Positions 1 to 64,000 of a DNA stretch of 64,000 nucleotides are shown piece by piece. Position numbers and translations under genes: made by a program. The notes under the pieces were generated by a model. That model worked only from the letters and a program-made list of their open reading frames with translations, did no database searches and was not told the origin of the DNA. Numbering within the stretch: position 1 is the stretch's first letter; each line of letters starts with the position of its first letter. The DNA comes from Marivibrio halodurans (GTDB lineage Bacteria; Pseudomonadota; Alphaproteobacteria; UBA8366; Aestuariispiraceae): NCBI RefSeq assembly GCF_017963645.1, contig NZ_JAGMWN010000006.1:1-64000 (forward strand). Direction: 5' to 3'.

Positions 1-39
1 AACCAGCCCCGAAATACCGAACAGCATCGCCGCCCGCAT
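1..39 (-). CDS. N-terminal fragment of a leftward gene cut by the window edge
   Basis: An ATG read leftward from base 39 opens a frame that stays open to the window edge, giving 13 residues beginning MRAAMLFGISGLV. A purine-rich GGAAGGGA lies just upstream (bases 41-48) and could be the ribosome binding site, though it is close to the first ATG; the second in-frame ATG (base 27) is better spaced. The residues are hydrophobic, as in a signal peptide or first membrane helix. The family cannot be named from so little. Confidence 0.4.
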   Translation of the reverse strand, partial: MRAAMLFGISGLV

Positions 40-653
40 ATCCCTTCCGAATTCTTAACAATGTCCGATAAAGCGAGGCCGGCTTCTACTCCCCTTTCTC
101 CGCAAGATCAAGCGGTTGAGGGAACTTTTTTTGCCGTCCGCCGCAGCGCGTCGCCGAGTTGCTCCGTGCTGCGGGGGCGGCTTATACGGGCGGCGCCGTG
201 GGGTGTCAAACCCTTTCATGACGATTTTTTTGCGGGCCGCGAAAGCCCCCGCGAAAGCCCCGGGGTTCCGGGCTCTTATCCGGCGCCCGGAACGTCCCCG
301 TCGGCCGGCGCCCGCAGCGATGCCGATCCGCGCGCGACGCACGCTTTCGCCTTTCACTTCGCGCCACGAATCTGATAAGGCTTGCGGTACCGACGGAGGG
401 GCACGTCGTTACCCGCGCATGGGACGAATCCGGCGCTATTGCCGGCTCCGATGGGGATGGCGAAGCATTGACCGCGCCACGAGGTGCCGGGCATGTGCCA
501 TTTCCCTGACGACCCATCCGCGAGTCTCGCACGACGAGCCTCCTCCCGGCCGATCGATTGCGTCGCCGACCCCGTCGTTCCTTGGGCGGTCATGGTGGCG
601 ATTCGGCCGCGCGGCCTCGTGAAGTAGCCACCGCCCATGGAGTAGTCCAGGTG
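40..653. other. 600-base stretch without a convincing gene
   Basis: Several open frames cross this stretch on both strands, but they are arginine- and proline-rich, overlap one another and have no plausible ribosome binding site. I read them as chance frames in GC-rich DNA. The stretch separates two divergently transcribed genes, so it should hold promoters for both. I see no riboswitch or RNA gene fold that I can support. Confidence 0.5.
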
Positions 654-2129
654 ATGCAAACCCATCCTGATTCACCCCCCTCGCTCGACGCCCCATCACC
701 CAACCCGGCGCGGCGTCTGGTGCTGCGCGCGGCGGCCGCGGCGGCGGGACTGGTCCTCATGGCCGTGACACTTTACTTCGCCTTGCCGGGTAATGGGCCG
801 AACCTGCTGCCCGAGCCGGGCATCGATGCCGCGCTGGCCGCGCCGGCGCAGGACGGCGACCCGATTTCGGCCCACCCCATGCCACCGGAGCGCCCGCGTG
901 TCGCCGCGATCTCCGACGCGGCCAGCAATGCGGCGCTGCTCTCCGAACCCTATCGCGTGACCCTGACCGTGGAATCCGGCGATACGCTGATGGGCCTGTT
1001 GACCGAGGCCGGGCTGGACCCGCCGCAAGCGCACCGCGCGATCCAGGCATTGGCCGAGGTCTATAGCCCCCGCAAGCTGAGGCCGGGCCATTCCTTCGAC
1101 CTTCTTCTAGAGCCCTCGACGGGGGATATTCCCGCCACGTTGCGCGAACTGACCTTCGCCCCGGATCTGACGAAGACCGTGCGGGTCACGCGCGCGCCCT
1201 CCGTCGGGGCGGATGCCGAGAAGACGTTTCTCGCGAACGCGACCGACCGGCCCGTTATCACGCGGCTGTCACGCTCCGAGGGGGCAATAGACAGCTCCCT
1301 CTATAACGCGGCGGTGGAAGCCGGCGTGCCGATGCCGATCCTGGGCGAGATGATCAATATCTTCTCCTTCGACATCGACTTCCAGCGCGAGATTCAGCCG
1401 GACGACCGGTTCGCGCTGCTGTTCGAGGAGCAACGCGCCGAGGATGGCCGGCTTGTCGATACCGGCGACGTCCTGATGGCCGAGATGACGGTGCGCGGCG
1501 AGCAACGCCGCTATTACCGGTTCGAGGACGAGAACGGCTTCGTCGATTTCTACGACGCCTCGGGGCGCAGCGTGCGCAAGGCGCTGCTGCGCACGCCGGT
1601 GGACGGCGCGCGCATCTCCTCGCGCTTCGGCAAGCGGACCCACCCGATCCTCGGCTATACCCGGATGCACAAGGGCATGGACTTCGCCGCGCCGACCGGC
1701 ACGCCGATCTATGCCGCCGGCGACGGCGTTGTCGAGGCCGCCGGCTGGAACGGCGGTTACGGCAAATATGTCCGCATCCGCCACAACGGCACCTACAAGA
1801 CCGCCTATGCCCATATGTCGCGAATCGACAGCCGGGTTAAGGCGGGGACACGGGTACGCCAGCGACAGATCATCGGTTATGTCGGTACCACCGGCCGCTC
1901 GACCGGCCCCCATCTGCATTACGAAGTCCATCAGGATGGCCGGCAGGTGAACCCGCAAGGCGTCAAGCTACCGACCGGCAAGGTGCTGGCCGGCGCCGAC
2001 CTGACCCGCTTCGAGACCGTCATGCGCGAGACCGAGGCCCGCTTCGCGACCGCCCCGGACCTGAGCGGGACGGATACCGCCGCCGCGATCGGAGCGAATT
2101 GTCAGGCGTCCGGCACCGCGACCTGCTGA
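654..2129 (+). CDS. M23 family metallopeptidase with membrane anchor
   Basis: Predicted murein hydrolase acting on peptidoglycan cross-bridges from the periplasmic face of the inner membrane. The 491-residue protein has a basic N-terminus and one hydrophobic segment at about residues 20-45, then a LysM/OapA-like region (about 95-150, including ESGDTLMGLLTEAG), and a C-terminal M23 domain from about 322. The zinc ligands are visible: H339 and D343 in HKGMD, and the HLH pair at 420/422 in the PHLHYE motif. Length and layout resemble MepM/YebA-type peptidases. I chose the ATG at 654 because the anchor begins about 20 residues later; an upstream frame and a GTG at 651 are less likely. The family assignment is firm. 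The exact bond cleaved is inference. Confidence 0.9.
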   Translation: MQTHPDSPPSLDAPSPNPARRLVLRAAAAAAGLVLMAVTLYFALPGNGPNLLPEPGIDAALAAPAQDGDPISAHPMPPERPRVAAISDAASNAALLSEPYRVTLTVESGDTLMGLLTEAGLDPPQAHRAIQALAEVYSPRKLRPGHSFDLLLEPSTGDIPATLRELTFAPDLTKTVRVTRAPSVGADAEKTFLANATDRPVITRLSRSEGAIDSSLYNAAVEAGVPMPILGEMINIFSFDIDFQREIQPDDRFALLFEEQRAEDGRLVDTGDVLMAEMTVRGEQRRYYRFEDENGFVDFYDASGRSVRKALLRTPVDGARISSRFGKRTHPILGYTRMHKGMDFAAPTGTPIYAAGDGVVEAAGWNGGYGKYVRIRHNGTYKTAYAHMSRIDSRVKAGTRVRQRQIIGYVGTTGRSTGPHLHYEVHQDGRQVNPQGVKLPTGKVLAGADLTRFETVMRETEARFATAPDLSGTDTAAAIGANCQASGTATC

Positions 2130-2160
2130 GGCCGTTGATCTCCCCACCGCATCGTCCGCT

Positions 2161-2799
2161 CTATTCCACGAGCCGGGCGATGCGGTCGAGAGCCATGCGC
2201 TTATAGGCAGCGACCAGCGCATCCCCCTCCGCCCCGCCGGTCACGACGGCGAGACGCATCGCGGATTCCCCGAAATGCATGATCAGGACGGTTTCCGCCG
2301 TCAGGACCGCATCCGGCGCGCCGCTTCCGACACGCCTCAGCGCCGCCGCCAGGATCGCGCCGTTGGCGCGGCTGTCCTCCAGGTCGAGCGCCTGCAGTGA
2401 GCGATCGGCCTGGGTTCCGGTGCGAATATCGCAGAGCACCGGCTCCGCCTTGAAGAGTGCGTAATATTCGTCGACCAGATCGGCGAAGGCGGTGGACAGC
2501 GCCGCCGGTGTCTCCACCCCGTCGAGCCCATCCTCGACGCACCGCCGTCCTTCCGCGAAATAGCGCTCCGACAGGGCATGGATGATCGCGCTCTTGTCCG
2601 GGAAATATTGATAGAGCGAACCGATCGGAACACCCGCCCGGGCGGCGACCTCGCTCATTCGGAGACCGTCGCTGCCCGACTCGGCGATCAATGTCGCGGC
2701 CGCTTCCAGAAGACGTTCCACCCGTTCCCGACTGCGCTTCTGCGCGGGCCGGCGACGCATGGCGCCCTTTTCAGAATGTGAGGATATATCATTTTTCAT
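2161..2799 (-). CDS. TetR/AcrR family transcriptional regulator
   Basis: A 212-residue regulator with a TetR-type helix-turn-helix at about residues 30-62 (GLRMSEVAARAGVPIGSLYQ followed by YFPDKSAII), then a variable ligand-binding region. It is divergent from the NmrA-like gene at 2870, with three copies of a candidate operator between them. The simplest reading is a repressor of that gene and of itself. The start at 2799 gives MKNDISSHSEKGAMRRRP; the internal ATG at 2757 is an alternative and would leave the helix-turn-helix intact. The ligand is unknown. Confidence 0.92.
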   Translation of the reverse strand: MKNDISSHSEKGAMRRRPAQKRSRERVERLLEAAATLIAESGSDGLRMSEVAARAGVPIGSLYQYFPDKSAIIHALSERYFAEGRRCVEDGLDGVETPAALSTAFADLVDEYYALFKAEPVLCDIRTGTQADRSLQALDLEDSRANGAILAAALRRVGSGAPDAVLTAETVLIMHFGESAMRLAVVTGGAEGDALVAAYKRMALDRIARLVE

Positions 2800-2856
2800 T
2801 GACGCCGAGAATATGAGGATTTATCAGATCATGCAAACGTGAATCTTCCTCATATT
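2779..2856. promoter_or_regulatory. Three-copy candidate operator of the TetR/NmrA-like pair
   Basis: Two direct copies, TGAGGATATATCA at 2779-2791 and TGAGGATTTATCA at 2814-2826, start 35 bases apart. A third copy lies inverted at 2840-2856 and reads AATATGAGGAAGATTCA on the minus strand. AATATGAGG (2810-2818) and CCTCATATT (2848-2856) form a perfect 9-base inverted repeat. The first copy overlaps the beginning of the TetR gene and the last sits just before the NmrA-like gene, as expected for a shared operator. Binding is inferred, not shown. Confidence 0.6.
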
Positions 2857-2869
2857 TGGAGACGTCCTC

Positions 2870-3751
2870 ATGCCCCCTTCACCAACCGATGCCGCCGCGC
2901 CCGTGTCCGCCGCGCCCCTGTCCCCTCACGCCCCGGTTCTCGTCCTCGGCGCCACCGGCAAGACCGGGCGGCGCGTCGCCGAACGCCTGACCCGACGCGG
3001 CATTCCGGTGCGCGCGGGCTCCCGGTCGGGCGACCGTCCCTTCGACTGGAACCGGCCGGAAGGGTGGCCCGCCGTCCTGGACGGCGTCTCGGCCGTCTAC
3101 ATCACCTACCAACCGGATCTCGCCGTGCCCGGCGCGCCGGAGGCGGTCCGCGCCCTGGTCGGGCAAGCGCTGGCCCAGGGGGTGCGCCGCTTCGTGCTGT
3201 TGAGCGGACGTGGCGAGGCGGAAGCCCAGCGCGCGGAGGCCGTCCTGCAAGCGGCGGATTGCGACTGGACCATCGTGCGCGCAAGTTGGTTCACTCAGAA
3301 TTTCTCGGAAAGCTTCCTGATCGACCCGGTCCGCGCCGGTCATGTGACCCTGCCGGTCGGCACGGCACGCGAACCCTTCATCGATGCCGACGACATCGCC
3401 GACGTGGTGGCCGCCGCGTTGAGCGAACCCGGCCATGAAGGCCAGCTTTACGAAGTCACCGGCCCCGCGCTTCTCTCCTATGAGGAGATGATGGAAGCTC
3501 TTTCGGCGACGATTGGCCGTCCCGTCCGATTCGAGCGGATTTCGGCGGCGCGCTATCGCGCGGACCTGACCGCCGCCGGTCTGCCGGAGGAGATGATCGA
3601 TCTGCTGCTTTATCTCATGACCGAGGTGACGGACGGGCGGAACGAGAGCCTGGGTGACGGCGTCCAACGTGCCTTGGGGCGCCCGCCCCGGCCCGTGTCG
3701 GAGACCCTGGCGGCGATCGCCGCGACCGGCCTGTGGGAGCGGGCGGCATGA
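2870..3751 (+). CDS. NmrA-like NAD(P)-binding oxidoreductase
   Basis: A 293-residue atypical short-chain dehydrogenase of the NmrA/YtfG type. The nucleotide-binding loop VLGATGKTGRRVAERL is near residue 25, followed by acidic and basic residues typical of NADP binding. The catalytic Tyr-x3-Lys of classical SDRs is not evident, as usual for this group, which often acts in quinone or nitroaromatic reduction or as a redox sensor. It stops in an ATGA overlap with the DUF1772-type gene, so the two are probably translated together. Control by the divergent TetR protein is inferred from the shared intergenic repeats. The substrate cannot be told. Confidence 0.85.
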   Translation: MPPSPTDAAAPVSAAPLSPHAPVLVLGATGKTGRRVAERLTRRGIPVRAGSRSGDRPFDWNRPEGWPAVLDGVSAVYITYQPDLAVPGAPEAVRALVGQALAQGVRRFVLLSGRGEAEAQRAEAVLQAADCDWTIVRASWFTQNFSESFLIDPVRAGHVTLPVGTAREPFIDADDIADVVAAALSEPGHEGQLYEVTGPALLSYEEMMEALSATIGRPVRFERISAARYRADLTAAGLPEEMIDLLLYLMTEVTDGRNESLGDGVQRALGRPPRPVSETLAAIAATGLWERAA

Positions 3752-4356
3752 GCGCCGCGACATCTCCCGCCACGCCCACCGCCCCCGACGTCGATGCATC
3801 CACCGTCGATGCATCCGCCGTCGATATACCGGTGCTCGATATCTCGACGCTCGACCTCCTGGCGATTGGCGGCGGCCTGGGCGCGGGTCTGGTGGCGGGG
3901 ATATTCCTCGCCTTCTCGGGCTTCGTCATGCGGGCGCTGGCCGACATGCCGCCGGCCGCCGGCATCCTCGCCATGCAGCGGATCAATGTGCGGGTCCTGA
4001 ACGCGCCGATCATGGCGCTGCTGTTCGGCACGGGGATGGTATCCCTGGGGCTCGGCGTCGCCGGCGGCCTCGCCCTGGCGGACGGGGGCGTGGCGGACGG
4101 GGGCGTGGCGGATGGGGGCGTGGCGCGGGGCCTCGCGCTGCTTATCGGGGCGGGGGCCTATCTTCTGGGGTGCCTCGCGGTCACGGGGCTGCGCAACGTG
4201 CCGCTGAACGAGCGACTGGCGCCACTCGACCCGGCGGGGGCGGAGGCGGCGCGGCTGTGGGCGCGCTATCTGGAACGCTGGACCGCGTGGAACCATCGGC
4301 GCACGGTGGCCTCGGCGCTGGCCGGCCTATGCTTCATGCTGGCGCCGCTGTTGTGA
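3748..4356 (+). CDS. DUF1772-type membrane protein (anthrone oxygenase-like)
   Basis: A 202-residue protein with about four hydrophobic segments (near residues 35-60, 85-105, 125-150 and the C-terminus). The RDVPLNE-like motif of the DUF1772 family is seen here as LRNVPLNERLAPLDP, and the WNHRR-like motif as WTAWNHRRTVAS. Some relatives are anthrone oxygenases, but most bacterial members have no assigned reaction. The ATG overlaps the stop of the upstream oxidoreductase. Two 15-base tandem repeats lie within the gene, near the N-terminus (3790-3819) and in a loop (4081-4125). Both are in frame and probably tolerated insertions. Confidence 0.75.
   Translation: MSAATSPATPTAPDVDASTVDASAVDIPVLDISTLDLLAIGGGLGAGLVAGIFLAFSGFVMRALADMPPAAGILAMQRINVRVLNAPIMALLFGTGMVSLGLGVAGGLALADGGVADGGVADGGVARGLALLIGAGAYLLGCLAVTGLRNVPLNERLAPLDPAGAEAARLWARYLERWTAWNHRRTVASALAGLCFMLAPLL
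3790..3819 (+). repeat. 15-base tandem repeat, two copies plus a partial
   Basis: GTCGATGCATCCACC and GTCGATGCATCCGCC follow each other, then GTCGATA begins a third partial copy. Inside the DUF1772-type gene this duplicates VDAS-type residues in frame. Confidence 0.85.
4081..4125 (+). repeat. 15-base tandem repeat, three copies
   Basis: GACGGGGGCGTGGCG occurs twice and GATGGGGGCGTGGCG once, back to back, encoding DGGVA three times in a loop of the DUF1772-type protein. Confidence 0.9.
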
Positions 4357-4365
4357 TCTCGCGGA

Positions 4366-6153
4366 TCACCCGCCGGATACCGGCCAGACCCATAGGATCA
4401 TCGGCACGCCGACCGCGACGATCAGCGCCTCCAGCGGCAGGCCGACCCGCCAGTAATCGCCGAAGCGGTAGCCTCCAGGTCCCATGATCAGCGCGTTATT
4501 CTGGTGTCCGATCGGCGTCAGGAAGGCGCAGGACGCGCCGAGCGCGACCGCCATCAGGAAACCGTCCGGCGGTACGCCCAGCGTCTGCGCCACCGTGACG
4601 GCGATCGGCGCCATGACCACCGCCGTGGCCGCGTTGTTGAGCACATCCGACAACGTCATGGTGACGACCAGCAACACCGTCACCAGGACCCATGCCGGCA
4701 GACCGTCGGTCAAATCGATCAGGCCCGTCGCGATCAACGACGTGGCCCCGGAAGTATCCATGGCATGGCCGATCGGGATCAACGCGCCCAACAGGACGAT
4801 CACCGGCCATTCGATCGCCTGATAGAGCTCGCGCGGACTGAGCACGCCGACCAACACCACCCCCAGCGCCGCCAGCCCGAAGGCGATGGTGATCGGCACG
4901 ACGCCCAGGGCCGCCGCGGCCACGGCCGCCGCGAACAGACCGAGCGCCCAAAGACCTTTCGAGCGCCGCCCGACCGCGAGCGCGCGCTCCGCCAAAGGCA
5001 GGCAGCCGAGTTGCGCGATAACATCCGGCAGATCCTTGGCGTGCCCCTGCAACAGCAGCACGTCCCCGACCTGCAGGCGGAACTTGCGCAAGCGCCCGCG
5101 ATAGGGTCGCCCATGGCGCGAAAGCCCCAACAGGGTGACGCCGTGGCGGGGACCGAAGCGTAATTGCTCGACCGTGCGGCCCTCGACCCGCGCGCCGGGA
5201 CTGACCACGGCTTCCATGATGGCGCCATCGCCGCTTTTCAGGTCCTTCGCCGCCTGGCCGGGTCCGGCCGCGACCTCCAGATCGAATTTATCGACGAAGC
5301 GGTCGATCTCCTCCGCCGTGCCCTCGATGGTCAGGACATCGACCGCCTGCAACGGCTCATGCCGGGGCAGGACGGCATAGCGCCGCCCCCGCCGGATCAA
5401 GGCGACGACCTGGATGTCGATATCCCCGGCCTCCTCCTCCATCGCGGCGACGGTGCGGCCGTGGGCGCCGCTTTTCTTCGGAATCCGCACCTCGCTCAGA
5501 TAATTCTCGATCTCGAAGCTCTCCGCGACACCGCGCGCATTGTCGCCGGCCGGGACGAGACGCCAGCCGATCGTCACCAGATAGAGCACGCCGACCAGCA
5601 TGACCGCGCCGCCGACCGGCGCGAAATCGAACATCGCGAACCCCTCGCCGAGCGCATCGTCGCGAAAACTGCTGACCAGGATGTTAGGCGGCGTGCCGAT
5701 CAGCGTTACCAAGCCGCCGAGGATCGAGGCGAAGGCAAGCGGCATCAGCACCGGTCCCGGCATGAAGCCGGCCTTGCGCGAGGATTGCAGCGCGACCGGC
5801 AGCAACAGGGCCAGCGCCCCCACATTGTTCATGAAACCGGAAAGCAGCGCCGCCGTGCCGGACAGACTCGCCACATGGGTCGGCACGCCGCGCGAACCCC
5901 GCTGGACCAATCGGGCCAGCCCGTCGATCGCGCCGGAGACCGCGAGCGCGCGGGAGAGGATCAGGACAAGCGCCACCGTGACCGTCGCCGGATGGCCGAA
6001 GCCCTGGAATGCCTCCTCTGCCGGAACGAGACCGAGTAGCACGCCCGCCAGCAACCCGGCCATCGCGACCAGATCGTAACGCCACCGCCCCCAGGCGAAG
6101 AAGCACAGCAACAGGGCGAGAAGCCCGAGGATCAGGCATTGGTCGAGCGTCAT
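4366..6153 (-). CDS. SLC13-type permease with central RCK_C domains
   Basis: A 595-residue inner-membrane transporter of the divalent anion:Na+ symporter (ArsB/NhaD, SLC13) group. The N-terminal helical half contains GFMNNVGALALLLPVAL and LVTLIGTPPNILVSS. Two TrkA_C/RCK_C regulatory domains lie in the middle (about residues 205-385), and the C-terminal half carries LNNAATAVVMAPIAV and FLTPIGHQNNALIMGPGGYR. This split arrangement is usual for the family; substrates are dicarboxylates, sulfate or related anions and cannot be told here. I chose the ATG at 6153 (MTLDQCLILG); a longer frame would run into the M14 gene. The gene ends 9 bases from the convergent DUF1772 gene. Confidence 0.9.
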   Translation of the reverse strand: MTLDQCLILGLLALLLCFFAWGRWRYDLVAMAGLLAGVLLGLVPAEEAFQGFGHPATVTVALVLILSRALAVSGAIDGLARLVQRGSRGVPTHVASLSGTAALLSGFMNNVGALALLLPVALQSSRKAGFMPGPVLMPLAFASILGGLVTLIGTPPNILVSSFRDDALGEGFAMFDFAPVGGAVMLVGVLYLVTIGWRLVPAGDNARGVAESFEIENYLSEVRIPKKSGAHGRTVAAMEEEAGDIDIQVVALIRRGRRYAVLPRHEPLQAVDVLTIEGTAEEIDRFVDKFDLEVAAGPGQAAKDLKSGDGAIMEAVVSPGARVEGRTVEQLRFGPRHGVTLLGLSRHGRPYRGRLRKFRLQVGDVLLLQGHAKDLPDVIAQLGCLPLAERALAVGRRSKGLWALGLFAAAVAAAALGVVPITIAFGLAALGVVLVGVLSPRELYQAIEWPVIVLLGALIPIGHAMDTSGATSLIATGLIDLTDGLPAWVLVTVLLVVTMTLSDVLNNAATAVVMAPIAVTVAQTLGVPPDGFLMAVALGASCAFLTPIGHQNNALIMGPGGYRFGDYWRVGLPLEALIVAVGVPMILWVWPVSGG

Positions 6154-6208
6154 CCCACGCCCCCATTCATGCGGACATATGTCGCGCGGTCCGCCGTGCC
6201 CCGCCGGT

Positions 6209-7339
6209 TCAGCGCAGGGCCCCCTTGATCCGGTGCAACGCGTCGAGCGCCGCGCGCCCCATCGCCCGGCACCGTTCCGGCGACCAGCCGTGAACCGGAT
6301 CGGGCGCGTCGGCATTGTCCTTGAACGGCATCTCCAGAGTCATCGCCAGCGCGCCGAACCGGTCGGTCAGTTGCTTCGTCGCCGTGGAAAGCGTGGTCGA
6401 ACTGCCGGGCGCGGGTTTCGGATAGCCCTTGGCCGTCTGAAAATCGGGATTGGCGAGAACGAGTTCCTCCTGGAAACGGGCGAGGAGGTTTTCCTGCCGC
6501 GCATCGAACCCCGGCACGCCTTCACCGCCGGCGATGAAGACATAGGGCAGGGCCTCGTCGCCATGGACGTCCAGACAGAAATCGAGACCCGTTCGGTCCA
6601 TCCGCGCCAGGACGTGATGGACCTCGGGGCTGCGCTCCGGGCTCGCCTTGTCCCATTCGCGGTTGAGGTTCGCGCCCGCCGCGTTGGTCCGCAGATGACC
6701 GCGCCGGCTGCCGTCCGGGTTCATGTTGGGCACGACATGGAAGACACCGGCCTTCAGGATTTCCCGGGCGACCGGGTCGTCCGGGTCCAGCAACCGGTCG
6801 AGGAACCCCTCCATCCACCATTCCGCCTGGCTCTCCCCCGGATGCTGGCGGGCGATCGCCCAGTAGGATTGCTTGTCCGGCCCCGGTTCGCCGATCGTCA
6901 ACAGGTCGATATCCTCGCCGTCGAGGGTCAGGCCCAGCACCTCGTGCCGGCAGCGCGGCCGGCCCTGGCAGCGCGCGATCAGATCGTGATGGCGTTCGCG
7001 GGAATAGGGCGGGAAATAGGCCAGCCAGATGCTGTCCGTCTCCGGCGTGACCCGGATGGTCAGGCGCCCGTCGGCATAGTCGGTCGGACAACGGAACCAA
7101 TGGCGCCGGTCATGGGACGCGCAGGCCGCGTACCCTTCCCACCCCTTGGGGAAGGACGCCTCTCCGGCATTCTCGATCACCAGTTCCAGCGCCTCGCCCT
7201 TGGCGCCGCTGACCCGGAAATGGAACCATTGGAAGAAGCCGTCCTCGCCCGGGTCGGGCTTGATCGCGAGGCGCGCGCGGGGGCCCGCGATCTCGGTCAC
7301 CAGGATATTGCCGGAATCGAAACTGTCGGAGATGCGCAT
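6209..7339 (-). CDS. M14-type cytosolic zinc carboxypeptidase
   Basis: A 376-residue metallopeptidase of the M14 cytosolic carboxypeptidase (CCP-like) subfamily. The N-terminal domain (about residues 1-115) has the beta-sandwich typical of the group. The catalytic domain shows zinc ligands H166 and E169 in HPGE, substrate-binding N-R in LNREWD (about 225-230), the third ligand H259 in DVHGDE, and a late catalytic glutamate in TLEMPFKD. No signal peptide is seen, so it is probably cytoplasmic. Bacterial substrates are unknown; eukaryotic relatives trim C-terminal residues. It lies upstream of the SLC13-type permease on the same strand, 55 bases away, with no clear functional link. Confidence 0.9.
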   Translation of the reverse strand: MRISDSFDSGNILVTEIAGPRARLAIKPDPGEDGFFQWFHFRVSGAKGEALELVIENAGEASFPKGWEGYAACASHDRRHWFRCPTDYADGRLTIRVTPETDSIWLAYFPPYSRERHHDLIARCQGRPRCRHEVLGLTLDGEDIDLLTIGEPGPDKQSYWAIARQHPGESQAEWWMEGFLDRLLDPDDPVAREILKAGVFHVVPNMNPDGSRRGHLRTNAAGANLNREWDKASPERSPEVHHVLARMDRTGLDFCLDVHGDEALPYVFIAGGEGVPGFDARQENLLARFQEELVLANPDFQTAKGYPKPAPGSSTTLSTATKQLTDRFGALAMTLEMPFKDNADAPDPVHGWSPERCRAMGRAALDALHRIKGALR

Positions 7340-7571
7340 GGGCCGTTCGTCGCTCCTCGCTGTTCATGACCAAGCCGTTGGGGCCGAATCGCCGGACCAA
7401 CCGGTCAGGGAACGGACGGGATATGCACGGTATCGATGCGCCCGCCCCGGGCAATGCAAAAAATTCATTGGTTGCGCCTCGCGCCCAAAGGCATAAGGCG
7501 CCGAAGGAGCGGCGTTTCAAGGGGACGGATCGACCGGTGCGACGGCACGGGTCCGGCTGGGGAGTATCGAC

Positions 7572-8942
7572 ATGCTGGCGGCGGTAGGCTCGGCCTGGGC
7601 GCTTTTCTTCGGGTTGGCGCTCATCATGATCGGCAACGGTCTACAGAGCGCGCTGCTCGGCGTGCGCGCGGAACTCGAAGGATTCGGCGCCACCGTCACC
7701 GGCATCATCATGACCGGCTATTTCGTCGGGTTCCTCGTCGGCTCCCGTCTCGTCCCCTACATGATCCTGAAGGTCGGCCATGTCCGGACCTTCGCGGCGC
7801 TCGCCTCGCTCACCTCGATCACGATCCTGATCCACCCGGCCTATGTCGATGCCTGGGTCTGGACGGCGATGCGGTTCCTGACCGGGCTCGGCTATGCCGG
7901 CCTTTATATCGTGTGCGAAAGCTGGCTGAACGACCGGGCGACCAACAAGACGCGCGGCCAGTTGCTGGCGGCCTACATGATCGTGATGCTGGGCGGCGCG
8001 GCGGCCGGCTCGCTGCTGCTCGGCACGGTCGCGCCATGGAGTTTCCGGCCCTTCATCCTGATCTCCGTGCTGATGTCCTTCGCGGTGATCCCGATCCTGC
8101 TGTCGGCCGCCCCGGCGCCCGCCGTCGACCAGCCGGAGGCGATGTCGCTCAAGCGGCTCTATCAGGCCTCGCCGCTCGGCGTCGTCGGCGCGTTGCTGGT
8201 CGGCTCCACCCAGGGGCTGTTCTTCGGCATGGGCGCGGTCTACGCGACGCGCGCCGGCCTATCGGTGCCGGAAACCTCGATCTTCATGATGGGCGCCTTC
8301 GTCGGCGGCATGATCATGACATGGCCGATCGGCCGGCTCTCAGACGTCTTCGATCGGCGGCTGATTCTGACCGGCACCACCTTCTGCGCCGCGCTGGCGG
8401 CGGTCGGCGGGGCGCTGCTGACGAACCGGCTCGACTGGATGCTCTATCTCGCGATGGCGCTATTCGGCGGCTTCAACCAGCCGCTCTATTCCCTCTGCAT
8501 CTCGCACACCAACGATTTCCTGACGCCGAAACAGATGGTGCGCGCCTCGGGCACGCTGGTGATGCTGACCGGCATCGGCTCGATCATGGGGCCGATGATG
8601 GCGGCCGCGGCCATGGATTCGGTCGGGCCCTGGGGCTATTTCTGGGCGTTGGCGGTCCTTCAAACCATACTCGGTCTCTTCGCGATCTACCGCATCAGCC
8701 GCCGCCCGGCCCGTCCGCTGGAGGAACAGGGCGCCTATGTCGCCGTGCCGGCCAACCCGACGCCGGTCACGGCCTCCCTCAACCCGGAGATCGACTGGCC
8801 GGACAGCGCCGACGCGCCCGCCCCCGACGATCTGCAGGACGACATGCCGGAGCCGCCGCTTGCCCCCGACGAACGCTCGCCCGACGCGATCGACCCGGAC
8901 GAGCCCGACGACGATCGCCCGGACACGCCCTTGAAGGCGTGA
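7572..8942 (+). CDS. MFS transporter (YcaD-like)
   Basis: A 456-residue major facilitator protein with about 12 hydrophobic segments. The conserved loop motifs GRLSDVFDRR (central loop) and the N-terminal ALIMIGNGLQSALLGVR, with GYFVGFLVGS, resemble the YcaD-like group often found in alphaproteobacteria. The last 60 residues are a hydrophilic tail rich in Asp, Pro and Glu, beyond the usual MFS length and probably disordered. The substrate is unknown. The gene is followed after 31 bases by the DksA-type gene. Confidence 0.88.
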   Translation: MLAAVGSAWALFFGLALIMIGNGLQSALLGVRAELEGFGATVTGIIMTGYFVGFLVGSRLVPYMILKVGHVRTFAALASLTSITILIHPAYVDAWVWTAMRFLTGLGYAGLYIVCESWLNDRATNKTRGQLLAAYMIVMLGGAAAGSLLLGTVAPWSFRPFILISVLMSFAVIPILLSAAPAPAVDQPEAMSLKRLYQASPLGVVGALLVGSTQGLFFGMGAVYATRAGLSVPETSIFMMGAFVGGMIMTWPIGRLSDVFDRRLILTGTTFCAALAAVGGALLTNRLDWMLYLAMALFGGFNQPLYSLCISHTNDFLTPKQMVRASGTLVMLTGIGSIMGPMMAAAAMDSVGPWGYFWALAVLQTILGLFAIYRISRRPARPLEEQGAYVAVPANPTPVTASLNPEIDWPDSADAPAPDDLQDDMPEPPLAPDERSPDAIDPDEPDDDRPDTPLKA

Positions 8943-8973
8943 TCCCCCGGACGGCCGATGCTATTCCCGGATC

Positions 8974-9339
8974 ATGACCGACGATAGCCCCCGATACGAT
9001 ACCGATAGCGTGCGCGCCATGCTGGAGACGCGTCGGGCGGAACTGCGCGCCGTCGCGGAATCGAGCGCCGAGAGCCGCCGCCCCGTCACCCTCGACCAGC
9101 AAAGCATCGGACGCCTGTCGCGCATGGACGCGATGCAGGGGCAGGAGATGGCGCTGGCCCAGAACCGTCGGCGGGAAGCGGAGGTGAAGCGGATCGAGGC
9201 GGCGCTCGACCGTCTCGAAGCCGGCGACTACGGCTATTGCGTGCTGTGCGAGGAGGTGATCGGCGCGAAGCGCCTCGCCGCCGACCCCTCGATCGCGACC
9301 TGCGTGGATTGCGCGGGCGGCGGCGGAAGCGGCGGCTGA
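8974..9339 (+). CDS. TraR/DksA family zinc-finger protein
   Basis: A 121-residue protein. An N-terminal helical region rich in Arg and Glu leads to a C-terminal four-cysteine zinc finger, CVLC-x17-CVDC (YGYCVLCEEVIGAKRL), the hallmark of the TraR/DksA family. Family members bind the RNA polymerase secondary channel, but the short length and lack of the acidic coiled-coil tip of true DksA leave its regulatory role open. It ends in a glycine-rich tail. It lies 11 bases before the next MFS gene and is probably cotranscribed with it. Confidence 0.88.
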   Translation: MTDDSPRYDTDSVRAMLETRRAELRAVAESSAESRRPVTLDQQSIGRLSRMDAMQGQEMALAQNRRREAEVKRIEAALDRLEAGDYGYCVLCEEVIGAKRLAADPSIATCVDCAGGGGSGG

Positions 9340-9350
9340 GAGGGGGACCG

Positions 9351-10631
9351 ATGTCCATGGCCGCCTCGCTCGCCGCCCGGACGGGGCGGTTCCTCGGCAC
9401 GGACCCGAAGCTCCTCGGCTTCGGTATTACCGCCGCCTTCGCCAGCAGTTTCGGGCAGACCTATTTCATCGCGCTCTCCGGTGGCGCGATTCGCGATACC
9501 TTCGACCTCGGCCATGGCGATTTCGGAGCCGTCTATTCCACCGCGACGCTGGCCAGCGCGGGCGCGCTGATCTGGACCGGCAAACTGATCGACCGCATCG
9601 ACCTACGGCTATGGACCAGCGCGATCATCCTGGCGCTCGCCGCCGCCTGCGCCTTGATGAGCCAGGTGGAAAGCGTGGCGCTGCTGCTCGTCACCCTGTT
9701 CATGCTGCGCCATTTCGGCCAGGGGCTGCTCAGCCATACCGGCGCCACCAGCCTGGCGCGCTATTTCACCACCGGCCGGGGGCGCGCCATCGGCATGGCG
9801 GGGGCCGGCTATCCGCTGGGCGAGGCGCTGTTCCCGCTCGCCGCCGTGGCCCTGATGGCGGCCGTCGGCTGGCGGGAGATGTGGCTGATCGCCGCCGGGG
9901 CGATGCTGGTCGGTTTCCTGCCGGCGCAGCTCGCGCTGCTCGGCGGGCACGGGGCGCGCCAACGGGATTATGTCGCGCGCCTGGCCCGCGAGGAGGAGGC
10001 CGAGCGCGCGGCCGCCGCCACCCGTCCCAGCGGCATGCGCGGCCCGCACTGGACACGGGCGGAGGTGCTGCGCGATCCGCGATTCCATCTCGTGATGCCG
10101 GCGATGTTGGCGCCGAGCTTCATCATCACCGGCATCTTCTTCCATCAGGTCCATATCGTGGAGGTGAAGGGCTGGTCGCTCGCCTGGTATTCGGCCGCCT
10201 TCGTCGCCTATGCCGCCGCCACCGTGCCGGCGGGCCTGATCTACGGCGTGGTCATCGACCGGATCGGGGCGGCCCGGGCCCTGCCCTATTTCCTGCCCGG
10301 CATGGTGATCGCCTGCATCGTGCTGGCGACGGGGGACCATCCGCTGACCGTCTGGATCTTCATGATCTTCGGCGGGGCGAACGCGGGCATGACCCAGACA
10401 CTCGGTTCCGCGCTTTGGGCGGAGGTCTATGGCGTGCGGCATCTGGGCGCGATCCGGGCGCTGACCACCGCCTGCATGGTGTTCAGCACGGCGGCCTCGC
10501 CCTTCATCCTGGGGGCCCTGATCGATGCCGGGTTGGATATCGAGACGATCCTGCTGCTCTGCGCCGGATATGCCGCGATCGGGGTCGGGCTTTCAATAGC
10601 CGGCCGCGGGCGTTACGCTCCGCGCGCTTGA
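9351..10631 (+). CDS. MFS transporter
   Basis: A 426-residue 12-helix major facilitator protein. The first helix is FGITAAFASSFGQTYFIALS. The loop between helices 2 and 3 carries TGKLIDRIDLR, a variant of the G-x3-D-R-x-G-R motif. The cytoplasmic central loop (about residues 200-235) is rich in Arg and Glu. Two ATGs lie at 9351 and 9357; I chose the first. It starts 11 bases after the DksA-type gene. The substrate is unknown, although MFS proteins of this look are often annotated as organic-anion or monocarboxylate carriers. Confidence 0.87.
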   Translation: MSMAASLAARTGRFLGTDPKLLGFGITAAFASSFGQTYFIALSGGAIRDTFDLGHGDFGAVYSTATLASAGALIWTGKLIDRIDLRLWTSAIILALAAACALMSQVESVALLLVTLFMLRHFGQGLLSHTGATSLARYFTTGRGRAIGMAGAGYPLGEALFPLAAVALMAAVGWREMWLIAAGAMLVGFLPAQLALLGGHGARQRDYVARLAREEEAERAAAATRPSGMRGPHWTRAEVLRDPRFHLVMPAMLAPSFIITGIFFHQVHIVEVKGWSLAWYSAAFVAYAAATVPAGLIYGVVIDRIGAARALPYFLPGMVIACIVLATGDHPLTVWIFMIFGGANAGMTQTLGSALWAEVYGVRHLGAIRALTTACMVFSTAASPFILGALIDAGLDIETILLLCAGYAAIGVGLSIAGRGRYAPRA

Positions 10632-10831
10632 GACATTCGAGCGGCCTCGTTGGATTTCGGTCGATTTCCGTCGATCCGGAATCGCCTGGGACCGGGATCA
10701 TCGGTATCCGATCGGGACGGGCGCGCGGGCGGCGCATGCCGTCGGCCGGGCGCGCCCGATCCGCGTCGGCTATTGTGCCTCCGGCCGGGGCCGCCTTTTG
10801 CGACCACGAATAACAAGAGGAGTAAGCCGCA

Positions 10832-11140
10832 ATGCTGGTCTGTTTTCATCTCGTCGATGCGCCTGGAATGACCGAGAAGCGCACCGAGATCCGGCCCGCG
10901 CACCGGGAATATCTCGACACCAAGAAGGACGACATGTTTTGCGCCGGCCCGCTGATCGCGGATGATGGCGAGACGCCGATCGGCAGCATGCTGGTCGTCG
11001 ACTTCCCCTCGATCGAGGCGGCGCGCGCCTGGATCTCGGAGGAGCCCTTCACCAAGGCGGGCGTCTACGACATGGCCAAGATCACCATCTACAAGAATAT
11101 CTGGCCGAAGGGCGCGAACGTCGCCGACACGGCCGGCTGA
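10832..11140 (+). CDS. YciI family protein
   Basis: A 102-residue protein with the ferredoxin-like fold of the YciI family. The conserved histidine and aspartates are seen in AHREYLDTKKDDMFCAGPL and DFPSIEAARAWISEEPF. A good ribosome binding site (AAGAGGAGTAA) precedes the ATG. Family members are small, often dimeric proteins without a settled reaction. The gene is followed after 32 bases by an EVE-domain gene, an association suggesting cotranscription. Confidence 0.9.
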   Translation: MLVCFHLVDAPGMTEKRTEIRPAHREYLDTKKDDMFCAGPLIADDGETPIGSMLVVDFPSIEAARAWISEEPFTKAGVYDMAKITIYKNIWPKGANVADTAG

Positions 11141-11172
11141 CCGCGCGGCCGCGATAGACGGGAACGGGGAAG

Positions 11173-11598
11173 ATGGCGCGAAACTACTGGCTGATTAAAT
11201 CGGAGCCCGGCACCTGGTCCTGGGACGATCAGGTCGCCAAGGGCGATGTGGGCGAGGGCTGGGACGGCGTTCGCAACTATCAGGCCTCGAACAACATGAA
11301 GGCCATGAAGATCGGCGACCACGCCTTCTTCTACCATTCCGTCAACGAGAAGCGGATCGTCGGCGTGGTCGAGGTGATCGAGGAATATCACCCCGACCCG
11401 ACGGACGAGAGCGGCCGTTTCGGCATGGTCACCGTCAAGGCGGTGGAGCCGATGCCGAATCCGGTCACCCTGGCCGACATCAAGGCCGATCCGGCGCTCG
11501 CCGACCTGCCGCTGATCAAGCAATCGCGCCTTTCCGTCATGCCGATCCCGGCCGACGCCTGGTCGATGATCCGCGAGAAGGGCGGAATGACGCCCTAG
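11173..11598 (+). CDS. EVE domain-containing protein
   Basis: A 141-residue single-domain EVE protein of the PUA-like superfamily. YWLIKSEPGTWSWDD opens the domain, and DGVRNYQASNNM and MKIGDHAFFYHS are the characteristic pocket-lining motifs. EVE domains are thought to recognise modified bases in DNA or RNA; the target here is unknown. It is the last intact gene before a transposase remnant, and the remnant ends only 13 bases from its stop. The C-terminus (SMIREKGGMTP) looks complete. Confidence 0.92.
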   Translation: MARNYWLIKSEPGTWSWDDQVAKGDVGEGWDGVRNYQASNNMKAMKIGDHAFFYHSVNEKRIVGVVEVIEEYHPDPTDESGRFGMVTVKAVEPMPNPVTLADIKADPALADLPLIKQSRLSVMPIPADAWSMIREKGGMTP

Positions 11599-11611
11599 GC
11601 CGGGTCGACAC

Positions 11612-11922
11612 TCAAATCATCCATATCATTGAAGCGGCGAGCATCAGATACTGATTATCGCGGTCGGCGGTCAGAGCCTCGAACACCCGCTCCCAGACAC
11701 CGGCATGGCACCATCGGCTGAACCGGCGATGGACGGTTTTCCACGTGCCGTAACGGTCGGGAAGGTCACACCAATGAGCGCCCGACGGAGTACCCAGCGG
11801 CAGCCATTCACAAAGACCCGATTGCCCGAAGCCGTTCGGCCTGGATCGCTTGCCTTGCCCGGCAGAAGCCCGGCACTCCCCTCCCACTGACGATCTGTCA
11901 GTTCGTACCGCTTCGCGTTCAT
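11612..11922 (-). pseudogene. IS5-family (IS427-like) transposase remnant, frameshifted and truncated
   Basis: Read leftward from 11922, MNAKRYELTDRQWE and NRVFVNGCRWVLR match the N-terminal part of IS5-family transposases. The reading frame then shifts at about 11780-11786 and continues in another frame as GAHWCDLPDRYG and AGVWERVFEALTADRDNQY. Homology stops near base 11638, where the first catalytic Asp region should begin. The remaining two thirds, including the DDE residues, are missing. Some IS427-type elements use two overlapping frames, so the shift alone need not be damage, but the truncation is. The product cannot be active. Confidence 0.85.
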
Positions 11923-11990
11923 CACAGAACCTCCGCTCAATGCGGAGACCAATGCACCACACACAACACAAATCCAGATGGTTGAGCACC
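11639..11990 (-). mobile_element. Partial IS5-family insertion sequence
   Basis: The transposase remnant plus about 68 upstream bases form the surviving 5' part of the element. Its outer end is probably GGTGCTCAACC read leftward from 11990, next to CTAA (11990-11993), which fits the YTAR target of IS5-type elements. The other end is lost. The end assignment is inference. Confidence 0.6.
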
Positions 11991-12016
11991 TAAAGTTTGA
12001 CCTGCTTTCCTTTCGT

Positions 12017-12070
12017 ATTGTCACGCCAACCTCCCCCCATCCAAAATGTTGGCAAGGTTGACGTGACAAT
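12017..12070. repeat. 16-base inverted repeat beside the IS remnant
   Basis: ATTGTCACGCCAACCT (12017-12032) and AGGTTGACGTGACAAT (12055-12070) are inverted copies with one mismatch and a 22-base spacer. It lies just after the stop of the porin gene. It could be a hairpin ending porin transcription, though no T-tract follows on either strand, or the scar of another mobile element. Confidence 0.6.
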
Positions 12071-12077
12071 GTTTCGG

Positions 12078-13304
12078 TCAGTACTCCGCTGCGAGTTTTA
12101 GCGTCGCCGAGTGGCCGCTGCTTCCGGTGCCCCCGTCGGACGGCTTGTAGTCCTCGTTGTGCAGGTACTCACCGGTGACGGATAAATGTTCGAACAGCCC
12201 GACCGTTACCGCGCCTCCCATGCGCAGTTCGGGAAGGCCGAGCGCCAAGGCTTCACGGGTTCCCTGGACCGTCGCCGCAAAGGTCGCCTCCTTGGTCAGG
12301 ATCGGCACCGTATAGGCGGCTTCGGCATTCCAGGCAGCCGGTCGCGCGCCCTGCGTGTTGAAGGCCAGTTCGCCGGCTTCGAACGAGTCCAGCGTGGTCA
12401 AATATCCGCCGCGCACCGCAAAGCCGCGGAATCCGATCTCACCATGCCCTTCGAACCCGGCGACGTAGTGGTCAAGGGTACCGGCCACCCCGCCCAACCC
12501 ATCAGTCAGCCCGTCCGAATCCGCAATATTGTTGATGTATCCGACACCAGCCGAATAGGTGACGTCGCCGGTCTCGCCCGCGTATCCGGCGGCCAGGCCG
12601 AATTGGTCGACGTAATTGCTGCGGCCAGCCTTCTGCGTGTCGCCATTGTAGCCGAAGCCGGCTAGATGGAACCCTTGGTACTCTGCGCCCACCAGCACGG
12701 CGGCCTCTTTCGTCTCGCCCAGATCCTGTGTCAGGGGATCACTGCTCATAGCCGTATCGAAGCCGCCGAACGGCAGGGCCCATTTGCCGGCCTGCAGGAA
12801 GACGGGAAATTCCTCCGTGTTGCCGACGATGGCGAAGGCTTCGTCCAGCTCTATGGTTTCGTTCCCATCGTCTTCGTAGATCGCCTGGACATGGGTCGAG
12901 AGATATTTGTGCGGCTGTGCATCCACGAACAGCTCAACCTTCGAGAGGGTGATGTCGTTGCCGCCCTGGCCCGTAAAGTCCTCGGTATCGGTCAACTCGA
13001 CCTCGGCAAGACCGCCGATCTGGACGGTGTCGAGGAAACTTGGTGGCGGCGCGGGCTCCTGCGCCGCTTGAGCCGCCGCCGTCTTTGCGGCCGCCGTCTC
13101 TGCGGCCGCCGTCTCTGCGGCCGCCTTCGTTTCCGTCAGCGCCGCATGCAGCTCGTCGATCTGACGCTGCTGCGCCTCGATCCTGTGAAGAAGCTCCTCA
13201 GTACTCAATTCGGCGGCCCCTACCTCGGTCACCATTGTGGCGGCCATCATCCCACCGGCAAAAACGCCCGCAGCTACCTTTCGAACAGCGCTAACCCTTT
13301 GCAT
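12078..13304 (-). CDS. LbtU-like outer-membrane porin
   Basis: A 408-residue exported protein. A signal peptide (about residues 1-30, ending near EVGAA) is followed by a short coiled coil (LSTEELLHRIEAQQRQIDEL) and an Ala/Glu/Thr-rich spacer containing a 15-base tandem repeat. The rest (about residues 80-408) is a predicted beta-barrel with alternating strands, many Gly and aromatic residues, and a C-terminal LKLAAEY strand ending in an aromatic residue. This layout fits the LbtU siderophore-porin group; the ligand is unproven. The region is less GC-rich than its neighbours and lies beside an IS remnant, suggesting transfer. I chose the ATG at 13304 because the signal peptide follows directly. 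Confidence 0.75.
   Translation of the reverse strand: MQRVSAVRKVAAGVFAGGMMAATMVTEVGAAELSTEELLHRIEAQQRQIDELHAALTETKAAAETAAAETAAAKTAAAQAAQEPAPPPSFLDTVQIGGLAEVELTDTEDFTGQGGNDITLSKVELFVDAQPHKYLSTHVQAIYEDDGNETIELDEAFAIVGNTEEFPVFLQAGKWALPFGGFDTAMSSDPLTQDLGETKEAAVLVGAEYQGFHLAGFGYNGDTQKAGRSNYVDQFGLAAGYAGETGDVTYSAGVGYINNIADSDGLTDGLGGVAGTLDHYVAGFEGHGEIGFRGFAVRGGYLTTLDSFEAGELAFNTQGARPAAWNAEAAYTVPILTKEATFAATVQGTREALALGLPELRMGGAVTVGLFEHLSVTGEYLHNEDYKPSDGGTGSSGHSATLKLAAEY
13081..13125 (-). repeat. 15-base tandem repeat, three copies
   Basis: GTCTTTGCGGCCGCC is followed by two copies of GTCTCTGCGGCCGCC. On the coding (minus) strand it gives repeated AAETA/AAKTA residues in the spacer between the coiled coil and the porin barrel. 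Confidence 0.9.
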
Positions 13305-13805
13305 TACATTGCCCTTTTCATTTTTTTCGGACTCCCTGACGCCGCAAAATTGCCCCACCGCAAGGTTGCGTAGAATTTCAGACGTCAGAATGTGATGTGA
13401 TAACATATCATGCCGTGGCCGAAAGCAATTAAATTTTGCCTCCCGCCTTCCGCGTTCTGAAAGAAGGTTAGCAAGTCAAAACAGGCTAACTCTCGGGATC
13501 GCTCCAACGCGCAATAGGCCTTAATACCTGGTAGGACTGGGGCAAAACCAAGGGATTGGCCGAAAAAATTCCCGATGCGCTCTCGCATATCCGTCCAGAA
13601 GACGTCCTAGGACGGGTCGGCGCGGGCGCGCGTGGGACACGGGAGGGTGCGGCGACGCGGGTCCCGATTGTCATCCGCGCGCGGGTGGTGCGATACTCCG
13701 CGCGGCCATGATCCGATGCGTGCCGGCGACCGTTCCGAACCCACCGGTCCGCCGGCCACCACACCATGCATGCCCAGGGTGCATGCCCCAGGGAAGGAAA
13801 CGAGA
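13305..13805. other. 500-base intergenic stretch between divergent genes
   Basis: It holds the control region of the porin gene, including AT-rich DNA near 13380-13440, and the leader of the methionine synthase gene. The open frames here have no recognisable product. GTCCTAGGAC is a 10-base palindrome at about 13603-13612. I looked for a SAM or cobalamin riboswitch before the methionine synthase gene and could not support one. Confidence 0.5.
13393..13410. promoter_or_regulatory. Imperfect palindrome upstream of the porin gene
   Basis: TGATGTGATAACATATCA is an inverted repeat matching at 7 of 9 pairs, in the AT-rich stretch about 90 bases upstream of the porin start. Its size and place fit a repressor or activator site; no regulator is identified. 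Confidence 0.35.
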
Positions 13806-14831
13806 ATGCTCGAAACCACGCTCGCCGGCTCGCTGCCGAAACCCGCATGGCTCGCGGAGCCGGAGCGGCTCTGGGCCCCCTGGGCGCAGGAATCGCCGGA
13901 ACGGCGGCTGGAAGCGATGCGCGACGCCACCCGCCTCGCCATCGCCGATCAGGAGCGTAGCGGCCTCGACATCGTCAGCGACGGGGAGCAATCCCGCCAG
14001 CATTTCGTCCACGGTTTCCTGGAAGGGATCGAGGGCATCGATTTCACGAACAAGCGCCGCATCGGCATCCGCGACGACCGGTACGAGGCCGATTGCCCCG
14101 TGATCGTCGGCGCGCTGTCCCGGCCCAAGCCCGTCCATGCGGATCAGGTGGCCTTCGCCCGCCAGCAGACCGGTCGGACGCTGAAATTCACCCTGCCCGG
14201 CCCGATGACCATCGTCGACACACTGGCCGACGATCACTATGGCGACCGGGAATCCATGGCGATGGCCTTCGCCGATATCCTGAACGCGGAGGCGCGCGAC
14301 CTCGTCGCCGCCGGCGCCGACGTGATCCAGTTCGACGAGCCCGCCTTCAACGCCTACACCCATCTGGTTCCGGGCTGGGGCGTGGCGGCGCTGAACCGCG
14401 CGGTCGCGGGCGTGGGCGCGAAGAAGACGGCGGTCCATATCTGCTATGGCTACGGCATCCAGCAGAACAACGACTGGAAGAAGACGCTTGGCAAGGTCTG
14501 GGCGCAGTATCGCGAGATTCTGCCCGCGCTGGTCGGCAGCGATATCGACCAGATCTCGCTGGAATTCGCGGGTTCCCGCGTGCCGGTCGATGTACTGGAA
14601 CTGGTCGGCGACCGGAAGGACGTGCTGGTCGGCGCGATCGACGTGGCGAGCGACACGGTCGAGACGCCGGATCAGGTCGCGGCCGTCATCCGCGACGCGA
14701 TGCGCCACATGCCGGCCGCGAATATCTATCCCTGCACCAATTGCGGCATGGCCCCGATGAACCGGGATCTGGCCTATGCGAAGCTGACCGCGCTCGCCCA
14801 GGGGGCGAGGCAGGTGCGCGAAAGCCTGTGA
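13806..14831 (+). CDS. Core-type cobalamin-independent methionine synthase (MetE C-terminal-like)
   Basis: A 341-residue protein equivalent to the catalytic C-terminal half of MetE, which would transfer a methyl group to homocysteine using a zinc-bound thiolate. The start LAGSLPKP and the zinc ligands are recognisable: His in VHICYGYG, Glu in ISLEFAGSR and Cys in CTNCGMAPM; VIQFDEPAF lies between. The N-terminal MetE domain that helps bind folate is absent, so the methyl donor may be a protein or a different methyl carrier. The ATG at 13806 follows AGGGAAGGAAAC. Its stop overlaps the next gene in GTGA, so the two are probably coupled. Confidence 0.88.
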   Translation: MLETTLAGSLPKPAWLAEPERLWAPWAQESPERRLEAMRDATRLAIADQERSGLDIVSDGEQSRQHFVHGFLEGIEGIDFTNKRRIGIRDDRYEADCPVIVGALSRPKPVHADQVAFARQQTGRTLKFTLPGPMTIVDTLADDHYGDRESMAMAFADILNAEARDLVAAGADVIQFDEPAFNAYTHLVPGWGVAALNRAVAGVGAKKTAVHICYGYGIQQNNDWKKTLGKVWAQYREILPALVGSDIDQISLEFAGSRVPVDVLELVGDRKDVLVGAIDVASDTVETPDQVAAVIRDAMRHMPAANIYPCTNCGMAPMNRDLAYAKLTALAQGARQVRESL

Positions 14832-15280
14832 CCGCGCGAACGACGGCGCGAGCCACCCGGATCGCCGTGCTTCTCTCCGCGGTCGTGGCCGCCGGGTGCG
14901 TGATGCCCGCGTGGGCGGGCGGCCTCCACGCTTCCCCGTCGGCGGAGGAACGGCCGGTCTCCGATATCGGGACCGAGTCGCGCCTCGCGCCGGGAGAGTT
15001 CGACATTGCCTGCGCGCCACGCGGCGACGGCGCGTATATCTATCGCGCGCCGAGCGTATCGGCGCGCGACGCGGCGCTTTCCGCCCGCGTCGGGTGGGGG
15101 TGGAGTTTCAATATCACCCGCCTCTACGACACGCCCGACGGTCAGATGGCGTCCGGTGTCGCGCATGACGGCCGGTGGACGCGCCGCGCCGATGACGGCG
15201 CGGACCCGGTGGACGCCCATACGGAGCCGCAATTCTATATCCTGACCCGCGCCTGGGAGTGCGACCTCTACGAACAATGA
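14828..15280 (+). CDS. Small secreted protein of unknown function
   Basis: A 150-residue protein starting at a GTG that overlaps the stop of the methionine synthase gene. The N-terminus has arginines followed by a hydrophobic stretch (IAVLLSAVVAAGCVMPAWA), consistent with a signal peptide cut after AWA; the AAGC inside resembles a lipobox only weakly. The mature part contains two cysteines (DIACAPRGDG near residue 60 and WECDLYEQ at the end) that could form a disulfide, and an SH3-like GAYIYRAPS. I do not recognise the family. Coupling to metE may be positional only. Confidence 0.7.
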   Translation: MTARTTARATRIAVLLSAVVAAGCVMPAWAGGLHASPSAEERPVSDIGTESRLAPGEFDIACAPRGDGAYIYRAPSVSARDAALSARVGWGWSFNITRLYDTPDGQMASGVAHDGRWTRRADDGADPVDAHTEPQFYILTRAWECDLYEQ

Positions 15281-15300
15281 ATCGCCGGCCGGTTTCGTCC

Positions 15301-15353
15301 CCGCCGGTTTCCCTCCGCTGGTTTCCCCCGCTGGTTTCCCCCGCTGGTTTCCT
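15301..15353 (+). repeat. 13-base tandem repeat in intergenic DNA
   Basis: CCGCTGGTTTCCC occurs twice (15315-15340), preceded by a 14-base variant and followed by CCGCTGGTTTCCT (15341-15353). It lies between the secreted-protein gene and the NUDIX gene; the period is not a multiple of three. Confidence 0.85.
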
Positions 15354-15400
15354 TGGGGCGAATCATATGTCATGAAATGTGACGCTTGGGTAACACTTTG

Positions 15401-15997
15401 ATGACAGGGCGGCCGCGCGAGCGGACCGGCGGTGGCATGTTTTTCTCGGCAAGGACGGTGCAACAAGTTTCCGTACTGCCTTATCGCAACGATGCGGAAG
15501 GGCTGCGGTTCCTGTTGATCACCTCCCGCCGGCGCGGGCGGTGGATTCTGGCCAAGGGCTGGCCCAAGGCCGGCGACCCCCTGGCCGAGATGGCCGGCCA
15601 GGAGGCCTTCGAGGAAGCCGGCGTGCATGGCGAGGTGGCGCCGCGCGCGATCGGCCATTACCGCTATATCAAGCGGGTTCGCAGCGGCTATCGCGTACCC
15701 TGCGCGGTCAGCGTCTATCCGATGCGGGTGACCACCGAACATGCGGATTGGCCGGAACGCGGGGAGCGCCGTATCCAATGGGTGCCCCCCGCCGAGGCCG
15801 CCACGCTGGTCGCGGAGCCCGGCCTACGGCGATTACTGCGCCGGTTGTCCGACGAATTCGACGAAGCGGGGCTGGAGGTCTTCCTGGCCCATCCCCGTCC
15901 CCTGCCCGCCGACCCGCCACTCGTTCGGCTGATGGACAGGGTCGGCCAGTGGCTGCGCCCATCCGCCGCCCGTACAACCGGCCCGGAATCCGGGTGA
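15401..15997 (+). CDS. NUDIX hydrolase with variant NUDIX box
   Basis: A 198-residue NUDIX-fold hydrolase. The box is GWPKAGD-x7-QEAFEEAGV (about residues 50-72). The REUxEExGU core has Gln in place of Arg, and the upstream conserved Glu is Asp, as in the diphosphoinositol-polyphosphate or diadenosine-polyphosphate-like proteins common in alphaproteobacteria. The substrate is therefore uncertain. A proline-rich C-terminal tail follows. I chose the ATG at 15401; a TTG at 15386 is possible but has no clear ribosome binding site. The gene ends 3 bases before the PiT transporter start, so the two are probably cotranscribed. Confidence 0.85.
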   Translation: MTGRPRERTGGGMFFSARTVQQVSVLPYRNDAEGLRFLLITSRRRGRWILAKGWPKAGDPLAEMAGQEAFEEAGVHGEVAPRAIGHYRYIKRVRSGYRVPCAVSVYPMRVTTEHADWPERGERRIQWVPPAEAATLVAEPGLRRLLRRLSDEFDEAGLEVFLAHPRPLPADPPLVRLMDRVGQWLRPSAARTTGPESG

Positions 15998-16000
15998 CCC

Positions 16001-17539
16001 TTGGCGCAGGACGACGGGAACCGTAGAGCGCGATTCGGCGGTCGGAATGAGGGGACGCGGGGCGACGCGGCCGCCGCGCGCGGCACGCTCGACCGCGACC
16101 TGGAGAAGCTGACCCATGTGGAGGCGGCGAGCCGCGCGCTGACCGGCGGCCTCACCGCGCCGGCTCTGGCGAGCCTTTTCCTGCTGCTGTCCGGCGCCGT
16201 CGCCTACGGTTTCGCGGGCGATCAGTCCGGCATCGTGCTGGTCGTGATCGCGGCGGTGCTGGGCGGGTACATGGCGCTCAATATCGGCGCCAACGACGTC
16301 GCCAACAATGTCGGCCCGGCGGTCGGCGCGCGGGCGGTGACGCTGACCGGCGCGCTCGTCATCGCCGCGCTGTGCGAGAGCGCCGGGGCATTGCTGGCCG
16401 GCGGCGACGTGGTCGATACGATCTCCAAGGGGATCATCGACCCCGGTCAGGTCGGCGACGACGCGATCTTCGTGCGCGCGATGATGGCGGCGCTCGCGGC
16501 CTCCGCGCTGTGGGTCAATCTCGCCACCGTGATCGGCGCGCCGGTCTCCACCACCCATGCCGTGGTCGGCAGCGTCATGGGCGCCGGTATCGCGGTCGCG
16601 GGCTTCGGGCTGGTCGATTGGCCGACCATGGGCGCGATCGCGGCGAGCTGGGTGATCTCCCCCCTGCTCGGCGGAATTATCGCGGCGCTGTTCCTGGCCT
16701 TCATCAAGCTGCGCCTGATCTATCGGGACGACAAGATCGCCGCCGCGCGGCGCTGGATTCCGATCCTGGTCGCGATCATGGCGGCCGCCTTCGCCGGCTA
16801 TCTGGCGGTGAAGGGGTTGAAGCGCATCTGGCGCCCCGACACGGCGACCGTCCTGTTGCTGTCGGCGGCTGTCTTCGCGGCGACCTATGCCGTCATGCGG
16901 CCCGTGATCCGCCGGCAATCGGCGGGCATGGAGAATCGCAACCAATCGCTGCGGCGGCTTTTCCGCCTGCCGTTGATCTGCGCGGCGGCGCTGCTTTCCT
17001 TCGCGCACGGGGCGAACGACGTGGCGAACGCCATCGGGCCGCTGGCCGCCATCCTCCATGCGGTCGAGGTCGGCGACATCGCGGGCGCGGTCGTGGTGCC
17101 GGGCTGGGTGATGATCATCGGCGCCTTCGGCATATCGCTCGGCCTGTTCCTCTACGGTCCCCGGCTGATCCGCATGGTCGGCTCGCGGATCACCAAGATG
17201 AACCCGATGCGGGCCTATTGCGTCGCGCTGTCGGCGGCGATCACGGTCATCGTCGCCTCCTGGCTCGGCCTGCCGGTCAGTTCCACCCATATCGCGGTCG
17301 GCGCGGTCTTCGGTGTCGGCTTCTTCCGGGAAGCCTTCGTGGAACGCAGCAAGCGCCGCCGCCGGCTAGTAAGCGGCGGGGCGGAGCCTCCACCGCTCTC
17401 GCGCGAGGAACGCCAACGCCGCCGCCTCGTGCGCCGGGCGCATTTCCTGACCATCATCGCCGCCTGGGTCGTGACGGTGCCGGCGGCGGCGCTGCTCTCG
17501 GCGGTCCTTTACTGGGCGCTCGATCTCGTGATGGCCTAA
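16001..17539 (+). CDS. PiT family inorganic phosphate transporter
   Basis: A 512-residue inner-membrane permease taking up phosphate with H+ or a metal-phosphate complex. Both signature repeats are present: GANDVANNVGPAVG near residue 95 and GANDVANAIGPLAAI near residue 335. About ten hydrophobic helices are visible, with APVSTTHAVVG and LPVSSTHIAVGAVFG as paired motifs. The long charged N-terminus (about 45 residues, with LDRDLEKLTHVEAAS) occurs in alphaproteobacterial members. The start is a TTG at 16001, 3 bases after the NUDIX stop; a GTG at 16118 is the main alternative. Confidence 0.92.
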   Translation: MAQDDGNRRARFGGRNEGTRGDAAAARGTLDRDLEKLTHVEAASRALTGGLTAPALASLFLLLSGAVAYGFAGDQSGIVLVVIAAVLGGYMALNIGANDVANNVGPAVGARAVTLTGALVIAALCESAGALLAGGDVVDTISKGIIDPGQVGDDAIFVRAMMAALAASALWVNLATVIGAPVSTTHAVVGSVMGAGIAVAGFGLVDWPTMGAIAASWVISPLLGGIIAALFLAFIKLRLIYRDDKIAAARRWIPILVAIMAAAFAGYLAVKGLKRIWRPDTATVLLLSAAVFAATYAVMRPVIRRQSAGMENRNQSLRRLFRLPLICAAALLSFAHGANDVANAIGPLAAILHAVEVGDIAGAVVVPGWVMIIGAFGISLGLFLYGPRLIRMVGSRITKMNPMRAYCVALSAAITVIVASWLGLPVSSTHIAVGAVFGVGFFREAFVERSKRRRRLVSGGAEPPPLSREERQRRRLVRRAHFLTIIAAWVVTVPAAALLSAVLYWALDLVMA

Positions 17540-17567
17540 TACCGTCCATCGCCCGGGGGACACCCTC

Positions 17568-18119
17568 TCAAAAATAACGATCGATCGGGCAGTCCGGCAT
17601 CAGGCTTTCCGGTGTTTCGTCCAGGCCGATCTTCTGATGCACGGACAGGACATGCATCATCCGCCCCGCCTCGCCGAGCGGCAGGTCGATACTGATCACC
17701 TTGATATGCGAGCGGTCATGCTGGTCGAGATAGCCGGTAGCGATGCCGAGAAAGGGCGCGCGGTCCATTTCCCTGAAATAGGCGATCTCGACCAACGTCC
17801 AGAGATCGGGGTTACGCGATTCCTCCCCGAGGATCTTGCCGGTATAGTCCACCCCCCACCAGCGGGTCAGCACCGTGCCCCAGAGCGCGAAGCGCAGGGC
17901 GAAGGGATCGCGTTCAACACGGGCGATGAAGATCCGGCCGAGCCAGCGCCTGAGATCAAGGACATCGATATCGGCCCGGCGCGGCATGACCGCGCCCGCT
18001 GGCGTTCGCCCGCGCCACAGCGCGACCAATTCGGCGAAGGGGCCGAAGCGCTCCGGCGCGGCATCGAGCGCGCACACCCCATAGCGCCACTTCAGCACCT
18101 CGCGCGGATCGGAATTCAT
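17568..18119 (-). CDS. PAS_5-type PAS domain protein
   Basis: A 183-residue single-domain protein of the PAS_5 group, almost confined to alphaproteobacteria. The characteristic opening is LWRGRTPAGAVMPRRADIDV followed by LDLRRWLGRIFI, then a PAS-like core (residues about 65-165) with RFALWGTVLTRWWGVDYTGK. No output domain is attached, so it may be a sensor partner or simply bind a small ligand. The ATG at 18119 gives MNSDPREVLKW. It lies downstream of acs on the same strand, but a terminator-like hairpin separates them. Confidence 0.8.
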   Translation of the reverse strand: MNSDPREVLKWRYGVCALDAAPERFGPFAELVALWRGRTPAGAVMPRRADIDVLDLRRWLGRIFIARVERDPFALRFALWGTVLTRWWGVDYTGKILGEESRNPDLWTLVEIAYFREMDRAPFLGIATGYLDQHDRSHIKVISIDLPLGEAGRMMHVLSVHQKIGLDETPESLMPDCPIDRYF

Positions 18120-18236
18120 AATGTCGTCGCGGCCCCAGGTGCCGCCCTTCCCATGCGCGATTGTGGGGACTGACGGCCGTCGACGCAATGCCGCGATTCC
18201 CAGCCCGAGAAACCCCACCCCAAAAACCCGTTCAAG

Positions 18237-18267
18237 AAAAAGGGCGGCGCCACGCGGCCCCGCCCTT
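18237..18267 (-). terminator. Rho-independent terminator after acs
   Basis: AAGGGCGG (18240-18247) and CCGCCCTT (18260-18267) form an 8-base stem with a 12-base loop. Read leftward, as acs is transcribed, the stem is followed by TTTTTCTT, which makes it a convincing intrinsic terminator about 30 bases after the acs stop. Confidence 0.8.
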
Positions 18268-18296
18268 CTTCGTTCCGCCGATAGCAGATGCCGCCG

Positions 18297-20246
<1,950 letters not shown>

Positions 20247-20562
20247 GGGCAGTGTTCCCCTCTGCTCTCACGAACCGACCCGCTTGGGCGCGGGCGACGC
20301 GCCGACGATCGGTCCCGTTCCACGCCAGTACCCTCCATCGCACCCGGCTTGACACCGGGCCCGGGCAAAGGCGCGCTTTCTTGACTCGGCATGTTGCCCA
20401 ACTCCGGCCCGCGCTTCAACCGGCGCGCGCGTCCTTCGCCGCGCCGACCGGGACACGCACCAGCCGATTGATCTCGCTCAACATCTAGGGTTTCGTACTA
20501 ACATATCAATCGACGAAAGCCGGAGCACCCGCGTGCCAGTATGATGGGAGAACAACGATCGC
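20247..20562. other. 316-base divergent intergenic stretch
   Basis: Control region for acs (leftward) and the PAS gene (rightward). A TTGATC at 20468-20473 and the AT-rich ACTAACATATCAAT at about 20498-20511 may belong to a promoter for the PAS gene, but I cannot place a clean pair of boxes. No gene or RNA fold is seen. Confidence 0.4.
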
Positions 20563-21087
20563 ATGGCAAAATACGCCGCCACGCCGACGGGCCGGGCCCG
20601 TACCTTCGGGGAGAACGAGATCATCGTCTCCAAGACCGACCCCAAGGGTCGCATCACCTACGCCAACGACGTGTTCCTCCGGGTCGCGGGCTATGCGGAA
20701 TCGGAGATTCTGGGCGCGCCGCATTCGATCCTGCGCCACCCGGACATGCCGCGCTGCGTCTTCAAGCTGTTGTGGGCGCGGATCGAGGCGAAACGGGAAA
20801 TCTTCGCCTATGTGAAGAACATGGCGCGGAACGGCGACCATTATTGGGTTTTCGCCCATGTGACACCGACCTTTAACGAGGCCGGCGAGATCAGCGCCTA
20901 TCATTCCAACCGACGCCTGCCGGACCCGGCCGCCGTGGAGAAGGTCGAGCCGCTCTATGCCGCGCTGCTCGCGGAGGAAGCCCGGCACGACAACGCGAAG
21001 TCGGGGCTGGAAGCGGGCGTGCGGATGCTGAACGAGAAAATCGACGAAACAGGGATGGTCTATGATGAATTTGTTTTCACGCTCTAG
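20563..21087 (+). CDS. PAS domain protein, aerotaxis-receptor type
   Basis: A 174-residue cytoplasmic protein with one PAS domain (about residues 18-125) of the Aer type. It reads [20 protein letters not shown], then [10 protein letters not shown] and [13 protein letters not shown], close to the FAD-binding PAS of aerotaxis receptors. A C-terminal helix follows (about 135-165). No membrane segment or signalling domain is present. Its last 26 bases overlap the chemoreceptor gene, so the two products are probably made together and act as a split receptor. Flavin binding is inferred from the family. Confidence 0.88.
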
Positions 21088-22291
21088 GCACGACGCGACG
21101 GACGGGCGTCCGGGCCCCGGTACCGCGCCCGCCGGCGCGAAACCCAAGCGCCGGTCCCCCGAGGCGGAGATCGCGCGCGCGACCGCGATTTGCCAACGCG
21201 CCGCGGCCGGTGACATGGAGGCGCGTATCGTCGGCATCGCGGAGGGCACGCCGACCGCGGAACTGCATCACGCGATCAACCATTTGCTCGACGTGGTCGA
21301 TGCCTTCACGCGGGAATCGGAAGCCTCCCTGAGGCATGTCGCGGAGGGCAAGTTCTATCGCCGTATCCTGCTGCGTGGTCTCCAGGGGGAATTCCAGCGC
21401 GCCGCCGGCTCGATCAACGAGGCCGTGGCCTATATGCGCGACCGCGACCGCCGGGTTTCCCATATGGCCGACCGATTCGAGGACTCGGTGAAGGACGTGG
21501 TCGAGGTTCTCGCCTCCGCCGCGACGGAGATGGAGGCGACGGCGGGCGGCATGCGTGGTCAGGCGGAGGAGACCGCCAACCGGTCGGAGAGCGTGCGCGA
21601 GGCGATGGATTCCACCTCCCAGAATGTCGAGACGGTCGCCGCCGCCTCGGAGGAACTCGCCGCCTCGACGCAGGAGATCGGCCGATCCGTCGGCCGATCC
21701 AGCGAAGTGACGGCCAAGGCGGTCGACGCCGCCGCCGAGGCCGACCGCAAGGTGGAAGGCATGAACACCGCCGCCACTCATATCGGGGAGGTGATCGACC
21801 TGATCCGCGACATCGCGGACCAGACCAACCTGCTGGCGCTCAACGCGACCATCGAGGCGGCACGCGCCGGTGAGGCCGGCAAGGGTTTCGCCGTCGTCGC
21901 CAACGAGGTGAAGACCCTGGCGAGCCAAACCGCCAAGGCGACCGAGGAGATCACCCGCCAGGTCGGCGACATGCAGAGCATCACGGCGGAGACCGTCGCC
22001 TCGATCCGCGAGATCAGCGCGATCATCGACGAGACGCAGCAGATCGCATCCACCATCTCGGCCGCCGTGGAGCAGCAGAACGCCGCGACGCAGGAGATCG
22101 CCCGCAACGTCCAGGAGGCCGCCGCCAGCGCGCGCGGCGTGAGCGAGACGATCGGCACCGTGTCGGAGGCGGCACGGGATACCGGGCAGGCGGCGAGCGA
22201 GGTGTTGCAGGCCGCCGGGGAACTGTCCCGGCAGGCGGAGACGCTACGCGGCGCCGTGGACGGTTTCCTGAATACGATGCGCGCGGACTGA
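21062..22291 (+). CDS. Soluble methyl-accepting chemotaxis protein
   Basis: A 409-residue receptor lacking a membrane segment. Residues about 35-130 form one or two HAMP-like helical units ([20 protein letters not shown] and [13 protein letters not shown]). The rest is the MCP signalling coiled coil, with the hairpin tip at about residue 250 ([20 protein letters not shown]) that contacts CheA and CheW. Two ATGs (21062, 21065) lie inside the end of the PAS gene; the overlap suggests translational coupling. With no sensing domain of its own it probably takes its signal from the PAS protein. A 13-base GC-rich hairpin follows the stop. Confidence 0.9.
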
Positions 22292-22298
22292 TGGGCCC

Positions 22299-22334
22299 AC
22301 CGGCCCGGCGCGCCATTCCATGCGCCGGGCCGGT
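22299..22334 (+). terminator. GC-rich hairpin after the chemoreceptor gene
   Basis: ACCGGCCCGGCGC (22299-22311) and GCGCCGGGCCGGT (22322-22334) form a perfect 13-base stem with a 10-base loop, 8 bases after the stop. It lacks a T-tract, so it may end transcription only weakly or protect the 3' end. Confidence 0.5.
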
Positions 22335-22443
22335 CACGCCGCCGGGCCGGTCACCCCATTGCGCCACCGCGCGCGTGGGCTACTATCCGCGGAACCGGCG
22401 CGTATCCGTTCCCCGCACTCATTCCCCGGCGCGCCCGGCGTGA

Positions 22444-22510
22444 TTTCACCCGGCAGGGTTTCACCCAGCATGGTTTCACCCAGCATGGTTTCACCCCGCA
22501 TGGTTTCACC
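22444..22510 (+). repeat. 15-base tandem repeat, four and a half copies
   Basis: Units of the form TTTCACCCAGCATGG start at 22444, 22459, 22474 and 22489, with a partial TTTCACC at 22504-22510. The middle two are identical. The array runs right up to the ATG of the broken MFS gene, so copy number could alter its leader. Confidence 0.92.
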
Positions 22511-23788
22511 ATGAGCGTACGTAACGCCGGCCGTCCCGGCATTCCTTCCGGCGAACCGCATGCCACGGGCGCCCATCGCGCGCCGGGGACACCGGACAAC
22601 CGGCCGATCTGGATGCTGGCCGTCTCGTAGACGATTGTCTGGGCCGGCCTCTATTATATGTTCCCGGCGATGATCCTGCGTTTCGAGGCGGCGACGGGGC
22701 TGGCGCGCACGGACCTCTCGGCCGTCTTCACCCTATCGATCGGCTTCTCGGCGCTTTGTTCCCCGATCGCCGGACGGTTGATCGACCGGGGACACGGCCC
22801 GCGCGTCCTGGCCGGAAGCGCGGGCCTCGGCGGGGTCGCGCTGGCCGGACTGGCGGTGGCGGACGGCTTCTGGTCCTTCGCCGCGCTCTGGGCGGTGATC
22901 GGCCTGGCGATGGGCGGGGCGCTTTACATCCCCTGTTTCTCGTTGGTGACGCGGGCGCGCGGCCCGGGGGCCCGGCGCGCGATCACGCTGATCACCCTGG
23001 TCGCCGGTTTCGCCGGCACCCTCGCCTTCCCGTGCGCGCATCTGTTGAGCGATCTACTCGGCTGGCGCGGCCCCTTGATCGTCTTCTCGGCCCTGATCCT
23101 GGGAATCGCGCTGCCCTTGGCCGGGATGGCGGCCCGGCGCCTGGAGGCGGAATATGCGCCGCGCGGCGTGCCCGCCGATGAAGCCCATGAGACCCACCCC
23201 ACGGAACCGGATCGCGGTCTGCGCTATATGACGCACCCGTCCTTCTGGTTGCTGGCCGTCTGTTTCGCGGCTCTGGCGCTGACGCATGGGATTTGCGTCA
23301 CCCATCTATTGCCGATCCTGGAGGAACGGGCGGTCGACCCGGATATCGCCGTCCTGGCCGCCGCCGCGATCGGACCGATGCAGGTGCTGGGGCGGCTGGC
23401 CATGCTGGCGGTGGAGCATCGGGTCACGAACCGCGCCATCACGCTGGCCTGCTTCCTGGCCTTGGCGCTGGCCGTTCTGGCGCTGATGGCGGCGGCGGCG
23501 ACCCCGCTGATGCTGCTGCCCTTCGTCGCGCTGCTTGGAAGCGGCGCCGGCGTCTCCAGCATCATGAAACCCGTCGTCACCCGGGATATCCTGGGGGAAG
23601 AAGGGTTCGGCGCCGTCTCCGGCGCGCTGGCGGTGCCGTTCCTCGCGGCCTTCGCCCTGGCCCCGGTCGCGGGCGCGCTGATCTGGCGAACCGGCGGTTA
23701 CGACCTGGTTCTCCAGACCCTGCTCGCGGTCAGCGTGATCGGCCTCACGGCTTTCGCGTTCGCCAGCCGGAAAGGCCGCGAGACCTAG
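22511..23788 (+). pseudogene. MFS transporter interrupted by an in-frame amber codon
   Basis: From the ATG at 22511 the frame runs to WMLAVS, meets TAG at 22628-22630, and continues in the same frame as TIVWAGLYYMFPAMILRFE to a stop at 23788. The residues on both sides form one continuous first membrane helix of a 12-helix MFS protein, so a single base change, for example CAG to TAG, would explain the break. The remaining 11 helices look intact, with AGRLIDRGHGPRVL after helix 2. Translation could restart at the ATG at 22658, but that would lack most of helix 1. A sequencing error is also possible. Its substrate is unknown. Confidence 0.75.
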
Positions 23789-24207
23789 CCGGCGGCGTCT
23801 TCCGCGTCCTCCTCCTCGCCGTCATCCTCACGCAGCGCATCGGCGAGACGGCGCACATTGACCTTGGCGGTCAACCCTTCCTCGATGGCGAGCAGGAAGG
23901 ATTCCTTGATCTCGCCCAACGCCTCGCCGCACAGCGCCAATTGCTGGGCGGCGGGGGTTTCCTGCTTGTCGTTCGGCAGCGCACCGAGCTTGTCGGTCAC
24001 CGCCTTCTGCGCGCGCACCAGACCTTCGATCCGGGCGGGGCCGTCCTCCTCCGAAATCGCGATCGTCTGCTCGCTCGACAGCTCGCCCGCCATCGCGAAC
24101 AGGGCGTTACGCACCATCAGTTCCCCGGACGCGTCGATCTTGCCCGCCACGAGCCGCAGGATCGGCGGGATATTGTTCAACAGAATGGATTCGATCTTTT
24201 CCGACAT
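23785..24207 (-). CDS. Small acidic protein of unknown function
   Basis: A 140-residue protein, mostly helical, beginning MSEKIESILLNNIPPILRLV and ending in a strongly acidic tail (REDDGEEEDAEDAAG). It has one cysteine and no signal peptide or membrane segment. I do not recognise the family. The frame has sensible composition, with many Glu, Ala and Leu residues. Its stop overlaps the stop of the convergent MFS gene: CTA/TAG share bases 23785-23788. Confidence 0.7.
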   Translation of the reverse strand: MSEKIESILLNNIPPILRLVAGKIDASGELMVRNALFAMAGELSSEQTIAISEEDGPARIEGLVRAQKAVTDKLGALPNDKQETPAAQQLALCGEALGEIKESFLLAIEEGLTAKVNVRRLADALREDDGEEEDAEDAAG

Positions 24208-24451
24208 GGTCTCGAATGGCTCCCCGGCTACAAACCCCTATTTCCCCGCCCCGATGTCGAGGTATCGGGCCGGGGCGTCAAGCCCCCATGAGTCCGGCCA
24301 CCCGTCACCACCCCCATCGGCGCCCTTTTATTCCCCCGCCGTCACGAGTCTTTTGCGCGCGCGATCTCTTGCCTTCCCCGCGCGGTGGATCGATAGTTCG
24401 CCCGTCCGCGCGCGGCCCTCGGCGGAGGGCCCGCCTCGAAAGGTCGATGCC

Positions 24452-25687
24452 ATGACATCCCCCTCCCATCCGGCGGCCGCCCCGTGGCGCACGCCGCTGA
24501 TCGTCGTAATTTGCGGCTGTCTCATCGCGCTCGTCGGGTTCGGCGTGCGCTCCTCCTTCGGCCTGTGGCTGGAGCCGATGACGCTCGCCAAGGGCTGGAG
24601 CCGGGAGACCTTCGCGCTCGCCATGGCAATCCAGAATCTGTTCTGGGGCCTCGGCCTGCCCTTCGCGGGCGCGCTGGCCGACAAGTTCGGCGCGCCGCGC
24701 GTGCTCGCCGTGGGCGCGCTGCTCTACGCCGCCGGGGTCGCCGGCATGGCGGTGAGCGACAGCGGCCTCGCCTTCCAGATGACCGGCGGCGTGCTGACCG
24801 GACTGGGCGTCGCCTTCACCGCCTTCTCGATCGCGCTGGCCGCGATGGCGAAGGTCGTGGCCCCGTCGCGGCGCTCGCTCGCGCTCGGACTCGGCACGGC
24901 GGCGGGATCGGCCGGTCAGGTCGTGTTCTCGCCCTTCGGCCAGGCGCTGATCGCGGGCATCGGCTGGCACGACGCGCTGTTCGTGGTGGCGGCGACGACG
25001 CTGCTGGTGATCCCGCTCGCCTTCATCCTGCCCGGCGCATCCCAGGATGAGAGCGACCCGCTCGCCGACATGACGATCGGCGGTGCCTTGCGCGAGGCGC
25101 TGAGTCATCGCGGCTATGTGTTGCTGACCGCCGGTTTCTTCGTCTGCGGATTCCACATCGCCTTCATCACGGTGCATTTCCCGGCCTATGTCACCGGGCT
25201 CGGTCTCGACCCCGCGATCGGCGCCTATGCGCTGGCGCTGGTCGGGCTGTGCAATATCGTCGGCGCCTTCGCCAGCGGCGCCTTCGGCCAGCGCTGGTCG
25301 AAGCGCTCGGGCCTCTCGGCCATCTATTTCGTGCGCGCGATCGCCATCACGGCCCTGCTGCTATTGCCGAAGACGGAGGTTACCATCCTGGTCTTCGCCG
25401 GCGTCATGGGGCTGCTGTGGCTTTCCACAGTGCCGCTGACGACGGGAATCGTGGCCCAGGTCTTCGGCATGCGCTACATGGCGACGCTCTTCGGCATCGT
25501 GTTCCTCAGCCACCAGATCGGCAGTTTCCTCGGCGTCTGGCTGGGCGGCTATCTCTACGACACGATGGGCACCTACGATCCGGTCTGGTGGGCCGGCGTG
25601 GTGCTGGGGCTGATGGCGGCCGTGATCCATCTGCCGATCGACGAACGGCCGATCGTGCGCGCGGCCCGGCCCGCGCCTGCCGCCTGA
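24452..25687 (+). CDS. MFS transporter, OFA/monocarboxylate-like
   Basis: A 411-residue 12-helix MFS protein beginning TPLIVVICGCLIALVGFGVR after a short polar N-terminus. FAGALADKFGAPRVLAVGA is the typical loop after helix 2. SFGLWLEPMTLAKGWSRETF is characteristic of the oxalate/formate and monocarboxylate-type antiporters. The last helices are followed by a short Ala/Pro tail. The substrate is unknown. The gene is convergent with the methyltransferase gene (18 bases apart). I chose the ATG at 24452 because the first helix begins 15 residues later. Confidence 0.88.
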   Translation: MTSPSHPAAAPWRTPLIVVICGCLIALVGFGVRSSFGLWLEPMTLAKGWSRETFALAMAIQNLFWGLGLPFAGALADKFGAPRVLAVGALLYAAGVAGMAVSDSGLAFQMTGGVLTGLGVAFTAFSIALAAMAKVVAPSRRSLALGLGTAAGSAGQVVFSPFGQALIAGIGWHDALFVVAATTLLVIPLAFILPGASQDESDPLADMTIGGALREALSHRGYVLLTAGFFVCGFHIAFITVHFPAYVTGLGLDPAIGAYALALVGLCNIVGAFASGAFGQRWSKRSGLSAIYFVRAIAITALLLLPKTEVTILVFAGVMGLLWLSTVPLTTGIVAQVFGMRYMATLFGIVFLSHQIGSFLGVWLGGYLYDTMGTYDPVWWAGVVLGLMAAVIHLPIDERPIVRAARPAPAA

Positions 25688-25705
25688 CTCGCCTGGAACG
25701 GATGG

Positions 25706-26455
25706 TCAATCCCCCGTCCGTAGCCGTCCCGCGACCGGCTGCGGGCGGGGCACCGGCAGGAGACGCGGCCGCATGACCGGCCGCGTCCGCGCCGGGGTCG
25801 GCGCATAGACCTGCTTGCGCGCCTCGATCACCAGGACACCGCCGACGGTGTTGAACCAGCGCCGGCCGATCCGCTCCCAGGCGGGGGCGGCGTGCAGCAG
25901 CATCGGCCAGCGCACCGGCGGCACATAGAGGGCCCGGCTGGTGTGGGTCGGATCGAATTCCCCGTCCCGTAGCAGGCGCTGGAACTGGGCGCGGCTGAAG
26001 GGTTTTCCATGCCCGAAGGGCGTGCGCTCGCTGCGCGCCCACAGGCCCCGGCGCGCCGGCACGACCGCCAGCAGCCGCCCCGCCCCGTTTAGCACCCGCC
26101 AGCATTCGCGCATCAGGTCGCGCAGATGCTCGGTATTCTCGACCGCATGGACCAACAGCAGCCGGTCGATCGACATGTCCGCGAAGGGCAGCGCCGTCTC
26201 GTCCGCCAGCGCCACGCGGTTCGGCTCGCCGCGCGGCCAATGGGTCACGCCCTGATAGGCGGGCATCACGGCGATCAGCCGCTCCGCCTCCCCGGCGAAC
26301 TGCTTCATATAGGGCGTGGCATAGCCGACTCCGGCCACGACGTCCCCGCCGACATCCGGCCAGACACGCCGGATTTCCAACCGGATCATATGGCGCGCGG
26401 TCTTGCCGAGCGGTCCGCGATAGAACTCGTTCAGATCGACGACATCGGTCCACAT
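25706..26455 (-). CDS. SAM-dependent methyltransferase, class I
   Basis: A 249-residue methyltransferase-like protein of the group often found beside gloB in alphaproteobacteria. The start MWTDVVDLNEFYRGPLGKTA is typical. The SAM-binding motif I is weak (VVAGVGYATPYM replaces the usual E/DxGxGxG). LPFADMSIDRLLLVHAVENT and WRVLNGAGRLLAVVPARRG match later motifs. The C-terminal 40 residues are Arg/Pro-rich. The gene is divergent from the DUF2059 gene, with gloB about 1 kb away. The substrate is unknown. I chose the ATG at 26455 over an upstream in-frame ATG because of the conserved start. Confidence 0.82.
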   Translation of the reverse strand: MWTDVVDLNEFYRGPLGKTARHMIRLEIRRVWPDVGGDVVAGVGYATPYMKQFAGEAERLIAVMPAYQGVTHWPRGEPNRVALADETALPFADMSIDRLLLVHAVENTEHLRDLMRECWRVLNGAGRLLAVVPARRGLWARSERTPFGHGKPFSRAQFQRLLRDGEFDPTHTSRALYVPPVRWPMLLHAAPAWERIGRRWFNTVGGVLVIEARKQVYAPTPARTRPVMRPRLLPVPRPQPVAGRLRTGD

Positions 26456-26645
26456 GATCCCGTTTCCGATCGCTTCGCCCACCCGCCGGGCCCCGACTTG
26501 CCATGCCCCACCCCTTAAACTCGCGCCGAGGCGCATTAGGTGGGGGGTCGGGACGACGGCGCCGGAATGGTGCCGCCTTTATCTCCCACGCGACGCGAGA
26601 ATACCATTCCGGCACGTCCGGAGAAACCGAACGGAGCGACAGCAT

Positions 26646-27290
26646 ATGACGATCAAGACCAAGGCCCGCGCCCCCTTCCTCCACGCCGGCCCCTTTCTTC
26701 ACGCCGGCCCCTTTCTTCACGCCGGCCCCTTTCTTCACACCGGAATGGCCCTGGGGGGCGCCGCGGTGATCGCGCTCGGCCTCGGCCTCGCGCCGGTTCC
26801 GGCGGCGGCCCAATCCGCCAATCAGGACAGCACCGCCCAACAGGGGCAGCAGACCCAGCAGATCGACATCTCGGACGCCAAGCGCGAGAAGATCGAGCGT
26901 CTGCTGGATCTGACGCGGGTCGACAGCACCGTCGAGACGATCAAGCCGCTTGCCGCCAAGCAGATGAACGCGATGCTGGAGAAGCGCGCCCCCGACATGG
27001 GCCAGGCGAAACGCAAGCAACTGCTTAAGAGCGTTTCCACCACCTTCGACGCCGGCAGGGACGAGCTGACCCAGGCGCTGGTGCCGGTCTATGCCAAGAC
27101 CTTCACGGACGATGAGCTGGACCGCCTCGTGGCCTTCTATGACACGCCCGAGGGCCAGGCCATCGCCCAGAAGATGCCGCAGGCCGTCGGCATGGCGCGC
27201 CAGATCAGCCGCCAGTGGAGCCAGCAGATGGCCCAGCAAGCCTTCATGGAGGTGAAGAAGAACGCGGAGGATCTGGGCTACAAGCTCTGA
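26646..27290 (+). CDS. DUF2059 family secreted protein
   Basis: A 214-residue exported protein. The N-terminus is odd. A PFLHAG unit is repeated four times (from a perfect 18-base tandem repeat) before a hydrophobic signal sequence, GMALGGAAVIALGLGLAPVP, with likely cleavage after AAA. A glutamine-rich linker follows, then the helical DUF2059 domain (about residues 75-205), including FTDDELDRLVAFYDTPEGQA. Members are periplasmic and of unknown function. The duplication lengthens the N-region of the signal peptide and could weaken export. The ATG at 26646 follows CGGAGCGAC. Confidence 0.85.
   Translation: MTIKTKARAPFLHAGPFLHAGPFLHAGPFLHTGMALGGAAVIALGLGLAPVPAAAQSANQDSTAQQGQQTQQIDISDAKREKIERLLDLTRVDSTVETIKPLAAKQMNAMLEKRAPDMGQAKRKQLLKSVSTTFDAGRDELTQALVPVYAKTFTDDELDRLVAFYDTPEGQAIAQKMPQAVGMARQISRQWSQQMAQQAFMEVKKNAEDLGYKL
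26672..26743 (+). repeat. 18-base tandem repeat, four copies
   Basis: CCCCTTTCTTCACGCCGG occurs at 26690 and 26708 exactly. A slightly different copy stands before (26672) and another after (26726). It encodes PFLHAG/PFLHTG units ahead of the signal peptide of the DUF2059 protein. Confidence 0.93.
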
Positions 27291-27309
27291 TCGCCCGGTT
27301 TCCGGACGG

Positions 27310-27349
27310 ACGCGCGGCCCCGGCGACCCTTTCGCCCGGGGCCGCGCGT
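27310..27349 (+). terminator. Strong GC-rich hairpin after the DUF2059 gene
   Basis: ACGCGCGGCCCCGG (27310-27323) and CCGGGGCCGCGCGT (27336-27349) form a perfect 14-base stem with a 12-base loop, 20 bases after the stop. Only GTGTTA follows, so the T-tract is poor, but the place fits a terminator. Confidence 0.6.
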
Positions 27350-27450
27350 GTTAGAATGCGGCGGTGTCCTTATCGGGGGGGCCGCATTCCATCGATTGGA
27401 TATCGCCGACCATGCCCGACGAGGGGCGCGAGCGGGAGTAGATGTAGCCG

Positions 27451-28218
27451 ATGAGCCTCGATGTTCGACAGATTCCGGTCCTGAACGACAATTACGTCTA
27501 TCTCGTACGCGAGAGCGGGACAGGCGCCGTCGCCGTCGTGGACCCGGCTGTGGCGGAACCCGTGCTGCGGGAGGCCGACAAGCTCGGCTGGACCATCACC
27601 CATATTCTGAACACCCATCATCACGGCGATCATGTCGGCGGCAATCTGGAAATCCAGCGCGCGACCGGCTGTCATATCGTCGGCCCGCGCGCCGACCGCC
27701 AACGCATTCCCGGCATCCAGACGGAGGTGGGCGACGGCGATATCTATGATTTCGGCGCCGCGCGGGCGCGCGTCTTCGACGTGCCGGGCCATACGCGCGG
27801 CCATATCGCCTATTGGTTCGAGGCGGAGGATGTCCTCTTCCCCGGCGACACGCTCTTCGCGCTGGGCTGCGGCCGGCTGTTCGAGGGCACGCCCGCGCAG
27901 ATGTGGGAGAGCCTGGGCAAGCTGAAGCGCCTGCCGGACGGCGTGCGCGTCTATTGCGCCCATGAATATACCCAGGCCAATGCCCGCTTCGCCCTGAGCC
28001 TCGGGGAGGACAACGCCGCGCTCGCCACCCGCGCGAAGGAGATCGACGCGACCCGCGCCGCCGGCAAGCCGACCGTGCCCTCGACGCTGGGCGAGGAGAA
28101 GCGCACCAATCCCTTCCTGCGCGCGGACGACCCCGCGCTTGCCCAGGCGATGGACATGGTGGGCGCCCCGCCGGTCGAGGTCTTCGCCGAGGTGCGTCGC
28201 CGCAAGGACAGCTTCTAA
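27451..28218 (+). CDS. gloB: Hydroxyacylglutathione hydrolase (glyoxalase II)
   Basis: Hydrolyses S-lactoylglutathione to lactate and glutathione, the second step of methylglyoxal detoxification. The 255-residue protein has the metallo-beta-lactamase motif THHHGDH at residues 55-61 and the later metal ligands in DVPGHTRGHIAYW and FPGDTLFALGCGR. The C-terminal glutathione-binding part shows the signatures YCAHEYTQANARFA and KRTNPFLRA. It leads a run with a glutathione S-transferase, which fits glutathione-dependent detoxification. No glyoxalase I is in the window. Confidence 0.96.
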   Translation: MSLDVRQIPVLNDNYVYLVRESGTGAVAVVDPAVAEPVLREADKLGWTITHILNTHHHGDHVGGNLEIQRATGCHIVGPRADRQRIPGIQTEVGDGDIYDFGAARARVFDVPGHTRGHIAYWFEAEDVLFPGDTLFALGCGRLFEGTPAQMWESLGKLKRLPDGVRVYCAHEYTQANARFALSLGEDNAALATRAKEIDATRAAGKPTVPSTLGEEKRTNPFLRADDPALAQAMDMVGAPPVEVFAEVRRRKDSF

Positions 28219-28279
28219 CGCCCGCCCCATAAGTGGCGGGAACGCCGCCTTACAAGAACCATGGAAAGGAAACCCGTCG

Positions 28280-28894
28280 GTGAAGCTCTATTACAGCGCG
28301 ACCTCCCCCTATGTGCGCAAGGTGCTGATCGCCGCCATCGAGCGCGGCCTGGACGACCGGATCGAGCGCCTCCCCACCGACGGTTTCGGGGAGGAGCACC
28401 GCCCGGCCAACCCGCTGGCCAAGGTGCCGGCCCTGGTGCCGGACGACGGGGGGCCCGCGCTCTATGATTCGATCGTGATCTGCGACCATCTGGACCGGAT
28501 CGGCGACGCCCCGCGCCTCATCCCCGAGGGCGGATCGGCGCGCGACCGGGTGTTGCGCATCCACGCGCTGGGCCAGGGGATGACCGACGCGGCCCTGCTG
28601 CTCCAGGTCCAGCGGGTGCGGGAGCGTAAGTCCGGCCAGCCCCTGCCCGACGATTGGTGGCACGAGCGTCAGCGTCAGGCGATCCACGCCGGCGCCGACG
28701 CGCTGGAGGCGGAGATGGGCGCGCTGGAAGGCGAAATCGACCTGGGTCAGATTTCCGTCGCGACGGCGCTCGGCTATCTCGATCTCCGCTTCGACGAATT
28801 GCAGTGGCGCCAGGGGCGGGAAAAGCTCGCCGCCTGGTACGAGACCTTCGCCGCGCGGCCGTCCATGGCCGCGACCGCCCCGCCCCCGGCCTGA
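28280..28894 (+). CDS. Glutathione S-transferase
   Basis: A 204-residue GST. The N-terminal thioredoxin-like domain begins VKLYYSATSPYVRKVLIAA, where SPYVRK holds the serine position used to activate glutathione. NPLAKVPALVPDDG carries the cis-proline, and YDSIVICDHLD binds the gamma-glutamyl group. The C-terminal helical domain is present. The start is a GTG at 28280 with AAAGGAAA upstream; no nearer ATG fits. It lies 61 bases after gloB and 12 before the cupin gene. The electrophilic substrate is not predictable. Confidence 0.93.
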   Translation: MKLYYSATSPYVRKVLIAAIERGLDDRIERLPTDGFGEEHRPANPLAKVPALVPDDGGPALYDSIVICDHLDRIGDAPRLIPEGGSARDRVLRIHALGQGMTDAALLLQVQRVRERKSGQPLPDDWWHERQRQAIHAGADALEAEMGALEGEIDLGQISVATALGYLDLRFDELQWRQGREKLAAWYETFAARPSMAATAPPPA

Positions 28895-28906
28895 GGCGGT
28901 TCGGCC

Positions 28907-29386
28907 ATGCGGGACGCGCGCGCGATCGTCGAGCATCTCGGCCTTGAACCGCATCCGGAAGGCGGCTGGTTCCGCGAGACCTATCGCCACCGGCCGGACC
29001 CGGACGGACCGGGAGCCGACGCGCGCGGCGCGATGACCGCGATCTACTATCTGCTGGAGGCGGGCGACCGCTCCCATTGGCACCGGGTGAGCGACGCGGA
29101 CGAAATCTGGCATTTCCATGCCGGCGCGCCGCTGGCGCTCACCCTCTCGCCCGATGGCGTGGAGGCGCAGGCCCATCGCCTCGGCCCCGACCTGATGGCG
29201 GGACAGACGCCACAGGTGCTGGTGCCCAAGGGATGGTGGCAGGCGGCGGAGAGCCTCGGCGACTGGACCCTCGTCGGCTGCACGGTGGCGCCCGCCTTCT
29301 CCTTCGACGGGTTCGAGATGGCGCCCCCCGATTGGCGTCCCGGCATGGACCAACCCAATACGGATCGGAACGGCGGTGGTGGCTGA
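28907..29386 (+). CDS. Cupin family protein (DUF985 type)
   Basis: A 159-residue single-domain cupin of the DUF985 (Cupin_5) family. The conserved start VEHLGLEPHPEGGWFRETYR is present. The metal-binding motif is in SHWHRVSDADEIWHFHAG, and VPKGWWQAAES and GCTVAPAFSFDGFEMA form the second half. Family members are small sugar-epimerase-like proteins without an established reaction. Its last 11 bases overlap the ferredoxin-like gene, so the two are probably translationally coupled. Confidence 0.9.
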   Translation: MRDARAIVEHLGLEPHPEGGWFRETYRHRPDPDGPGADARGAMTAIYYLLEAGDRSHWHRVSDADEIWHFHAGAPLALTLSPDGVEAQAHRLGPDLMAGQTPQVLVPKGWWQAAESLGDWTLVGCTVAPAFSFDGFEMAPPDWRPGMDQPNTDRNGGGG

Positions 29387-30059
29387 GGCGCCCGCCGCCG
29401 ATCCCAGGCTCGCGGCGCTGGCCCATGCGCTCGCGCCGAAGGGATTGATCGCGCGCGGCGGCTTCCACCCCACGGCGGAGGACGGCCTGGACGCCGCCAC
29501 CGTGGTGATGATCGGCAATGCGGGCCCCGCCCTGTGGCGCGTGTTCGAGGGGGTGGCGGCGCGCGATACCGATCCGCATCCGATGGACCGCTGGACCCGC
29601 GCGGTGATGGAGGATGTGGCGGCGCTTTTCGGGGCACGCGCGCTCTATCCCTTCGGCGGGCCGCCCTATCACCCCTTCCAGCGCTGGGCCATGCGGGCGG
29701 AGGCGGTGCATCCCTCCCCTCTCGGTCTGTTGATCCATCCGGATTACGGGCTGTGGCACGCCTATCGCGCGGCGCTGCTGTTCCGGGAGCGGCTGGCCTT
29801 GCCGCCCCGCGATAGACGGCCGAGCCCTTGCGAGAGCTGCGTCGCGCGCCCCTGTCTTTCGACCTGCCCGGTGGGCGCCTTCGACGCGGAGACGGGCTAT
29901 GACGTGCCCGCCTGCACCGCCCATATCCGAAGCCCCGCCGGCACGGACTGCCTCGATCGCGGTTGCCGCGCGCGCCATGCCTGCCCGGTCGGCAGCACCT
30001 TCACCTATGACGACGCCCAGTCCGCCTTCCATATGGGCGCGTTCGAGCGGGCACGCTGA
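29376..30059 (+). CDS. Ferredoxin-like iron-sulfur protein
   Basis: A 227-residue cytoplasmic protein. An N-terminal region (about 1-140) resembles the front half of epoxyqueuosine reductase-like proteins (GGFHPTAEDGLDAATVVMIG). It is followed by eight cysteines in two groups: C-x2-C-x4-C-x3-CP near residues 150-164, and four more in ACTAHIRSP, CLDRGCRARHACP. This spacing suggests two 4Fe-4S clusters. It lacks the cobalamin and substrate parts of QueG, so its redox partner is unknown. The start is a GTG at 29376 inside the end of the cupin gene. It ends 4 bases from the convergent glycosylase gene. Confidence 0.75.
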   Translation: MVAEAPAADPRLAALAHALAPKGLIARGGFHPTAEDGLDAATVVMIGNAGPALWRVFEGVAARDTDPHPMDRWTRAVMEDVAALFGARALYPFGGPPYHPFQRWAMRAEAVHPSPLGLLIHPDYGLWHAYRAALLFRERLALPPRDRRPSPCESCVARPCLSTCPVGAFDAETGYDVPACTAHIRSPAGTDCLDRGCRARHACPVGSTFTYDDAQSAFHMGAFERAR

Positions 30060-30063
30060 GTTG

Positions 30064-30654
30064 CTATAGAAGCGCCGCCACCCGCGCCCGCAATTCCGGC
30101 AGGACCTCGGTATCGAACCAGGGGTTCCGTTTCTGCCAATGGGTCGTGCGCCAGGACGGATGCGGCAGCGGCAGGAAACCGGCCGCCAGATGGCGGCGAA
30201 AATCGCGCACGCGCGCCGTCATGCTGTCCCGCCCGCCGAGATAGCGTTTCTGCGCGTAGGCCCCGACCAACAGCGTCAGCGCCACATCGGGCAGATGCGC
30301 GCGCAGCGCGTCGTGCCAGGCGGGCGCGCATTCCGGGCGCGGCGGCTTGTCGCCGCCCTTCGCGTCGCGGCCGGGATAGCAGAACCCCATCGGCATGATG
30401 GCGACGCGGCTCTCATCATAGAAAGCCGCGGGGTCGAGGCACAGCCAGTCCCGCAGCCGCTCCCCGCTGCGGTCGTCCCAGGGCACGCCGCTTTCATGCA
30501 CCCGGGTTCCCGGCGCCTGACCGATGATGAGAAGCCGCGCGGTCTCCCGCATCCGCACCACCGGCCGGGGGCCGAGCGGCAGGTGATCCGCGCACAGGCG
30601 GCAACCGCGCACGGATGCCAGCAAATCGCTAAGGCCCGTGTCCCCGCCCGTCAC
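30064..30654 (-). CDS. Uracil-DNA glycosylase family protein
   Basis: A 196-residue protein of the UDG superfamily (COG1573-type). Motif A is LLIIGQAPGTRVHESGVPWD, motif B is LPLPHPSWR, and an N-terminal CRLCADH gives two cysteines, but a full four-cysteine iron-sulfur set as in family 4 enzymes is not evident. Members of this branch are widespread in proteobacteria and their base specificity is unsettled. The GTG start at 30654 overlaps the stop of the sirtuin gene (GTGA), which implies one transcript. Confidence 0.88.
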   Translation of the reverse strand: MTGGDTGLSDLLASVRGCRLCADHLPLGPRPVVRMRETARLLIIGQAPGTRVHESGVPWDDRSGERLRDWLCLDPAAFYDESRVAIMPMGFCYPGRDAKGGDKPPRPECAPAWHDALRAHLPDVALTLLVGAYAQKRYLGGRDSMTARVRDFRRHLAAGFLPLPHPSWRTTHWQKRNPWFDTEVLPELRARVAALL

Positions 30655-31403
30655 GCCACGCGCGCCGCCAGCAACCGGTCCACCAGGGCCGGCACGGTCT
30701 CCCCCGCCGGGCCTTCCACCGTGTGGTGAAAGAAGCCGGAGCCGTCGGTCTCCTCCCTATTCATCTCGACCGTCAGGGGACAGCCATGCTCCCGCGCGGC
30801 CATCACGAAGCCGGCCGCCGGATAGACCGTGGCGGAGGTACCGATGGCGATGAACAGCGCGGCCTCGGCCAGCGCCGCCTCGATCTCCTCCATCGCGAAG
30901 GGCATTTCCCCGAACCAGACAACATGCGGGCGCATACCGCCGGCGAGGCCGCAGGCCGCGCATTCCGTCGCGACCGTCACGTCGTCGCGCCAGCCGCGCA
31001 CATCGCCGCAGTGGGCGCACCGCGCCTTCAGCAACTCACCATGCATGTGGATCAGGCGTTCGGCCCCGCCACGCTCATGCAGGTCGTCGATATTCTGGGT
31101 GACGGTCAGCACCGGATGCGGCCAGATGCGTTCCAGCCGCGCGATGGCGTGATGGGCGGGATTGGGGCGAATCTCCCGGCGTTGCAGATCGCGGCGCCGG
31201 GTATTGTAGAAATCATGGACCCGGGCCGGATCGCGCGCGAAGGCTTGCGGCGTCGCCACCTCCTCGATCGAGACGCGGGACCAGAGGCCACCCTTGTCGC
31301 GGAAGGTGTCGATCCCCGATTCCTTGGAGATGCCCGCCCCCGTCAGAATCACGATCGGGCCGTCCACCCGTGCCAAGCCCAGCCGGTCAAGATCCGTCGC
31401 CAT
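30651..31403 (-). CDS. cobB: NAD-dependent protein deacylase (sirtuin, CobB type)
   Basis: Removes acyl groups from protein lysines using NAD. The 250-residue protein shows GAGIS at 22-26, TQNIDDLHERGG, the catalytic histidine in HMHGEL, a zinc site made of CAHC and CAAC, and PHVVWFGEMP. Y66 and R69 in DFYNTRR match the Tyr-x2-Arg pair that lets class III sirtuins bind succinyl and malonyl groups. The acs gene in this window encodes a known type of sirtuin target. I chose the ATG at 31403, since a longer upstream frame lacks family features and would invade the control region. Confidence 0.93.
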   Translation of the reverse strand: MATDLDRLGLARVDGPIVILTGAGISKESGIDTFRDKGGLWSRVSIEEVATPQAFARDPARVHDFYNTRRRDLQRREIRPNPAHHAIARLERIWPHPVLTVTQNIDDLHERGGAERLIHMHGELLKARCAHCGDVRGWRDDVTVATECAACGLAGGMRPHVVWFGEMPFAMEEIEAALAEAALFIAIGTSATVYPAAGFVMAAREHGCPLTVEMNREETDGSGFFHHTVEGPAGETVPALVDRLLAARVA

Positions 31404-31494
31404 GGTCCCAGCATCTCCTTCCAATCCTTCTGTCACGAGCCCGAACATGGTACCAAGCGCCCCCGACGTCACAAGTCCACGAGAGGAAACCCGC

Positions 31495-31971
31495 ATGGCC
31501 GCGCCGACCCGCCTCCTCTTCGTCTGCACCGGGAATATCTGCCGCTCCCCCTCGGCGGAGGGGGTGTTCCGCCACATGGCGGCGGCCGCCGGCCTCGCCG
31601 AGCGGGCGGCGGCGGATAGCTGCGGCCTCGCCTCCTATCATGTGGGGGAGGCGCCGACCCGCGCCGCGCAAGACGCGGCGTCGGCGCGCGGCTACGATCT
31701 CTCCACCCTGCGGGCGCGCCGGTTCGAGCGCGTGGATTTCGACCGCTTCGACCTGATCCTGGCGATGGATGGCGGCCATGAGGCGCAATTGCGCCGCATG
31801 GCCCGGGGCGATCAGGCCGCGCGCATCGCCCTCTTCCTCGCCGCCGCGCCGGACGCCGCCGCCCACGAGGTCCCGGACCCGTATTACGGCGGCCCGGCGA
31901 AATATGAATATGCCCTCGACCTGATCGAGGCGGGATGCCGCGGCTGGATCGACCGGCTGCAGCGGGCTTGA
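31495..31971 (+). CDS. Low-molecular-weight protein-tyrosine phosphatase
   Basis: A 158-residue phosphatase. The P-loop C-x5-R-S lies at residues 11-18 (VCTGNICRSPSAEG), with C11 the nucleophile. The general acid is in VPDPYYGGPAKYE near residue 125. A good GAGGAAAC precedes the ATG at 31495. It is divergent from the sirtuin gene and overlaps or abuts the fructosamine kinase-like gene, with which it is probably cotranscribed; this phosphatase/kinase neighbourhood recurs in bacteria and has been linked to repair of glycated proteins. Confidence 0.94.
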   Translation: MAAPTRLLFVCTGNICRSPSAEGVFRHMAAAAGLAERAAADSCGLASYHVGEAPTRAAQDAASARGYDLSTLRARRFERVDFDRFDLILAMDGGHEAQLRRMARGDQAARIALFLAAAPDAAAHEVPDPYYGGPAKYEYALDLIEAGCRGWIDRLQRA

Positions 31972-32870
31972 CCCGGGACGGCGACACGACCGGCGCCCCC
32001 CTCGCACGCGCGCTGGAAGAGGCCCTGGGCGAGGTGCCCGCCGCCATGCGCGCCCTCGGCGCCGGGGCGGCGGGGCAGGTGCTGCTGCTGGAAATGGCCG
32101 GCGGGCGACGACTCGTCGCGAAGACGGCGGGCACCATTGGGTCGGACGCGGCGGGGCGGCTCGACCGGGAAGGCTGGATGCTGCGGGAACTCGCGCGGCT
32201 AAGCGACCTGCCCGTCCCGGCGGTGCATCACGCCGCGCCTGGCCTGCTGATCATGGACCATGTCGCGGGCGGCGGCGCCATCACCCGCGCGGCGGAGATC
32301 GACGCGGCCGATCACATCGCGGCCCTTCATGCCGTTCGGGGGGAAGCCTTCGGGCTCGCGCGCGATACGCTGATCGGTCCGCTGGACCAGCCGAACGGAT
32401 GGGCGGCGCGCTGGCTCGACTTCTATGCCGAACGGCGGCTGCTGCCCTTCGGCCGCGCCGCGCTGGAGGCCGGCGGAATCGGCGCGGAGACCATGACTCG
32501 CATCGAACGGCTGACCGCGCGCCTCGACCGATATCTGGAGGAACCGCCCCATCCCAGCCTGATCCATGGCGATCTGTGGGGTGGCAATGTGATCGTGGCG
32601 CCGGCCGATGGGCGGGAGCGGATCACCGGCTTCATCGACCCCGCCATCCACTACGCCCATCCGGAGGTGGAACTGGCCTTCACCACCCTGTTCGGCACCT
32701 TCGGGGGCACCTTCTTCGCCCGCTATGCGGAGCACCGGCCGATCGCCCCAGGCTTTCACGACATACGCCGGGATCTCTACCTGCTCTATCCCCTTCTGGT
32801 GCATGCCACGCTGTTCGGCGCGGGCTACGGCCGCCGGGCCGACGCGATCCTGCGGCGCGCGGTGGGGTAG
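31935..32870 (+). CDS. Fructosamine kinase family protein
   Basis: A protein of about 300-311 residues with the aminoglycoside-phosphotransferase-like fold of fructosamine-3-kinases. The catalytic loop is HPSLIHGDLWGGN and the metal-binding Asp is in ITGFIDPAIHYAHPEVELAF. The N-lobe has LLEMAGGRRLVAKTAG. The likely role is phosphorylating sugar-lysine adducts on proteins so that they break down. The start is uncertain. The ATG at 31935 overlaps the phosphatase gene by 37 bases; a TTG at 31968, overlapping its stop codon, is equally good and would give 300 residues. Confidence 0.88.
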   Translation: MPRLDRPAAAGLTRDGDTTGAPLARALEEALGEVPAAMRALGAGAAGQVLLLEMAGGRRLVAKTAGTIGSDAAGRLDREGWMLRELARLSDLPVPAVHHAAPGLLIMDHVAGGGAITRAAEIDAADHIAALHAVRGEAFGLARDTLIGPLDQPNGWAARWLDFYAERRLLPFGRAALEAGGIGAETMTRIERLTARLDRYLEEPPHPSLIHGDLWGGNVIVAPADGRERITGFIDPAIHYAHPEVELAFTTLFGTFGGTFFARYAEHRPIAPGFHDIRRDLYLLYPLLVHATLFGAGYGRRADAILRRAVG

Positions 32871-32883
32871 CGCCGAAAGGGGG

Positions 32884-33441
32884 TTAGAACACCGGCTCCG
32901 CCACCATGCGCAAGGGATAGTCGGCCTCCTCCTGATAGATCGGGCCGGTGGAGCTGAGGAAGCTGGAATAGAGGATGAACCGCTCCGCCGTGAAGCGCGT
33001 CGGCTCCGGCGCGTGGCGTTCGCGGATATAACGCTCCACATCCTGGATCGTCGTGTGACGCAGGCGCGCCAGCGTCACATGGGGGCAGTATTTCCGGCTT
33101 TCCGGTTTCAGGCCGGCGCGCACGACGGCCGATTCCACCTTACGCTGAAGATGGATGATGGCGTCGGTCTTGGCCACGCGCGCATAGACGCTGGCCGGCT
33201 TCCATTTACTGCCGAACCAATCCAACCCGTCGAGCGCCACATCGATTTCCGGGGCGTCGATCCGCTCCAGCGCATCGTGCACGTCGTGGGCAAGGCCGTG
33301 ATCGATCTCGCCGACGAACCGAAGCGTGATGTGGAAGTTCTCGGGCGGGACCCAGCGGGCGCCAGGCAAGCCGTTGGAGATGACCCGCAGGCTTTCCCGA
33401 ACCGCGTCGGGAACCGGCAGCGCGACGAAAAGACGAACCAT
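32884..33441 (-). CDS. thpR: RNA 2',3'-cyclic phosphodiesterase
   Basis: A 185-residue member of the 2H phosphoesterase family (ThpR/LigT), which opens 2',3'-cyclic phosphates on RNA ends. The two H-x-T catalytic motifs are H37-I-T (ENFHITLRFVGE) and H121-V-T (CPHVTLARL). The start MVRLFVALPVPD is typical. It is the last gene of a leftward run with the aldo/keto reductase, FIST and esterase genes, 116 bases from its upstream neighbour, and is convergent with the fructosamine kinase gene. Confidence 0.93.
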   Translation of the reverse strand: MVRLFVALPVPDAVRESLRVISNGLPGARWVPPENFHITLRFVGEIDHGLAHDVHDALERIDAPEIDVALDGLDWFGSKWKPASVYARVAKTDAIIHLQRKVESAVVRAGLKPESRKYCPHVTLARLRHTTIQDVERYIRERHAPEPTRFTAERFILYSSFLSSTGPIYQEEADYPLRMVAEPVF

Positions 33442-33557
33442 GGGCGCGCTCCTTTACCGTCGATGGCGAAGCGTCCCGGGGCGGGCTCGTGCTAACTTCC
33501 TGCAAGGCCGCGCGAACCCTGGCGGGGCGCCCCTTCCCTTCCTTCATACCCGATTCT

Positions 33558-34613
33558 TCAGTATCCGATAGGGGTTTCCGCGTGGATTGCCTCGATTTCC
33601 CCAAGAACCTCTTGTGACAAGTCGAGATCGGCGGAGTCCAGCAGCACCTCCAACTGGTCCATCGTCCGCGCCCCGATGATATTGCTGGTAACGAAGGGAC
33701 GGCGGTTCACGAAGGCGCACGCCATGGCCGACGGGTCCAGGCCGTGGCGCTTGGCGATATCGACATATTTCGCCGTCTCCCGGCGGGCGCGGTCGCTCAG
33801 ATAGCGCTTGAACTCGTCGCCGAAAAGCGTGAGGCGCGCGCCTTCCGGCCACTGACCGTCGAGATATTTGCCCGACAGCACCCCCATCGCCAGCGGCGAA
33901 TAGGCGAGCAGGCCCATATCCTCGCGCATCGAGACCTCGGCGCACCCGAACTCGTAATTGCGCATCAGCAGGTTATAGGGATTCTGGCAGGAAACGACGC
34001 GGGCCAGCCCCTCGCGCTCCGCCACGCGCGCGAATTCCATCATGCCCCAGGGCGTTTCGTTCGAGAGGCCGACGGTCCGCACCTTGCCCGCCTTCACCAG
34101 GTCGTCGAGGGCGCGCAGCGTCTCCTCCACCGGAATCGGATCGTCGTCCGCCTGATGCCTGTAGTTGAGCGCGCCGAAGGTGTTGGTCTTCCGATCCGGC
34201 CAGTGCAATTGATAGAGGTCGATATAGTCCGTGCCCAGGCGACGCAGGCTTCCCTCCACCGCCTCGGTGATCGATTGCCGGTCGAGGCGCGTCTCCCCAC
34301 CATGCAGGTGCGGGCGCAGATAGGAAAGCTTCCCGGCGCGACCCGCGACCTTCGTCGCGATGACCAGATCGCCGCGCTTCGCCTTATTCTCGGCGAGCCA
34401 GCTCCCCAGGATTTCCTCGGTCCGCCCGGCGGTCTCCTTGCGGGTGGGAACGGCATACATCTCGGCCGTGTCGATGAAATTGACCCCACGCTCGATCGCG
34501 CGGTCGATCTGGGCATGGCCGTCGGCCTCGGTATTCTGCTCGCCCCAGGTCATGGTGCCGAGGCAGATCATGCTGACCTCGATATCGGTGCGGCCTAGCT
34601 TACGATATTCCAT
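33558..34613 (-). CDS. tas: Aldo/keto reductase, Tas-like
   Basis: A 351-residue NADPH-dependent aldo/keto reductase. The catalytic Asp48 and Tyr53 are in FIDTAEMYAVP, the Lys is in VIATKVAGRAG and the His is in YQLHWPDRKTN. The start MEYRKLGRTDIEVSMICLGT and the AVPTRKETAG loop match the Tas subgroup. The physiological substrate is not known. It lies between the FIST gene and thpR on the same strand, with no special functional tie visible. Confidence 0.92.
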   Translation of the reverse strand: MEYRKLGRTDIEVSMICLGTMTWGEQNTEADGHAQIDRAIERGVNFIDTAEMYAVPTRKETAGRTEEILGSWLAENKAKRGDLVIATKVAGRAGKLSYLRPHLHGGETRLDRQSITEAVEGSLRRLGTDYIDLYQLHWPDRKTNTFGALNYRHQADDDPIPVEETLRALDDLVKAGKVRTVGLSNETPWGMMEFARVAEREGLARVVSCQNPYNLLMRNYEFGCAEVSMREDMGLLAYSPLAMGVLSGKYLDGQWPEGARLTLFGDEFKRYLSDRARRETAKYVDIAKRHGLDPSAMACAFVNRRPFVTSNIIGARTMDQLEVLLDSADLDLSQEVLGEIEAIHAETPIGY

Positions 34614-34686
34614 GCGCGCGGGTTCCTTCGCGAATAAGAGGGGGGAGAATGGGTGGATTTTCCGAAAGGCCCTACCGGCCGCGCCG

Positions 34687-35835
34687 TCAGAAGAAGAGCG
34701 TCAGCACCCCGGTATAGCCATAGAGCCGGTCGCGGCTGATCTCGCCATTGGCGAAGAAGCCGACCAGGGGGATATCCCCGAAACACTCCGCGATCAACTG
34801 GTGCTCGCGCTCGGGCGCGCGGAATTGATGCGGCCCCCGCGCCGCGCAGGAGACATAAAGCCCGCCGCGCACCGGCCGTCCCCCGACGCGCCGCTTCAGA
34901 TCGGCCAGCATGCCGCGCATGTCCTCCACCGCCGCCTCCGTGCCGCGGCGGCAGAACAGCACCTTGTCCCCCGCGGAGACGGCCTGGCCGATGGCGATCG
35001 CGCCATGGCCCATGTCGATCCCCGTCAACGGCCGTACCATGTAGTCCCGCCGGTCGGAGCCCGGCACCGGCAGGGCGGAGAAGATCCGCCCGGCGCAATC
35101 CTGGAGATTGCTCGCCAGGGGCTCCCCGATATCGCGCTTGAAGACCTCCAATGCCGGACGGTCGTCAAGCTCCAGGATAACCGGCCCCTCGGCGCGGGTG
35201 ACCGCATGCACCGGGCCGATCGGGCTGCACCCCTGGGTCAGAGCGGTCTGCAGCGGCGTGCGTTCCGGCGCGATCATCACCCCGCTCAAACCGCCGCCGG
35301 TCGGCCCGTCCGCCAGTTGCGCGGCCGACCCGCTGGCGCAGGCGAGCCCACCGACCAGATAGCCGTCCGTCTCCTCCACCAGATCGCGGATCAGCCCCGG
35401 AACATAGGCGTTCGCGCCATCCGCATGCGCCACGATCAGCGGCGCCGTCGTGGTCGCCAGCCAGTCGGCATGCGCGCGGGTGACGCCGTCGGTCTCCTCC
35501 TCCACGCCGTCGAAGACACGGAAGGCATCCTCGGCGATGGGCAGAACCATGGCGGCCATGGCCGGCACCTCCACCGCCTCCATGCCGGTGGCGATGACGC
35601 CATGCCCAACCGTGCCGACCCAATGCGGGACACCGGTCGATTGCCGCAGGAATATCTCCATATCCTTCAGATAGGCGGCGAAGGGCGGGGTGACATAGAG
35701 GATTCCAAGCCGATAGCCCTGATCGAGCGCGCCCAGCCGCCGCACCAGGGCGCCGGCCGCCACCTGCCAATTGTCCCCGGCCGCGTAGGCGGAGCGGATC
35801 GGGGCGGTGCTCTCGCTCTCCGCGTTCGAACTCAT
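34687..35835 (-). CDS. FIST domain sensory protein
   Basis: A 382-residue protein with FIST_N (about residues 30-210, including LGILYVTPPFAAYLKDMEIF) and FIST_C (about 225-365, ending PLVGFFANGEISRDRLYGY). FIST domains are thought to bind small ligands such as amino acids in sensory proteins. No kinase, receptor or output domain is attached, so this is a stand-alone sensor or accessory protein. Its ATG overlaps the stop of the esterase gene (ATGA), suggesting coupled translation. Confidence 0.92.
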   Translation of the reverse strand: MSSNAESESTAPIRSAYAAGDNWQVAAGALVRRLGALDQGYRLGILYVTPPFAAYLKDMEIFLRQSTGVPHWVGTVGHGVIATGMEAVEVPAMAAMVLPIAEDAFRVFDGVEEETDGVTRAHADWLATTTAPLIVAHADGANAYVPGLIRDLVEETDGYLVGGLACASGSAAQLADGPTGGGLSGVMIAPERTPLQTALTQGCSPIGPVHAVTRAEGPVILELDDRPALEVFKRDIGEPLASNLQDCAGRIFSALPVPGSDRRDYMVRPLTGIDMGHGAIAIGQAVSAGDKVLFCRRGTEAAVEDMRGMLADLKRRVGGRPVRGGLYVSCAARGPHQFRAPEREHQLIAECFGDIPLVGFFANGEISRDRLYGYTGVLTLFF

Positions 35836-36596
35836 CCCGACGCCTGCCCGCGCGAAAGCGCGCCGGCGCGCTTCAACGCTTCCTGGACGCTGGGCAGGAT
35901 ATTCTCGACCACGACGTCCACGCCCTCGGCGTTGGGATGCATGCCGTCGGACTGGTTGAGGGCGGGCCGCGCCGCCACCCCTTCCAGGAAGAAGGGATAG
36001 AAGGTGACGTCATGCTCCTCGGCGAGGCGGGGGAAGATGGCGTTGAAGTCCTCGCCATATTCCTTCCCCAGATTCGGCGGCGCCATCATGCCGGCCAGCA
36101 GGACGTGGATACCCGCCTTCTCCGCCTTCTCGATGATGGCCTTGAGATTGTCGTGGGTCTGGGTCGGGTCGAGCGCGCGCAACCCGTCGTTGGAGCCGAG
36201 TTCGAGCAGCAGAACGTCCGGGTCCTCGGCCAGCAGCCAATCGACCCGCGAGAGCCCGCCCTTCGACGTGTCGCCGGACACGCCGGCATTGACGACCCGC
36301 GCGGGCGTCCCGGCCTCGGCCAGCGCGCGTTCCAGTTCCGCCGGGAAGCTGTCCTGCTTGGACAGCCCATAGCCCGCGGTCAGGCTGTCGCCCAGCGCCA
36401 GGATCACCGGCTTCCCGCCGCCCTCCTGCGCGCGCGCGCCAGCGCTCATGGCCGCCCCCAAGCCCACCAGGACGACAGCCATCACGGCCGTCAACAAGCA
36501 GACAGCCAGGAATCCGTTGAAACCGTGCCCATCCGCGCCATATCGGCTCAAGCGCGCCACGCGCGCGCCACGGGTTCTACTCAAGGGAAATACCAT
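35832..36596 (-). CDS. tesA: Arylesterase/lysophospholipase of the SGNH family (TesA-like)
   Basis: A 254-residue exported hydrolase. The N-terminus has an arginine-rich start and a hydrophobic signal (FNGFLAVCLLTAVMAVVLVG, cleavage near ARA). The SGNH blocks are visible: block I ILALGDSLTAGYG, block III LELGSNDGLR and block V DGMHPN with the catalytic Asp and His. It probably acts on esters or lysophospholipids in the periplasm. The divergent arrangement with an ABC exporter matches tesA-ybbA-ybbP of other proteobacteria. The ATG at 36596 shares bases with the start codon of the exporter gene on the other strand. Confidence 0.92.
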   Translation of the reverse strand: MVFPLSRTRGARVARLSRYGADGHGFNGFLAVCLLTAVMAVVLVGLGAAMSAGARAQEGGGKPVILALGDSLTAGYGLSKQDSFPAELERALAEAGTPARVVNAGVSGDTSKGGLSRVDWLLAEDPDVLLLELGSNDGLRALDPTQTHDNLKAIIEKAEKAGIHVLLAGMMAPPNLGKEYGEDFNAIFPRLAEEHDVTFYPFFLEGVAARPALNQSDGMHPNAEGVDVVVENILPSVQEALKRAGALSRGQASG

Positions 36597-37338
36597 GCCA
36601 GATGCCTCGCCGCGGCGAAATTCCGAGAGCGGGCCGACCGGCCCCATGATCTCGCTCCAGGACGTCCAACTTAGACTGGGGTCGGGGGCGGGAGAGGTCA
36701 ATATTCTGCGCGGAATAGACCTCGCCGTCGGTCGCGGCGAGACGGTCAGCCTGGTCGGCCCCTCGGGCTCCGGCAAGACATCGATGATCATGGTGATCGC
36801 CGGGCTGGAACGCGCGACGGACGGACGGGTCGCCGTCGGCGGCCGCGATTTCGGCGGGTTGAGCGAGGACGATTTGTCGCTCTTCCGCCGCGACCATGTC
36901 GGCATCGTCTTCCAGAGCTTCCACCTCGTGCCGACCATGACGGCGCTGGAGAATACCGCGATCCCGCTGGAACTCGCCGGACGGTCCGATGCCTTCGCCC
37001 GCGCCGGGAAGATTCTGGAGGCGGTCGGCCTCGGCCACCGCACGACGCACTATCCCGGCCAGCTTTCCGGCGGGGAACAACAGCGTGTCGCCCTGGCCCG
37101 CGCCTTCGTGGCGGAACCCGATCTGATCCTGGCGGACGAGCCGACGGGCAATCTCGACGGCGAAACCGGTCAGCAGATCGTGGAACTGATGTTCGACCTC
37201 TCCCGCGCGCACGACACCACCCTGATGCTGATCACCCACGATCCGAAGCTGGCCGAGCGGTGCGACCGGGTCATCCGCATGGCGGACGGCCGCATCATCG
37301 AGGATGCGGGCGCGCCTTCCATGGCGGCGGCGGGCTAG
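36595..37338 (+). CDS. ABC transporter ATP-binding protein (YbbA-like)
   Basis: A 247-residue ATPase of the MacB/LolD type. Walker A is VGPSGSGKT, the signature is [14 protein letters not shown] and Walker B is [14 protein letters not shown], followed by the switch histidine in [10 protein letters not shown]. Its partner is the large FtsX-like permease 10 bases downstream. The ATG at 36595 follows AAGGGAAATACC; the internal ATG at 36646 (MISLQDVQL) would also give a full domain. The YbbA/YbbP pair next to tesA is conserved in proteobacteria and its cargo is not settled. Confidence 0.93.
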
Positions 37339-37348
37339 GGTCGGGCGC

Positions 37349-39901
37349 ATGACGACCAACGACACGTCACGGCCCGCCACCCTGCCCCTCGCCTGGCGCA
37401 TCGCGCGGCGCGAACTGCGCGGTGGGCTCAAGGGATTCCGGGTTTTCCTCGCCTGTCTCGCGCTCGGCGTCGCGGCGATCGCGGGCGTCGGCTCGGTCGC
37501 GTCCTCGATCGAGGACGGATTGCGCCGCGACGCCAAGACGCTGCTCGGCGGGGATGTCGATTTGCGGCTTACCCACCAGACGGCGAGCGACGCGCAACTC
37601 ACCTGGCTCGACGACAACACGGAGGCGATCGGGCGAACCGTGCGCATGCGCGCCATGGCGATCCTGCCCGACGGTTCCGACCGGCGTTTGGTGGAATTGA
37701 AGGCGGTCGACGGCGCCTATCCGCTCTATGGCGCGGTGGCGCTCGAAGGCGGCGGCGATATCCAGGAGGCGCTCAACCCCGTGGACGGCGTGCCCGGCGC
37801 GGCGGTGGCGCCGCAACTGGCCCGGCGATTCGATATCGCCGTCGGCGACCGGTTCCGGGTGGGGGAGCAGACCTTCCATCTCGCCGCCATCATCGCGCAG
37901 GAACCGGACGGCGGCACCCAGGCCTTCAATCTGGGCCCGCGCGTGATGATCGCCTATGACGACCTGCCGGCCACGGGCCTGGTCCAGCCGGGCAGCCTGA
38001 TCCGCTATCACTACCGCGTGCGCCTCGCCCCGGAACAGGCGGTCGGCGATTGGATCGCGGCGTTGAAGGAACGCTTCCCGGACGCCGGATGGCGTATCCA
38101 GGCGCTCGATAACGCGGCCCCCAATATCCAGCGGTTCGTGGACCGGGTGGGGCTGTTCCTGACGCTCGTCGGGCTGACGGCGCTGCTGGTCGGCGGCGTC
38201 GGGGTCGGCAATGCGGTACGCGCCTTCCTGAACCAACGCACCGGGACGATCGCGACGCTGAAATGCCTCGGCGCGCCGGCACGCACGATCTTCTCGGTCT
38301 ATCTCATGCAGGTGGGCGTGCTGGCATTGGCGGGAATCGCCATCGGCCTCGTCATCGGCGCGGGCGCGCCGATGGTGGCGGGTCCGCTGATCGCGGACCG
38401 CCTGCCGGTCGAGGCACGCCTCGGCTTCTATCCGGAACCGCTCCTGATCGCGGTGGGATTCGGGCTGCTGGTGACGCTCGTCTTCTCGCTCTGGCCGCTC
38501 GCCAAGGCCTGCGGCGTGCCGGCGGCCACCCTGTTCCGCGACGTGCTGACGCCGGTGACGGGCCGGCCGGGACCGCGAACCCTGGTGGCGATCGCGATCG
38601 GCGGGGCGGGCCTCGCGGGGCTCGCACTGCTGACGGCGGACGACCCGCGCGTCGCCGCCGGGTTCGTGGCCGGCGCGGCGGCGACGCTGGTCGCCTTCCG
38701 CCTCGCGGCCTGGGCCGTCATGCGCGCGGCCGCCAAGGCCCCCCGGCCGAAGGGCATCCGCCTCGGTCTCGCGCTCGCCAACCTGCATCGGCCGGGCGCG
38801 CCGACGGGCAGCGTGGTGGTCTCGCTCGGCCTGGGTCTTACAGTACTCGCGGCGGTCGCCCTGATCGAGGCCAACCTGAACCGGCAGGTGAACGAGACGC
38901 TGAAGGGCGAGGCGCCGGGCTATTACTTCATCGACATCCAGCCCGACCAGATCGAGCCCTTCCTGGAACTGACCCGCGGGTTCGACGGGGTGCGCGACGT
39001 GGAAACCGTGCCGATGCTGCGCGGGCGCATCACGGCGATGGACGGCACGCCGGTGGAGGCGATCGACCCGCCGCCGGAGGAAGCCTGGATCCTGCGCGGC
39101 GACCGGGGCATCACCTGGGCTCGCACCCCGCCCAATCAGGGCAGCGAGGTGGTCGAGGGCGATTGGTGGCCGGCGGACTACGACGGCCCGCCGCTGGTCA
39201 GTTTCGACGTGGAGGCGGCGCGCGCCTTCGGCCTCGCCCCCGGCGACACGCTGACGGTCAATGTGCTGGGCCGCGAAATCCAGGCGGAGATCGCCAATCT
39301 GCGCGCCATCGACTGGACCAGCCTGGGCATCAATTTCGTCATGGTGTTCTCCCCCGGCATGATGGAACGGGCGCCGCAAAGCTATATCGCCACCGCCTAT
39401 CTGCCGCCGGACCGGGAGACGGAATTGGAAGCGGCGGTGGTCGATCGCTTCCCCAATGTCTCCGCCATCCGGGTCAAGGAGGTGCTGGAAAGCGTCAACG
39501 AGATTCTCGGCAATCTCGGCATCGCGGTGCGCGCCATCGCGGGCGTGGCGATCCTGGCCGGCATCCTGGTGCTCGCCGGGGCGCTCGCCGCCGGGCACGA
39601 ACGGCGAATCTACGACAGCGTCGTGCTCAAGGTGCTCGGTGCCACGCGGCGCGACGTGATCGCGGCCTTCTCCATGGAATACGGCCTGATGGGATTGATC
39701 ACGGCGCTGATCGCGGGCACCGTCGGCGCGGGCGCGGCCTATGTCGTGGTTTCCCGGATCATGGGGGCGGAGTGGATCTTCGTGCCGGAGGCGCTGGGCG
39801 CGACCGTGCTTCTGGCCGTCGCGGTGACGATCGGCTGCGGGTTGATCGGGACCTGGATCGCGCTCGGCCGCAAGGCGGCCCCGCTGCTGCGCAACGAATA
39901 A
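37349..39901 (+). CDS. FtsX-like ABC transporter permease (YbbP-like)
   Basis: An 850-residue inner-membrane protein. It has one early helix (FRVFLACLALGVAAIAG), a large periplasmic domain, a cluster of helices at about residues 265-400, a second duplicated half with a periplasmic domain, and a final FtsX-type helix set (about 730-845, including VLKVLGATRRDVIAAF). That duplicated layout is typical of YbbP. With the upstream ATPase it would form an exporter or envelope mechanotransducer. I chose the ATG at 37349; the upstream extension overlaps the ATPase gene. Confidence 0.92.
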   Translation: MTTNDTSRPATLPLAWRIARRELRGGLKGFRVFLACLALGVAAIAGVGSVASSIEDGLRRDAKTLLGGDVDLRLTHQTASDAQLTWLDDNTEAIGRTVRMRAMAILPDGSDRRLVELKAVDGAYPLYGAVALEGGGDIQEALNPVDGVPGAAVAPQLARRFDIAVGDRFRVGEQTFHLAAIIAQEPDGGTQAFNLGPRVMIAYDDLPATGLVQPGSLIRYHYRVRLAPEQAVGDWIAALKERFPDAGWRIQALDNAAPNIQRFVDRVGLFLTLVGLTALLVGGVGVGNAVRAFLNQRTGTIATLKCLGAPARTIFSVYLMQVGVLALAGIAIGLVIGAGAPMVAGPLIADRLPVEARLGFYPEPLLIAVGFGLLVTLVFSLWPLAKACGVPAATLFRDVLTPVTGRPGPRTLVAIAIGGAGLAGLALLTADDPRVAAGFVAGAAATLVAFRLAAWAVMRAAAKAPRPKGIRLGLALANLHRPGAPTGSVVVSLGLGLTVLAAVALIEANLNRQVNETLKGEAPGYYFIDIQPDQIEPFLELTRGFDGVRDVETVPMLRGRITAMDGTPVEAIDPPPEEAWILRGDRGITWARTPPNQGSEVVEGDWWPADYDGPPLVSFDVEAARAFGLAPGDTLTVNVLGREIQAEIANLRAIDWTSLGINFVMVFSPGMMERAPQSYIATAYLPPDRETELEAAVVDRFPNVSAIRVKEVLESVNEILGNLGIAVRAIAGVAILAGILVLAGALAAGHERRIYDSVVLKVLGATRRDVIAAFSMEYGLMGLITALIAGTVGAGAAYVVVSRIMGAEWIFVPEALGATVLLAVAVTIGCGLIGTWIALGRKAAPLLRNE

Positions 39902-40063
39902 CCGCCCGAACCCTAAGAATCGCGCGGTTTTCGACGGCGGCGCCCGTTGCAATCGGGCCCCGATCTGCCAATATAGGCGCAGGGATAAGAATGGGCCCGA
40001 GGCGGGTCCGAAAACGGGTCTGAAAACGGGCATCTCCAGGGACTGAAAAGGGGTTCGACGACG

Positions 40064-40810
40064 ATGGCGCTTAATCCGAATCGCAACTACGCGGCGACCG
40101 CCGGCACCCAGACGGGCGCCGCGATCGACGAGGGGCTGCGCAGCTACATGCTGCGGGTCTACAACTACATGGCGCTCGGTGTCGCCGGTACCGGCGTGAT
40201 CTGCCTCTTCATGGCCGCCAATCCGGCGCTGATGCAGACGATCGCCATGGGTCCGGCGAAGTGGGTGCTGTTCATCGCCGTGCTCGGCATGGGCTTCTTC
40301 TCCCACAAGATCGTGACGATGAAGAGCGTGGTCAGCGCCCAGATCTTCTACTGGGTCTATTGCGCGCTCTGGGGGCTGATGATCTCGCCGCTGATCTACG
40401 CCTTCCTGCAGTTGGAGGGCGGCGCGCTCGACATCGCGCGGGCCTTCTTCATCACCGCCGGCATGTTCGCGGGTGTCAGCATCTTCGGCTATGTGACGAA
40501 GCGCGACCTGGCGCCGATCGCCAAGTTCCTGTTCATGGCGGTCATCGGCCTGATCATCGCGGGCCTCGTGAACTGGATCTTCTTCGAGCCCTCGACCGAG
40601 TTCTCCATGGCCTTCTCGGTCATCGCGGTCCTTCTCTTCGCCGGCATGACGGCGTGGGAAACGCAGATGATCAAGAACATGTACGCGGAGCATTACGGTC
40701 AGGATGCGGTCTCGAAGATGGCGATCTTCGGCGCGCTGCAGCTCTATGGCAGCTTCGTCGTGATGTTCATCCACATCCTGAACATCATTGGCATCATGCG
40801 CAGCGAGTGA
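40064..40810 (+). CDS. Bax inhibitor-1/YccA family membrane protein
   Basis: A 248-residue membrane protein with seven hydrophobic segments and the BI-1 motifs GAIDEGLRSYMLRVYNYMAL-like start (from about residue 16) and MTAWETQMIKNMYAEHYGQD near residue 195. Family members form pH-sensitive calcium-leak channels; in bacteria such as YccA they also modulate the FtsH protease. It appears to be a single-gene unit ending in a strong terminator. Confidence 0.93.
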   Translation: MALNPNRNYAATAGTQTGAAIDEGLRSYMLRVYNYMALGVAGTGVICLFMAANPALMQTIAMGPAKWVLFIAVLGMGFFSHKIVTMKSVVSAQIFYWVYCALWGLMISPLIYAFLQLEGGALDIARAFFITAGMFAGVSIFGYVTKRDLAPIAKFLFMAVIGLIIAGLVNWIFFEPSTEFSMAFSVIAVLLFAGMTAWETQMIKNMYAEHYGQDAVSKMAIFGALQLYGSFVVMFIHILNIIGIMRSE

Positions 40811-40842
40811 TCGCGCGCATCGCCCGACGATCGCGTTAAGAC

Positions 40843-40883
40843 AAACCGCCCGGCGGATCGCTCCGCCGGGCGGTTTTCTTTTC
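40843..40883 (+). terminator. Rho-independent terminator after the BI-1 gene
   Basis: AAACCGCCCGGCGGA (40843-40857) and TCCGCCGGGCGGTTT (40862-40876) form a perfect 15-base stem with a TCGC loop, followed by TTTTCTTTT. It is very strong rightward and may also stop gltB transcription arriving from the right. Confidence 0.92.
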
Positions 40884-40948
40884 CGCCGCTTTCTTTTCGC
40901 CCCCGGCAACGCGCGCCGCGCATTGCCGCCTTCTCGCCCCGCGCCGTC

Positions 40949-43900
40949 TCACTCCGCAGGTTGCTTGGCCGCCATGTCCTCGCTCAGGGGATGCTCCAGC
41001 TTCGCCACGATCTCGTGCGGGACGATGTGCCAGAACTGGCCGCGCACCCGGTCCCATTCGGCGAGCAGTTCCTCCGCCCATTTGGAGTAGGTCCGCTCCA
41101 GATGATCCTGGACGAGGCGGCGGCATTCCTCGGCATAATGCGCCGTCTCCAGCCGGTGGAGTTGAACCGATTCTGGGTTGATCCGTTCCTCCAGGGTTCC
41201 GTCCGGATCATGGACGAAGGCGCGGCCGCCGGTCATGCCGGCGGCGAAATTGTCGCCGACCTCCCCCAGGATGCAGACGAGGCCGCCGGTCATGTATTCG
41301 CAGCCATTGGCGCCGCACCCCTCGATCACCGCGCTGGCGCCGGAATTGCGCACGGCGAAGCGGTCGCCCGCCTGCCCGGCCGCGAAGAGCGCACCCGCGG
41401 TCGCGCCATAGAGGCACGTATTGCCGATGATCGCGTTCTTCTGGGACAGTAGCGGGCTGGCCGCGATCGGACGCACCACGATCTCCCCGCCGGAGAGACC
41501 CTTGCCGACATAGTCGTTGGCGTCGCCCAGCACCTCCAGCTTCAGCCCCTGCACCGCGAAGGCGCCCAGCGACTGACCGGCCGAGCCGCGCATGCGCACG
41601 GTCAGGTGCCCCTTGGCGAGGCCAGTCATGCCGAATTTCCGCACGATGGCCGAACTCGTCCGCGTGCCGATGGCGCGATAGGTGTTCCGGATATTGTACT
41701 GGAGTTGCATCTTGGCGCTGTGGTCGCTGAACAGACCTTCCGCGTCCTTCAGGATCAGCGCGTCGAGCGTGTCCGGCACCTCGTTCCGCCCCTCGATCGT
41801 GCAATGGGTCGCCCCGCCATGGGCGCCCGGCTGGGCCAGCAGCGGGTTGAGGTCGAGGTCGTCGAGATGCGAGGCCCCCCGGCTGATCTGGGCCAGCATA
41901 TCGGTGCGCCCGACGATCTCCGCGATCGTGGTCTTGCCGAGCGAGGCCAGGATCTCGCGCACCTCCTCGGCGATGAAGCTGAAGAGATTCATCACCTTCT
42001 CGGGCGTGCCGTTGAACTTCTCGATCAGCTTCGGGTCCTGCGTGCAGACCCCGACCGGGCAGGTGTTGGAATGGCACTGGCGCACCATGATGCAGCCCAT
42101 GGCGACGAGGCTGGCCGTGCCGACGCCGAATTCCTCCGCGCCCAGCAGGGCCGCGATGACCACGTCGCGCCCGGTCTTGATGCCGCCATCGACGCGCAGC
42201 CGCACCCGATGACGCAGCCCGTTCAGGGTCAGCACCTGATGCGCCTCGCTCAACCCCATCTCCCAGGGCAGGCCGGCATATTTGATCGAGGTCTGGGGCG
42301 AGGCGCCGGTGCCGCCGGAATGGCCGGAAATCAGGATCGTGTCCGCATGCGCCTTGGCGACACCGGCGGCGATCGTGCCGATGCCGGCGCGCGCCACCAG
42401 CTTCACGCACACCTTGGCGTCCGGGCTGATCTGCTTCAGGTCGTAGATCAACTGCGCCAGATCCTCGATCGAATAGATGTCGTGATGCGGCGGCGGGCTG
42501 ATCAGGGTCACGCCGGGCGTCGAGTGACGCAGCCGCGCGATCATCTCCGAGACCTTGAAACCGGGAAGCTGACCGCCTTCGCCCGGCTTGGCGCCCTGCG
42601 CCATCTTGATCTCGATTTCCTTGCAATTGTTGAGATATTCCGCCGTCACGCCGAAGCGCCCGGAGGCCACCTGCTTGATCGCGCTGGAGGCATTGTCGCC
42701 GTTCGGCCGCGGGCTGTAGCGCGCCGGATCCTCGCCGCCCTCGCCGCTGTCAGACTTGGCGCCGATGCGGTTCATCGCGACCGAGAGCGTCTCATGCGCC
42801 TCCGGAGAGAGCGCGCCGAGCGAGATACCGGGCGCGACCAGCCGCTTGCGGATCTCGGTGATGGATTCGACGTCGTCGACCAGCGCCGGCTCGCCGCGAT
42901 AGGTGAAATCCAGCAGATCGCGCAGATTGATCGGCGGCAGGGCCTGCACCTGCTCGACATAGCGCTTATAGACGGAATAGCTATCGGAGCCGACGGCCTG
43001 TTGCAGCGTGTGGATCAGCTTGCCTTCCCAGGCGTGCGCCTCGCCGCGCCGACGATACCGGTAGAAGCCGCCGACCGGCAGCGCCAGCACCTCCTCGTCG
43101 AAGGCGATGGCGTGGCGGTCCATCACATTCTGCTGCAAGCCGGTCAGGCCGACGCCCGAAATCCGGCTCGGCAGGCCCGGGAAGAATTCCGCCACCAGCG
43201 CGCGGGACAGGCCGACCGCCTCGAAATTATAGCCGCCGCGATAGGAACTGACGATCGAGATGCCCATCTTGGACATGATCTTGAGCAGCCCATCCTCGGC
43301 CGCCTTCTTGTAGTTCCTCAAACAATCATCGAGCGACAGGTCGCCGAACAGCCCCCGCGCGTGCCGGTCGGCGATCGCCGCCTGCGCCAGATAGGGGTTC
43401 ACCGCCGTCACGCCGACGCCGATCAGCACCGCCAGCGAATGGGTGTCGAGCGCCTCCGCCGTGCGCACGCTGATGCTGGTGAAGGTGCGCAACTCGTTCT
43501 TGACCAGGTGGGTATGAACCGCGCCCGCGGCCAGGATCATCGGGATCGCCGCGCGGCCGTCCGATACCGCCTCGTCCGTCAGGAACAAATGCTGCGCGCC
43601 GCCGCGCACCGCGTCCTCGGCCTGGCGCTGGATGGCATAGACCTGCTGGCGCATGGCGTTCGGGCCCTGGGCCGGCTCGAAGGTGCAGTCGATCTCGACC
43701 GCCGCGCCGCCCAGATGGGTGCGCACGGCCTCGAAATCGCCGTTCAGCAGGATCGGCGAGGGGAGCTGGAGAATGGCGAGCTGGCGCGCGTCCTCCTCCA
43801 GGATATTGCCGAGATTGCCGAGCCGCGTCGTCAGCGACATGACATAGCGTTCCCGCAGGGAATCGATCGGCGGGTTGGTCACCTGGCTGAAGTTCTGGCG

Positions 43901-45499
43901 GAAATAATGGTGCATGCCGCGATAGGTCTCCGACAGCACGGCCAGCGCCGTGTCGTCGCCCATGGAGCCGGTGGCCTCCTTCGCGTCCTCCGCCATGGGG
44001 TGGAGGATCAGTTCCACATCCTCCATCGACCAGCCGACGGTCAGCATGCGCCGGCGCAAGGCGTCGCGGTCGGTATCGCCGGGATCGCCCGCGCCCGCGC
44101 CGTCGAGCTGCGCCAGCTCGGTGATGTTCTTCACCCACTCGCCGAAGGGGTTCAGCTTCGCCACATGTTCCTTGAGCGCGGGATCGCGCAGCAGCTTGCC
44201 GTTCTTCAGGTCCACCGCGATCATCTGGCCGGGGCCGAGACGGCCCTTCTCGACCAGTTTGGTCTCCTCGGTCTTCACCATGCCGGCCTCGGAGCCGACG
44301 ATCAGCAGCCCGTCGCCCGTCACCACATAGCGCATGGGCCGCAGGCCGTTCCGATCCAGGCCCGCCAGCACCCAGCGCCCGCCATAGGCCGCGATCGCCG
44401 CCGGGCCGTCCCAGGGCTCCATCACGCCGTTGGCATATTGATAGAAGGCCCGCAGGCTCTCCGGCATGGCGGGGGAATTCTCCCAGGCCTCCGGGATCAG
44501 CAGCGACTTCACTTCCGGCAATTGCCGCCGGGTGCGCAGCAGCACCTCGAAGGCCGCGTCGAGGGCGGCCGAATCCGAACTCGACGGCTGGATCACCGGC
44601 TTGATGTCCTCGACATGGTCGCCGAAGACCGGATCGTCGAGTTGGGTCTCGTGGCTCTTCATCCAATTGACGTTGCCGGTCAGCGTGTTGATCTCGCCGT
44701 TATGGGCGAGCACGCGGAAGGGCTGCGCCAGCGGCCAACTCGGGAAGGTGTTGGTCGAATAGCGCTGATGGTAGATCGCGAAATTGGAGGTGAAGCGCTC
44801 GTCCAGCAGGTCCGGATAGAAGGCGGTCAGCTGCTCGGCCAGGAACAGACCCTTATAGATGACGGAACGGCAGGACAGCGAACAGATATAGGCCTCCGCC
44901 ACATTCTCCGCCAGGAACGCCTTCTCGATCCGACGGCGGATGACATAGAGGTCCACCTCGAACTGGCTGTCATCCACGTCGCGCGCGTTCTCGACCATGA
45001 TCTGCTCGATCTCGGGCCGGGTCGCGTTCGCCTTCTCGCCGATCACGGAGATATCGACCGGCACCTGACGCCAGCCATAGATCCGGTGACCCATGCGCAG
45101 GATCTCGCTCTCGACGATCTGGCGCACGCGCTCCTGCTTGCCCAGATCGGTGCGCGGCAGGAAGACCATGCCGACGGCGAGGCGCCCGCGGCCGAGCTCA
45201 TGGCCCGTGCGGCGCACATGTTCCTTGAAGAAATCCTGGGGAATCTGGACATGGATGCCCGCCCCGTCGCCGGTCTTGCCGTCGGCGTCGACCGCGCCGC
45301 GATGCCACAGGGCGCGCAGCGCGTCGATCGCGCGCAGCACCACGTCGCGGCGCGGCACCCCGTCGATGGAGGCGACGAGCCCCACGCCGCAGGCCGCCTT
45401 CTCGTCCGCCGGGTTGTACATCCCCTGCTCGGCCAGCATGGCGGCGTCGCGGCGATAGTTCTCGACCCAGCTTTGATAATCGCTCTCGCGGTCGGTCAT
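40949..45499 (-). CDS. gltB: Glutamate synthase, large subunit
   Basis: Makes glutamate from glutamine and 2-oxoglutarate with NADPH, with GltD. The 1516-residue protein begins with a short propeptide, and Cys37 (EKAACGVGLVAS) becomes the N-terminal nucleophile of the glutaminase domain. The central and FMN-binding domains follow; the 3Fe-4S cysteines are in CIMVRQCHSNTCPVGVC, and the C-terminal domain is the GXGXG beta-helix. The ATG at 45499 is preceded by GTGAGGATGAGAG overlapping the gltD stop; 45508 is an alternative. Unusually, gltD is the upstream gene. Confidence 0.97.
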   Translation of the reverse strand: MTDRESDYQSWVENYRRDAAMLAEQGMYNPADEKAACGVGLVASIDGVPRRDVVLRAIDALRALWHRGAVDADGKTGDGAGIHVQIPQDFFKEHVRRTGHELGRGRLAVGMVFLPRTDLGKQERVRQIVESEILRMGHRIYGWRQVPVDISVIGEKANATRPEIEQIMVENARDVDDSQFEVDLYVIRRRIEKAFLAENVAEAYICSLSCRSVIYKGLFLAEQLTAFYPDLLDERFTSNFAIYHQRYSTNTFPSWPLAQPFRVLAHNGEINTLTGNVNWMKSHETQLDDPVFGDHVEDIKPVIQPSSSDSAALDAAFEVLLRTRRQLPEVKSLLIPEAWENSPAMPESLRAFYQYANGVMEPWDGPAAIAAYGGRWVLAGLDRNGLRPMRYVVTGDGLLIVGSEAGMVKTEETKLVEKGRLGPGQMIAVDLKNGKLLRDPALKEHVAKLNPFGEWVKNITELAQLDGAGAGDPGDTDRDALRRRMLTVGWSMEDVELILHPMAEDAKEATGSMGDDTALAVLSETYRGMHHYFRQNFSQVTNPPIDSLRERYVMSLTTRLGNLGNILEEDARQLAILQLPSPILLNGDFEAVRTHLGGAAVEIDCTFEPAQGPNAMRQQVYAIQRQAEDAVRGGAQHLFLTDEAVSDGRAAIPMILAAGAVHTHLVKNELRTFTSISVRTAEALDTHSLAVLIGVGVTAVNPYLAQAAIADRHARGLFGDLSLDDCLRNYKKAAEDGLLKIMSKMGISIVSSYRGGYNFEAVGLSRALVAEFFPGLPSRISGVGLTGLQQNVMDRHAIAFDEEVLALPVGGFYRYRRRGEAHAWEGKLIHTLQQAVGSDSYSVYKRYVEQVQALPPINLRDLLDFTYRGEPALVDDVESITEIRKRLVAPGISLGALSPEAHETLSVAMNRIGAKSDSGEGGEDPARYSPRPNGDNASSAIKQVASGRFGVTAEYLNNCKEIEIKMAQGAKPGEGGQLPGFKVSEMIARLRHSTPGVTLISPPPHHDIYSIEDLAQLIYDLKQISPDAKVCVKLVARAGIGTIAAGVAKAHADTILISGHSGGTGASPQTSIKYAGLPWEMGLSEAHQVLTLNGLRHRVRLRVDGGIKTGRDVVIAALLGAEEFGVGTASLVAMGCIMVRQCHSNTCPVGVCTQDPKLIEKFNGTPEKVMNLFSFIAEEVREILASLGKTTIAEIVGRTDMLAQISRGASHLDDLDLNPLLAQPGAHGGATHCTIEGRNEVPDTLDALILKDAEGLFSDHSAKMQLQYNIRNTYRAIGTRTSSAIVRKFGMTGLAKGHLTVRMRGSAGQSLGAFAVQGLKLEVLGDANDYVGKGLSGGEIVVRPIAASPLLSQKNAIIGNTCLYGATAGALFAAGQAGDRFAVRNSGASAVIEGCGANGCEYMTGGLVCILGEVGDNFAAGMTGGRAFVHDPDGTLEERINPESVQLHRLETAHYAEECRRLVQDHLERTYSKWAEELLAEWDRVRGQFWHIVPHEIVAKLEHPLSEDMAAKQPAE

Positions 45500-45510
45500 C
45501 TCTCTCATCC

Positions 45511-46986
45511 TCACTCGGCGGCCGCGGGGGCCTTCTGGCTGGGGCTCATCTCGGGCGCGGCGACCTTCTCCAGACCCGTCAGGTACTTGTGGATCGCATC
45601 CGCGCAATCCCGCCCGTCGCGGATCGCCCAGACGACGAGGCTGGCGCCGCGCACGATGTCGCCGGCGGCGAAGACACCCTCCACCCGGGTCATCTTGCTG
45701 CCGTGGTCGATCTTGACCGTGCCCCAGCGGGTGACCGGCAGGTCCTCCTGCTCCCACAGGGTCGGCAGATCCTCGGGATCGAAGCCGAGCGCCATGATCA
45801 CCATGTCGGCGTCGAGCAATTCGCTCTCCCCCTCCACCGGCTTGGGCGCGCGGCGGCCGGTCGCGTCGGCCGGACCGAGGCGCATCTTCTGCACCTTGAC
45901 GCCGGTCACGACATCGTCGCCGTGAAACGCCTCCGGCTGGGAAAGCCAGCGGAACTCGACCCCTTCCTCCTCGGCGTTCTGCACCTCGCGCTGGGAACCC
46001 GGCATGTTCGCCCGGTCCCGGCGATAGAGGCAGGAAACCGACTTGGCGCCCTGCCGCACCGCCGTGCGCACGCAATCCATCGCGGTGTCGCCGCCGCCGA
46101 TGACGACGACGCGCTTGCCCTCGGCGTCGAGGGTGCCGTCCTCGAAATCCGGCACCGTGTCGCCGAGACCCTTGCGGTTGGACGCCGTGAGGAAGCGCAT
46201 CGCCGGGAAGATGTTCCCAAGCCCGATGCCCGGCGCCTGCATGTCACGCGCCTTGTAGACCCCGGTCGCGATCAGCACGGCGTCATGCCGGGCGCGCAGA
46301 TCGGCGAAAGACATGTCGCGGCCGATCTCCACGCCCAGTTCGAACGTCACCTTGCTGTCCTTCAGCCATTGGGCGCGGCGCAGCATGATCTGCTTATCGA
46401 GCTTGAAGTTGGGAATGCCGTAGATCATCAGCCCGCCGACCCGGTCGTACCGGTCATAGACGGTCACCTGATATCCACGGCGGCGCAGCCGCTCCGCCGC
46501 CGCCAGCCCGCCGGGGCCGGCGCCGATGATACCGACACTTTCCGCGCGCTCGCGCGGCGGGACGACGGGCTGGACCCAGCCCTCCTCCCAGGCGGTGTCG
46601 GTGATGTAGGTTTCGACCGCGCCGATCGTGACCGTGCCGTGGCCCGACTGCTCTATGACGCAATTCCCCTCGCACAGACGGTCCTGCGGGCAGATGCGCC
46701 CGCAGACCTCGGGGAAGGTATTGGTGGCGCTGGAGACCTCATAGGCCTCCCGCAGCCGGCCCTCCGCCGTCAGCATCAGCCAATCGGGGATATTGTTATG
46801 CAAGGGGCAGTGAACCTGACAGAAAGGAACGCCGCACTGACTGCAACGCGCGGCCTGCTCCTCCGCCTTGGCCTCGGCCCAGCCGGCATAGATCTCGGCG
46901 AAATCATGCCGGCGGATGGCGACCTCCCGCTTCTCCGGGGTTTGTCGCGCCACCGACACGAAACGCAGCATGCTCTTCGAGGTCAT
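45511..46986 (-). CDS. gltD: Glutamate synthase, small subunit
   Basis: A 491-residue flavoprotein that passes electrons from NADPH to GltB. The N-terminal 4Fe-4S cysteines are in CSQCGVPFCQVHCPLHN and CGRICPQDRLCEGNC. FAD binding is marked by IIGAGPGGLAAAERL and NADPH binding by VVVIGGGDTAMDCVRT. It ends with VFAAGDIVRGASLVVWAIRD. I chose the ATG at 46986 (MTSKSMLRF) because GAGGAAGCGGACAGGG precedes it; an in-frame ATG at 47028 would add 14 residues. It is followed at once by gltB. Confidence 0.96.
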   Translation of the reverse strand: MTSKSMLRFVSVARQTPEKREVAIRRHDFAEIYAGWAEAKAEEQAARCSQCGVPFCQVHCPLHNNIPDWLMLTAEGRLREAYEVSSATNTFPEVCGRICPQDRLCEGNCVIEQSGHGTVTIGAVETYITDTAWEEGWVQPVVPPRERAESVGIIGAGPGGLAAAERLRRRGYQVTVYDRYDRVGGLMIYGIPNFKLDKQIMLRRAQWLKDSKVTFELGVEIGRDMSFADLRARHDAVLIATGVYKARDMQAPGIGLGNIFPAMRFLTASNRKGLGDTVPDFEDGTLDAEGKRVVVIGGGDTAMDCVRTAVRQGAKSVSCLYRRDRANMPGSQREVQNAEEEGVEFRWLSQPEAFHGDDVVTGVKVQKMRLGPADATGRRAPKPVEGESELLDADMVIMALGFDPEDLPTLWEQEDLPVTRWGTVKIDHGSKMTRVEGVFAAGDIVRGASLVVWAIRDGRDCADAIHKYLTGLEKVAAPEMSPSQKAPAAAE

Positions 46987-47313
46987 CGCCCTGTCCGCTT
47001 CCTCGTCACGTTCAACATGGGTTACCATTCAACAGGGTCCGGGCGCCCGGATGCCGGGCCGCGCCACCGCGCTGACATTCCGCAGTCTATATAGGGCGAT
47101 CGCCCGGGAATCCAGCGAAAATCCGAATATAGGTCAATATTGCTTACTTGTTTTGCACCGCAGCATGATCCCTCAACGTCATCGTTTCGGGTTACGAAAC
47201 TATAGAGCTTTATAGTAATCCCGTTTTGGTACTATTTTTTCCAGCGCGAACCGGATGCATCGCGCCGCGCGCCATGCTATTTCAATGGCGGAGTCATCTA
47301 GTGGGGGGAGTCC
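46987..47313. other. 327-base divergent intergenic stretch between gltD and uppP
   Basis: An AT-richer control region, notably 47120-47240. It contains an 18-base near-palindrome at 47199-47216. Both the gltDB transcript and uppP should start here. No gene is seen. Confidence 0.5.
47199..47216. promoter_or_regulatory. Near-perfect palindrome between gltD and uppP
   Basis: ACTATAGAGCTTTATAGT matches its own reverse complement at all positions except one pair. It stands about 100 bases before uppP and 210 before gltD and looks like a dimeric regulator site. The regulator is unknown. Confidence 0.45.
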
Positions 47314-48126
47314 GTGGCGCTACACCACATTTTGGTGCTGGCACTCATCCAGGGCCTGACTGAGTTTCTGCCGATCTCCTCTTCCGGCCATCTGGTGGTG
47401 ACCGGCAAGGTTCTCGGCTGGTCGGATCAGGGGCTCGCGATCGATGTGGCGGTGCATCTCGGCAGCCTGCTGGCGGTGCTGCTCTATTTCTGGCGCGACA
47501 TCTGGCAGCTTCTGGCCGGCGTCGGGCGGCTCGCGACCGGACGCGGCGGAGAGCCCGCGCGTCTCGTCGTCAACCTTGTCGTGGCCAGCCTGCCGGTTCT
47601 GATCGTGGGCTATTTCGCCAAGCCCTATGTCGAGTCCGTCTTCCGCAATGTGGAGGTGATCGCCTGGGCGACGATCGGCTTCGGCCTGCTGCTCTGGATC
47701 GCCGATTGGATCGGCATGACGATCCGCCGGATCGAGCATATCGGCATCGCCTCGGCGCTGGCCATCGGCCTCATGCAGATCTTCGCCTTGATCCCGGGGG
47801 CGAGCCGGTCGGGCGTCACCATGACCGCCGGCCGCGTCATGGGGATGGAGCGCTCGGAGGCCGCGCGTTTCTCGATGCTGCTCTCGATCCCGACCATCCT
47901 GGCCGCCGGCGGGCTCGCCGGCTGGGACGTCTATCGGGCGGGCGACCTGCGTCTCGGCCTGGACATGGCCATCGCGGCGGGGTTGAGCTTCGTTTCCGCC
48001 TTCGTCGCCATCTCGGCGATGATGGCTTGGTTCCGCCGATCGGGCTTCGGTCCCTTCGTCATCTACCGCCTCGTGCTGGGCGGCGCCTTGCTCTGGTGGG
48101 TTTATAGCGGGGCGGTCCCGATCTAA
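47314..48126 (+). CDS. uppP: Undecaprenyl-diphosphate phosphatase
   Basis: Regenerates the lipid carrier for peptidoglycan by removing a phosphate from undecaprenyl diphosphate at the outer face of the inner membrane. The 270-residue protein has the catalytic motif QGLTEFLPISSSGH at residues 13-26 and the second motif LIPGASRSGVTMTAGR near residue 155, with about eight hydrophobic helices. The start is a GTG at 47314 preceded by GGGGGGAG. It is also called bacA, since overproduction gives bacitracin resistance. Confidence 0.96.
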   Translation: MALHHILVLALIQGLTEFLPISSSGHLVVTGKVLGWSDQGLAIDVAVHLGSLLAVLLYFWRDIWQLLAGVGRLATGRGGEPARLVVNLVVASLPVLIVGYFAKPYVESVFRNVEVIAWATIGFGLLLWIADWIGMTIRRIEHIGIASALAIGLMQIFALIPGASRSGVTMTAGRVMGMERSEAARFSMLLSIPTILAAGGLAGWDVYRAGDLRLGLDMAIAAGLSFVSAFVAISAMMAWFRRSGFGPFVIYRLVLGGALLWWVYSGAVPI

Positions 48127-48250
48127 TACCAAATCTTGTCGATCATGCCCCATGCGGACGCCCGTTCAGGGGGGAGCCGGAACGGGAGATGCCGGACGAG
48201 TGGCCCGGGCGGATTGGACGGGACGGATTAGCCTCGGCGGATCGGGTGGC

Positions 48251-49201
48251 TCAAACCGGGCGCATTCGCTTGAAGCGCCCGCCCTTGCGATAGACGTCGA
48301 GATAGCTCGGCAGGATCAGCTCGGGCGCCGTCGGCGCGATCCCCAAATCCCGCAGGCCCGGATGACGACCGGTGCAGATATTGTCCGCGCGCAGCAACTC
48401 GACCTGATCGCGCGTCAGCGGCGGCACCGGCAGCAGCTCCAGGAGCGCCGCCTGAAGACGCGCCAACTCGAACGGCAAGGGCACGAGCCCGACATGGCGG
48501 TCCGTCTCCGCCATGATCAGTTCCAGCAATTCCTGGAAGCTGTAGATATTGGGGCCGCCCAGCTCATAGGTTTCTCCGGCCATGGCGCGCTCCAGCGTCG
48601 CCATGCGCAAGGCATCGGCCACATCGCCGACATAGACCGGCTGGAATTTCTGCTGACCGCCACCGATCAGGGGCATGATCGGCGAAAACCGCATCAACTG
48701 AGCGAAGCGGTTGAAGAAATTGTCCTCCGGCCCGAAAACCACGCTCGGCCGCAGCACGACGGCGTCGGGCACGACCTCGCGCACCGCCGCCTCGCCGCGC
48801 GCCTTGGATTGGGCGTAGCGCGCCGGGCTCTCCGTCGAGGCGCCGAGCGCCGACATCTGCACGAAACGCCCGGCGCCGCCGGCCTTCGCGGCCTCGGCGA
48901 TGCGGCGGGCGGCCTGGACATGCATGGCCTCGAAACCACGCCCGCCCTTCTCATGCAGGATGCCGACGAGGTTGATCACCGCGTCCGCGCCCTCGCAGGC
49001 GGCCTTCACCTGACGCTCGCTGGCGACATTGGCCTGGATCGGCGTGATCTGCCCGACATCGCCGCATGGCTTCAGCGGCAGGGCGCCGTGCGGATCGCGC
49101 ACCGCGACGCGGATCTGACAGCCGAGCCGCGCGAGCTCGCGCACGATCTGACGGCCGATGAAGCCGGACCCGCCGAAGATGGTGACCAGTTGAACCGTCA
49201 T
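48251..49201 (-). CDS. Complex I NDUFA9 subunit family protein
   Basis: A 316-residue atypical short-chain dehydrogenase. The dinucleotide loop is TIFGGSGFIGRQIVRELA at the N-terminus, and the body follows the NDUFA9 pattern: INLVGILHEKGGRGFEAMHV, VVLRPSVVFGPEDNFFNRFA and YELGGPNIYSFQELL. In mitochondria this protein stabilises complex I; alphaproteobacteria carry close relatives whose role is less clear. The ATG at 49201 is the first that keeps the nucleotide loop near the start. The gene ends 124 bases from uppP. Confidence 0.93.
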   Translation of the reverse strand: MTVQLVTIFGGSGFIGRQIVRELARLGCQIRVAVRDPHGALPLKPCGDVGQITPIQANVASERQVKAACEGADAVINLVGILHEKGGRGFEAMHVQAARRIAEAAKAGGAGRFVQMSALGASTESPARYAQSKARGEAAVREVVPDAVVLRPSVVFGPEDNFFNRFAQLMRFSPIMPLIGGGQQKFQPVYVGDVADALRMATLERAMAGETYELGGPNIYSFQELLELIMAETDRHVGLVPLPFELARLQAALLELLPVPPLTRDQVELLRADNICTGRHPGLRDLGIAPTAPELILPSYLDVYRKGGRFKRMRPV

Positions 49202-49358
49202 TTGTCTGCCTTTTCCCGTCCTCTTCCCCCAGCCGCTCTCCGCAGCCGCGCCGCCCCCGGCGGCCTGTCCGGACGCCCCCGATATAGCCGATCGGCGAGC
49301 CGAGGCCAACCGCCGCCGCATGAAAACCGGCCCCCCGTCCGAAGATCGATGAAGATGG

Positions 49359-49387
49359 TTGACAAGCCCCGGCGCAAACGGCAAAAC
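49359..49387 (+). promoter_or_regulatory. Probable promoter of tRNA-Leu
   Basis: TTGACA at 49359-49364 is a perfect -35 box. After a 17-base spacer, CAAAAC (49382-49387) is a weak -10. The tRNA begins 24 bases later. Confidence 0.45.
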
Positions 49388-49410
49388 CCGCGCCACTCGC
49401 CCGCACCCAT

Positions 49411-49497
49411 GCCCAGGTGGCGGAACTGGTAGACGCGCAGGTTTCAGGTACCTGTGGCCTAACGGCCGTGGAAGTTCGAGTCTTCTCCTGGGCACCA
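49411..49497 (+). tRNA. tRNA-Leu (anticodon CAG)
   Basis: An 87-base tRNA with encoded CCA. The acceptor stem GCCCAGG pairs with CCTGGGC, followed by A and CCA. The anticodon stem CAGGT/ACCTG (49438-49442 and 49450-49454) encloses the loop TTCAGGT, giving anticodon CAG at 49445-49447. A long variable arm (GTGGCCTAACGGCCGT) marks it as class II, and the T-arm GTTCGAGTC is present. Confidence 0.97.
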
Positions 49498-49690
49498 TTC
49501 ACCATCGGCCGGCCGCGCCCCGACGATCGCCCAGCGATCCCCCGGGGCGCGCCGGCCGATCGTGTTTTTACGCACCGCACCAACAGCCTTCGGCCGCCCC
49601 ATTGCCCTTCCGGGCAAAAACAGGCTTGAATAGCGCGGGCCGGACGGGGAAAACCATCCGGACGTGGATCATTGGGGGAAGGCGAGCGGT

Positions 49691-50305
49691 TTGAGCATTC
49701 ACCTGCATCATGGCGATCTGCCGGCCGATGTCGATTTCGGCGACAGCGTCGCGATCGACACCGAGACCCAGGGGTTGAACCCGCTGCGCGACCGGCTCTG
49801 CCTCGTGCAGTTGAGCGCCGGCGACGGGGTCTGCCATCTGGTCAAGTTCGCGCCCGGCGACTATGCCGCGCCGAACCTGAAGCGTCTGCTGACCCGGCCG
49901 GACGTCCTCAAGATCTTCCATTTCGCGCGCTTCGACGTAGCCGTCATCCGGCACTGGCTGGGGGTCGATCTGTCGCCGGTCTATTGCACCAAGATCGCCT
50001 CCAAGCTGGTCCGTACCTATACCGACCGGCACGGGCTGGCGGCGCTGGTGAAGGAACTGTGCGACATCGATCTTTCCAAGGCGCAACAGTCGAGCGACTG
50101 GGCGGCGCCGGAACTCTCGGCCGCGCAACTCGACTATGCCGCCGCCGACGTGCTCTATCTTCACCGCCTGAAGGCCAAGCTCGACGCCATGCTGGCGCGG
50201 GAGGGCCGGACGCATCTGGCCGAAGCCTGCTTCTCTTTCCTTCCCACCCGCGCCGCGCTCGACCTCGCCGGTTGGGAGGAGACCGACATCTTCGCGCATT
50301 CCTAA
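49691..50305 (+). CDS. rnd: Ribonuclease D-like 3'-5' exonuclease
   Basis: A 204-residue DEDDy exonuclease without the HRDC domains of full-length RNase D. D23 and E25 are in VAIDTETQGLNPL, the third acidic residue is in FHFARFDVAVI, and the final Tyr and Asp are in LDYAAADVLYL. It probably trims stable RNA precursors; a tRNA gene lies just upstream. I chose the TTG at 49691 (MSIHLHHGDLP), with GGGGGAAGG about 10 bases upstream; the GTG at 49664 would add nine residues. Confidence 0.9.
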   Translation: MSIHLHHGDLPADVDFGDSVAIDTETQGLNPLRDRLCLVQLSAGDGVCHLVKFAPGDYAAPNLKRLLTRPDVLKIFHFARFDVAVIRHWLGVDLSPVYCTKIASKLVRTYTDRHGLAALVKELCDIDLSKAQQSSDWAAPELSAAQLDYAAADVLYLHRLKAKLDAMLAREGRTHLAEACFSFLPTRAALDLAGWEETDIFAHS

Positions 50306-50484
50306 TAGATGGGCCTGAAGGGGTGGCCTGAGGGGCGGGCCAAACGGATGGAGCTGGGACGACCCCGACCGCTGGACGGCCGAACATCCTGGATTCATTG
50401 ACTTACAGGGGCCCGCCCACCATAGTTTCCAAGGTCGGGAAGCGGCTCGGCGGCCGGCCCGGCCTCGATCGGACGGAACGATCC

Positions 50485-51585
50485 ATGAGCAAGACGATCA
50501 CCAGCGGGGACGCGGCCGCGCGCCGCGTCGACCTCGACGAGCGGGACGCGCGGGACGACGCCTCCCCGGACCACCATGACCGGGCAGGCCAGGCGGACCG
50601 CGACCTCGCCGCCGGCCAGCGCGTTTTGCGGTTGGAGAGCGCGGCGCTGGCCGCCTGCGCGGAAGCGCTGGACGCGCGCTTCGCCACTGCCGTGCGGCTG
50701 CTGGGCGGCACCGACCCGCGGCGGCGCGACGGACGGCGCAGCGGGCGCGTCGTCGTCACCGGCATGGGCAAGAGCGGCCATGTCGGGCGTAAGATCGCCG
50801 CCACCTTCGCCTCCACCGGCACGCCCTCGCAATTCGTCCACCCGGCCGAGGCAAGCCACGGCGATCTGGGCATGATCACCGAGGACGACGCGATCCTGGC
50901 GCTCAGCAATTCGGGCGAGACGCCGGAGCTTTCCGACGTTCTGTCCTATGCCAAGCGCTACGACATCCCGGTGGTGGCGATCACCGCGCGGTCGAATTCG
51001 ACGCTGGCGCGGGTTGCCCAGGTGACCCTGACATTGCCGGACCAGCCGGAGGCCGCCAGCATGGGCCTCGCCCCCACCACCTCGACGACGATGGCCATGG
51101 CGCTCGGCGACGCGCTGGCGGTCGCGCTGTTGGAGCGCAAGGGGTTCACGGCAAGCGATTTCCGGCTGTTCCACCCGGGCGGCAAGCTCGGCCGGCAACT
51201 CGCCCGCGTCGACGACATGATGCATCGCGGCGCGGAGATCCCACTGACCGGCCCCGACGCCAGCATGCAGGACGTGCTGCTGGTCATGACCTCGAAAAGC
51301 TTCGGATGCGTCGGCATCACCGATCCGGCGACCGGCGCCCTGGTCGGCGTCATCACGGACGGTGATCTGCGCCGTCACATGGCGCCCGATCTGATGGAAA
51401 AGCACGCGGCCGAGATCATGACCCGCGCGCCCGCGACCATCACCCCCGACCGGGTCGCCGGCGAGGCGCTGTCCTTCATGAACACGCGGACGGTACCGAT
51501 CACCGCGCTTTTCGTGGTGGACGAGGCATGCCGGCCGATCGGAATCGTGCATATTCATGATTTCCTGCGCTCGGGCGTGGCCTGA
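50485..51585 (+). CDS. kdsD: Arabinose-5-phosphate isomerase
   Basis: Converts ribulose 5-phosphate to arabinose 5-phosphate, the first step to the KDO sugar of LPS. The 366-residue protein has a SIS domain (about residues 65-205; VVVTGMGKSGHVGRKIA, SNSGETPEL, HPGGKLGR) and two CBS domains (about 235-365, ending IGIVHIHDFLRSGVA). The first 45 residues are an Asp/Arg-rich extension. It lies directly upstream of lptC, matching the KDO/LPS-export gene order of other proteobacteria. Confidence 0.94.
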   Translation: MSKTITSGDAAARRVDLDERDARDDASPDHHDRAGQADRDLAAGQRVLRLESAALAACAEALDARFATAVRLLGGTDPRRRDGRRSGRVVVTGMGKSGHVGRKIAATFASTGTPSQFVHPAEASHGDLGMITEDDAILALSNSGETPELSDVLSYAKRYDIPVVAITARSNSTLARVAQVTLTLPDQPEAASMGLAPTTSTTMAMALGDALAVALLERKGFTASDFRLFHPGGKLGRQLARVDDMMHRGAEIPLTGPDASMQDVLLVMTSKSFGCVGITDPATGALVGVITDGDLRRHMAPDLMEKHAAEIMTRAPATITPDRVAGEALSFMNTRTVPITALFVVDEACRPIGIVHIHDFLRSGVA

Positions 51586-51725
51586 GCGTGCCACCACGCC
51601 CCGCCCGTCGGCGGAATTTGGGCCTGGGCAAGCCGTGCATGCGGCCTTATCTGTGCCACGAAGGCACGGTCTAAGGGGGCGATCCCCGGCCCGCCGGCTA
51701 TCCGGGCCCGTCCAAGAGGAGCCGC

Positions 51726-52415
51726 ATGAACCCGCCCCGCGACAATGACGGCCAGAGCCCGCAAGCACCGCATGCGCGCGGCGCCCGGATTCCGCTGGGC
51801 CAGCGCGTCGTGCGCTTCAACCGCTTCTATGGCCGTTTCGTGGGCGGCCTCAAGGTCTTGCTGCCGACCCTGGCGGTGGCGCTGGTGTTGCTGGCCATCG
51901 CCTGGCCGATGATCTCGGAACAGGACGGCCGCTTCGTCGAGGTGCTGACCGGCGCCGACCGCCGCGCGGCGGAGAACCTGGCGGTGAAGAACCCACGCTA
52001 CGCCGGGATCGAGGATAACGGGCAACCCTTTACGATCACGGCCGAATCGATGCAGCAGGAAAGCATCGATTCCGACTTCGTGGACCTTGTCCGGCCGAAG
52101 GCCGACATTCTGCTTTCCAACGGGAACTGGGTCGCGGTCACGGCGGAGAACGGCCTGCTCAATCGCCCGACGCAGGTGTTGGAGCTTACGGACGACGTGA
52201 ATCTGTTCCACGACCTCGGCTATGAATTCCGAACCAATCAGGCGGTGCTGGATTTGGCGGAAGGAACGGCTTCCGGCAATCTTCCCGTTTCCGGGCAGGG
52301 CCCGTTCGGCTGGCTGGAGGGCGAGGGCTTCCGGGTGCTCGAACGCGGCGACCGGATCGCGCTCACCGGCAAGAGCAAGGTCGTGATCTATCCCGACCAG
52401 GGCGGCGACTCGTGA
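51726..52415 (+). CDS. lptC: LPS export protein LptC
   Basis: A 229-residue bitopic inner-membrane protein that links LptB2FG to the periplasmic bridge. After a polar N-terminus one membrane helix is seen at about residues 40-60 (LKVLLPTLAVALVLLAIAWP), then the beta-jellyroll domain with ITAESMQQESIDSDFVDLVR and VELTDDVNLFHDLGYEF-like strands. Its stop overlaps the GTG of lptA (GTGA). Alphaproteobacterial LptC is weakly conserved, but the position between kdsD and lptA makes the call firm. Confidence 0.9.
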   Translation: MNPPRDNDGQSPQAPHARGARIPLGQRVVRFNRFYGRFVGGLKVLLPTLAVALVLLAIAWPMISEQDGRFVEVLTGADRRAAENLAVKNPRYAGIEDNGQPFTITAESMQQESIDSDFVDLVRPKADILLSNGNWVAVTAENGLLNRPTQVLELTDDVNLFHDLGYEFRTNQAVLDLAEGTASGNLPVSGQGPFGWLEGEGFRVLERGDRIALTGKSKVVIYPDQGGDS

Positions 52416-53281
52416 GGGGGGCCGCGACCCGGCGCCTGTTGCGCGCGCTGCTGATGCCCGCGCTCGCGATGATCCCGGCGCTGGCGTTGGTTCCGGCGCC
52501 GGCGTCGGCGCAAGGCGCCACCACCGGGGGCGCGGGCGGGGGCGCGATCGAGATCACCGCCGACGACGGCATCGAATGGTTCCGCGACGCCAAGCAATAT
52601 CGCGCCCGGGGCAATGCGCGCGCCATCCGGGACAATCTGCAACTCGATGCGGATACGCTGATCGCCTATTATCGCGGCGGCGAGGATGGGGAACGGCAGG
52701 TGATCTTCCGCCTCGACGCGATCGGCAACGTCACCGTCAGCTCCCCCAACGGGATCGCCTATGGCGACAAGGGCGTCTATCACGTCGAGCGGCAGGTGGC
52801 CGTCCTGGTGGGGGACGACCTCCGCATGATTACCGACAACGCGACGATCACGGCGGAGGAGAGCCTGGAATATTGGGAGGCGCGCTCGCTCGCCGTGGCG
52901 CGGGGCGACGCGCTGGTGGTGCGCGAGGATCAGCGTCTCCGGGCCGGTGTTCTTACCGCCTTCATCAAGCAGAAGGCCCAGCAGGCCGCGACCGGCGAAT
53001 CGGATGCGTCGGGGAACGAGGATGCCCTCGGCGGCGGAGAGGTCGAGCGGATCGACGCCACCGGCGGCGTCCATGTCTCCACCAAGGAGGAGATCGTCAC
53101 CGGCAAGGAAGGCGTCTATGACGTCCCGAACGAGCGCATCACGCTGTGCGGCGACGTCAAGATCACGCGCGAGAACAACCAGCTCAACGGCCAATGCGCC
53201 ATCGTCGACATGAAGACCGGGCGCTCGCGCCTGGAAGGGCGGGGCGAAAAGGTGGAAGGGTTGATTCTTCCCACACAATAG
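52412..53281 (+). CDS. lptA: LPS transport protein LptA
   Basis: A 289-residue periplasmic protein of the OstA/LptA family. The signal peptide runs to about residue 33 (ALVPAPASAQ). The jellyroll domain follows (IEITADDGIEWFRDAKQYRA to the C-terminus), with YGDKGVYHVERQVAVLVG and a CGDVKITRENNQLNGQCA strand carrying two cysteines. It is longer than E. coli LptA (185 residues), with an acidic insert near residue 190. The GTG start overlaps the lptC stop. Confidence 0.92.
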   Translation: MRGAATRRLLRALLMPALAMIPALALVPAPASAQGATTGGAGGGAIEITADDGIEWFRDAKQYRARGNARAIRDNLQLDADTLIAYYRGGEDGERQVIFRLDAIGNVTVSSPNGIAYGDKGVYHVERQVAVLVGDDLRMITDNATITAEESLEYWEARSLAVARGDALVVREDQRLRAGVLTAFIKQKAQQAATGESDASGNEDALGGGEVERIDATGGVHVSTKEEIVTGKEGVYDVPNERITLCGDVKITRENNQLNGQCAIVDMKTGRSRLEGRGEKVEGLILPTQ

Positions 53282-53298
53282 CGCACGAAGCTGTTAGA

Positions 53299-53310
53299 CT
53301 CGTTAACGAG
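53299..53310. promoter_or_regulatory. Perfect 12-base palindrome between lptA and lptB
   Basis: CTCGTTAACGAG lies 18 bases after the lptA stop and about 120 before lptB. It may be a regulator site or part of a promoter; nothing more can be said. Confidence 0.35.
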
Positions 53311-53429
53311 GCAGGGTTCTTGCATCGGCATCGACGCCCGAATCGGCGGCGGCGCCGTGGCACCGGATACCCGGCCCGGAATCAATCGGTGGGTGGGCCG
53401 ACGGCCCCGGTGGAACCAGTTCGAGGGCA

Positions 53430-55193
53430 ATGAGCGAGCGAGACGATCCTCCCGACCAAAAGGATGATGGATGGCGGCCCCGGCCGCCGCGTCTGAACGC
53501 CGGCGATCGCGCGCCCCTTTCCGGCGACCCGCTTACTGGCGAGGGGGAGCCGCCGCGCCGCCTTGCCCGCTTCGGCGCGCCGCCGCCGCTGCGCCGGCCG
53601 TCCCGGGCCGATCAGGCGGACACGGCCGATGCGGCGGCCGACGCGGCAACCGATGCGACGAACACGCCCCCACGCGACGACGCCTCGGCGGCAGGCGCGC
53701 GCGCATCCGGCGCCGAGGCGACACGGAAGAGCGAACAGCCACCCCGTCACGCGCCGCCCCCCACCTCGGACCCCACCACATCGGGCCCCACCACATCGGG
53801 GGACACATCCTATCGATCGGGTGGGCCGGATGCATCGCACGCCGGAATGTCCCATATCGAACCACCCCAGGCGGAACCGCCGGCCTGGGTCGAGGCGGCA
53901 CGCCCGCAAGCGCCGACCCGACCCTCCCCCCGGCCTTCCCAACGCCCGGCCAACGAGGTCGCCCCGCCGGCCGATAGCAGCCGCGCCCTGCCGGGCCGCT
54001 CCCCCCAAGCTGGGCCAAGCCAAGCTGGGCCAAACCAGACCGAACCGGATAGGCGACCCTCGACCCGGTCGATGAGCGACCGGCCTTCCTCCCCGCGACG
54101 GGAGCCGACCGGGGCCGAGTCCATGGCGCCCCCGCGCGCGGCATCCCGTGAACGGACATCCGGCGCGCACGAACCCGCGACGCCCAGCCTTCGCGAACGC
54201 CTGCGCGACGCGCAAAAGAAAAGCCGTCGCTCGACCGAGGACGCCGACACAAGGCCGGCAAAGGGACCCGCGGACGAGGAGCGCGCCGGTCACGGCGGAG
54301 AGGAACGCCCCCACCGGCAGGCTTCCGCCAGGCCGCATCCGGAAGGCCGTCTGCAAGCCCGCCCGAAGGCCGCCGCCTCCACCACGCCCCGGACGCCGCG
54401 CACGGCCGGTTCCGCGCCCGAATCCGGGACGCCCGCGGCCGGACATCACGGGCCGACGCTGATCGCCGCCAATGCGGGGCTGGAGGTCTATTCCCTCGGC
54501 AAGTCCTTCAAGAAACGGCCGGTCCTGCGCGATGTCTCCGTCAAGGTGCAGCGGGGAGAGGCGGTCGGGCTGCTCGGCCCCAACGGCGCGGGCAAGACGA
54601 CTTGCTTCTACATCATCACCGGGCTGATCTCCGCCGATTACGGCGAGATCAAGCTGGACGGCGAGGATATCACGGAACTGCCGATGTACCGGCGCGCGCG
54701 CCTGGGCATCGGTTATCTGCCCCAGGAAGCCTCGATCTTCCGGGGCCTCACGGTCGAACAGAACATCATGGCCGTGCTGGAACTGATCGAGAAGGACCGC
54801 ACCCGGCGGGAAAGCGCGCTGGAAGGGCTGATGGCCGAGTTCTCGATCAGCCATCTGCGCCGCACGCCCGCCATCGCGCTGTCCGGCGGCGAGCGGCGGC
54901 GGCTCGAGATCGCCCGCGCGCTGGCGAGCCAGCCGCATTTCGTCCTGCTCGACGAGCCGCTGGCCGGCATCGATCCGATCGCCGTGCGCGATATCCGCGA
55001 GTTGGTAAGCCACCTCAAGGATCGCGGCATCGGCGTGCTGATCACCGACCACAATGTCCGCGAGACGCTGGATATCGTCGACCGGGCCTACATCCTGCAC
55101 AATGGCACCGTGCTGATGGAAGGCTCGCCCAACGACATCGTCGCCAACCAGGAGGTGCGGCGGGTCTATCTGGGCGACCGGTTCAGCCTGTGA
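53430..55193 (+). CDS. lptB: LPS export ATPase LptB with long disordered N-terminal extension
   Basis: A 587-residue protein. The last 244 residues (from about 344) are a complete LptB ATPase: Walker A LLGPNGAGKTTCFY, Q-loop GYLPQEASIFRGL, signature LSGGERRRLEIARA, Walker B FVLLDEPLAGIDP and H-loop ITDHNVRETLDI. The first 343 residues are Pro-, Arg-, Ala- and Ser-rich with no fold, and include two 15-base tandem repeats. No ATG, GTG or TTG stands near the ATPase start in frame, so the extension is probably translated. LptB is normally about 240 residues, so this form is more than twice the usual length. It powers LPS extraction with LptFG. Confidence 0.9.
   Translation: MSERDDPPDQKDDGWRPRPPRLNAGDRAPLSGDPLTGEGEPPRRLARFGAPPPLRRPSRADQADTADAAADAATDATNTPPRDDASAAGARASGAEATRKSEQPPRHAPPPTSDPTTSGPTTSGDTSYRSGGPDASHAGMSHIEPPQAEPPAWVEAARPQAPTRPSPRPSQRPANEVAPPADSSRALPGRSPQAGPSQAGPNQTEPDRRPSTRSMSDRPSSPRREPTGAESMAPPRAASRERTSGAHEPATPSLRERLRDAQKKSRRSTEDADTRPAKGPADEERAGHGGEERPHRQASARPHPEGRLQARPKAAASTTPRTPRTAGSAPESGTPAAGHHGPTLIAANAGLEVYSLGKSFKKRPVLRDVSVKVQRGEAVGLLGPNGAGKTTCFYIITGLISADYGEIKLDGEDITELPMYRRARLGIGYLPQEASIFRGLTVEQNIMAVLELIEKDRTRRESALEGLMAEFSISHLRRTPAIALSGGERRRLEIARALASQPHFVLLDEPLAGIDPIAVRDIRELVSHLKDRGIGVLITDHNVRETLDIVDRAYILHNGTVLMEGSPNDIVANQEVRRVYLGDRFSL
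53771..53800 (+). repeat. 15-base tandem repeat, two copies
   Basis: CCCCACCACATCGGG occurs twice in a row within the LptB extension, encoding the repeated PTTSG residues. Confidence 0.92.
54005..54034 (+). repeat. 15-base tandem repeat, two copies
   Basis: CCAAGCTGGGCCAAG is followed by CCAAGCTGGGCCAAA within the LptB extension, encoding QAGPS and QAGPN. Confidence 0.92.
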
Positions 55194-55271
55194 TGCATCG
55201 GGCGGCGGTCTGTCCCGGGTCCTTGGAAGGCGCCGCGCGGGACGGTGCCGAAGGGGGAGTGACGTAGAGCG

Positions 55272-56822
55272 ATGTCGCTGACCGCAAGGCTCGATCTGCG
55301 ACAAAGCCAGCAGCTGGTCATGACCCCGCAGCTGCAGCAGGCGATCAAGCTGCTGCAGTTCTCCAGCGTCGAGCTCGCCGCCTTCGTCGAGGAGGAACTC
55401 GAACGCAACCCCCTGCTGGAGCGCGACGAAGGCCAGCGCGAGGCGGCGGACGAGCGCCTGCGCGCCGAGGATTCCGACCGCCACGCCCCCTCCTCCACCA
55501 CGGACGAGCGCCGCGACAGCGCGGAAATGCTGTCCGCCGACGGTGCCCAGGGCATCGATGACCGGGCACTCGACGCGGATTACGACGGCACCTACGAGGG
55601 CGATATCGCCGGCCCCGGCGCCGATGGCGGACAGGACAGGGGCGAGGCGGGGTTGAGCCTGACCGGCCCCGGCATGGGCGGCGGTGGGGGCGGTTTCGAC
55701 GACGATCCACGGGGGTTCGAGGAAACGCTCGCCGGGCCGGAGAGCCTGCAGGACCGTCTCGTCACCCAGCTCCACCTCGACACCGCCGAGCCGGCGGCGC
55801 GCATGATCGGCCTCTATCTGATCGATTCGCTGGACCCCTCCGGCTACCTCACCATCGATCTGGACGAGGTGGTGGACGCCCTCGGCGCCGATCGCGCGAC
55901 AGTCGAGGCCGTGTTGGCACGGCTTCAAGGGTTCGAGCCCGCGGGTCTCTTCGCGCGATCGCTCGCGGAATGCTTGAAACTGCAATTGATCGAGAAGAAC
56001 CGATTCGATCCCGCCATGGCCGCGCTGCTGGACAATCTCGACCTGCTGGCGCGGGGCGAACGGGCGAAACTGATGAAGCTGTGTGGCGTCGACGCCGAGG
56101 ACCTGACGGAGATGGCGGCGGAGCTGCGCGCCCTCGACCCCAAACCCGGCCTGACGCATGGCTTCGAGCCGGCCGAGCCCGTGATCCCCGACGTGCTGAT
56201 GCGACGCGGGCCGAAGGGCGACTGGATCATCGAGTTGAATCCCGACACCCTGCCCAAGGTGCTGGTGAACGAACGCTTCTACGCCGAGATCGCGGGCACG
56301 GCGCGCGAGCGGCGGGACAAGGAATATCTCTCCGAGCGGCTGCAGACCGCCAATTGGCTGGTGAAGAGCCTGCATCAGCGCGCCACCACCATCCTGAAGG
56401 TGTCGAGCGAACTGGTCCGCCAACAGGACGCCTTCTTCCGCCACGGCGTCGCGCATCTGAAACCGCTGGTGCTGCGTGATATCGCGGATGCGATCGAAAT
56501 GCATGAATCGACCGTCAGCCGCGTTACCTCCAACAAATATATCGCCAGTCCGCGCGGGCTGTTCGAACTCAAGTACTTCTTCACCACCCGCATCGCCGGG
56601 ACCGAGGGGGACCAGTCGCATTCCGCCGAATCCGTGCGCCACCGCATCCGCGCGCTGATCGACGCGGAAACGGCGGACAGCGTCCTCTCCGACGACAAGC
56701 TGGTCGAGATGCTGCGCGGGGAAGGCGTCGATATCGCGCGCAGAACGGTAGCCAAATACCGTGAAGCGATGCGGATTCCCTCCTCGGTGCAGCGCCGGCG
56801 TCGAAAAAAAGCCGCGATCTGA
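55272..56822 (+). CDS. rpoN: RNA polymerase sigma-54 factor
   Basis: A 516-residue sigma-54. The N-terminal activator-contact region is MSLTARLDLRQSQQLVMTPQ followed by LQQAIKLLQFSS. An acidic linker with a glycine-rich stretch spans about residues 50-150, the core-binding domain covers about 155-340, and the DNA-binding domain has HESTVSRVTSNKYIASPRG and the RpoN box ARRTVAKYRE near residue 495. It would direct transcription of nitrogen-related and other genes with enhancer-binding proteins. It lies 78 bases after lptB, as in many proteobacteria. Confidence 0.97.
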   Translation: MSLTARLDLRQSQQLVMTPQLQQAIKLLQFSSVELAAFVEEELERNPLLERDEGQREAADERLRAEDSDRHAPSSTTDERRDSAEMLSADGAQGIDDRALDADYDGTYEGDIAGPGADGGQDRGEAGLSLTGPGMGGGGGGFDDDPRGFEETLAGPESLQDRLVTQLHLDTAEPAARMIGLYLIDSLDPSGYLTIDLDEVVDALGADRATVEAVLARLQGFEPAGLFARSLAECLKLQLIEKNRFDPAMAALLDNLDLLARGERAKLMKLCGVDAEDLTEMAAELRALDPKPGLTHGFEPAEPVIPDVLMRRGPKGDWIIELNPDTLPKVLVNERFYAEIAGTARERRDKEYLSERLQTANWLVKSLHQRATTILKVSSELVRQQDAFFRHGVAHLKPLVLRDIADAIEMHESTVSRVTSNKYIASPRGLFELKYFFTTRIAGTEGDQSHSAESVRHRIRALIDAETADSVLSDDKLVEMLRGEGVDIARRTVAKYREAMRIPSSVQRRRRKKAAI

Positions 56823-57265
56823 ACACTAAGGTCATGTTTTCATGGGTTAATCACGATACTTGACGCGGCAGGGGGCGCTCAGTAGCTTCCGCCGCCATTC
56901 GGGTGCATCGGGCCCGGAACGCGGCCGGACGGTGGGGGCGCCGGATCGGCGGCGCGGGCGATACGGCGAGACGACGAAACGGGGTCAACGGGCGTATCCG
57001 ACGAACGGGACCGACGGGCTTGGGCGCAAACCCTATTCAGACGGGATGGCTGTGATACGATTGCGGTCCGGCGGCCGCACGCGAAGCCGAACGGCTTCCC
57101 GGCCGAGCGCGGATCGACGACCCCGCCGCCGCCACGCCGCCCGATCGGGTGCCGGGCGATGACGGGACGGTTCGCGGGACGGGCAGATCCCGGCCGCCGA
57201 TGGCGAAATGGACACGCGGCGCCCGCGCCGACGCGTCCGGTACAGGAAAGGATCCAAGGGGAATC
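56823..57265. other. 443-base stretch before hpf without a convincing gene
   Basis: Arg- and Gly-rich open frames cross here but none has a recognisable product. The left end is AT-richer, with a promoter-like pair at 56860-56888. The remainder would be a long hpf leader. Confidence 0.5.
56860..56888 (+). promoter_or_regulatory. Candidate promoter of hpf
   Basis: TTGACG (56860-56865), a 17-base spacer and TAGCTT (56883-56888) resemble -35 and -10 boxes. They stand about 375 bases before hpf, so the call is weak. Confidence 0.3.
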
Positions 57266-57871
57266 ATGCAGCTCGCAGTGAAAGGCAAGCAGGTCGATGT
57301 GGGCGATGCGTTGCGCACCCATATCGAGGAGACCCTGCCGGACTCCATCGGCAAGTATTTCGACAACACGACCGATGTCACGGTCACGATCGCCAAGGAC
57401 GGGCACAAGTTCACGGTCGATATCCAGGCCCATGTCTCGAAACGGGTGCTGGTGCAAGGCCGGGGCGCCGCCGGCGACGCCTATGGCGCCTTCGAGGAAG
57501 CGGCCGAGCATGTGCTGAAGCGTCTGCGCCGGCACAAGCGCCGCCTGCGCGACCACAAGCAGAAGATGTCGACGGCGGAAGCCGTGCCCGCGCTGCAATA
57601 TATCCTGGAGGCCGAGCGCGGCGGCGACGAGGAACCGGCCGACGACGCACCGCCGGCGGAGCCGATCATCGTCGCCGAAATGCCGACCGAGGTGGAAAGC
57701 ATGACGGTGGGCGAGGCGACGATGCGCCTGGATCTGGGCGGCCTGCCCGCGCTGCTGTTCCGCAATTCGAAGCACGGCGGGCTGAACATGGTCTATCAAC
57801 GCAGCGACGGGAACTACGGCTGGGTCGATCCCAAGCTGCTGACGGGCGGTGGCGGCGCGGGCGCCGACTGA
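57266..57871 (+). CDS. hpf: Ribosome hibernation promoting factor, long form
   Basis: A 201-residue protein. The N-terminal S30AE domain (about 1-100, from MQLAVKGKQVDVGDALRTHI) binds the decoding site of idle 30S subunits. A charged linker and a C-terminal domain (about 140-195, IIVAEMPTEVESMTVGEATM and NMVYQRSDGNYGWVDP) would pair two ribosomes into 100S dimers. Its place after rpoN and before ptsN is conserved. The ATG at 57266 follows AAGGGGAATC. Confidence 0.95.
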   Translation: MQLAVKGKQVDVGDALRTHIEETLPDSIGKYFDNTTDVTVTIAKDGHKFTVDIQAHVSKRVLVQGRGAAGDAYGAFEEAAEHVLKRLRRHKRRLRDHKQKMSTAEAVPALQYILEAERGGDEEPADDAPPAEPIIVAEMPTEVESMTVGEATMRLDLGGLPALLFRNSKHGGLNMVYQRSDGNYGWVDPKLLTGGGGAGAD

Positions 57872-57980
57872 CCCACGATCGATGAACGACGGTACGCGAC
57901 GGGCCGGGCCTTGCGCTCGGCCCGGCCGTGGCCAAATGAGGGCGAACCCATAGCGGGTCGAGCCAAGGGTCGAGAGCATC

Positions 57981-58448
57981 ATGGATATCAGCGATCTGTT
58001 GAGCACCGAGTGCGTGATCGAAAGCCTGACGGTCGCCTCCAAGAAGCAGGCGTTGCAGGAGATCGCGCGGAAGGCCGCCGAGATCACCGGCCTCGATGAA
58101 CGTCGTCTTTTCGACGTGCTGCTGGAGCGCGAGCGTCTCGGCTCCACCGGCGTCGGCCACGGCATCGCCATCCCGCACGGCAAGATCGCCGGGCTGGACC
58201 GGTTGCATGGCTTGTTCGCGCGGCTGGAACGGCCGATCGACTTCGAATCGATCGACGATCAGCCGGTCGACCTGATCTTCCTGCTGCTGGCGCCGGAAGG
58301 CGCGGGCGCGGACCATTTGAAGGCGCTGGCCCGGGTGTCGCGGCTGCTGCGCGACCGCACCACCTGCGAGAAGCTGCGCGGCTCCGACAACGCCGACGCG
58401 CTCTACGGCCTGCTGACCGAGCCGCAGACCTCCAGCCACGCCGCCTAG
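57981..58448 (+). CDS. ptsN: PTS IIA-like nitrogen-regulatory protein
   Basis: A 155-residue EIIA-Ntr. H66 in GIAIPHGKIAGL is the phosphorylated residue. TECVIESLTVASKKQALQEI and VDLIFLLLAPEGAGADHLKA are family signatures. It receives phosphate from the PTSNtr chain and in relatives controls potassium transport and nitrogen or carbon responses. It closes the rpoN-hpf-ptsN group and lies 109 bases after hpf. Confidence 0.95.
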   Translation: MDISDLLSTECVIESLTVASKKQALQEIARKAAEITGLDERRLFDVLLERERLGSTGVGHGIAIPHGKIAGLDRLHGLFARLERPIDFESIDDQPVDLIFLLLAPEGAGADHLKALARVSRLLRDRTTCEKLRGSDNADALYGLLTEPQTSSHAA

Positions 58449-58516
58449 CGCGACCGGGCGTCCCGGAACATTCGGTGCCACTGGTCGGGTCCCGCGATTC
58501 GGTGTAAGGCCGCTCC

Positions 58517-60103
58517 ATGGCACTTTTTCGCGCGATCGCCACCGTCGGCGGCTGGACCATGATGAGCCGCGTCCTGGGCTTCGCCCGGGACGTCGGCATC
58601 GCCAATGTGCTCGGCGCCGGCATGGTGACCGACGCCTTCTTCATCGCCTTCAAATTTCCCAATCTGTTTCGCCGCCTGTTCGGCGAAGGGGCGTTGAACG
58701 CCGCCTTCGTCCCCCTCTATGCCGGGCGCGCGGAGGCGGCGGAGAACGAGGACAGCCCGGAGGACAACCCGGAGAACGGCCCGGACGGCGCCACGCGCTT
58801 CGCGGGCGAGGTCGCGGGCGCCCTCACCCTCTTCATGCTGGTCTTCACGCTGATCGCCATGGGCGCCATGCCCTGGATCATGAGCGCGATCGCCCCCGGC
58901 TTCGCCGACGACCCGGCGAAATTCGCGCTGACGGTGGAACTGGGGCGGATCGCCTTCCCCTATCTGTTGTTCATGACGCTCTCGGCGCTGCTCTCGGGCA
59001 TCCTCAACGCGCAAGGGCGCTTCGGCGCGGCGGCGGCGGCGCCGATCCTGCTCAATATCGTGCTGCTCGGCGCGCTGGCGCTGATCCATCTGGGCATCGT
59101 CGGCGCACCGGGGCCGGGGCTGGCCTATGGTGTCGCGCTGGCGGGTGCCCTGCAGTTCGCGATGCTGGCCCTGGTCGCCCGGCGCGCGGGCCTGCTGCCG
59201 CGCGTGCCGCGCCCGCGTCTGACCCCGGGGGTCAGGCGGCTGATCGTGCTGATGGTGCCGGGCGTGGTCGGTGCCGGGGTCGTCCAGATCAACGTGATGA
59301 TCGGCGACGTGCTGGCCAGTTTCCTGGCGGAGGGCTCCGTCAGCTATCTCTATTACGCCGACCGGGTGAACCAATTGCCGCTCGGCGTCGTCGGCGTGGC
59401 GGTCGGAATCGCGCTGCTGCCGCTCCTCTCCCGCCATTTGAAGGCCGGTCGAGACAAGGAAGCAGCAGAGAGCATGAACCGCGCTATCGAGGTTTCGCTG
59501 CTGCTGACCCTGCCGGCGGCGGCGGCCCTGGTCGCGATTCCCGACGCGATCGTCCTGACCCTGTTCGAGCGCGGAGCCTTCGGCCCGGCGGCGGCGGCCG
59601 CGACGGCGGACGCGCTACGCGCCTTCGCGATCGGCCTGCCCGCCTATGTCCTGATCAAGGCGCTTTCCCCCGGTTTCTGGGCGCGGGAGGATACCAAGAC
59701 CCCGGTCCAGATCGCCGCCGGGGCGGTCGGGCTGAATATCGCGCTGGCGCTCGTCCTGATGGGGCCGCTCGCGCATGCGGGGATCGCGCTCGCCACGGCG
59801 CTGACGGCCTGGGTCAATGCCGGGACGCTCGCCTTCCTGTTGGCGCGGCGGGGACTGTTCCGGGCGGACCGGCGTCTGGTCCGGCGGGGCGGCCGCATGG
59901 TGCTGTCGGCCGGGCTGATGGCGGCGGCGCTGGTGGGCGGCGCCTACCTACTCGCCCCCTGGTTCGCCGGCGGGCTGGAGACGCGGGCGCCCGCGCTCCT
60001 GATCCTGGTCGTGGGCGGCGCGGCGGTCTATTTCGCCGCCGCCCAACTGCTTGGCGCCGCGCGCTTTAGCGAGGTCAAGGCAATGCTGCGCCGGCGGCGT
60101 TGA
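58517..60103 (+). CDS. murJ: Lipid II flippase MurJ
   Basis: A 528-residue inner-membrane protein with about 14 hydrophobic segments that flips lipid II for peptidoglycan synthesis. Family signatures are seen at the N-terminus (RAIATVGGWTMMSRVLGFAR and FKFPNLFRRLFGEGALNAAF) and in the middle (NQLPLGVVGVAVGIALLPLL). KALSPGFWAREDTKTPVQIA is the usual late motif. It ends in a strong terminator. Confidence 0.96.
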   Translation: MALFRAIATVGGWTMMSRVLGFARDVGIANVLGAGMVTDAFFIAFKFPNLFRRLFGEGALNAAFVPLYAGRAEAAENEDSPEDNPENGPDGATRFAGEVAGALTLFMLVFTLIAMGAMPWIMSAIAPGFADDPAKFALTVELGRIAFPYLLFMTLSALLSGILNAQGRFGAAAAAPILLNIVLLGALALIHLGIVGAPGPGLAYGVALAGALQFAMLALVARRAGLLPRVPRPRLTPGVRRLIVLMVPGVVGAGVVQINVMIGDVLASFLAEGSVSYLYYADRVNQLPLGVVGVAVGIALLPLLSRHLKAGRDKEAAESMNRAIEVSLLLTLPAAAALVAIPDAIVLTLFERGAFGPAAAAATADALRAFAIGLPAYVLIKALSPGFWAREDTKTPVQIAAGAVGLNIALALVLMGPLAHAGIALATALTAWVNAGTLAFLLARRGLFRADRRLVRRGGRMVLSAGLMAAALVGGAYLLAPWFAGGLETRAPALLILVVGGAAVYFAAAQLLGAARFSEVKAMLRRRR

Positions 60104-60133
60104 GCGTACCCAACCGCGGCCGCCCGAACACTG

Positions 60134-60168
60134 AAACGCCCGCCGGATCGCTCCGGCGGGCGTTTCGC
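60134..60168 (+). terminator. Rho-independent terminator after murJ
   Basis: AAACGCCCGCCGGA (60134-60147) and TCCGGCGGGCGTTT (60152-60165) form a perfect 14-base stem with a TCGC loop, the same loop as the BI-1 terminator. The T-run is short (TTTC). Confidence 0.85.
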
Positions 60169-60296
60169 CAAAGGGGCGTTTCCTCGTGACCGACCGGACG
60201 GACCCGGGTTGAACCCCCCGGTCACATCCGGGACCGCCGGCCGGTCGGAAGCCGTCCCTCCCCTGGAATGCGGCCCTTATTCCGGACCCTTTTATT

Positions 60297-61616
60297 CTAG
60301 AATTGGGCCGACTCGGTGCTCTCGCCCATCGCCGTGGTGGCGCTGAGGCCATTGGCGGTGGCGTTGTTAACGGTGTCGAAATAGCTGACCCCGACCTCGT
60401 GCTGATGGCGGGTGGCGGAGAAGCCATGCGCCTCGGCCGCGAACTCGGCCTGCTGAAGCTCGGAATAGCCGGCCATGCCGCGCTCCTTATAAGCCCGAGC
60501 CAGTTCGAAGGTGGCGTAGTTCAGGCTGTGGAACCCGGCCAGCGTGATGAACTGGAACTTATAGCCCATCGCGCCCAGCTCACGCTGGAACTTCTCCATC
60601 GTGTCGCGGTCCAGATGCTTCGCCCAGTTGAAGGAGGGCGAGCAGTTATAGGCCAGCATCTGATCCGGATATTCCTTGCGGATCGCCTCGGCGAACTTCT
60701 TCGCCTCGCCCAGATCCGGGGTGGAGGTCTCCATCCAGAGCAGATCGGCATAGGGCGCGTAGGCGAGACCACGGGCGATGCCCATCTCGACGCCGCCGGT
60801 GATGCGGTGGAAGCCTTCCACCGTGCGCTCCCCGGTCAGGAAGGGCGCATCGCGCTCATCCACGTCGGAGGTGATGAGGCGCGCGGCCTCGGCGTCGGTG
60901 CGGGCCATGATGATGGTCGGCACGCCCATCACGTCGGCCGCCAGACGCGCGGAGTTCAGGTTGCGAACGGCCTGTTGCGTCGGCAACAGAACCTTGCCGC
61001 CCAGATGGCCGCACTTCTTCTCGGAGGCGAGCTGATCCTCGAAATGGACACCGCCCGCGCCGGCCTTGATCATCGCCTTCATCAGTTCGAAGACATTGAG
61101 CGGGCCGCCGAAACCGGCTTCCGCGTCGGCCACGATCGGGGCGAACCAGTCGATATCGTCGGTTTCCTGACCCTGATGCTGCTCCATCGTCTGGATCTGA
61201 TCCTGACGGATGAAGGCGTTGTTGATCCGCTCCACCACCTGCGGGACCGAGGAAACCGGATAGAGCGACTGGTCCGGATACATCTGGCCCGCATTGTTGG
61301 CGTCCGCCGCGACCTGCCAGCCGGAGAGATAGATCGCCTTCAACCCGGCGCGCACATGCTGCACCGCCTGACAGCCCGTGAAGGCGCCCAGCGTGTTGAT
61401 ATAAGGCTCCTCATGCAGAAGCTTCCACAGCTTCTCCGCGCCCATCTCGGCCAGCGTATGGCGGATCTGGACGGAGCCGCGCAGCTGCTCCACCTCCTTG
61501 CGGCTGTAGTCGCGGCGCGTCGTCGCCCAACGGTCCGGCGCGTAATCCGGCGCGGGCCAGTCCTCGCCGCCCTCGGGCGTCGGTTCCCAATTGTAGCCGG
61601 AGCTGATGCTGTCCAT
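60297..61616 (-). CDS. aceA: Isocitrate lyase
   Basis: Splits isocitrate into succinate and glyoxylate, the first step of the glyoxylate shunt. The 439-residue protein has the catalytic KKCGH at 200-204 (C202), [31 protein letters not shown] and the late [13 protein letters not shown]. Length and motifs match the shorter, E. coli-like form. The ATG at 61616 follows AAGGAGTGAGAG. It is divergent from a RamB/PccR-type regulator and carries a TTTACAAA-N4-TTTACAAG motif 53 bases upstream. Malate synthase is not in the window. Confidence 0.97.
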
Positions 61617-61668
61617 GTCTCTCACTCCTTCCCGGATGCGTGGGGCGTCCCGCCCCCGCTGTGAAGCC

Positions 61669-61688
61669 TTTACAAACGGATTTACAAG
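61669..61688. promoter_or_regulatory. Candidate operator upstream of aceA
   Basis: TTTACAAA (61669-61676), four bases (CGGA), then TTTACAAG (61681-61688). This is the spacing and nearly the sequence of the TTTGCAAA-N4-TTTGCAAA motif known for short-chain acyl-CoA regulators of the PccR type. It lies between aceA and a gene for such a regulator. Confidence 0.65.
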
Positions 61689-61806
61689 AAGCGCGCGCCT
61701 CGTTCGGACCGTTTCACGCTTCGCATTTCCGCCCTGAAGGCTTGATAACGCCGGGATGGTGCGACGCACAACGCTTTCAAACATGACAGCGATGGACAAA
61801 AGGTTG

Positions 61807-61839
61807 GTAAATTATTTACTATTAGTAAATCATGTAAAT
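61807..61839. promoter_or_regulatory. Clustered GTAAAT palindromes before the ScfR-type regulator
   Basis: Four GTAAAT half-sites alternate in orientation: 61807-61812, ATTTAC 61814-61819, GTAAAT 61825-61830 and GTAAAT 61834-61839. GTAAATTATTTAC and ATTTACTATTAGTAAAT are perfect palindromes apart from their centres. The units share TTTAC with the site before aceA, so autoregulation is likely. Confidence 0.6.
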
Positions 61840-61857
61840 TCACGACGATGGGACGAT

Positions 61858-63435
61858 ATGGCGAACACCGCGCAATCCGGGAAATCCACGGCCAAGCAAG
61901 CCCCGAAGATCGGCGCCAAGATCCGCCGCCTGCGCCGGGAGCAGGGCCTGACCCAGGCGCAACTGGCCGAGCGCCTGGGGGTCAGCGCCTCCTATCTAAA
62001 TCTGATCGAGCATAACCGGCGCAAGCTGACGACCGACCTGCTTCTGGGCATCGCGGAGCAATTCAAGCTCGACTTCGCCAGCCTGGCGGAAGACGACGAA
62101 AGCCGCCTCTATAACGACGTGATGGACGCCTTCGGCGACCGTCTGTTCGAGGAGGTGGAACTGACGAACACCGACGTGCGAGAGCTGGTCACCGCCAGCC
62201 CCCAGGCCGCCCGCGCGCTGCTCACCCTCTATGACGCCTATTACAAGACGCTGAACGACGCCCGCTCGCTCGCCGCCCAGATGACGGATGGGGAGGAAGA
62301 CGGCGGCGGCTTCGGTATCGGTGGCTTCGCGCTGGCCGATCTGGCACCGGCGGACCTGATCTCCGACATGATTCAGGAGAACCAGAATCATTTCGCCGAT
62401 CTGGAACACGAGGCCGACCGCGTGCGCCGCGAGGTGAAGATGGTGGGCGACACGGTCGGCCACGACACCGCCGCCCTGTCCTGGGAACGCATGGCGGATT
62501 ATCTGCGCGAGGCCCATGGCGTGCGCACCGTCTTCGCGACACCGGAGCCGACGCCCGGCACGGGCGGCGAGGCGGGAACCGGAACGGGCGGGATCGCCAG
62601 GCGCTTCGACAAGCGCGACCGGGCGCTGACCATCTCCGCACGGCTGGACGCGCAGGCGCGCGCCTTCCAACTCGCCCATCAGATCGGCCAGCTTTCCGCC
62701 GATCCGGTGCTGGAAATGCTGCTGACCGAGAACCGCATCAAGCAGGAACAGGGCCGCGCGCTGGGGCGCGTCGCGCTGGCCAACTACTTCGCCGCCGCCC
62801 TTCTTATGCCGTACGAGGAAGTGCTGGGCGCCGCGCGCGCCACGCGCTACGACATCGAACTGCTGCAACATCAGTTCAATGCCAGCTTCGAGCAGGTCTG
62901 CCACCGGTTGACCAGCCTGACCCGGCCGGGCGATGCCGGGATTCCTCTGCACATGCTGCGCGTCGATACCGCGGGCAACATCTCCAAGCGCTTCACGCTC
63001 TCCGGCCTGCCGATCCCACGCCACGGCGGTGCCTGCGCGCGCTGGAACGTCTATTCGGCCTTCCTCAATCCCGGCGTGATCCAGGCCCAGGTCTCGAAGC
63101 TGCCGGAGGGGCAAGCCTATTTCTGCATCGCGCGCACCGTGCGCAAGGGCGGCGTGGGGCACGGCGCGCGATCCTATTTCCAGTCGATCGGCATCGGCTG
63201 CGATCTGCGCTATGCCCGCGAGATGGTCTATTCCGACGATGTCGAACTCGACCGACCCGAACGTTTCGGGGAAATCGGCGTCGCCTGCCGTATCTGCGAG
63301 CGGATGGATTGCGGCCAGCGCGCCTTCCCGCCGGTACATCTGCGCTACACGGTCGACCCGGACCTGCGCGGCGCCAGCCCCTATACCGCCCCCGGCTGGC
63401 CCTGGCATCACGAACGGCCGGGGCCGACGCGCTGA
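61858..63435 (+). CDS. XRE-type short-chain acyl-CoA regulator (RamB/PccR-like)
   Basis: A 525-residue regulator. An N-terminal XRE helix-turn-helix (about residues 15-70: GLTQAQLAERLGVSASYLNL) is followed by a central ImmA/IrrE-like region (about 225-345, ARAFQLAHQIGQL) and a C-terminal DUF2083-type domain with cysteines (GVACRICERMDCGQRAFPP). This is the layout of RamB, PrpR and PccR, which respond to acetyl- or propionyl-CoA. Its place opposite aceA matches RamB control of isocitrate lyase in corynebacteria. A Gly/Thr-rich linker is present near residue 235. I chose the ATG at 61858; upstream ATGs would place the operator cluster inside the gene. Confidence 0.9.
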   Translation: MANTAQSGKSTAKQAPKIGAKIRRLRREQGLTQAQLAERLGVSASYLNLIEHNRRKLTTDLLLGIAEQFKLDFASLAEDDESRLYNDVMDAFGDRLFEEVELTNTDVRELVTASPQAARALLTLYDAYYKTLNDARSLAAQMTDGEEDGGGFGIGGFALADLAPADLISDMIQENQNHFADLEHEADRVRREVKMVGDTVGHDTAALSWERMADYLREAHGVRTVFATPEPTPGTGGEAGTGTGGIARRFDKRDRALTISARLDAQARAFQLAHQIGQLSADPVLEMLLTENRIKQEQGRALGRVALANYFAAALLMPYEEVLGAARATRYDIELLQHQFNASFEQVCHRLTSLTRPGDAGIPLHMLRVDTAGNISKRFTLSGLPIPRHGGACARWNVYSAFLNPGVIQAQVSKLPEGQAYFCIARTVRKGGVGHGARSYFQSIGIGCDLRYAREMVYSDDVELDRPERFGEIGVACRICERMDCGQRAFPPVHLRYTVDPDLRGASPYTAPGWPWHHERPGPTR

Positions 63436-63624
63436 ACGTACCCGATGCCCATCGGTGGCTTGCTTACCGATTCGTCCGAAATTCGAGTGCTGTGACGAGG
63501 AACACAGCGTGGCGGCCCGTGCCGCCCTATGGTCATTCCATCATTCGATCCGGATCGGCGGGCGGCGCGCCTGTGTAGAGACTGCCGTCGCCCGCCGACC
63601 CGATGCGAGAGGGAGTGTTCGACG

Positions 63625-63729
63625 ATGCCGATCCGTTTCGATTCCCTTGGCCATCTCCCCGCCGGCAGCTACGGCGCGCTCGCCGCGCTCGCGGCCGTCG
63701 GCATCATGCTGGTCGGGCTGGTGTTCTAA
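63625..63729 (+). CDS. 34-residue single-helix membrane peptide
   Basis: From the ATG at 63625 a 34-residue frame reads MPIRFDSLGHLPAGSYGALA, then a hydrophobic helix to LVGLVF. A purine-rich GAGAGGGAG lies about 10 bases upstream. The composition (a polar dozen residues, then a single membrane span at the extreme C-terminus) is typical of small membrane proteins. The family is not recognised. A terminator-like hairpin follows at 63811. Confidence 0.5.
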   Translation: MPIRFDSLGHLPAGSYGALAALAAVGIMLVGLVF

Positions 63730-63810
63730 CGCCGCCCGCCCCCCTGTGACCGGCCGTCCCACGGAGTTCCATACCGGACGGCCATCCCCTGTTCGATATG
63801 TGCCGACTTG

Positions 63811-63839
63811 ACCGGTCCGGGGTGGTTCCCCGGGCCGGT
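63811..63839 (+). terminator. Terminator-like hairpin after the small peptide gene
   Basis: ACCGGTCCGGGG (63811-63822) and CCCCGGGCCGGT (63828-63839) pair over 12 bases with one wobble and a 5-base loop, followed by TCCTT. I see no gene in the remaining 160 bases of the window. Confidence 0.45.
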
Positions 63840-64000
63840 TCCTTATGCCGTCTCTCGATGCCAAGTCTCGGTGCCGAGCCTCGGTAATCGTGCCCCTTCC
63901 ATCCCGCCCGCATGGCGGGGTTCGAAGGGTTCAGAATCTGAACGGCGCGCGTCCCGGCCGGGATAGTCCCCATCACCCGACACCTACCCGCTGCCCCCTC

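Follow-up and report, generated by a model that had tools for sequence, protein, structure and literature searches.

A probable two-sided operator between the isocitrate lyase gene aceA and a divergent ScfR-family regulator gene in Marivibrio halodurans

The isocitrate lyase gene aceA of Marivibrio halodurans stands divergent from a gene for an ScfR-family regulator, and the 241 bp between them are crowded with short repeats, which raises the question of whether these repeats form an operator, which kind of regulator would read it and which of the two genes it would control. The locus was analysed in a window of 64,000 nucleotides, meaning the whole stretch of DNA under study, in which the two genes are placed as follows:

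60297-61616, minus strand: aceA, isocitrate lyase, 439 amino acids (NCBIfam NF011645, 733 bits; Pfam ICL)
61858-63435, plus strand: regulator, 525 amino acids, with the ScfR domain order of HTH (Pfam HTH_3), IrrE-like domain (Peptidase_M78) and ScfRs C-terminal domain (Pfam ScfRs, 188.7 bits)

No aceB lies beside aceA in the window, and the malate synthase G gene of the same genome is found on another contig (C11). Before aceA (55272-60103) lies an ordinary cluster of rpoN (sigma-54), a ribosome hibernation factor, PTS EIIA and murJ, as assigned by Pfam. The divergent aceA-ScfR pair is present at 13 loci of the order, the window's own counted. The genome also carries a second, distant ScfR-like gene on contig C21 (about 91050-92610, L057), whose neighbours read by eye as a response regulator and a substrate-binding protein, and with which L069, from another family, groups in one protein tree. 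Judged from sequence comparison, the intergenic region is probably a two-sided operator of the RamB-like ScfR regulator, through which aceA and the regulator's own gene would both be controlled.

Six TTTAC/GTAAA units lie between the genes (61669, 61681, 61807, 61815, 61825 and 61834), confirming what an earlier note on this DNA had described, and they make up six of the window's 15 copies within 170 bp. Dinucleotide shuffles of the 241-bp stretch gave a mean of 0.54 units and a maximum of 4, and none of 5000 reached six. The units are arranged in three elements:

61669-61688, no strand assigned: aceA-proximal pair TTTACAAACGGATTTACAAG, within the predicted aceA leader
61807-61819, no strand assigned: extra half-sites GTAAA (61807-61811) and TTTAC (61815-61819), mutually palindromic
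61825-61838, plus strand: core box GTAAATCATGTAAA, a direct repeat with a 9-bp period, 19 bp before the regulator ATG

The overlapping palindromes that the same note had placed before the regulator are present, GTAAATtATTTAC (61807-61819) overlapping ATTTACtattaGTAAAT (61814-61830). The direct repeat of the core box, formed by the last two units, was absent from that description; the other half-sites in the window start 18 and 10 bp before it. On the aceA side, a search for TTTRCAAA-N4-TTTRCAAR that allowed up to two mismatches gave a single place in the window; in the 4.18-Mb genome there is one place without mismatch and one more with two.

Conservation was followed in orthologous loci from the order (43 genomes) and from the class, where 27 of 385 genomes, the window's own counted, carried one at E 1e-110. 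A motif-free count of all pairs of four-letter words with gaps up to 24, made on 36 regulator-upstream regions, returned GTAA-N5-GTAA as the top dyad in 18 of the 36, tied with overlapping words of the same box, against a best dyad of 7 across 20 shuffle rounds. Of 39 orthologous loci, 21 have an exact GTAAA-N4-GTAAA no more than about 60 bp from where the regulator begins, the distance being taken from the start of homology where no start codon was found. The 39 include two loci (L011 and L014) whose sequence stops at the beginning of the regulator, so that no box could be seen in them; shuffled controls of the 39 loci (500 rounds) gave a mean of 0.02 and a maximum of 1. L005, which is the same locus as L003, was dropped from these counts, and the paralogues L021-L025 and L057 were excluded. 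Among the 37 loci whose upstream sequence is complete, 16 have no strict box, some of these showing a period of 8 or 10 or GTCA variants, and boxes of this kind are present in loci down to 38% protein identity. The setting varies, aceA being convergent in L060 (the same as L019), and no aceA was seen in the examined DNA of L011, L014 and L020. Across 11 aligned family members, the stretch that reaches from the candidate aceA -35 to the core box can be aligned, both core-box units or close variants are present, and TTTAC is aligned at the second place (61815) in 8 of the 11.

The half-sites next to aceA are also observed in relatives. At least one lies in the 122 bp adjoining aceA in 11 of the 13 divergent loci (shuffles: mean 2.5, maximum 7) and at least two in 9 of 13 (shuffles: maximum 3), while the two divergent loci outside the family have none. 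The earlier note had looked to the N4 motif upstream of orthologous aceA genes as a sign of a shared operator; the exact pair, TTTAC-N7-TTTAC with a 12-bp distance, recurs in only two of the 13 divergent loci of the order, and both spacing and orientation of the half-sites vary from locus to locus. These half-sites are thus real within the family with unfixed spacing and orientation, and the regulator-proximal GTAAA-N4-GTAAA is the best conserved part of the region, the N4 pair being a lesser, family-limited one.

In the window's own genome, exact GTAAA-N4-GTAAA occurs at two places, compared with four for the reversed control pattern, so the exact box marks no regulon in this genome, and a regulon defined by it was rejected. 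The other place (C11:94518-94531, L056) lies between an AhpC/TSA-family gene and a deacetylase-like gene, the latter named by eye, and is probably due to chance. No box was found at the malate synthase G gene on C11, and a box common to this gene and aceA was likewise rejected. In one relative (L017, genome G015) the orthologous regulator has an in-frame TAA in the region of the HTH recognition helix next to an intact operator box, which may reflect a decaying gene or a sequencing error.

The regulator scores 378 bits against the RamB model NCBIfam NF038139, under its curated cut-off of 700. Among solved structures it has M. tuberculosis PrpR as a relative, homology of the CoA pocket is kept, and all four Fe-S cysteines (Cys363 and C-X2-C-X4-C in PrpR numbering) are retained, aligning with GGAC393 and ACRICERMDC. 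According to the accessible part of PMC6765138, PrpR Phe155 is tied to propionyl-CoA selectivity and PccR has Trp at this place. The window's regulator has Ala165 there, and the residue is non-aromatic in 39 of 39 orthologues; a prpD-linked homologue has Phe and a pccB-linked one Tyr. In two protein trees, midpoint-rooted so that the root does not give the order of branches, the regulator falls in a clade of 22 rows (SH-aLRT 99). A second group contains other aceA-linked regulators, L067 (divergent from a carboxyl-transferase gene read as pccB), L068 (divergent from prpD and a citrate-synthase-type gene by Pfam) and, in one tree, a Paracoccus-type RamB; L025, L057, L069 and L070 were excluded from the tree that contains the latter. 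The Paracoccus-type RamB is a stand-in for Pden_1365, its genus inferred and its genome found through the mapped Paracoccus binding site, to which one genome among the 394 of its family gave a match of 79% over 68 bases. The stand-in locus has an identical box 1 next to the start codon, and its divergent gene was recognised by eye as malate synthase; the window's regulator is 37% identical to the stand-in protein. These trees place the window's regulator neither with PccR nor in the Paracoccus-type RamB clade, though it occurs in the same setting as the latter.

The half-sites of the relatives differ in one base, and this difference goes with the type of regulator. The HTH residue that best tracks it is encoded here:

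62002-62004, plus strand: codon of Leu49 in the HTH recognition helix (SYLN-L)

In a first comparison, pccB- and prpD-linked regulators had Gln after SYLN and TTTGC upstream, and aceA-linked regulators had Leu and TTTAC. The residue-49 hypothesis was fixed before it was tested on 79 other ScfR loci from a phylum-wide draw, in which 62 of 299 genomes have such a gene. The 44 Leu loci gave an excess of TTTAC/GTAAA over TTTGC/GCAAA in 38 cases, the reverse in 1 and a tie in 5; for the 31 Gln loci TTTGC was in excess in 26, TTTAC in 3 and neither in 2, the remainder of the set being three His loci and one that could not be aligned. With the discovery rows added (129 ScfR genes), TTTAC is in excess in 79 of 90 Leu and TTTGC in 28 of 33 Gln regulators. 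Residue 49 carries 0.56 bits on site type, the highest value of the HTH positions, followed by residue 52 with 0.40, in a ranking that used every one of the 117 site-labelled rows, discovery rows included. On the tree of 113 rows with both traits there is 1 Leu/Gln change vs 7 changes of half-site type. Because a single Leu/Gln change is one independent event, Fisher's p (2e-14) is not to be taken at face value, and the correlation was rejected as proof of a code, there being one independent pair and several site changes without a change of residue. The split of A and G with residue 49 is a lead that rests on one evolutionary split.

Spacing is less uniform than half-site type in the wider sample. 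Of the 90 Leu-type upstream regions, 26 have the 9-bp pair and 2 the 12-bp (N4) pair; of the 33 Gln-type ones, 6 have the former and none the latter. Only four of the 44 distant Leu test loci have the 9-bp pair (L100, L103, L130 and L151), distances of 17 and 8 being commoner there. By eye and post hoc, the three His loci of one genus (L098, L105 and L114) have GTCA/TGAC repeats upstream and not GTAAA/GCAAA, and the single Met locus has GTGAA-N4-GTGAA; these would count as additional changes beside the Leu/Gln one. L017, with its broken HTH, has His at the residue-49 place yet GTAAA sites, which either counts against this reading of His or reflects a broken gene. An advance prediction for Paracoccus RamB (not Gln, most likely His) came half true, since the Paracoccus-type regulator has Leu. 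By position we take residue 49 as the counterpart of Gln33 of the 434 repressor, a protein that is among the weak sequence matches of the regulator's HTH. The A in place of G, which the earlier note had taken for a variant of this locus, is therefore usual for the regulator's part of the family (TTTAC excess in 79 of 90), and the operator probably differs from TTTGCAAA sites because this part of the family goes with A and the other with G. The TTTAC versus TTTGC question becomes a one-residue, one-base hypothesis. In the literature searched, which covered the main ScfR literature in part, no mention of a link between residue 49 and the half-site was found, and the accessible part of PMC9491525 held nothing on the window's regulator.

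Crotonyl-CoA carboxylase/reductase, encoded by ccr, is the key enzyme of the ethylmalonyl-CoA pathway. The gene (TIGR01751) was over cut-off in 8 of the 39 genomes with an orthologue and was not found over cut-off in the other 31, the window's own among them, several of the searched genomes being incomplete drafts. None was found in the 13 family genomes searched (14 seen), the window's own included, and on the tree ccr occurs in 1 of 22 members of the window's clade vs 7 of 17 other orthologues. As ccr was not found, the ligand proposed for Paracoccus, or any intermediate of the ethylmalonyl-CoA pathway, is unlikely to serve here, and we infer that another CoA ester, or the same ester made by another route, must act as the signal. 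The Paracoccus ligand model, the one fully developed model in the literature covered, cannot apply as it stands in carriers without ccr, and the locus offers a concrete candidate operator for the control of isocitrate lyase in Alphaproteobacteria that seemingly have no ethylmalonyl-CoA pathway. The operator itself is of a known type; the residue-49 split and the absence of ccr in most carriers may be less expected by a specialist. A tentative and bolder combination of the two is conceivable, in which residue 49 sets the half-site (Leu for GTAAA, Gln for GCAAA, perhaps His for GTCA and Met for GTGAA) and the window's lineage is a separate RamB-like branch, mostly without the ethylmalonyl-CoA pathway, with a pocket of its own (Ala165, Ser169) and, in consequence, a distinct CoA-ester signal.

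How the operator might act depends on the promoters, for which the following candidates and one further element were found:

61743-61748, minus strand: candidate aceA -10 TTATCA, 17-bp spacer, picked by eye in the 11-member family alignment
61760-61768, no strand assigned: TGCGACGCA, fitting the PhaR core YGCRNYGCR and adjoining the candidate aceA -35
61766-61771, minus strand: candidate aceA -35 TTGTGC, by eye from the same alignment
61793-61822, plus strand: candidate regulator promoter TGGACA-N18-TACTAT, from a promoter scan (9/12 matches)

By its conservation, TTGTGC-N17-TTATCA (61771-61743) appears to be the best candidate for the aceA promoter; it was not picked up by the sigma-70 scan. 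The best minus-strand match of the scan is TTTACA-N16-AATAAT (61838-61811), which lies inside the array and matches at 10 of 12 positions as a sigma-70 promoter; if this promoter served aceA, the array would then act as a site of repression. The candidate regulator -10 ends 2 bp before the core box. As a separate observation, TGCGACGCACAAC at 61760-61772 fits the core YGCRNYGCR of PhaR, the polyhydroxybutyrate regulator (motif from the accessible part of PMC12542648). This core stands at about the same place in 9 of the 11 family members and may tie aceA to the storage-polymer state; a genome-wide regulon defined by it was rejected, the pattern showing no enrichment (45 vs 73 for the reversed control).

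For Paracoccus denitrificans, Kremer 2023, in its accessible part, maps the site of RamB (Pden_1365) upstream of the ms-icl operon, with the boxes TGACAAACCTTACA and TGACAATACTGACT and an 18-bp spacer as read from wild-type and mutant oligonucleotides (PMC10370305). Read on the opposite strand, the boxes become GTAAGGTTTGTCA and GTCAGTATTGTCA, which have a 9-bp period and the form GTAA-N5-GTCA, and by reading of the primer table box 1 ends directly before the ramB start codon. In the same partly accessible paper, the reporter signal of the divergent glyoxylate operon is lost when either box is mutated and binding is lost when both are, RamB is reported as a dual activator/repressor, and the proposed ligand is beta-methylmalyl-CoA, an intermediate of the ethylmalonyl-CoA pathway (PMC10370305).

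Taking Paracoccus RamB as the model, one can propose for the window's locus how the regulator binds and switches its oligomeric state, where the promoters lie and in which direction each gene is regulated. The main site would be the regulator-proximal array, made of GTAAA-N4-GTAAA at 61825-61838 and the half-sites at 61807 and 61815. It would lie about 70-100 bp upstream of the predicted aceA transcription start (about -71 to -102), which is an activator position, and across the predicted transcription start of the regulator, where binding would suit autorepression. Within the predicted aceA leader, at about +48 to +67, the aceA-proximal pair (61669-61688) would provide a second site that is weaker or represses. 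Ligand-poor regulator would sit on both sides and hold aceA and its own gene low; as a CoA ester accumulates on acetate or fatty acids, the oligomeric state of the regulator would change and, with the regulator still on the array, aceA would be activated. This geometry would fit one bound complex that represses its own gene and acts on aceA, the leader site adding repression. The regulator lies outside the Paracoccus-type RamB clade, so the activator/repressor behaviour may not carry over, and confidence is slightly lowered by the rarity of the 9-bp pair in distant Leu loci, the seven changes of site label and the rival promoter inside the array. The proposal of the earlier note that aceA and the divergent regulator share an operator is nonetheless strengthened by conservation in orthologues and by likeness to the Paracoccus boxes, and a dual role is plausible.

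Other readings of the same repeats were weighed against the two-sided operator. The array might be purely autoregulatory, with aceA under the control of the pair on its own side or of a different protein, for instance a PhaR-like regulator at 61760. The position of the core box on the regulator's predicted start would suit this, as would its retention in L020 and L042, where no aceA was seen in the examined DNA, and the YGCRNYGCR core beside the aceA -35 in 9 of 11 family members; against it, the like-placed box 1 of Paracoccus is needed to activate the divergent operon (PMC10370305, seen in part), and half-sites next to aceA occur, among the families examined, in one family only, with no fixed spacing or orientation, which leaves a purely autoregulatory array unlikely. 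The same Paracoccus result bears on the palindromic autoregulatory switch that the earlier note had proposed. The half-sites of that switch are there and autoregulation is plausible, but what is conserved at its core is a direct repeat of 9-bp period, accompanied by further half-sites, and the element called autoregulatory stands where Paracoccus has an activator box, which drives the glyoxylate operon and does not serve autoregulation only (PMC10370305, in its accessible part).

The earlier note had likened the regulator to PccR, and on that reading a PccR-type site (TTTGCAAA-N4-TTTGCAAA, with G changed to A) would stand before aceA, responding to acetyl- or propionyl-CoA, with a separate palindromic switch before the regulator. 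PccR of Rhodobacter is said to have a site with two TTTGCAAA units spaced by N4, and the N4 pair is indeed present and unique in the genome without mismatch. The likeness does not survive comparison, however: two of the 13 loci and none of the 33 Gln-type regions have the pair, the regulator lies outside the pccB-/prpD-linked branch, and Ala165 replaces the aromatic residue of propionyl-CoA sensors. On conservation and tree position the PccR reading of the aceA-proximal pair was rejected, and a site of this type is very improbable. Hardly more credible, and if anything less so, is that the AT-rich units belong to the promoters or leaders of both genes and have no regulator function. The region is AT-rich and TTTACA-N16-AATAAT in the array reaches 10/12 as a sigma-70 promoter, but composition-matched shuffles do not yield the repeat, and the half-site shifts from TTTAC to TTTGC with the type of regulator, which would be unexpected of a plain promoter. 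The two-sided operator of the ScfR regulator is the most likely reading.

The PccR type, represented in this comparison by the pccB-linked homologue L067 and not by the R. sphaeroides protein, shares with the window's locus the protein family and short AT-rich half-sites of similar shape, whereas in L067 the recognition helix carries Gln and the pocket Tyr, and the units are TTTGC. Of the traits of PccR/MccR, the window's regulator shows neither the tree grouping with pccB/prpD-linked regulators, nor an aromatic residue at the PrpR 155 place, nor TTTGC half-sites. The PrpR site of M. tuberculosis, TTTGCAAA-N1-TTTGCgAA, also has a 9-bp period (PMC6765138, in its accessible part). PrpR and RamB of M. 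tuberculosis share the ScfR fold with the window's regulator, and the 9-bp period is common to the PrpR site and the core box, but the half-site is TTTGC there and TTTAC here, and Phe155 (PrpR) or His143 (RamB) stands in place of Ala165.

The window's locus shows two traits of the RamB type as a functional grouping, namely a regulator gene that adjoins a glyoxylate-cycle gene and two GTMA half-sites with a 9-bp period between the genes. Compared with Paracoccus RamB, the window's locus differs in having aceA alone without aceB, half-sites of GTAAA only, extra half-sites in the aceA leader and no ccr found. The two systems are alike in an ScfR gene divergent from glyoxylate-cycle genes, in GTMA half-sites with a 9-bp period, in one box by the regulator start and in the CoA-pocket fold with its Fe-S cysteines, the likeness of the boxes being judged from the oligonucleotides and not from a published consensus logo. 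The distance from box to box in Paracoccus is 32, and among the 90 Leu-type regions a second GTAAA stands 31, 32, 40 or 41 bp away in 6, 13, 12 and 9 cases, so that GTAAA at 31-32 bp recurs in relatives.
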